A stretch of DNA of 23,118 nucleotides from a virus. Numbering within the stretch: the first letter of the stretch is position 1; the number at the start of each line of letters is the position of its first letter. The DNA is taken from the IMG/VR virus record IMGVR_UViG_3300037264_000710, positions 1-23,118 of that record. One strand, written 5' to 3'. The notes under the pieces were generated by a model that saw only the letters and a list, made by a program, of their open reading frames with translations, was not told the origin of the DNA and did not search any database. Of this stretch, positions 1 to 23,118 are shown in pieces. The translations under genes and the position numbers were made by a program.

Positions 1-185
1 AAAGAAAACGTTTGGAAGCACACGGTATTGCAGATTTTCAAACAATCGTGACGCGTGGAATTACACCATCCTTGTTACAGTGGAAAGGTATTGAAGCCAC
101 AGAAGCTCTTGCAAAATCGCCTAATACGAAAATTGTTGTAATTGGGTCTGGAAAAGATGGTTTGCCGATTATCTTAGGACAATAA
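1..185 (+). CDS. SPFH/prohibitin-family protein, C-terminal fragment
   Basis: An open frame enters from the left edge (first whole codon at 3) and ends at TAA 183-185, giving 60 residues. The sequence runs from a charged helix (KRLEAHGIADFQ) through a segment containing LLQWKGIEATEALAKS to the ending KIVVIGSGKDGLPIILG. This pattern, a helix rich in E/A followed by a hydrophobic strand and a G-K-D-G-L-P-I-I-L end, is the usual C-terminus of bacterial and phage SPFH (band 7/prohibitin) proteins. Such proteins form ring-like oligomers at the cytoplasmic membrane and recruit proteases or organise membrane domains. The SPFH core and any N-terminal membrane anchor lie outside the window. The stop codon overlaps the next start (TAATG). 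The family is fairly sure from the motif; a role in the phage is unknown. Confidence 0.72.
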   Translation, partial: RKRLEAHGIADFQTIVTRGITPSLLQWKGIEATEALAKSPNTKIVVIGSGKDGLPIILGQ

Positions 186-644
186 TGGAACTCAAGTGGG
201 TACATAATAAATATTTTGGATATGACGGCCTCGATTCAAACGGGGCCGTTATGGCAATACTTGAGCCCCTCAGTAATGGATATAATGGGTCGGGATATTG
301 GGGAACTTCCATACGTACAAATGTATCAGAACAGGAAATCAAATATAAATCAATAGGTAGATATTTTGAACTGAAAACTGCAAAACTCATAGCAGAACAA
401 GAATTGGATAGGACAATAATGGAACTCAAGTGGGTACATAATAAATATTTTGGATATGACGGCCTCGATTCAAACGGGGCCGTTATGGCAATACTTGAGC
501 CCCTCAGTAATGGATATAATGGGTCGGGATATTGGGGAACTTCCATACGTACAAATGTATCAGAACAGGAAATCAAATATAAATCAATAGGTAGATATTT
601 TGAACTGAAAACTGCAAAACTCATAGCAGAACAAGAATTGGATA
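175..644 (+). repeat. Exact 234-bp tandem duplication
   Basis: Bases 175-410 are identical to 409-644 (offset 234, two shared bases at the junction). The copies begin with TAGGACAATAATGG and end with GAATTGGATA. No difference between copies can be seen by eye, so the duplication is either very recent, maintained by recombination, or an assembly artefact. Confidence 0.95.
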
Positions 645-664
645 AGGAATTTGGGGCCGTCTGA
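185..664 (+). CDS. Hypothetical protein made of two identical tandem halves
   Basis: A 159-residue protein whose start ATG overlaps the stop of the preceding gene by one base. Residues 1-75 and 79-153 are identical, because the underlying DNA is an exact 234-bp tandem duplication (78 codons, so the frame is kept). The unit begins MELKWVHNKYFGYDG and ends KLIAEQELD. The second copy is joined through RTI, which is translated from the bases that in the first copy contain the upstream gene's stop codon. The unduplicated gene would code for about 81 residues and end EFGAV. The unit is rich in aromatic residues and Gly, without a recognised motif. An internal ATG at 419, in the same local context as the true start, could give the single-domain form. 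I do not recognise the family. Confidence 0.8.
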   Translation: MELKWVHNKYFGYDGLDSNGAVMAILEPLSNGYNGSGYWGTSIRTNVSEQEIKYKSIGRYFELKTAKLIAEQELDRTIMELKWVHNKYFGYDGLDSNGAVMAILEPLSNGYNGSGYWGTSIRTNVSEQEIKYKSIGRYFELKTAKLIAEQELDKEFGAV

Positions 665-676
665 TGTGTATGATAC

Positions 677-684
677 TATTTATA
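677..684 (+). promoter_or_regulatory. TATTTATA motif upstream of small membrane gene
   Basis: TATTTATA lies 22 bases before the ATG at 707. The same octamer recurs in other gaps of this window (11029, 18071, 22474) just before gene starts. It is the reverse complement of the T4 late-promoter core TATAAATA, so its role as a promoter in this orientation is only a guess. Confidence 0.25.
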
Positions 685-706
685 AACATAAATTAAGAGA
701 GTCACA

Positions 707-814
707 ATGAATATAATCATAATTGGTTTAATCATGTTGGCAGTAATATTAATTATGCACATTGTATTAGATACAGACCAACGAGGGGGCAAAAAAAATG
801 GATATAGTAAGTGA
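707..814 (+). CDS. Small single-span membrane protein (35 aa)
   Basis: A short frame of 35 codons begins at ATG 707, preceded by the Shine-Dalgarno-like TAAGAGAG 7 bases upstream. Residues 2-20 are almost entirely hydrophobic (NIIIIGLIMLAVILIMHIV), followed by a polar, basic tail (DTDQRGGKKNGYSK). This predicts one N-terminal membrane span with a short cytoplasmic or periplasmic tail. The last 17 bases overlap the next gene, whose start site (GAGGGGGC then ATG 798) lies inside this one, suggesting translational coupling. It resembles the many tiny inner-membrane proteins of phage accessory regions; no specific family is recognised. Confidence 0.6.
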   Translation: MNIIIIGLIMLAVILIMHIVLDTDQRGGKKNGYSK

Positions 815-1043
815 ATTTCTATATTGGAACGTTCCACCAACTAATGGATTTCCGGATTCTACTCTTATGATTGGTGTAGAGTTTGAAATCGGTGGCGCGT
901 ATGAAAATTGGGGATTTGGTGTTTATCGAGTAAGATATGAAAAAGATGGATTATATTCAAAAAAAATAATTGCATCAGGTCGTTCTTTAGAAACGGCAAT
1001 CAAAAATGCAAGAGAAGTATTAACAAGAGAAATGGGACATTAA
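798..1043 (+). CDS. Hypothetical protein (81 aa)
   Basis: 81 codons from ATG 798, with a strong purine-rich ribosome site (GAGGGGGC) 8 bases upstream. The protein is a compact, mixed sequence: an aromatic N-terminus (FLYWNVPPTNG), a probable beta-rich middle (VEFEIGGAYENWGFGVYRV) and a C-terminal amphipathic helix (LETAIKNAREVLTREM). No metal-binding or catalytic motif is visible and I do not recognise the family. It overlaps the 35-residue membrane gene by 17 bases and is followed after one base by the ATG of the split coiled-coil gene at 1045, so the three were probably translated from one message before the transposon entered. Confidence 0.7.
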   Translation: MDIVSEFLYWNVPPTNGFPDSTLMIGVEFEIGGAYENWGFGVYRVRYEKDGLYSKKIIASGRSLETAIKNAREVLTREMGH

Positions 1044-1111
1044 TATGATTAACGACATACCAGAATTACAACTGAGTATTGCCAAGTTGGCGGCTACCTT
1101 ACGATTCTTTC

Positions 1112-1154
1112 CCTCAAGAAAACTCACGATGTTTAATCGTGAGATGAATTGAGG
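1112..1154 (+). repeat. Left-end nested hairpin of the TnpB element
   Basis: Two nested stems: outer CCTCAA (1112-1117) with TTGAGG (1149-1154), and inner CTCACGAT (1123-1130) with ATCGTGAG (1136-1143) around loop GTTTA. Subterminal imperfect palindromes of this kind are what TnpA recognises as single-stranded DNA in IS200/IS605 elements. Confidence 0.75.
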
Positions 1155-1250
1155 CAGTAAAATAGTTTCCAAAAAAGTGATGTTTTTCAAAAGTTTTGTA
1201 TATTTATATGCAATTGATAGATTTAAGAAACACGAAAATTTCATTAAAAT

Positions 1251-2432
1251 ATGCTCAAATCATACAAATATAGATTGTATCCAAACGAATCGCAACAACG
1301 CCAAATGTCAAAAACATTTGGAAGTTGCAGATACATCTATAACTGGGCACTTGCATTAAAAAATAAACGATATCAAGAATTTAAGCAAAATGTAAATCAG
1401 TTTGAACTTAGTCGCATGCTCACATTTATGAAAACAACAAATGAACTTGAGTGGTTGAACGATGTTAATTCACAATCTATTCAAGCATCTCTCAGACATT
1501 TGGATGTAGCATTTACCAAGTTTTTCAAGCATCTATCAAAATATCCAAACTTCAAAAAACGAAATCAAAAACAATCATATGAATGTCCTCAAAATATAAA
1601 AATAAACTTTGAAACTAAAAAGATACAAATTCCTAAGATTGGTAAAGTTAAATACAAAGATATTCAAATATTTGATGGTCAAATTAAAACTTGTAGTGTT
1701 TCAAGAAATCCATCCGGAGAATATCACATTTCCATTTTAGTTGATAATGCGGTTGAACTTCCAATTAAAAAAGAAATAACTGAAAATACTTCTATCGGCA
1801 TTGATGTAGGTATTTCTACATTTTGCACATTATCAACTGGAGAAAAGATAGAAAATCCAAAATGGTTTAATGAATCTGCGAAGAAACTTGCAATCTATCA
1901 AAAACGATTTTCAAAGAAAGTATTAAAAAGTAAAAACAGAAACAATCAGCGAATTAAAGTCGCAAAGATATACAATGACATATCAAACGAAAGAAAAGAT
2001 TTCATCAACAAACTAACTACAAAAATCATCAAAAACCACGATACAATTTTTGTAGAAGATTTGAATATTCAAAACATGATGCAAAATAAATCTCTATCAA
2101 AATCCATACAAAGTGCAAGTTGGGGAGAATTCTTCAGACAACTTGAATACAAATCTAACTGGTATGGTAAAAATCTAATAAAGATTGGTAAATTTGAACC
2201 AAGCTCTAAAATGTGCTCTTGTGGAAAAATAAATTCCAACCTCCAATTAGCAGACCGAAACTGGGTCTGCACCAGTTGCGGTGAAATACATGATAGAGAT
2301 ATACTTGCATCAAACAACATTAAAAAATTTGGTTTAATTAAACTAAATTACAACACACGGCGGGTCACGCCGGAAGAGTCTGCGGATGCATCTCACAAGA
2401 GAGCAGTTGAGGCAGAAACCTTAGTTCTTTAA
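1251..2432 (+). CDS. tnpB: TnpB, RNA-guided endonuclease of IS605 type
   Basis: A 393-residue protein of normal TnpB length. The N-terminus (KSYKYRLYPNESQ, then GSCRYIYNWAL) is the typical helix-turn-helix/OrfB start. The RuvC nuclease has all expected parts: D185 in IGIDVG, E269 in VEDLNI, and HDRD (D348/D350) near the C-terminus. A four-Cys zinc knuckle (C322, C324, C340, C343) lies between the last two, as usual. TnpB proteins bind an RNA made from the right end of their element and cut DNA next to a short motif, helping to keep the element in place; they are the ancestors of Cas12. All catalytic residues are present, so the enzyme is probably active. The start lacks a clear ribosome site. 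The gene sits within an accessory phage region; no TnpA is present in the window. Confidence 0.93.
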   Translation: MLKSYKYRLYPNESQQRQMSKTFGSCRYIYNWALALKNKRYQEFKQNVNQFELSRMLTFMKTTNELEWLNDVNSQSIQASLRHLDVAFTKFFKHLSKYPNFKKRNQKQSYECPQNIKINFETKKIQIPKIGKVKYKDIQIFDGQIKTCSVSRNPSGEYHISILVDNAVELPIKKEITENTSIGIDVGISTFCTLSTGEKIENPKWFNESAKKLAIYQKRFSKKVLKSKNRNNQRIKVAKIYNDISNERKDFINKLTTKIIKNHDTIFVEDLNIQNMMQNKSLSKSIQSASWGEFFRQLEYKSNWYGKNLIKIGKFEPSSKMCSCGKINSNLQLADRNWVCTSCGEIHDRDILASNNIKKFGLIKLNYNTRRVTPEESADASHKRAVEAETLVL

Positions 2433-2487
2433 GTAGAACCCCACGAAGTTTATTCGTGGGAGGATGTCAGTAAAACAGATACTTTTG
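2340..2487 (+). ncRNA. Predicted omega/right-end RNA of TnpB with its guide
   Basis: In this family the guide RNA overlaps the 3' end of tnpB and ends in the right-end hairpin, with the guide read from the DNA just outside. Here the hairpin CCCACGAA-GTTTA-TTCGTGGG (2440-2460) is followed by AGGATGTCAG, and the flanking bases from 2471 (TAAAACAGATACTTTT) would be the guide. The 5' limit is not visible from sequence and is a rough placement. The guide would match the rejoined, element-free version of the split gene. Confidence 0.45.
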
Positions 2488-2524
2488 GAACTCAAAGAAC
2501 TTCGTCTGTTAATGGAGATTAATA

Positions 2525-2947
2525 ATGCTTTCTGATATTATTACATTTTTACAACACTATTCAAATTTTATTGGATTGGTGGTGGTTGCATATATGTGGG
2601 GATATTATGAACAATTGGTGTTTCGATTTAGATCACCAAAGGTTGGCAAATACATAGCCCCAAAACGAATGTTGGGGTGGGCAAGTTTAGAATATCATTT
2701 ACCTATGGTGATGATGTGGCAAATAATTTGTTTTATTGCTGGTTATTGGTGGTTCATTGGAATGTTTGCAGTTCTACAGGATGATGCATATTTTAGATTT
2801 CATCCAACCGACACACGAGATAAAAACGATTGGGTGAATGCAAAACTTGGTGGATTTGCGGTTTACGGTGCGTGGATTCCGTACACATATATAATTGGTG
2901 CGGGCATTTCATTTGTATTGTGGTTCGTTCAACAGGAGACGTGGTAA
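2525..2947 (+). CDS. Trp-rich membrane protein, about three spans
   Basis: 140 residues from ATG 2525, with GGAG 8 bases upstream. Hydrophobic stretches near residues 14-32, 58-82 and 112-136 predict three membrane spans. The loops are basic after the first span (FRFRSPKVGKYIAPKR) and acidic or polar after the second (FHPTDTRDKNDW). Trp and Tyr are frequent near the span ends, as in inner-membrane proteins. Its start overlaps the remnant of the split coiled-coil gene, and its stop overlaps the next start (TAATG), so it is coupled to the following membrane protein. No family is recognised; the pair may act together at the host membrane, but that is inference from coupling only. Confidence 0.72.
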   Translation: MLSDIITFLQHYSNFIGLVVVAYMWGYYEQLVFRFRSPKVGKYIAPKRMLGWASLEYHLPMVMMWQIICFIAGYWWFIGMFAVLQDDAYFRFHPTDTRDKNDWVNAKLGGFAVYGAWIPYTYIIGAGISFVLWFVQQETW

Positions 2948-3324
2948 TGATATTTGCATTTAGTATACTATTACATACTGCACTACCAATATTCATTTGT
3001 TTTTTGTTGGGACTTCCACTGTGGATTAATTTACTTATGGGAGCACAAGGTGCGTGGCCAGACGCATCTCGTTATTTTCAAAAAGACTCTAAAAATTGGA
3101 ATGACTTGTATAAATGGTCTCATGTGTGGAAGTGGTGGTTGTTACTATTACCAGCCTGGGCACTTCACGTTGGCATGGATTTGTTTGTTCATACAAAAGA
3201 AAAACGTGCATACGAAGGGCGGTGGTTTGACCGTTTTGTGCCAGATTATTACAAGTGGTGGATAGTTCCGTTGGAATTGTTCATTTGGTTGACAATGGGT
3301 TTAATCGTTAGTATGGAGATGTAA
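2947..3324 (+). CDS. Trp-rich membrane protein, about three spans
   Basis: 125 residues. The start is taken at ATG 2947, which overlaps the upstream stop (TAATG) and follows the ribosome site GGAGACG; a longer in-frame start at 2830 would lie deep inside the previous gene and adds a sequence unlike a real N-terminus. Hydrophobic segments near residues 3-32, 60-80 and 102-122 predict three spans. The first loop is hydrophilic (SRYFQKDSKNWNDLYKW) and the second is charged (HTKEKRAYEGRWFDRF). The spacing of spans and loops is similar to that of its upstream neighbour, although clear sequence identity is not seen. No family is recognised. Confidence 0.7.
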   Translation: MIFAFSILLHTALPIFICFLLGLPLWINLLMGAQGAWPDASRYFQKDSKNWNDLYKWSHVWKWWLLLLPAWALHVGMDLFVHTKEKRAYEGRWFDRFVPDYYKWWIVPLELFIWLTMGLIVSMEM

Positions 3325-3325
3325 T

Positions 3326-3868
3326 ATGTCAATGAAATTTAAAACACTATGGAAAGGCAAATATGCATCGGTTATTTCACCAATAGACCATCCATATGAA
3401 GCGTTAGGAGAACCAAACGTTATTCTAACACTCCCCGTTATTTATGTGAGAAACAATCCGCGTTTTATCATAAGAAAAGAATTTTGCCCACCGTATTTCG
3501 TTCGAGATACAGAAGATGAACCACGACTGTTCTATACAGTTATCAGTGGAAAAGTCGAACCCAAAGAATCGCCCGATTCTACTACATTGAGGGAAATCAA
3601 AGAAGAGGCTGGCCTCATTGTAGAAAACCACGAAACATTATACAAACGATTTGTACCTATTTGCAAATCAAGTGTTATGTGGGGTCAAATCAGTATATTA
3701 AAACTCAACAAGTATAAGTCTATAAACCCGCCAAATGACGGAACTGAATATGAAACAAAATCAAAAACAGTCGTTGTTGGATTAGAAAAGTTGGAATCCA
3801 TCATTTCTAGTGCAGATAACGTTGATTTTTTGTTGATTTCTATGTATCATATTTTTAAGTCTCTGTAA
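3326..3868 (+). CDS. Nudix hydrolase
   Basis: 180 residues from ATG 3326, one base after the previous stop. A perfect Nudix box (G-x5-E-x7-REUxEExGU) runs from G75 to L97: GKVEPKE, then SPDSTTL, then REIKEEAGL. The Glu pair of REIKEE binds the metal ion. Nudix enzymes hydrolyse nucleoside diphosphates linked to another group, such as ADP-ribose, NADH, dinucleoside polyphosphates, oxidised dNTPs or RNA caps; the substrate cannot be told from sequence. The N-terminal 70 residues form a beta-rich start with an insertion (RKEFCPPYFVRDTEDEPR) just before the box. Phages such as T4 carry Nudix enzymes. It ends the left-hand gene run; a promoter follows in the next gap. Confidence 0.9.
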   Translation: MSMKFKTLWKGKYASVISPIDHPYEALGEPNVILTLPVIYVRNNPRFIIRKEFCPPYFVRDTEDEPRLFYTVISGKVEPKESPDSTTLREIKEEAGLIVENHETLYKRFVPICKSSVMWGQISILKLNKYKSINPPNDGTEYETKSKTVVVGLEKLESIISSADNVDFLLISMYHIFKSL

Positions 3869-3917
3869 CTCCTTCCATATCAACCACTTAGCGACACAAA
3901 AAAAGCATGATTGGCTC

Positions 3918-3946
3918 TTGACAAATATGCATAAATTGTCTATATT
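3918..3946 (+). promoter_or_regulatory. Strong sigma70-type promoter (TTGACA-17-TATATT)
   Basis: A perfect -35 (TTGACA, 3918-3923), 17-base spacer and -10 (TATATT, 3941-3946) lie in the 118-base gap before the gene at 3987. The predicted start of transcription falls near 3953. The bases after the -10 (ATAGTAGATGAAAAA) closely match those after the promoter at 5791. An ATG at 3954 opens a 9-codon frame (MKNQSNTKG) before the main gene. Confidence 0.85.
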
Positions 3947-3986
3947 ATAGTAGATGAAAAATCAATCAAATACGAAAGGCTAATTT

Positions 3987-4334
3987 ATGTTACGTGGTCA
4001 ATATTGTTGGATGTGTGAACGTGAAGGAATTGGAAAACGTCAAGCATATCATTATGAATCAATTAGATTGGGTGTCCGAATGCCTTTGTGTAAGACACAC
4101 AAGAAACTTGACGGAAAAGATGGATATCCGAAAATCAAACGTGCAATGTTGGTGAATGAACGCAAAGCAATAAAACTCGTTCGTTCTTACAACAAGGATG
4201 GTGAAGGATTTTTATCATTGCTTTATGGTAGTCCGATTGGCTCTGCACTTGACCGTCTTGAAAAACAAGGAAAAGTTGTTTTCAAACATGGTAATAGTAA
4301 GAACTTTACAAAACGTGGTTATTGGGTCGTTTAA
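3987..4334 (+). CDS. Small basic zinc-binding protein
   Basis: 115 residues from ATG 3987, with GAAAGG as ribosome site 8 bases upstream. It is the first full gene behind the promoter at 3918. C7 and C10 (CWMC) with C35 and H38 (CKTH) form a likely CCCH zinc site near the N-terminus. The rest is strongly basic (KIKRAMLVNERKAIKLVRS), and the C-terminus (LDRLEKQGKVVFKHGNSKN) resembles a small winged or helical nucleic-acid-binding fold. No HNH catalytic pattern is visible. I do not recognise the family; binding of DNA, RNA or a host protein is plausible from the charge and zinc site only. Confidence 0.72.
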   Translation: MLRGQYCWMCEREGIGKRQAYHYESIRLGVRMPLCKTHKKLDGKDGYPKIKRAMLVNERKAIKLVRSYNKDGEGFLSLLYGSPIGSALDRLEKQGKVVFKHGNSKNFTKRGYWVV

Positions 4335-4355
4335 CAAAAACAGAAAGAATCTATA

Positions 4356-4478
4356 ATGAAAAAGTGCCCTACATGTAACGGAAAAGGTAAACAAACCATT
4401 TGTGTGACAGAAATAACAGTTTCAGGCACAAGAGAATTACCACCTTATGATATTTCATGTATGACGTGCAGTTGGTGA
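4356..4478 (+). CDS. Zinc-finger N-terminal part of a probably frameshifted gene
   Basis: ATG 4356 opens a 40-codon frame with two Cys pairs: CPTCNGKG near the start, and CMTC just before the stop at 4476-4478. CxxCxGxG followed by CxxCxG is the DnaJ-type zinc-finger pattern. The frame stops in the middle of the second motif (CMTCSW stop). If one T of the TT at 4472-4473 is removed, the reading continues as CMTCSGEKVVINPFGSMGRW and runs straight into the frame of the next entry. The ribosome site is AGAAAGAA upstream of the ATG. The fragment may thus be the start of a 170-residue protein broken by one extra base, either a real mutation or a sequencing error. Confidence 0.6.
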   Translation: MKKCPTCNGKGKQTICVTEITVSGTRELPPYDISCMTCSW

Positions 4479-4506
4479 AAAAGTAGTTATCAATCCATTC
4501 GGTAGT

Positions 4507-4869
4507 ATGGGACGCTGGACTCACGTTGATAGAGAGCTTGATATACAAGGTGTTGCAACAATCGTGTCTCTCACTTATCCTGTGCCCGACGATGTGGATG
4601 CTATTCAAAGTGGTTGTCCTGCAAACGGATATTGGGAATATTCTTTGAAGTTTTCTCGAAAGTCCAACCACAGACCGAAATATGGAATTGCAGAAAGTTT
4701 TTTGTTTCGTATTGGCAGTCGTGGTCACAAGATGGTTAATAGGTTTTATGTAACAGAACGAAAAAAAGATTCTGTCTACAAAGAACTTGAATTTCTTAGA
4801 AATGAATTAACATCAACTCAAGATTCATTAGCACACACTAAAACAATCAAAGGATACAAAAATGTTTGA
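4507..4869 (+). CDS. Hypothetical protein, probable C-terminal part of the frameshifted zinc-finger gene
   Basis: An open frame of 120 codons from ATG 4507. The ATG has no convincing ribosome site (CATTCGGTAGT), and the frame is open for 11 further codons upstream, which supports the idea that it is the continuation of the frame starting at 4356 after a one-base shift. The sequence begins MGRWTHVDRELDIQGVATIV, has a mixed central part and ends in a likely coiled coil (ERKKDSVYKELEFLRNELTS). No catalytic motif is seen. The last 8 bases overlap the next gene (ATG 4862). The family is not recognised beyond the DnaJ-like zinc motif of the upstream part. Confidence 0.6.
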   Translation: MGRWTHVDRELDIQGVATIVSLTYPVPDDVDAIQSGCPANGYWEYSLKFSRKSNHRPKYGIAESFLFRIGSRGHKMVNRFYVTERKKDSVYKELEFLRNELTSTQDSLAHTKTIKGYKNV

Positions 4870-5152
4870 CCTACCTGAATTTGTCGTTCGTGCTGGAAAG
4901 TCGTTTCTTGTGATTAACGCACGAAACGTATTTGACGAAACACAAAAAATCAAAATTACTCTTGAGAATCTTGCGCGATATTACGCGGAGGAAGCGTGTT
5001 CCATGTCAGGATTACGAACGCTTGCTGGGTTGAGTGGTGATTGGAGACCGATTGATGAACTTGCAAGTTTCGCGCTTGATTATTTCAAGTCAGTCAATGT
5101 TGTTGGTATGAGAAAGGTCGGACGAAAATTCGGTCTTGAACCGAAATTCTAA
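4862..5152 (+). CDS. Hypothetical protein (96 aa)
   Basis: 96 residues from ATG 4862, overlapping the previous gene by 8 bases. The sequence looks like a small globular protein: beta strands at the start (EFVVRAGKSFLVINARNVF), then helices (ENLARYYAEEACS, DELASFALDYFKS) and a basic tail (MRKVGRKFGLEPKF). No motif or membrane span is seen and the family is not recognised. It is followed by a 52-base gap that contains only the ribosome site for the next small gene. Confidence 0.68.
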   Translation: MFDLPEFVVRAGKSFLVINARNVFDETQKIKITLENLARYYAEEACSMSGLRTLAGLSGDWRPIDELASFALDYFKSVNVVGMRKVGRKFGLEPKF

Positions 5153-5204
5153 ACTGTAACAAAAACCAAATAACACCGTAAATAGAACTAGGAAGGATAT
5201 ACCG

Positions 5205-5375
5205 ATGTATAGTCGTAAACAGTTTGACAAGAAAAAGATGTTTGCAAAGATGCGAACACGCCACATGCCTACGAAAGAACATACTGCGAAAATCAGTAGG
5301 GAACTTGATGAGGTGTGGGACAGTGGTGTGGAAGAATATTTTGAACGAAAAAAATCCGAATCAGAAGATTTTTAA
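5205..5375 (+). CDS. Small charged hypothetical protein (56 aa)
   Basis: ATG 5205 follows a good ribosome site (GGAAGGA, ending 8 bases before). The 56-residue product is basic in its first half (MYSRKQFDKKKMFAKMRTRH) and acidic in its second (RELDEVWDSGVEEYFE). No cysteine pairs or membrane segment are present. The size, ribosome site and position in a tight run of + strand genes support a real gene, but the family is not recognised. The overlapping frame in another phase (5224-5535) has no ribosome site and spans the next gene, so it was not chosen. Confidence 0.58.
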   Translation: MYSRKQFDKKKMFAKMRTRHMPTKEHTAKISRELDEVWDSGVEEYFERKKSESEDF

Positions 5376-5414
5376 CATTCGTAACTATTTATTAATACTA
5401 ATCGGAGACCTTAT

Positions 5415-5606
5415 GTGGGATACAAACAAGACATTCAACTTATTAAACTTGGATTGTGTCCACGATGTGGTGAATCAATCGAAGAACTCGAAATATGTGC
5501 CTCATGCAAATTTGACGTACGAGACTTTTTCATAAATACCATTCGTGAAATTAAAAAACGTTATGATGAAAACAAAGAAAGACTGGAATCCGATGGACGC
5601 ATTTAG
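5415..5606 (+). CDS. Small zinc-ribbon protein (GTG start)
   Basis: 63 residues. Two Cys pairs (CPRCG and CASC, 13 residues between the inner cysteines) make a zinc ribbon, followed by a charged helix (TIREIKKRYDENKERLESDG). The start is GTG at 5415: there is no ATG in this frame, and a ribosome site (CGGAGA) lies 7-12 bases upstream. The ATG at 5413, two bases earlier, belongs to another frame that lacks any recognisable protein pattern. Small proteins with one zinc ribbon and a helix are common in phages and often bind nucleic acid or a host protein; no specific function can be given. Confidence 0.65.
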   Translation: MGYKQDIQLIKLGLCPRCGESIEELEICASCKFDVRDFFINTIREIKKRYDENKERLESDGRI

Positions 5607-5772
5607 GGTGTACTTGAATGACGAACTAATTGACATGGTTTTTTTTACAAAGGGATTCACCGCGCTTGATGTAAAATCGAGTCTTATTAATCATGATGGT
5701 TACGATTCAAACATTTTCGTTATGAAACAACGAAAAGATGGAACGTTCGCAAACTACTGTATACATTGGTGA
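5593..5772 (+). CDS. Small hypothetical protein (59 aa)
   Basis: 59 residues if read from ATG 5593; in-frame ATGs at 5563 and 5566 would add ten or nine. The segment starting MDAFRVYLNDELIDMVFF looks like the natural N-terminus: a beta strand, a turn, and then FTALDVKSSLINHDGYDSN. The pattern suggests a short alpha/beta protein. It overlaps the zinc-ribbon gene by 14 bases and is followed directly by the promoter at 5791. No motif is recognised and the choice of start is uncertain. Confidence 0.55.
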   Translation: MDAFRVYLNDELIDMVFFTKGFTALDVKSSLINHDGYDSNIFVMKQRKDGTFANYCIHW

Positions 5773-5790
5773 TTTTGTGATTAAAATCAC

Positions 5791-5819
5791 TTGACATTTC
5801 ACCAAAAAACTGTTATATT
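5791..5819 (+). promoter_or_regulatory. Strong sigma70-type promoter for the kinase-ligase genes
   Basis: TTGACA (5791-5796), a 17-base spacer and TATATT (5814-5819). The following bases (ATACTATATGAAAAA) match those after the promoter at 3918 almost exactly. The predicted transcription start (about 5826) coincides with the ATG at 5827, so the first message would have almost no leader. Confidence 0.85.
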
Positions 5820-5826
5820 ATACTAT

Positions 5827-6303
5827 ATGAAAAAAAGAAAAACACCAACGCTATTTGTTGCAATTGGACTTCCCGCATCAGGGAAGTCCTCTTTTCGTAC
5901 AGACGCATGTGATGTTTTTGTTTCGTCTGATAAAATCCGAAAAGAATTGTATGGTGATGAAATGATTCAAGGCGATAGAACGGAAGTGTTCCGAGCAACA
6001 CACGCTCTTATTGAAGAATATTTAGAAAGTGGGTATTCTGTGTATGCGGATTCTACACACGTTTGTAAAGAGTGGAGAAAAGATGTAATTGAAATTGCAA
6101 AGGACTGCGGAGCGGCCATTGTTGCGGTTGTTTTTCGAACACCATTTTGGAAATGTGTGTTGCGTGATTGGAAACGGCCACGAACAGTGGGATTGTGGGT
6201 GATGTTAAAAATGTGGTTTCAATTTCAGGAACCTACACAAGAAGAAGGATTTGAGATTATATTCAACATTCGTCTTGAAAGGAAAATATGGAAAAGTTAC
6301 TAA
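5827..6303 (+). CDS. Polynucleotide-kinase-like P-loop kinase
   Basis: 158 residues from ATG 5827; a longer reading from the TTG at 5791 would start inside the promoter and is rejected. The Walker A loop GLPASGKSS (G14 to S22) follows a hydrophobic strand (TLFVAIG). D35 in VSSDKIRKEL is at the place of the catalytic Asp of T4 polynucleotide kinase, and DSTHVCKEWRKDVIEIAK matches the second conserved block of that family. The Arg-rich segment DWKRPRTVG probably forms the lid. The protein is only the kinase domain, without the 3'-phosphatase domain of T4 Pnk. Likely role: phosphorylating 5'-OH ends of DNA or RNA before ligation. Its last 16 bases overlap the ligase gene, so the two are made together. 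Confidence 0.82.
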   Translation: MKKRKTPTLFVAIGLPASGKSSFRTDACDVFVSSDKIRKELYGDEMIQGDRTEVFRATHALIEEYLESGYSVYADSTHVCKEWRKDVIEIAKDCGAAIVAVVFRTPFWKCVLRDWKRPRTVGLWVMLKMWFQFQEPTQEEGFEIIFNIRLERKIWKSY

Positions 6304-7508
6304 AACAACTTGCATCTACAAATTCACGAAATGAAAAACAGAAGATTTTGGAAACGGTTCGGAAGGATAAGAAAATCCTTCGTGCGTTGCAGTTAACGTA
6401 TGACCCGTTCACAATGTTTTATATCAAGAAAATTGATGTTCCAAAGTCTGGTAAATTGAATTTTGATTCGTCATTTAATTCGTTTCTAGACGTTGCAGAA
6501 AAATTGTCAACATGGAAAGTCACAGGAAATGATGCACGAGATTTGGTAGCGAAATTTCTTGAAACGTGCAAACCTGAAACACAAGATGTGTACATAAAGA
6601 TTCTCAAAAAGGATTTACGGGTCAATGTTACAGATACGACATTGAACGCGGTGTTCGGCAACGATTTTATCGAAACGTTCAGTGTTCAACTTGCAAAGAA
6701 ATATGAGCCGTCCAAAACATATAAAGATGTTGATTTTTGGTGGGCATCCCGCAAAATGGATGGTCTTCGATGTTATTATAAGAATGGTTATTTGTTGACA
6801 CGAAATGGTCATGATATTATTGGATTTGACCATATTATTGAGGAATTAAAAACACTCCCATATAGTTTTGTTGATGGAGAACTTTATACCACCGAAATCA
6901 ATTTTCAAGAAATTCAAGGGGCCGTTATGTCGAATAAGAACATTGACCCTAAGAGAAAAAAGAAGATTATGTTTAATGTATTTGCTGTTGGTGGTGATTG
7001 GGAAGATACTAAACAAATGGTATCTATGGTCAACGAAATCGAAGAATGTGGTTTTTCATATGTTCGTGCTGTAAAATATATTGAAGTACCAAATAAACCA
7101 AGTGAAATAAATAAAATTTGCGAACGATTTACTGCGGAAGGTGCAGAGGGTGTGATGTTGCGTGACCCGAATACGTGGTACGAATGGAAACGGTCACATG
7201 CACTTTTGAAGTATAAACTGTTTAAGGAAGATGATTTCAAGGTTGTTGGAACAGTTGAAGGCAAAAATAAGTACACCGGGATGCTCGGCGCATTGATGGT
7301 GGAAGGGAAACTTGGTAAAGTGAAAATCAAGTCAGAAGTTGGAACAGGCTTTTCAGATGAAGATAGAGAATTGATGTGGAAAGACCGTAAAAATTTAATC
7401 GGCAAAATTGTGGAAGTAAGATTCCAAGGGCAAACTGATGAATCGGATATGGATGGTATATATTCACTACGATTCCCGGTTTTTAGCAAGTGGAAACTTG
7501 ACCGATAA
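6288..7508 (+). CDS. ATP-dependent DNA ligase
   Basis: 406 residues from ATG 6288, with the ribosome site GAAAGG 7 bases upstream. The nucleotidyl-transferase core is complete: K156 of the motif SRKMDGLR receives AMP, FVDGELY is motif III, EGAEGVMLRD is motif IV and LLKYKLF is motif V. The C-terminal OB domain contains GKNKYTGMLGALMVE and GKIVEVRFQG. The first 150 residues form the helical DNA-binding domain (for example LVAKFLETCKPETQDVYIKI). The size and order fit small phage-type ligases acting in replication and repair. It joins nicks with 5'-phosphate, which the overlapping upstream kinase could provide. No key residue is missing. Confidence 0.93.
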   Translation: MEKLLKQLASTNSRNEKQKILETVRKDKKILRALQLTYDPFTMFYIKKIDVPKSGKLNFDSSFNSFLDVAEKLSTWKVTGNDARDLVAKFLETCKPETQDVYIKILKKDLRVNVTDTTLNAVFGNDFIETFSVQLAKKYEPSKTYKDVDFWWASRKMDGLRCYYKNGYLLTRNGHDIIGFDHIIEELKTLPYSFVDGELYTTEINFQEIQGAVMSNKNIDPKRKKKIMFNVFAVGGDWEDTKQMVSMVNEIEECGFSYVRAVKYIEVPNKPSEINKICERFTAEGAEGVMLRDPNTWYEWKRSHALLKYKLFKEDDFKVVGTVEGKNKYTGMLGALMVEGKLGKVKIKSEVGTGFSDEDRELMWKDRKNLIGKIVEVRFQGQTDESDMDGIYSLRFPVFSKWKLDR

Positions 7509-7608
7509 TTTCATACAGATATCCATCTGTTAAAAACAGAGATAGGATAAGAGAAATTGAAATTAAAAAACAATTGGGTTGCAATTTTGTTATCATATGG
7601 GATATAAA

Positions 7609-8511
7609 ATGATTGAACTTAGAAATAAAAAACATAAATTGTTTGGTGACAGAGCAGAACGAGTTTCTACAGAAGAAATGTCTTCTGTATTTCAAGAAAT
7701 CCGAATTGCGATATCCACACACATAGATGCACTAGTGGCTACCACATCGTTGGCAGATAAAACATCTCATGGTGATGTGGATTTGGTGTATATACCAAGA
7801 TTTGATAGGAACATACGAGACACGTTGATGAATGCATTTGGAGAATCCATTTTGGATGAAAGTAAAAATGGTGATGTGTATTCTATTCTATTTGATTCCA
7901 AATCCGTTGGAAAACATGTGCATGTAGATTTTATCAAAGCAAACGAAAAGAATTTTAGAACAAAATTGCAGTACTTCTCATACAACGATTTCTCGGGTGT
8001 TGTAGGAATGTTCTCGAAAAAACTCAAATTCAAGTATGGGTCAGAAGGATTTTTCAAGCGGTTTCGAGATAAACGTGGAAATTTCCACGATATTTTGATA
8101 TCGTATGATTTGCGTGACGGATTACGAATACTTGGATTTGATGCAACCAAATTTGATGAATTGAAAACGGTAGATGATATTGTTGCATTTATGTTAACAT
8201 CTCCAATGTTTGATTCGTCTATGGTCAAACACAAAGAACTTAATCAGTCGGATAAAAAATCCATGAAACGACCTGTGGTAGAGTATGTTGTTTCCAAATT
8301 GAGAGAGGCCAACGCAGTTGCTACAGTTACAAACGAAGATTATTTTTTCCACAAACTCTTTCCTGAAAAAGATATAGAAGTCGTAAAAGAGTGTCTTAGG
8401 ATTGATGAATCTGTGACGCCAAAATTCAAAAAATATGATGGGAATTGGATTACGTCAACGTTCAAATTGAAACCTGGCCCACTTGTTGGTAGTATTTTGA
8501 AATACCTATAA
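7609..8511 (+). CDS. Pol-beta-type nucleotidyltransferase-like protein
   Basis: 300 residues from ATG 7609, with GGGA 7 bases upstream; ATG 7597 and TTG 7579 in the same frame are possible but have weaker sites. TSHGDVDLV (D56, D58) followed by HVHVDF (D107) is the two-plus-one Asp arrangement of the Pol-beta nucleotidyltransferase fold. The C-terminus, with FKLKPGPLVGSILKYL, resembles the end of CCA-adding and poly(A) polymerase-like proteins. The middle includes a conserved-looking FFKRFRDKRGNFHDILISYD segment. It lies 100 bases after the ligase and could modify nucleic-acid ends, but its substrate (tRNA, mRNA or small molecule) cannot be told. The family is moderately sure; a protein that keeps the fold without activity is possible. 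Confidence 0.65.
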   Translation: MIELRNKKHKLFGDRAERVSTEEMSSVFQEIRIAISTHIDALVATTSLADKTSHGDVDLVYIPRFDRNIRDTLMNAFGESILDESKNGDVYSILFDSKSVGKHVHVDFIKANEKNFRTKLQYFSYNDFSGVVGMFSKKLKFKYGSEGFFKRFRDKRGNFHDILISYDLRDGLRILGFDATKFDELKTVDDIVAFMLTSPMFDSSMVKHKELNQSDKKSMKRPVVEYVVSKLREANAVATVTNEDYFFHKLFPEKDIEVVKECLRIDESVTPKFKKYDGNWITSTFKLKPGPLVGSILKYL

Positions 8512-8520
8512 ATTCATATT

Positions 8521-8935
8521 ATGGCCGGCAGTGTCATTTCGAACACATTTGGTTTGATTATGAAAAAGGAAGGTCATAAAACATTATACCTGGTGACAGA
8601 TTCGCAACATTGTTCACCACATCAAGTGGAAGTCTTTTATAAAGAAGCAGATATCATTATTCAAGATTGTGAACTCATTGGTGTTGATACTAAAAAAAAA
8701 TCGAATGAATTTTTGTTCGCACGTTCATGCAAATTATGGTCAACTTGCTGGATATGAAAATTCTAACTCAACTATTCTTCCATCGGAGATTAGAAATAAA
8801 ATGATTCTTACTCATTATCAAGATTTTTTGATGGAAGATACTGATTTTTACGGTAATCCGTGTATTTGGCAATCGAGAGCACAAAATGATGGATTTATTG
8901 GGTTTGTAAAGGTTGGAGATACTTATGAAATTTGA
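8521..8935 (+). pseudogene. Broken metallo-beta-lactamase-fold gene, C-terminal half
   Basis: Two overlapping frames make one protein. The first (from ATG 8521) has KTLYLVTDSQH, then FYKEADIIIQDCELIG, typical of the second half of metallo-beta-lactamase-fold hydrolases (late Asp ligand and D-C-E segment). The second frame (to TGA 8935) continues with CSHVHANYGQLAGY, RNKMILTHYQDF and [15 protein letters not shown], where the late His ligand of the fold is seen. The frames change at or near a run of nine A (8692-8700): removing one A joins them into a 137-residue reading. The N-terminal half with the HxHxDH metal motif is absent, so even the joined protein could not be a normal enzyme. It is probably decayed; slippage at the A run or a sequencing error could explain the frame change. 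Confidence 0.65.
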
Positions 8936-9140
8936 AACTATAAAACCTGGCGATATTGTTGTGAGAATGTTGGGCGGAACTATTCCAATGGAATTGGTAG
9001 TAACAGAAGTGTCCGATACTGTTATAACATGTGGTGATTGGACATTTGATAGAAATACCGGTGCAGAAATAGATGCAGATTTGGAATGGGGCCCAGAGTA
9101 TGGCATGACAGGTAGTTTTTTGAAAGAGGTAAAACCATGA
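8925..9140 (+). CDS. Small beta-rich conserved hypothetical protein (71 aa)
   Basis: 71 residues from ATG 8925, with GGAG 8 bases upstream; the upstream TTG at 8913 lacks such a site. The start overlaps the broken metallo-beta-lactamase gene by 11 bases, and the end overlaps the deformylase gene (ATGA). The sequence [20 protein letters not shown], then [20 protein letters not shown], looks like a small SH3-like barrel and resembles short proteins found in many bacteria as well as phages (GD-V-x-R-M-L-G-G-x-x-P-M, then GxWTFDRxTGAEID). No function is known to me. The position suggests it is expressed with the deformylase. Confidence 0.72.
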
Positions 9141-9676
9141 TTGTACGAGATGAAAAATTTCTAACACAAGTTTCTGCACCCGTTTCTTCTCTAGAAGAAG
9201 GAATAGAGATTGCGGAAAAACTTTTGGCAGAAGTAAAATTACACAAAGACGCAATTGGACTATCTGCAATTCAAATTGGTATCCCAAAACGTGTGTTTGT
9301 TCAATTTATGAAACCTGTTGGATTAAATGAACCATTAGAGTGGAAAGTGTGGATTAATCCAGAAATCGAGAAATTTTCAGAAGAACGGATGTTCTATACG
9401 GAGGGGTGTCTTTCATTTCCAGGAATTTCCGTTAGAACTAATAGACCAAAACAAATTACGGTGACGGATATTCGTAGAGAACGATTTGTTTTGTACGAGA
9501 CTGATGCAATTGTGTTTCAACACGAATTCGACCATGTGGATGGCATTCTTTTCTTTGAAAGACGTGCAAAGAGTGTTCCACAATCGGATAATGTTGGAAA
9601 AGAAAAGGTTGGGCGAAATGACTTGTGCCCATGTGGGAGTGGAAAAAAATACAAACGGTGTTGCGGAAAGGAGTAA
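9137..9676 (+). CDS. def: Peptide deformylase with C-terminal SEC-C zinc motif
   Basis: 179 residues. All three deformylase motifs are present: GLSAIQIG (G41 to G48, motif 1, usually GxGLAAxQ), EGCLS (E89 to S93) and HEFDH (H129 to H133). C91, H129 and H133 bind the metal, and E130 is the catalytic base. The enzyme removes the formyl group from the first Met of new proteins. After residue 150 a SEC-C motif follows ([19 protein letters not shown]164, C166, C175, C176), the zinc-binding tail known from SecA and some other proteins. Phage deformylases are known and usually lack such a tail. The gene overlaps its upstream neighbour by four bases, and the strong site AAGGAG near its end serves the next gene. 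Confidence 0.93.
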
Positions 9677-9684
9677 CATGAAAA

Positions 9685-9870
9685 ATGAAAAGAACAGACG
9701 CATATAGAAAAGATTGTTTAAGAGACCTTGAACTAGTGTGGGCACAATTCCCAGAATTACGATTGGGTCAATTGATAGAAAATGCTGCACATGAAACACC
9801 CATTTTTTATATAGAAGATGGTGAACTTGTGAAACGGTTGTATGAGTTTTTAAACGAACATCGTAAGTAG
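9685..9870 (+). CDS. Small conserved hypothetical protein (61 aa)
   Basis: 61 residues from ATG 9685, with AAGGAG 11 bases upstream. A second ATG at 9678 is closer to that site but opens only an 8-codon frame in another phase. The sequence (RDLELVWAQFPELRLGQLIENAA, then IFYIEDGELVKRLYEFL) matches a pattern I know from short bacterial and phage proteins: a helix, R-L-G-Q-L-I-x-N-A, and F-Y-x-E-D-x-E-L. No function is assigned to it. It is placed tightly between the deformylase and the exonuclease. Confidence 0.72.
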   Translation: MKRTDAYRKDCLRDLELVWAQFPELRLGQLIENAAHETPIFYIEDGELVKRLYEFLNEHRK

Positions 9871-9877
9871 TGTGATT

Positions 9878-10411
9878 ATGTTAAGACCAACAAATCTTTA
9901 TATATCAGTTGATGTTGAAGCAGACGGCCCAATTCCTGGTGAATATTCTATGATATGGTTCGGCGCAGTTGTAATTGAACCAGAATTAAATAGAACCTTT
10001 GAGGGAAAGGTAAAACCAATAAGTGACAAATATGATGCCGAATCGTTAGGTGTGAGTGGTTTAACTAGAATTCAAACACTTCAATTTGATGAACCCGAAA
10101 AGGTTATGAAAGAATTTTCAAAGTGGGTAGTTTTGTGTCTTAATGAAAAACAACGACCAATTTTTATAGCGGATAACAATGGATTTGATTGGATGTTCAT
10201 ATGTTATTATTTATGGAAATATACAGGCTCAAACCCATTTGGATTTTCATCTGGAAATATAAATTGGTTATACAAAGGTGTTACAAAGAATTTTCATAAA
10301 TCATTTAAACATTTAAGAACAACAACACACGACCATAATCCGGTTAACGATGCAAAGGGGAACGCTGAAGCATTCATGAAAATAGTAAATGATAATGGTC
10401 TAAGGATGTGA
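9878..10411 (+). CDS. DEDDh-type 3'-5' exonuclease
   Basis: 177 residues from ATG 9878 (an in-frame GTG lies at 9872). Three exonuclease motifs are seen: YISVDVEADGP (D12 and E14, motif I), ADNNGFDWMF (D104, motif II) and HNPVNDAKGNAEA (H153 and D158, motif III). These give the four acidic residues and the His of DEDDh nucleases such as RNase T and the DNA polymerase III epsilon chain. The length fits the small stand-alone phage/bacterial group related to Rv2179c and RNase T. Substrate (DNA or RNA) is not decided by sequence. The stop (ATG TGA) lies next to the start of the NADAR gene, so both are translated from one message. Confidence 0.85.
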   Translation: MLRPTNLYISVDVEADGPIPGEYSMIWFGAVVIEPELNRTFEGKVKPISDKYDAESLGVSGLTRIQTLQFDEPEKVMKEFSKWVVLCLNEKQRPIFIADNNGFDWMFICYYLWKYTGSNPFGFSSGNINWLYKGVTKNFHKSFKHLRTTTHDHNPVNDAKGNAEAFMKIVNDNGLRM

Positions 10412-10413
10412 TT

Positions 10414-10875
10414 ATGGACATTGGTTCAAAACACGGTTACCCGTCCAATATGTTATCAAACTTTGCGCCTCACGTGTTTACGGTGACGTGGCGTGGTTTT
10501 ACACTAGAATGTAACTCAATGGAAGGATTCTTACAGGCGTTGAAATTCAAGAATCCTGAGATGCAACGACATGTTGCAACGTTAGTGGGTCGGGCCGCAA
10601 AGAACAGGGGTCGTGAGAAAAATTGGAAACGAATGCAAGTGTTGTGGTGGAATAATGAAGCATTAGATAGACATGGTGTTGCGTACCAAGAATTGTTGGA
10701 TACTGCATACGAATCATTATCAAAAAATTCATCGTTTCAGAAAGCGTTGTTAGCAACAAACAACTCCATTTTAACGCATAGGATTGGAAAAACTAAACCA
10801 AATGAAACGGTTCTAACACAACAAGAGTTTTGTAATAGACTGATGAAATTGAGAAACACACTAAACACAAATTAA
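10414..10875 (+). CDS. NADAR (YbiA-like) family protein
   Basis: 153 residues from ATG 10414. The site AAGGA (10402-10406) lies 7 bases before this ATG and only one base before the GTG at 10408, so ATG 10414 is chosen. NMLSNFAPHVFTV, then CNSMEGFLQALKFKN, fits the NADAR pattern (L-S-N-F, then S-x-E-x-x-x-Q-x-x-K-F), and the C-terminus (LLATNNSILTHRIGK) fits its last conserved block. NADAR proteins are N-glycosidases linked to ADP-ribose chemistry: YbiA cleaves riboflavin precursors, and other members remove ADP-ribose from guanine in DNA, undoing DarT-type toxins. In a phage this could protect DNA from such a defence; that role is inference. It is the last gene before the terminator at 10970. 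Confidence 0.8.
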   Translation: MDIGSKHGYPSNMLSNFAPHVFTVTWRGFTLECNSMEGFLQALKFKNPEMQRHVATLVGRAAKNRGREKNWKRMQVLWWNNEALDRHGVAYQELLDTAYESLSKNSSFQKALLATNNSILTHRIGKTKPNETVLTQQEFCNRLMKLRNTLNTN

Positions 10876-10969
10876 TGAAGTTTTTTCATATTTGGAAAAT
10901 AATAAGGGTGCAATTGCCGTAGTCGTTGACTGTCATATCTGATTTAAAGTAATATAAACCTACCAAATT

Positions 10970-11005
10970 AAGGGTAGATTCTCATTCGAGAGTCTGCCCT
11001 TTTTT
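10970..11005 (+). terminator. Strong intrinsic terminator
   Basis: A 14-bp stem (10970-10983 with 10988-11001, two G-T pairs, no mismatch), a four-base loop ATTC and a tail of T. It separates the accessory genes from the virion genes. The 94-base stretch between the NADAR stop (10875) and the stem holds no gene; CTACC (10960-10964) can pair with GGTAG (10973-10977) in the stem's left arm, a weak competing hairpin. Confidence 0.9.
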
Positions 11006-11028
11006 ATTTCCTTTCTATTAATTCCCAA

Positions 11029-11036
11029 TATTTATA
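11029..11036 (+). promoter_or_regulatory. TATTTATA motif upstream of the virion genes
   Basis: CCAATATTTATAATATATG lies directly after the terminator and before the first gene of the virion block (ATG 11065). ATATTTATAAT is also found at 18070 before another virion gene. Because the upstream message ends at 11005, a promoter must lie here or close by; this is the best candidate. The exact start of transcription is not known. Confidence 0.45.
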
Positions 11037-11064
11037 ATATATGCAGAAAAATGGAGAAAAATTG

Positions 11065-11979
11065 ATGGCTGAAAATGCGTACTGGATTTCCCCATCAGGT
11101 GGTCTTATTTCAGTAGATAGACACATACATCTCATTATTCAGAAACCACAATTGTTTGGACTGACAAAACCTGATATTGAGAAAATGTACAAGAAATATA
11201 AAGAACCAATTGGATTGGAAGGCCACGCACGTGAACAACTTATGTTGCATGTGATGAATCGTGGTTGGATTCGATTACGAAATCGTGGTGGAAATTGGAC
11301 GGTACAACTTGGAAAGTTGGATGGGAGAACTAAACGAAATTTGTTTGACGGCATTTATGCGATGATAAAACGCCATGATGTGAGCAAATATGGGCAATTT
11401 ACCATTCATGATTTGTCAACAAACAAAGTGGTTTCATCATCCGCACCGGACGTATTGAGTGGGAAGGTGTTTGAACAGAAGAAAATAAAAGAGCACAAAT
11501 CGCAATTGGGCAGTCTTGCAAAGTGGATATTGTATGAGCATCTTATAAAAGAGGTTACAGTTCCAAGTTCAAGATATTTTGTGATTGATGATAAGGGAAA
11601 AATTTTACCAATTGGAGTTGGTAAATTCGATTTTCATGGCAGTGTGGTGGATGTATATCCAAAATTAGAAAAAGATGCATTAGAAACGTTTGGTGATGAA
11701 TCCACTGTTCGTCATGCGGCCGCAGCTGGTCATTCTGATTTATATGCAATTTTATATCGAGCGGGGTTTGTACGAGGCGGAATGAATTTTAATGATACCA
11801 TGTGGATAGCAATTATGTCGAGCAAAGTATCATCAAAAGCGTTAATGAGTGTTCTTGCGATAATTAAAAAACGTGGTGTTAAAAAAATGGACGTAGAAGA
11901 TTTTGGTCCTGATGGATATACGTTAAGAAATTACCACAATAATTTGTCACCGGAAGAATTCATAGAAAATTTTTTATAA
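11065..11979 (+). CDS. Phage protein of unknown function, head of virion block
   Basis: 304 residues from ATG 11065, chosen because GGAG lies 9 bases upstream; the in-frame ATG at 11041 has no such site and probably lies at the start of the message. The N-terminal part (YWISPSGGLISVDRHIHLII, then FGLT, GHAREQLMLHVMNRGWIRLR and WTVQLGKL) resembles a domain found in several large-phage proteins of unknown role. The central part has a positively charged segment around KKIKEHKSQLG, and the C-terminal half is mixed alpha/beta. No enzyme motif is seen. It is the first gene after the terminator and is followed after 11 bases by the duplicated start region of the neck gene, so it belongs to the late, structural block by position. 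Confidence 0.7.
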   Translation: MAENAYWISPSGGLISVDRHIHLIIQKPQLFGLTKPDIEKMYKKYKEPIGLEGHAREQLMLHVMNRGWIRLRNRGGNWTVQLGKLDGRTKRNLFDGIYAMIKRHDVSKYGQFTIHDLSTNKVVSSSAPDVLSGKVFEQKKIKEHKSQLGSLAKWILYEHLIKEVTVPSSRYFVIDDKGKILPIGVGKFDFHGSVVDVYPKLEKDALETFGDESTVRHAAAAGHSDLYAILYRAGFVRGGMNFNDTMWIAIMSSKVSSKALMSVLAIIKKRGVKKMDVEDFGPDGYTLRNYHNNLSPEEFIENFL

Positions 11980-11988
11980 TGGAGTAAG

Positions 11989-12017
11989 TTATGAGTGGAG
12001 TCACAATTTCAATTTGG
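11989..12017 (+). repeat. Direct repeat, left copy: start of the neck gene
   Basis: 29 bases (TT followed by ATGAGTGGAGTCACAATT and TCAATTTGG) are identical to 12732-12760, which are the true start of the neck gene. In this copy the frame from ATG 11991 reads MSGVTISIWIVE and then stops (TAA 12027-12029). A good ribosome site (GGAG, 11981-11984) precedes it, so this stub may be translated. Confidence 0.95.
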
Positions 12018-12021
12018 ATAG

Positions 12022-12035
12022 TGGAGTAAGTTATG
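12022..12035 (+). repeat. Second copy of the neck gene's ribosome site, used by the endonuclease gene
   Basis: TGGAGTAAGTTATG at 11980-11993 is repeated exactly at 12022-12035 (offset 42), where its ATG is the start codon of the homing endonuclease. The endonuclease gene has thus captured a copy of the structural gene's translation start. Confidence 0.9.
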
Positions 12036-12731
12036 CATAACACACTACATTCTATTGAGACAAAAAATAAAATAAGTGATGCACTTAAAGGAAGGCGTGC
12101 GTGGAACAAAGGTATTCCTATGTCCGATGAGCAAAAACAAAAACTGAAAGAAAATCACGTTGGGATGTTAGGAAAACATCACACCAAAAACACAAAACGA
12201 AAAATCAGTTTTGGCAATACTGGAAAAGTGTGTTCTATGGAATCTAGATTGGCCATGTCAAATTCAAAGAAAGGAAAACACCATACAGAAGAAACCAAGC
12301 AGAAGATTAGTAAATCTATGAGCGTTGTTGCAAAAAAAAGATTTTCTAATCCAACCAATCATCCAAACTGGGGAAAGCATCTTTCTAGTGAAACCAAAAG
12401 AAAAATTAGATTTGCAAGATTAAAAAATATCTCAGAAAATAAGTTCAATGGGCGACAAGTAATACCATCATATAATCCAATCGCATGTAAAATTATAGAT
12501 GAATATGGTAAACAGTATGGATACACGTTTCAACATGCTATGAATGGTGGTGAATTTCATATCAAAGAATTGGGATATTGGGTAGATGGCTACGATAAAG
12601 AAAAGAACGTTGTAATTGAATATTATGAAAACCATCATAACAAACCATCTAAGGTTAAAAAAGATTTGATTAGAAAACAGGAAATAATAAATCATCTTGA
12701 TTGTAAATTTATAGAATTGATGGAGAATTAA
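12033..12731 (+). CDS. Homing endonuclease, NUMOD3 repeats with PD-(D/E)XK-like nuclease end
   Basis: 232 residues from ATG 12033, with GGAG 6 bases upstream. Residues 1-135 hold several NUMOD3-type DNA-binding units: ETKNKISDALKGRRAWNKG, GKHHTKNTKRKISFG, KGKHHTEETKQKISKSM and SSETKRKIRFARL. The C-terminal part (GYWVDGYDKEKNVVIEYYEN, then HHNKPSKVKKDLIRKQEI) resembles the Vsr-like/EDxHD nucleases found in some phage homing endonucleases: an acidic strand, E-Y, H, then a K-D-x-x-R-K-x-x-I helix. No HNH or GIY-YIG motif is seen. Such enzymes cut genomes that lack the gene and spread by repair. It lies between 29-bp copies of the neck gene's start, and its last codons contain the ribosome site now used by that gene. 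Confidence 0.83.
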   Translation: MHNTLHSIETKNKISDALKGRRAWNKGIPMSDEQKQKLKENHVGMLGKHHTKNTKRKISFGNTGKVCSMESRLAMSNSKKGKHHTEETKQKISKSMSVVAKKRFSNPTNHPNWGKHLSSETKRKIRFARLKNISENKFNGRQVIPSYNPIACKIIDEYGKQYGYTFQHAMNGGEFHIKELGYWVDGYDKEKNVVIEYYENHHNKPSKVKKDLIRKQEIINHLDCKFIELMEN

Positions 12732-12760
12732 TTATGAGTGGAGTCACAATTTCAATTTGG
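12732..12760 (+). repeat. Direct repeat, right copy: true start of the neck gene
   Basis: Identical to 11989-12017. Recombination between the copies would remove 743 bases, including the endonuclease gene, and restore the neck gene behind its original leader. Confidence 0.95.
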
Positions 12761-13927
12761 CCGGGCAGTGGTTCTGCGGTCACAACATCAAGTAATTCTA
12801 CACCATTTGGATTTTATGATGCAGATACAGAATTTCAATCTGAAGCACCTAAAGTAGCATCATGGTGTGCAATTCGACTAGGTTATCCAATACAAGATAT
12901 AGAAATCCAGGACAAGACTTTTTATGCCTGCTTCGAAGAAGCCATCACAGAATATTCTAGTCAGGTAAATCAATATAATGCAAAACAAAATATGTTGAGA
13001 CTTGTTGGTTCAACTACAAGTTCCAATTTAACACACAAGTCTGTTGCACCAAGTGTTGGTGCAATCATAAAATTATCAGAACAATATGGTCAAGAGGTAT
13101 TGGTTGGTGGTGATATTGATTTAAGACGTGGATATTTTACAACAACACCATACACACAATCATATGATTTGTATACTGCAATTTCTTCTAGTTTTGTATC
13201 TCAAGGGTTTGCAGTTCCAGAACGAGCAAATATTGAAATTAAACGCGTGTTCCACACAGCGCCACCTGCAATCGTTCGATACTTTGACCCATTTGCAGGA
13301 ACAGGAATGGGAACGTATAGTATGTTACAAGAATTTGGTTGGACAAACTATTCAGTTGCAACATCATTTATGATGTTACCGATTTATGCAGACATTTTGA
13401 GATTGCAAGCTATAGAATTTAATGACCAAGTAAGACGGTCAGGTTATGGATTTGAGGTTATCAATAACAAGATACGAATATTTCCAGTACCAAGTGACCA
13501 GTTTAATATATGGTTTGATTTTATACTCAAATCGGATAGGAATGACCCGATTACAAATGCGGGCGGTCAAGCAATGACAAGTGGTGTTTCTGATATATCA
13601 AATGTACCGTTTAATAACATGGTATATTCTCAAATAAATGATATTGGCAAACAATGGATTAGACGATACACATTAGCGACTGCGAAACAAACACTTGGTG
13701 GCATACGTGCAAAATACGCAACAATACCAATACCAAACAGTGAAGTAACATTAGATGGCGATGCACTAAAAACGGCTGGTGATACGGAACGTATTGCACT
13801 TATTGAGGAATTGAGAACTACTCTTGAAGAAATGACGAAACGAAAACAATTAGAAGCCGAAGCAGAAGAAGCGGATAATTTGAGAAAGACGCTCAATTCA
13901 ATACCATTAAAAATTTATATCGGATAA
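12734..13927 (+). CDS. Neck protein, T4 gp13-like
   Basis: 397 residues from ATG 12734. GGAG at 12722-12725, inside the last codons of the homing endonuclease, gives the ribosome site. The N-terminal part (PFGFYDADTEFQSEAPKVAS, then WCAIRLGYPIQDIEIQDKTF and YACFEEAITEYSSQVNQ) is typical of gp13-like neck proteins of large myoviruses, which close the filled head and join it to the tail. The middle contains FDPFAGTGMGTYSMLQEFGW and conserved beta segments, and the C-terminus a charged coiled coil (IEELRTTLEEMTKRKQLEAE). It is longer than T4 gp13 (309 residues). The assignment rests on pattern memory plus position before gp14-like and gp15-like genes. Confidence 0.72.
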   Translation: MSGVTISIWPGSGSAVTTSSNSTPFGFYDADTEFQSEAPKVASWCAIRLGYPIQDIEIQDKTFYACFEEAITEYSSQVNQYNAKQNMLRLVGSTTSSNLTHKSVAPSVGAIIKLSEQYGQEVLVGGDIDLRRGYFTTTPYTQSYDLYTAISSSFVSQGFAVPERANIEIKRVFHTAPPAIVRYFDPFAGTGMGTYSMLQEFGWTNYSVATSFMMLPIYADILRLQAIEFNDQVRRSGYGFEVINNKIRIFPVPSDQFNIWFDFILKSDRNDPITNAGGQAMTSGVSDISNVPFNNMVYSQINDIGKQWIRRYTLATAKQTLGGIRAKYATIPIPNSEVTLDGDALKTAGDTERIALIEELRTTLEEMTKRKQLEAEAEEADNLRKTLNSIPLKIYIG

Positions 13928-13933
13928 AACTAT

Positions 13934-15196
13934 ATGGAATCATTAAAATACTACATAGTAGGATATTGGTCTGATGCAAACAAAGAATATATGTTTGCAA
14001 CAAAATCATACGATTCTACCGAATTATTACGTGCAAAACGGTACGCATCATTTACACGAGCCCACGCACTTGCAAAAGAACTTAGTAAAGGACAGTTTGT
14101 GGTTGCACCAATGTATGTTGGGCCTGCAAAAAAACGAAATTGGCAAGTGTTAGGTGTGTTTGGAGATGGTAGTATCAAGCCCATTAAAGAAGATATCAAA
14201 ATTGATGTGAACAAAGGTGACACTGTTCTCGTGGGTAGATTCAAGAACAAACCAATTAAAGTAAAGAAAATTGGTAAAGACGACCACGGCATGCCCACTA
14301 TTAATGGTAGAGTTGCTACTACGTTTCGATTGAAGAAAGAATCTATGAAATTAAAAGATTTATTAATGAAGGAAACCCCCGATAGAGTCACCACACCATC
14401 TGGTAGAAGACTCTCCTGGAATGTTGGGGGCCAACCGTTTGGGGTGTTTAAAAACAAGTTTTATGTAGGTGATACAAATGATACACATTGGAACTTGGGT
14501 AATATTGTACCTGAAAAGGAGAAAAAAGGCAAAGATATTGATAGATATGATTTTATATATGCAGGAAGAGTGTGGCCAAAACAAAAAATAATATCATTTT
14601 GGGACTATCCAAAAACTAACTCCTCACTGCTTGGAATCATTAAGCAAATAGGAAACGAATTACACGCAAATATTTTAACCGATGAAACTTACATGTTAGA
14701 ATTGTCGAATGGTAATTTGGTATTAATTTCAAAATATTTTAAGAAAAATCAAAAAATACAACAACGGTCAAAAGAAGAACGTGGGCAAAAGCATGTTATG
14801 AGTCCACTTGTAAAAGGACACCAAGACGTTCCACCAGGAGTTGGTTCAAGAAAAACAGTTGCGGGCATGCCCTATTCTGTATATCATAATAAACAAATGA
14901 CGAGTGATGGTGTTGTTAAATTGATGGATATTATAAACGAAGCGCCTCACGTTGCACTTGGAAATAAATCGGTTGATTTGCGTATAGAAAAATATCCTAT
15001 TCCAGACCACGAAAAACAAATGTTATTGAAACAGTTTATTAGTGACGAGGGGATTACAGGTATTAGTCAAAAATGGGGAAGGATGCTTCGATTCAAAAAA
15101 ACAGGTGTAGATTTCATAAAAGACCCAAAAGTATATGATAAACCTTCTCACATTCAATTACCTAGTTGGTGGGAAAAATTTGCGATTTGGAGATAA
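13934..15196 (+). CDS. Phage protein of unknown function between neck genes
   Basis: 420 residues from ATG 13934, six bases after the gp13-like gene; the ribosome site is weak. The N-terminus (KYYIVGYWSDANKEYMFATK) is beta-rich. Residues 95-135 (GDTVLVGRFKNKPIKVKKIG, then KDDHGMPTINGRVATTFRL) match a short beta domain I know from other large-phage proteins of unknown role. The rest contains RVTTPSGRRLSWNVGGQPFG and a basic C-terminal half that ends with SWWEKFAIWR. No enzyme motif is seen. T4 has no gene of this kind between 13 and 14, so it is either an added virion part or a protein used in assembly. Its tight spacing argues for late expression with its neighbours. Confidence 0.68.
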   Translation: MESLKYYIVGYWSDANKEYMFATKSYDSTELLRAKRYASFTRAHALAKELSKGQFVVAPMYVGPAKKRNWQVLGVFGDGSIKPIKEDIKIDVNKGDTVLVGRFKNKPIKVKKIGKDDHGMPTINGRVATTFRLKKESMKLKDLLMKETPDRVTTPSGRRLSWNVGGQPFGVFKNKFYVGDTNDTHWNLGNIVPEKEKKGKDIDRYDFIYAGRVWPKQKIISFWDYPKTNSSLLGIIKQIGNELHANILTDETYMLELSNGNLVLISKYFKKNQKIQQRSKEERGQKHVMSPLVKGHQDVPPGVGSRKTVAGMPYSVYHNKQMTSDGVVKLMDIINEAPHVALGNKSVDLRIEKYPIPDHEKQMLLKQFISDEGITGISQKWGRMLRFKKTGVDFIKDPKVYDKPSHIQLPSWWEKFAIWR

Positions 15197-15199
15197 CTA

Positions 15200-15685
15200 A
15201 TGGCCAGTAATAAAGGCGGGTTATTCGTAAGAGATAAAGCCTACAATTTTTACAATCATATCAACCGGGAACTTGTCCGCGAAATAATTGACAATCCAAT
15301 CAATCTGTACAAAATATCACCATACGATACTAGTGCAAATATTTACGGCGAATCAGACGCAAAACGATATTATCCACCAGTTACTATTTATGGGTTGATT
15401 AACAATTCTCCAGAAGAGGTAACAACAGATGATTTTGGACCAGATACAACACAAGTATTGGTGGTAGCATTTAATAGGGAAATGTTGAGAGTGCAACATA
15501 ATATTCTTCCTGAAGTCGGTGATATCATGGAATGGAATAGTTCATATTTTGAAATCACAAATGTGGACGAATCGAAAATGCCCGGTGGCCACACTGAATA
15601 TGATTTTACATATGTATGTTATGCACACATGACACGTCAAAACATAGTGTTGATAGAAGATAATACACGAGTGGGTCAAAATTAA
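15200..15685 (+). CDS. Neck protein, T4 gp14-like
   Basis: 161 residues from ATG 15200, with GGAG 7 bases upstream. NRELVREIIDNPINLYKISP, then YDTSANIYGESDAKRYYPPV, then DDFGPDTTQVLVVAFNREML and ILPEVGDIMEWNSSYFEITN is a pattern that I know from gp14-like neck/virion proteins of T4-related and other large myoviruses. In T4 gp14 joins the neck with gp13 below the portal. At 161 residues it is shorter than T4 gp14 (256), so it may represent the conserved core. The location between gp13-like and gp15-like genes supports the call. Confidence 0.65.
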   Translation: MASNKGGLFVRDKAYNFYNHINRELVREIIDNPINLYKISPYDTSANIYGESDAKRYYPPVTIYGLINNSPEEVTTDDFGPDTTQVLVVAFNREMLRVQHNILPEVGDIMEWNSSYFEITNVDESKMPGGHTEYDFTYVCYAHMTRQNIVLIEDNTRVGQN

Positions 15686-15695
15686 TGGATGAATT

Positions 15696-16916
15696 ATGGC
15701 AGAACAAGTAAAAAATGAATACAATCAGAGTCCGTTGAATCGAGCCGAACAGATTGATAATACGATAGCCGGTGTTAAAGATACAAATGAAACGTTTTTG
15801 TCAATAGGGTTGTTAGATATTGACACTGCAATCTCATGGTATTTCAACAACGTTATTAAACCGACCATTGTTGAAAACAATCAAGTTATTTCTGTTCCTG
15901 TAATGTATGGTTCTGAGGAACGTTGGAAATCGGTTCAACAAAATGGTTTTTTGAGAGATAATAAAGGTAGATTAATTACACCATTGATAGTCTATAAACG
16001 AACATCGGTGGCGAAAGACACTTCTATGCCGGTTGATAAGTTGGACGCGAACAATCCACAATTGTTTCATACCGTTGAAAAAAAATATACGCAAAAAAAC
16101 AGATATGATAATTTCAACGTATTAAACAATCAAGTTCCGATTAAAGAATACTACAACATTATCATGCCAGATTATATTGTTGCAACATATGATGTGGTGT
16201 TGTGGACTACATACCAAACGCAGATGAATTCGATTGTGGAATCAATGGTGTTTAGTTCAGATGCCTATTGGGGAGATAAAGATAGATTTAGATTTAGAAC
16301 GTCCGTGTCTGATATCGCTACACCCATTGAGATAACCAACGATGCAGATAGAACATTAAAATCTACATTTACACTAACAGTAAATGGATATATAAGTTCA
16401 AATACAGTGAATCGAATCCTTGCAAATCAAGGTAGTCCGATTAAGAAATCGTTGAGTATTAAAAAAGTGGTGTTGTTTACGGAAACGGATGATATTCCAA
16501 GTGATATATTTTCAACAAAGGCAGGCGTTACTGCACCACCTATATCAACATTTGTTGTTAAATTGGGCGGTGGTGGAGGCGGAACAACAACTACGGCTAT
16601 TAATAACATGTTTGGATACTTAAACAAACAGTTTGTTAAAACTGCCAATACAATAGTTCAAGATGCCGGTGGTGGAAATTCTACGGCAACATTTAGTGGT
16701 GTAACAATAGCGACAGTACCATTGGAATATCCACAAACACAAGGACAAAAAGAAAACTTCACCATTTTCTGTAATGGTCAATACATAGACCACGCAGCCA
16801 TTTCTAGTTTTTCTCAAAGTGGCGCCGATATAGTATTGACCGTAAATACCGGGTCATTGGGTTATTCGCTCAATACAACAGACACGGTGGTTGCTGTCGG
16901 TAAATTCAATAGTTAA
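15696..16916 (+). CDS. Tail-sheath terminator/stabiliser, T4 gp15-like, with C-terminal extension
   Basis: 406 residues from ATG 15696, with GGATGA as ribosome site. Residues 150-235 (IMPDYIVATYDVVLWTTYQT, MNSIVESMVFSSDAYWGDKD, RFRFRTSVSDI and DRTLKSTFTLTVNGYI) match gp15-type proteins, which cap the contracted or extended sheath at the neck. T4 gp15 has about 270 residues. Here a Ser/Thr- and Gly-rich stretch with six Gly in a row (KLGGGGGGTTTTAI, about residue 290) links this core to an extra domain of about 110 residues rich in beta strands (FTIFCNGQYIDHAAISSFSQ). The added part may be exposed on the virion. Position and pattern agree, but it is not certain. Confidence 0.68.
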   Translation: MAEQVKNEYNQSPLNRAEQIDNTIAGVKDTNETFLSIGLLDIDTAISWYFNNVIKPTIVENNQVISVPVMYGSEERWKSVQQNGFLRDNKGRLITPLIVYKRTSVAKDTSMPVDKLDANNPQLFHTVEKKYTQKNRYDNFNVLNNQVPIKEYYNIIMPDYIVATYDVVLWTTYQTQMNSIVESMVFSSDAYWGDKDRFRFRTSVSDIATPIEITNDADRTLKSTFTLTVNGYISSNTVNRILANQGSPIKKSLSIKKVVLFTETDDIPSDIFSTKAGVTAPPISTFVVKLGGGGGGTTTTAINNMFGYLNKQFVKTANTIVQDAGGGNSTATFSGVTIATVPLEYPQTQGQKENFTIFCNGQYIDHAAISSFSQSGADIVLTVNTGSLGYSLNTTDTVVAVGKFNS

Positions 16917-16927
16917 GAGAACAATGA

Positions 16928-18022
16928 ATGACTTCACTACTACAAGGAAAGCAGACTGCTGCCAATTTCACATCTAGTTATTCCATATCTGCATTATCTG
17001 CATCATGGGCACCGGCTGGTACAACAGTAACGTTTCCAGACAATCAATTTCAGATTTTTTCCAATACAGACAACACTAAGATAATAACATTTGATGCATC
17101 AAACATTGTAGGAACGGTAGATTTAGAAGCGCCTCCAACCGGTGGTATAGTGGCAACTAGAGAATGGGCTAGTGGTTCAATGACTTCATTAGATGTTCAA
17201 GGAGTTATTTTAGCATCAGGCTCTTTTGGGTCTGGTTGGACAGAACCAAACCTTGGCAATGGTGTGAGAATGTTTTGGTATCCGAGAAAATCGGCGTTTA
17301 GGGCTGGTAGACTAATTAACCAGGGAGCATATTGGAATAATACCAGTATCGGTGTGAGTTCAATCGCGGTTGGGGAAGATGTAAAAGCGTTCGGATATGC
17401 TGCGACTGCATTCGGAGCGTTGTCCGTTGCAAGTGGGGATTATTCATTCGCAGCGGGACAAAGCACGAATGCAGGCGGAGGCCGTTCAACCGCGTTGAAC
17501 GTCTTTACCTCAGCAAGTGGATATGGTACGACCGCATTGGGATACTTTACAAAGGCTCAAAGTTATTTATCGGTTGCATTAGGAAGATGGAACGTAGGCG
17601 GTGGAACAACTGATAGTTGGGTAGCAACAGACCCGATATTTGAAATAGGAATCGGAGTCGGCCAAGGCTCTGAAGCAAATGCTTTAACTGTATTAAAGAA
17701 TGGTGATGTTAATATTCCTTCTGGTAGTCTCACCGTAAGTAATGGTATCTTCACATCAATAAAAACAGTAACCACTACATACACAGCGTCTATAACCGAT
17801 ACTAGAGTGTTGTTAGATTACGCGTCTCCAGCGAATGTTCAATTATTTAATGCAACGGGTAGTCAAGGCAAAGAATACACGTTTAAGTTGATAAATTCAG
17901 GTTCGGCGGCTGTATATTCGCGTGATGGTCAAACTATAGATGGTCGAGTCAGCGCGTCGTTGGGAAATCAATGGGATGTTGTTCGATTGATTGCAAGTGG
18001 TTCGAATTGGTATCTATATTGA
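16928..18022 (+). CDS. Fibre-like virion protein with YadA-type beta-roll
   Basis: 364 residues from ATG 16928, with AAGAGA upstream; the ATG at 16924 opens only a short frame. The protein is rich in Ser, Thr, Ala and Gly and has no Cys. Residues 143-221 hold repeats of the YadA/haemagglutinin head type (VSSIAVGEDVKAFGYAATAF, VASGDYSFAAGQSTNAG, TSASGYGTTALGYFTKAQS and YLSVALGRWN), which form a left-handed beta-roll in trimers. The C-terminal 80 residues (TYTASITDTRVLLDYASP, then YTFKLINSGSAAVYSRDG and ASGSNWYLY) look like a beta-sandwich tip domain. The likely role is a short fibre, whisker or decoration that binds host or virion surface. Its place between gp15-like and sheath genes is unusual, since T4 has the terminase genes there. 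Confidence 0.75.
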   Translation: MTSLLQGKQTAANFTSSYSISALSASWAPAGTTVTFPDNQFQIFSNTDNTKIITFDASNIVGTVDLEAPPTGGIVATREWASGSMTSLDVQGVILASGSFGSGWTEPNLGNGVRMFWYPRKSAFRAGRLINQGAYWNNTSIGVSSIAVGEDVKAFGYAATAFGALSVASGDYSFAAGQSTNAGGGRSTALNVFTSASGYGTTALGYFTKAQSYLSVALGRWNVGGGTTDSWVATDPIFEIGIGVGQGSEANALTVLKNGDVNIPSGSLTVSNGIFTSIKTVTTTYTASITDTRVLLDYASPANVQLFNATGSQGKEYTFKLINSGSAAVYSRDGQTIDGRVSASLGNQWDVVRLIASGSNWYLY

Positions 18023-18070
18023 GTATTTTGGAATATTTTGCAAAAAATCACGTTTTGAAATTTTGCCTTA

Positions 18071-18078
18071 TATTTATA
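18071..18078 (+). promoter_or_regulatory. TATTTATA motif, candidate promoter for coiled-coil and sheath genes
   Basis: CTTATATTTATAATCGTATAATATAC lies in the 91-base gap before ATG 18114. It contains the octamer shared with 11029 and also a -10-like TATAAT (18084-18089). The ribosome site AGGAGA follows. Expression of the sheath at high level would fit a promoter here. Confidence 0.4.
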
Positions 18079-18113
18079 ATCGTATAATATACATTAAATT
18101 AGGAGATTACGTT

Positions 18114-18407
18114 ATGTCAAATGAAACAAAGTTTACAGACGCTGAATTGGAACAAATAAAAAATGTCCAAAAAGTGTATAATGATGTTGTTTTAAAATCC
18201 GGCCAGTTGTTTATTCAAAGAGAAACGTTAGAAAAACGGTTGATGGATATTGATATGGCCATGAACCAACTCAAAACAGACTTAAATACAGCTGCCGAAA
18301 CTGAAAAAAAACTAGCGGATGAATTGGTTAAGAAATATGGTGATGGTGAATTAAATCCTCAAACCGGAATTTTTATACCGAAACCAAAACCACCAACACA
18401 GTCCTAA
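18114..18407 (+). CDS. Coiled-coil protein (97 aa)
   Basis: 97 residues from ATG 18114, with AGGAGA 8 bases upstream; a longer reading from 17991 would run back into the fibre gene and is rejected. Nearly the whole protein is helical with heptad spacing: FTDAELEQIKNVQKVYNDVV, then FIQRETLEKRLMDIDMAMNQ and LNTAAETEKKLADELVKKYG. It ends in a Pro-rich tail (IFIPKPKPPTQS). Small coiled-coil proteins with this start (E-L-x-x-I-x-x-V-Q-x-x-Y) are common near tail genes of large phages; a chaperone or scaffold role is possible but not shown. It is followed after 32 bases by the sheath gene. Confidence 0.75.
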   Translation: MSNETKFTDAELEQIKNVQKVYNDVVLKSGQLFIQRETLEKRLMDIDMAMNQLKTDLNTAAETEKKLADELVKKYGDGELNPQTGIFIPKPKPPTQS

Positions 18408-18439
18408 ATAAATTACATATCATTTAATGGAGAAAGGCT

Positions 18440-20773
18440 TTGGCAGAAAAAATAGTATCCCCAGGCGTATTTACGCGTGAGAGAGACTTATCGTTCATTG
18501 GTCAAGGTGTTAGTGAAATTGGTGCGGCTATAATTGGTCCTGTTCAAAAAGGCCCAGCACTGGTTCCTATTACTGTAGAATCAATAAACGATTTTTATGC
18601 AAAATGTGGTTTTTCAAGTTTAAAGACATATGTTCCGAAAACAGTAGAAGGATATTTGAAAAGTGCAGGCGTTGTTACGATTGTTCGTGTTCTTGGTGGT
18701 GAGGGATATTCAACAACATACACCGCATTGAGAGCGCAAAGTGATATTCTTGCAATATTAGCACCAACAAGTAATGCGGCCAATACAAATGTGTCGGCAA
18801 GTATTACAAGTGCATCTCTTTCAAGTGCATTTGTATTAAGTGTGAGTGATGGAAATTCATATTCATGTTCACTCAACTCAACAAGTGCAAATTATCTTAC
18901 AAAAGTTTTTGGTACAGACCCATATGGTGCAAAATCTCTCTACGTAGTGCAACATTTTGGCACATACACATCAGAATCCTATAGTGGTGCAAATCCAGTG
19001 ACTGCAAGTGTTACGACCGTAACACAGTCTGCTGGTTTTGACCACGCTGTAACCCCGTGGATTCAATCTCAAACAATTTCTGGACAAAAATACAACTTGT
19101 TTAAGTTCCATACACTAGGTGATGGAAATATTTCCAACCGAGAAGTGAAGGTTGCTATTTCCGATATTAAACCTGGTACAGTTGCAAGTGATTATTATGG
19201 TTCGTTTACCGTATTAGTTCGCGCAGTCAATGGAACATTTAATTCTCAAGATTTGGATAGGCGCCCAGAAGTTATTGAAACATTTTCAAACGTAAACTTG
19301 AATCCAAACAGTTCAAATTATGTTGAAAAAGTAATCGGCGACACCTACACTGCCAATTCGGTTGTAGATGGCGCAAACAGAATTATCAGTAGTGGTAGTT
19401 ATTCAAATAACAGTAAATATGTTCGTATTGAAATGGCATCTGGTATAGATTCATTGACGCCAGACGTAGTTCCTTATGGATTTGGAGCTGCAGTTATTCC
19501 AGCACCATCTGGTTTACTAGCAACATATCACGTTGGTTCGACAACACTTGGACGGCAACAATATCCAAACGTTGTAACACAATCAATTGATGGTGCGTAT
19601 GATTCTCGAAGATTCTATGGATTTAATTTCGAAAATGCAGATGCACTCAATCTTTTGAATGCAATTCCAAATGGTGGTGCAGTCGGTACAATGCCTACTT
19701 TCAGTTTGGATGATATTACAGTTCCAAGTAACTTGTCTGGCGCCCCATATGTTGGTAGCCTTGCAAATGTGACTGGTTCTGTTAATCAAAGAAAGTTCAT
19801 TGTTCCTTTCCAATATGGATATGATGGTTTGCCACCGACACGTACAATTAATGTCGGTAGTGATATCACAAACACAAACGTATTTGGATATGATTGTTCA
19901 ACCGCAACAACGGCTGGTAGCACGCAGTATAAGAAAGCCCTTGCTGCAATTGCAAATGCGGAAGAAATTGATATTAACTTGATTGTAACACCTGGTTTGA
20001 TTCATGGACTACATACTCAAGTAACCACATACGCAAAGAATATTTGTGAAACTCGTGGTGATTGTTTCTATATCATGGACGCCGCTCAATTTACAGATAC
20101 ACCGTTACAGGTAATCAACAACATAACAACGAATGAACTTGATACAAATTATGTTGCGGTTTATTACCCGTGGGTAACTGTAATTGAATCTAGTACAAAT
20201 AAACCAGTTTGGGTACCACCGTCAGTTGTCATGCCGACAGTATTCTCATTCAATGATAAGATTGCGTATGAATGGTTTGCGCCGGCTGGATTGAATCGTG
20301 GTGGCCTCTCTGATGTTGTAAAAGCAAAAATTAAACTTACAAAATCAGAAATCGGCGATTTGTATGATGCACGTATTAATGCACTCGCAACATTCCCTGG
20401 ACAGGGTGTGTCCGCGTGGGGTCAAAAGACGTTGCAAATCAAATCATCGGCGTTGGATAGAATTAATGTGAGAAGACTTCTTATTAACTTGAAGAAGTTC
20501 ATTGCCTCAACGTCCCGGTTTTTGGTTTTTGAGCAAAACACTAATGCAACACGTAACAGATTCTTGAATGTAGTTAATCCATATCTTTCGAGTGTTCAAC
20601 AAAAGAGTGGGTTGTATGCATTCAAGGTTGTGATGGACGAAACCAACAATACTCCGGACGTAATAGACCGGAATATTTTGACTGGTGAGATTTACATTCA
20701 ACCGACCAAGACGGCAGAATTCATTGTAATTAACTTCAATATTCTTCCTTCCGGAGCGACGTTCCCTGGATAA
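18440..20773 (+). CDS. Contractile tail sheath protein, T4 gp18-like (TTG start)
   Basis: 777 residues. The start is TTG at 18440: an in-frame stop lies at 18425, no ATG or GTG is available before the conserved N-terminus, and the strong site GGAGAAAGG ends three bases upstream. The N-terminus (VSPGVFTRERDLSFIGQG, then IGAAIIGPVQKGPAL and PITVESINDFYAKCG) is the classic sheath pattern. The C-terminal part (AYEWFAPAGLNRGGL, INALATFPGQGVSAWGQKTL, DRINVRRLLINLKKFIAS and FIVINFNILPSGATFPG) is the conserved core that forms the polymer and its joining strands. Between these lies a larger, less conserved Ser/Thr-rich insertion (about residues 90-400) that would face outwards. T4 gp18 has 659 residues, so this sheath is enlarged. 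The protein contracts to drive the tube through the envelope. Confidence 0.95.
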   Translation: MAEKIVSPGVFTRERDLSFIGQGVSEIGAAIIGPVQKGPALVPITVESINDFYAKCGFSSLKTYVPKTVEGYLKSAGVVTIVRVLGGEGYSTTYTALRAQSDILAILAPTSNAANTNVSASITSASLSSAFVLSVSDGNSYSCSLNSTSANYLTKVFGTDPYGAKSLYVVQHFGTYTSESYSGANPVTASVTTVTQSAGFDHAVTPWIQSQTISGQKYNLFKFHTLGDGNISNREVKVAISDIKPGTVASDYYGSFTVLVRAVNGTFNSQDLDRRPEVIETFSNVNLNPNSSNYVEKVIGDTYTANSVVDGANRIISSGSYSNNSKYVRIEMASGIDSLTPDVVPYGFGAAVIPAPSGLLATYHVGSTTLGRQQYPNVVTQSIDGAYDSRRFYGFNFENADALNLLNAIPNGGAVGTMPTFSLDDITVPSNLSGAPYVGSLANVTGSVNQRKFIVPFQYGYDGLPPTRTINVGSDITNTNVFGYDCSTATTAGSTQYKKALAAIANAEEIDINLIVTPGLIHGLHTQVTTYAKNICETRGDCFYIMDAAQFTDTPLQVINNITTNELDTNYVAVYYPWVTVIESSTNKPVWVPPSVVMPTVFSFNDKIAYEWFAPAGLNRGGLSDVVKAKIKLTKSEIGDLYDARINALATFPGQGVSAWGQKTLQIKSSALDRINVRRLLINLKKFIASTSRFLVFEQNTNATRNRFLNVVNPYLSSVQQKSGLYAFKVVMDETNNTPDVIDRNILTGEIYIQPTKTAEFIVINFNILPSGATFPG

Positions 20774-20809
20774 TTGGATGAAATTTTTACAATAACGAAT
20801 AAAACTAAA

Positions 20810-20836
20810 ACTCCCCATCTTTAAGTGGTGGGGAGT
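20810..20836 (+). terminator. Hairpin after the sheath gene, possible weak terminator
   Basis: ACTCCCCATC (20810-20819) pairs with GGTGGGGAGT (20827-20836) in a 10-bp stem (one T-G pair) with a 7-base loop. The following ATTTTATAG is only partly a T run. It lies 36 bases after the sheath stop and 16 bases before the endonuclease start, so it could end the sheath message or limit read-through into the endonuclease gene. Confidence 0.5.
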
Positions 20837-20852
20837 ATTTTATAGAGGTGAT

Positions 20853-21506
20853 ATGTTTACAAGACGTTGTTCAAATCCAAAAAATAATCCAAATTGTAAA
20901 ATAACACTTTATTATAATAGTTATAAATCTTGGAATAGAGCAAAAAATTGTAATGCTACGTGCGTGGGTTGTGTGTGGTATGGTCGAAAACACAATTCCA
21001 CATCAATAAAAAAGATGAAAAAATCATCTAAACTTAGGTGGACTAGACCAGAAGAACGAGAAAAAATTAGTAAATCTAAGATAGGAAAATCAAGTTGGAA
21101 TAAGGGAAAATCATTTTCAATTAATACTAAAAGGTTAATGAGTGTTTCTGCAAAAAAACGAATGAAAAGAATTGGAAGCCCGTCGCGTAGAACAGATGTT
21201 AAACAAAAAATAATACTACACCACACTGGATTTTCATCTTGGAAAGAATACATTGAAAAGTATCCGAAAAAATTACAATATAAAGCAGAAGTAAGACGAG
21301 AAACAAATTCTCAACTAAAACAAAATCCCAAACTTACAAATTTTGATAAAAGAGGCAAGAATGGTGTACAAGGAGCGTATCAACTAGACCACATCATTAG
21401 TATAGATGCCGGATTCAAAAAACATATAAGTTCAAAAAAAATTGGACATATTAGTAATTTAAGAATGATTCCCTGGGAAGAAAACATTTCCAAAGGAAAC
21501 AAATAA
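20853..21506 (+). CDS. HNH homing endonuclease with NUMOD3 motif
   Basis: 217 residues from ATG 20853, with GAGGTG 3 bases upstream. The N-terminus has C6, C15, C33, C37 and C40, possibly a zinc site. Residues 66-86 (PEEREKISKSKIGKSSWNKG) are a NUMOD3 DNA-binding unit. The C-terminus has the HNH nuclease: YQLDHIISIDAGFKKHI (D179, H180), then SNLRMIPWEENISKGNK (N202, N211), as in phage HNH homing enzymes. It stands alone in the gap between sheath and the zinc-ribbon protein gene and does not interrupt a reading frame that can be seen. Its nuclease differs from that of the endonuclease at 12033, although both share NUMOD3. Confidence 0.9.
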   Translation: MFTRRCSNPKNNPNCKITLYYNSYKSWNRAKNCNATCVGCVWYGRKHNSTSIKKMKKSSKLRWTRPEEREKISKSKIGKSSWNKGKSFSINTKRLMSVSAKKRMKRIGSPSRRTDVKQKIILHHTGFSSWKEYIEKYPKKLQYKAEVRRETNSQLKQNPKLTNFDKRGKNGVQGAYQLDHIISIDAGFKKHISSKKIGHISNLRMIPWEENISKGNK

Positions 21507-21531
21507 GTAAAAAATAAGAGTTCAACTTTAT

Positions 21532-21574
21532 TCCGAACTAAAAGAATTTTTCAAGTCCGATGTTCGGAGGACTT
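21532..21574 (+). promoter_or_regulatory. Overlapping inverted repeats in the leader of the zinc-ribbon gene
   Basis: TCCGAAC (21532-21538) can pair with GTTCGGA (21562-21568), and AAGTCC (21553-21558) with GGACTT (21569-21574). Because the pairs overlap they would compete, giving two different foldings. No T run follows, so it is not a simple terminator. The 94-base gap otherwise contains only the ribosome site AAAGGAG for the next gene. Confidence 0.35.
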
Positions 21575-21600
21575 ATAAACTAAATAAAGGAGAATGCGCT

Positions 21601-22419
21601 ATGTACAAAAACTCATGCCTCGCTTCAATCAGGGTAAATAACAGAACGTTGCGCGAAAAGCATAACAAAACTGTTTTCTTGCCATTTAATTCACAATACT
21701 CAATCTTTCTACGAAACGACAACACACGAAGAGCCTATGTCTCTATCAAAATTGATGGAACAGATGTTCTTGGTGGAGATGGGCTCATACTTAATGGGTA
21801 TGGGTATGAAATCAATCTTGAACGTTTCTTGACAGATGGAAATCTTAACAATGGTCGCCGATTCAAGTTCGTCAAAGCATCGGATGAACGTGTTCAAGAC
21901 CCATCGAGTCCAGAAAATGGTTTGGTGGAGATTGAATTTTGGTTGGAAAAACCAATCAACATAGTTTATTATCCAACACCATTCGTTCTAAGAAATGATG
22001 AGTGGCGTATAAGTTCGTGGCCTATAAGTTCGTGGCCATGGTATAGTGGACACACTGGGTCTTATAATCATAAGACATTGAGTGGTGCTATAAATTGTTC
22101 TACGAATTATAGCGCTACTACAATTGGTGCTGGAAGTGCAACAAAAACCATGGCCACCACATTACCCGATTCTGGTATGAAAGAATCGTTTTCGAGTGAT
22201 ATTGGTGCAACGGTAGAGGGGAATAAGTCGAGTCAATCGTTTGTGAATACAACGTTTGGTGAGAAGGAATACCCATCTACAGTAATAAAACTATGGTTAC
22301 GTGGGTTAGATAGAGAGATTACTACTGCCGATAAGTTGTATTGTACGTCATGTGGTAAGAAACTCAATTTTGATTATGAATTTTGTCCAAAGTGTGGTAC
22401 AGAAGTCGTAATTGAATAA
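21601..22419 (+). CDS. Virion-region protein with C-terminal zinc ribbon
   Basis: 272 residues from ATG 21601, with AAAGGAGA upstream. Residues 6-125 form a beta-rich domain (SIRVNNRTLREKHNKTVFLP, YSIFLRNDNTRRAYVSIKID, GLILNGYGYEINL and RRFKFVKAS), a pattern I know from phage and bacterial proteins where it precedes a zinc ribbon. A Ser/Thr/Gly-rich linker follows (about 150-215). The C-terminus is a zinc ribbon: C248, C251, C262 and C265 (YCTSCGKKLNFDYEFCPKCG). At residues 137-146 a 15-bp exact tandem repeat gives ISSWPISSWP. The exact role is unknown; its place between sheath and tube genes suggests a virion or assembly protein. Confidence 0.75.
   Translation: MYKNSCLASIRVNNRTLREKHNKTVFLPFNSQYSIFLRNDNTRRAYVSIKIDGTDVLGGDGLILNGYGYEINLERFLTDGNLNNGRRFKFVKASDERVQDPSSPENGLVEIEFWLEKPINIVYYPTPFVLRNDEWRISSWPISSWPWYSGHTGSYNHKTLSGAINCSTNYSATTIGAGSATKTMATTLPDSGMKESFSSDIGATVEGNKSSQSFVNTTFGEKEYPSTVIKLWLRGLDREITTADKLYCTSCGKKLNFDYEFCPKCGTEVVIE
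22008..22037 (+). repeat. Exact 15-bp tandem repeat within the zinc-ribbon gene
   Basis: TATAAGTTCGTGGCC occurs twice in direct succession (22008-22022 and 22023-22037). It keeps the frame and doubles the peptide ISSWP. Confidence 0.92.
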
Positions 22420-22425
22420 CAAATT

Positions 22426-22471
22426 AGGGGGGATTTTTCGTCTGATATTTAGGTGAATTTTCCCCCTTTTT
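22426..22471 (+). terminator. Probable intrinsic terminator after the zinc-ribbon gene
   Basis: GGGGGA (22428-22433) pairs with TCCCCC (22461-22466), with one or two more pairs at the base, and TTTTT follows. The loop is long (27 bases) with little inner pairing. It begins shortly after the stop at 22419 and fits an end of transcription before the tail-tube gene. The rest of the 149-base gap holds a TATTTATA motif at 22474 and a 15-codon frame at 22493 (MILLLRMIDIYFCKV) with a ribosome-like site, too short to call a gene. Confidence 0.6.
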
Positions 22472-22473
22472 GA

Positions 22474-22481
22474 TATTTATA
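22474..22481 (+). promoter_or_regulatory. TATTTATA motif upstream of the tail-tube gene
   Basis: The octamer lies just behind the terminator at 22426-22471 and 88 bases before the tail-tube start, where a new promoter would be expected. It is the same octamer as at 11029 and 18071. Confidence 0.4.
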
Positions 22482-22568
22482 GGAAAGAAAAAATGATTTT
22501 GCTTTTAAGAATGATAGATATTTATTTCTGTAAGGTTTGAGGTCAATTCACACATTGGAGCAAGACGC

Positions 22569-23057
22569 ATGGCAAATATTATAGATGCTAATGAAATATT
22601 TGGTACCCAATTTGAACCAAAGGTCAAGAACAAATTTATAATGTATGTTGACGGAATACCAGCGTTTGTAATACACACAGCACAACTTCCGACAATTGCA
22701 TTTGAAGATATCACAATAGACCACATTAATATCAAAAGAAAGTTCAAAGGTAAGGGCGAATGGCAAGATATTACATTGACATTGTATAACCCTATTGTTC
22801 CTTCTTCTGCTCAGGCCGTTATGGAGTGGGTAAGACTTTCGCACGAATCGGTAACCGGTCGTGAGGGGTATGCAGATTTCTATAAGAAGGATATTACGAT
22901 TAACGTGCTTGGCCCGGTTGGTGATAAAGTTGAAGAATGGACATTGAAGGGCGCGTATATAAAACAGGCACAATTCGGAGATATGGCGTGGGCGGATTCT
23001 GCGGTGATTGATGTAACGATTACGCTAAGATATGATTATGCTATTTTGCAATTTTGA
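22569..23057 (+). CDS. Tail tube protein, T4 gp19-like
   Basis: 162 residues from ATG 22569, with GGAG 9 bases upstream. The length matches T4 gp19 (163 residues). The sequence begins with a short helix (ANIIDANEIFGTQFEPKVKN), followed by strands KFIMYVDGIPAFVIHTAQLP and ITIDHINIKRKFKGKGEW, then DITLTLYNPIVPSSAQAVME and EWTLKGAYIKQAQFGDMAW, ending with VIDVTITLRYDYAILQF. This order is characteristic of tube proteins, which stack as hexamers inside the sheath. The gene follows sheath, endonuclease and zinc-ribbon genes; sheath and tube being near neighbours is typical. The last 61 bases of the window after it contain no gene. Confidence 0.92.
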   Translation: MANIIDANEIFGTQFEPKVKNKFIMYVDGIPAFVIHTAQLPTIAFEDITIDHINIKRKFKGKGEWQDITLTLYNPIVPSSAQAVMEWVRLSHESVTGREGYADFYKKDITINVLGPVGDKVEEWTLKGAYIKQAQFGDMAWADSAVIDVTITLRYDYAILQF

Positions 23058-23118
23058 TTTTTTGCGAATAAATATAAGAATCTCTTAGTCATATCACATC
23101 GTTTTCAAAAATTCCTTA

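Follow-up and report, generated by a model that had tools for sequence, protein, structure and literature searches.

How can a free-standing homing endonuclease gene occupy the very start of an essential phage gene and leave that gene readable? To our knowledge, little is understood of the way in which such endonucleases become established in essential genes when they have no splicing partner. The question is raised by a virus contig, IMG/VR record IMGVR_UViG_3300037264_000710, of which positions 1 to 23,118 were analyzed (this whole stretch of 23,118 nt is called the window below). At one locus in the window, the start of the gene for a neck protein is present twice, and an endonuclease gene lies between the two copies.

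Layout of the doubled gene start

The features of the locus, in window coordinates, are as follows.

11980 to 11990, plus strand: original leader of the neck gene, TGGAGTAAGTT, with the Shine-Dalgarno motif GGAG (from reading the sequence and from a leader search of the window)
11989 to 12017, plus strand: 5' copy of a 29-bp exact repeat, TTATGAGTGGAGTCACAATTTCAATTTGG (from a repeat search and shuffles)
11991 to 12029, plus strand: stub open reading frame (ORF) of 12 codons, MSGVTISIWIVE and a stop, consisting of the neck ATG and 8 codons, then 3 codons and the stop across the second leader
12018 to 12021, plus strand: ATAG, the sole novel junction (TTTGG-ATAG-TGGAG); the original has ATAA, one mismatch
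12022 to 12035, plus strand: second leader and ATG, TGGAGTAAGTTATG, a 14-bp exact copy at offset 42 and the start signal of the endonuclease
12033 to 12731, plus strand: free-standing homing endonuclease gene, 232 aa, with NUMOD3 repeats and a C-terminal Vsr/I-Bth0305I-like nuclease domain
12722 to 12725, plus strand: new Shine-Dalgarno motif of the neck gene, GGAG, within the last codons of the endonuclease and 8 nt before the neck ATG
12732 to 12760, plus strand: 3' copy of the 29-bp exact repeat, holding the present start of the neck gene
12734 to 13927, plus strand: neck or head-completion (head-tail adaptor) gene, 397 aa, intact (PHROG 211; annotated relatives)

The gene upstream of the neck leader has its stop at 11979. 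The neck ATG and its 8 following codons appear first at 11991 to 12017 and again, unchanged, at 12734 to 12760. The two copies of the 29-bp repeat are separated by an offset of 743 and flank a 714-bp insert, while the 14-bp repeat has its copies at 11980 to 11993 and 12022 to 12035. An earlier note, made from the sequence alone, had given this order, the coordinates, and both repeats (29 bp, offset 743; 14 bp, offset 42), and all of these proved exact to the base.

Chance does not explain the longer repeat: the 29-mer has exactly two copies in the window and was not recovered from any of 100 dinucleotide shuffles, even when 3 mismatches were tolerated. The leader 13-mer GGAGTAAGTTATG matches exactly only at the two leader sites of the window, and the leader copy extends further, to a match of 17 of 18 bp (ATAATGG.../ATAGTGG...). 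When viral contigs were searched for the exact 29-mer, no match was returned. One extra junction accounts for both repeats because the offset of 42 is the sum of 27, 4, and 11. Deleting the 743 bp between the repeats in silico yields the leader followed by MSGVTISIWPGSGS and restores the neck protein exactly. Recombination between the repeats could remove the endonuclease cleanly, as the earlier note had suggested, and the flanking repeat predicts precise loss or amplification of the gene in the population. The 27-bp identity means either that the event was recent or that homogeneity has been kept by recombination.

A layout of this kind could also come from the assembly of mixed strains with and without the endonuclease, given that this is a 23-kb virus contig and that a repeat of 29 bp is short compared with the length of reads. 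The junction TTTGG-ATAG-TGGAG, however, belongs to neither the plain nor the inserted allele, and all ORFs are intact, with both start signals coherent. We consider an assembly artifact highly improbable.

The 12-codon stub reported in the earlier note is indeed present, with its TAA at 12027 to 12029, 3 nt ahead of the endonuclease ATG at 12033. Such closeness might indicate a functional stub, the translation of which couples or limits expression of the endonuclease, and coupling to an ORF upstream is frequent among T4 endonucleases (PMC2988022). Its 27 bp nevertheless match the neck start at 100% identity, which is what a recent copy not under selection would show; it has no special RNA fold (z of −0.4), and no relatives carry one. 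A function for the stub therefore seems improbable to us. RNA folding at both junctions was ordinary, and scans for promoters and terminators returned nothing beyond chance expectation.

The endonuclease and the neck gene

The endonuclease contains five NUMOD3 stretches (E of 4.9e-20), a feature of modular DNA-binding regions. Its C-terminal domain is common to hundreds of phage proteins (365 related stretches), and in a sequence alignment D185, E196, E199, H202, D211, and R214 were invariant in 24 of 24 family members. A structural model of the domain (mean pLDDT of 89) matched I-Bth0305I (3r3p_A) at second rank, with a probability of 0.97, a TMt of 0.54, and a weak E-value of 0.05, and also matched the Vsr repair nuclease (1vsr). 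The E-values of the structure matches are only about 0.05 to 0.12, yet the fold agrees, and the model is consistent with a Vsr-like catalytic fold. A match to PHROG 314 labels the protein a homing endonuclease, some members of its family match DUF559 and MTES_1575, and PDB sequence searches returned no match. Modeling makes it a likely member of the EDxHD type (I-Bth0305I type), and we infer that it is an active nuclease. The earlier note had proposed a homing endonuclease that sits at the neck start and uses a copied leader; the NUMOD3 repeats, the Vsr-like domain, and the exact leader copy all uphold that proposal.

Like I-Bth0305I and other EDxHD enzymes, the protein joins a Vsr-like nuclease domain to DNA-binding repeats. 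The recognition site of I-Bth0305I is nearly 60 bp long (PMC3943268). The uninterrupted stretch of leader, ATG, 27 bp, and CCGGGC is gone from the window genome, and each copy carries half of it; if the recognition site is long, this halving would protect the window genome.

The neck gene matches PHROG 211, head-tail adaptor Ad2 (E of 2.4e-13), and its relatives in Flavobacterium phages are annotated as head completion proteins. Its ORF is whole, so that no intron is needed, and the site holds no intein and no split host protein; the endonuclease gene is free-standing. The last codons of the endonuclease, M-E-N-stop (GGAG AAT TAA), contain the present Shine-Dalgarno motif of the neck gene. In the earlier note, the insertion was said to leave the neck gene working. 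The intact ORF and its new Shine-Dalgarno motif agree with this, and both start signals would be expected to be translated. The ribosome site of the displaced gene lies in the last endonuclease codons, as the note had said; it is made of the endonuclease's own codons, as in several relatives, and need not be a copy of the neck leader.

We compared the locus with 93 distinct relatives of the neck protein from IMG/VR and GTDB, at about 45 to 57% identity. The nearest are about 55 to 57% identical, and none is close. Because there is no close sister phage without the insert, the empty site is one that we infer. A doubled start in phages lacking the endonuclease, which the earlier note had named as evidence against its reading, was absent from all 93 of these relatives, none of them close, in up to 1,500 nt upstream where sequence was available; the best ungapped score was 12, compared with 29 in the window. 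The window endonuclease also had no match in the loci of the 93 relatives.

The breakpoint TTTGG/CCG falls between W and P of a conserved N-terminal box, which reads W-x-G in 85 of the 93 relatives and W-P-G in 68. Homing enzymes usually target conserved positions. Judging from the alignment, the W/P position, in the most conserved N-terminal codons, is probably the cut site, and the locus thus provides a testable candidate.

Start codons as insertion sites in related loci

Two independent comparisons, at a baseplate gene and at a split intein, indicate from sequence that insertion at start codons recurs in this endonuclease family. The baseplate wedge gene (PHROG 10646) has the site without an endonuclease, TAATAACGGAGATAAGAT-ATGCCAGTT, in L198 and L199, at 81% protein identity to L043. 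At the same leader in L065, the sequence reads TAATGGAGAATAAATA-ATGCCAAAT, and the ATG now starts a nuclease, the 3' end of which, TTTGGAGAAATATA-ATGCCGGTT, gives the baseplate gene a new start; the arrangement in L043 is similar. In both L065 and L043, GGAGAA...ATGCC is re-formed at the 3' end of the endonuclease. The second comparison concerns a split-intein gene, which in L251 consists of the N- and C-halves only. In L090, a nuclease (2590 to 3324) lies between the halves and ends in the first codons of the C-half, which begins at 3314.

The gene at this second site encodes a cytidylyltransferase-like phage protein of 785 aa that is whole in L253 and that is interrupted at residue 427 by an apparent split intein (N-half, CIAGD...; C-half, MKIKSIKPINKVQTRYDIKVDNFSCYYANGILVHN/TDG). 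A Vsr-like nuclease is present between the intein halves in L090 and L093 and absent in L251, which makes a clean pair with and without the insert, of the 'fractured gene' kind. This arrangement, with a nuclease between split-intein halves, was reportedly described by Dassa in 2009. L090 resembles it, whereas the window site has no intron or intein and the displaced start is simply re-supplied.

Across the family, 20 of 59 nuclease ORFs (34%) overlap the gene that follows by 5 nt or more, compared with 20 of 202 (10%) for other genes (Fisher P of 4e-5). The idea that every family member carries a Shine-Dalgarno motif in its end was rejected: about a quarter do (14 of 56), and the frequency of internal motifs, 0.27 in nucleases and 0.20 in control genes, is not clearly higher. 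Copying of the next gene's start, in register, into the endonuclease start was not significant for the family as a whole (P of 0.11). Possible further copies were seen in L394 and L343, in which the nuclease start matches the next gene's start in register at 16 and 13 of 18 bases, respectively. An apparent start copy in L062/L365 was set aside, as the match apparently lies out of register in the coding end of the upstream gene.

A stub or doubled start was found at none of about 50 other family loci. Because no other family locus has one, the stub is not part of the general entry route; it looks like a secondary scar of repair or of tandem duplication. The earlier note had taken the locus as a record of how such genes enter at start codons. 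The relatives at the baseplate gene and at the C-half of the split intein support that part, while the stub, unique to the window among the family loci compared, does not represent a general route. The roughly 50 comparable loci, including the sites with and without an insert at the baseplate gene and the split intein, offer material for checking the start-codon rule.

These insertions also bear on whether the 29-bp repeat is a target-site duplication, in which a mobile piece that brought its own leader was inserted behind codon 9, with duplication of the flank as in transposition. A 29-bp direct repeat flanking a 714-bp insert has the expected form. This explanation, however, requires that the 14-bp leader was copied separately in an additional event, there are no terminal inverted repeats at the insert ends, and the only ORF of the insert is the nuclease, with no transposase. 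The start-codon insertions in the relatives lack such flanking repeats (20 to 40 bp). We know of no such long staggered duplications made by homing endonucleases, and we judge a target-site duplication very improbable.

Proposed history of the locus

The explanation that we favor as a whole, with a probability of roughly 0.6, is insertion at the start codon by intronless homing plus one extra, recent junction of tandem type. A gene for a free-standing EDxHD (Vsr-like) endonuclease would have moved by intronless homing into the neck start codon and taken the neck leader as its own translation signal, and its 3' end would supply GGAG directly before the re-formed neck ATG. Because the endonuclease 3' end encodes this motif, the essential neck gene stays whole. 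The tandem-type junction would then have linked codon 9 of the neck gene (TGG) back to a point immediately before the leader, yielding the 29-bp repeat, the 14-bp repeat, and the 12-codon stub together. In the simplest case, an empty allele would have been broken by the enzyme at the conserved W/P codons and then misrepaired: the left end survived as far as the break and was linked nonhomologously to donor DNA upstream of the leader, endonuclease, and neck sequence. Several points weigh against this history. They include the lack of a close sister phage, the absence of the doubled start from the other family loci, the nonsignificant start copying across the family, and the weak E-values of the structure matches. 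In addition, the microhomology at the junction is short, and cleavage only 27 bp away from where the gene was inserted would be unusual next to the T4 enzymes.

The order of events could instead be reversed, with replication slippage, in a phage lacking the insert, first making a 42-bp tandem copy of the leader and neck start and the endonuclease later entering the start codon of the second copy. The offset of 42 is a simple tandem unit, the unit junction shows short similarity of the AATTT type, and the same end product would arise without an enzyme-made break at W/P; sequence alone cannot order the events. Still, none of the 93 relatives, which lack the insert, has the tandem copy, and it would have to be coincidence that the break hit precisely the most conserved codons of the N-terminus. 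We think it unlikely that duplication came first.

Under the favored explanation, insertion followed by an extra junction, the locus would document a natural case of intronless homing into a start codon, and it represents one solution to settling in an essential gene, in that both start signals are re-supplied. Phage homing endonuclease genes cluster near essential genes (PMC10448857). The free-standing endonucleases of T4 are intergenic, have cut sites that lie hundreds to thousands of bp away from the genes that encode them, and often overlap the upstream ORF (PMC2988022). The window resembles the intronless homing of T4 seg and mob genes in having a free-standing nuclease gene between or at conserved phage genes, which may use its neighbors' translation signals. 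The T4 genes differ in cutting at a distance, in their intergenic position, and in their coupling, in most cases, to the ORF upstream (PMC2988022), whereas the window gene lies at the start codon of the downstream gene, with a copied leader and a Shine-Dalgarno motif in its own last codons. As with mobE in nrdA of Aeh1 and mobA in gene 60 of T4, the essential gene that received the endonuclease still functions; in those two cases, the host protein is split into two chains, whereas the window encodes an undivided neck protein and the sole leftover is a 12-codon stub. Breaks made by SegB in T6 lead to local tandem repeats that include the nuclease gene, with a 718-bp unit (PMC13096335). Those are selected multicopy arrays, in contrast to the single partial copy of a gene start in the window. 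The literature that we searched, which covered few subscription papers, did not describe a homing endonuclease flanked by two copies of a gene start.

We offer a broader idea only tentatively. Vsr-like endonuclease genes may be specialized to invade essential phage genes at start codons with no intron or intein, to take the leader, and to restart the displaced gene from their own last codons; the stub would then be a frozen product of mishoming that shows the position of the cut.

Several other genes of the window and of related contigs were noted. No similar repeats were found flanking either a second, probable nuclease gene containing NUMOD3 (PHROG 5104; 20853 to 21506), which directly follows the tail sheath gene, or a TnpB gene (IS200/IS605-type RNA-guided nuclease; 1251 to 2432; low GC, 0.31); TnpA was not noticed among the window ORFs. 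The first ORF (185 to 664) contains a near-exact internal tandem duplication of about 78 residues. The neck gene is separated from the next conserved gene by a 420-aa gene (13934 to 15196), parts of which match L037, L093, L094, and L097; in most relatives, those two conserved genes are adjacent. By gene order, the contig most like the window is the one represented by both L362 and L037; it has a related nuclease at a different place, flanked by a tape-measure-like gene and the gene that follows, each of which it overlaps by 1 base.
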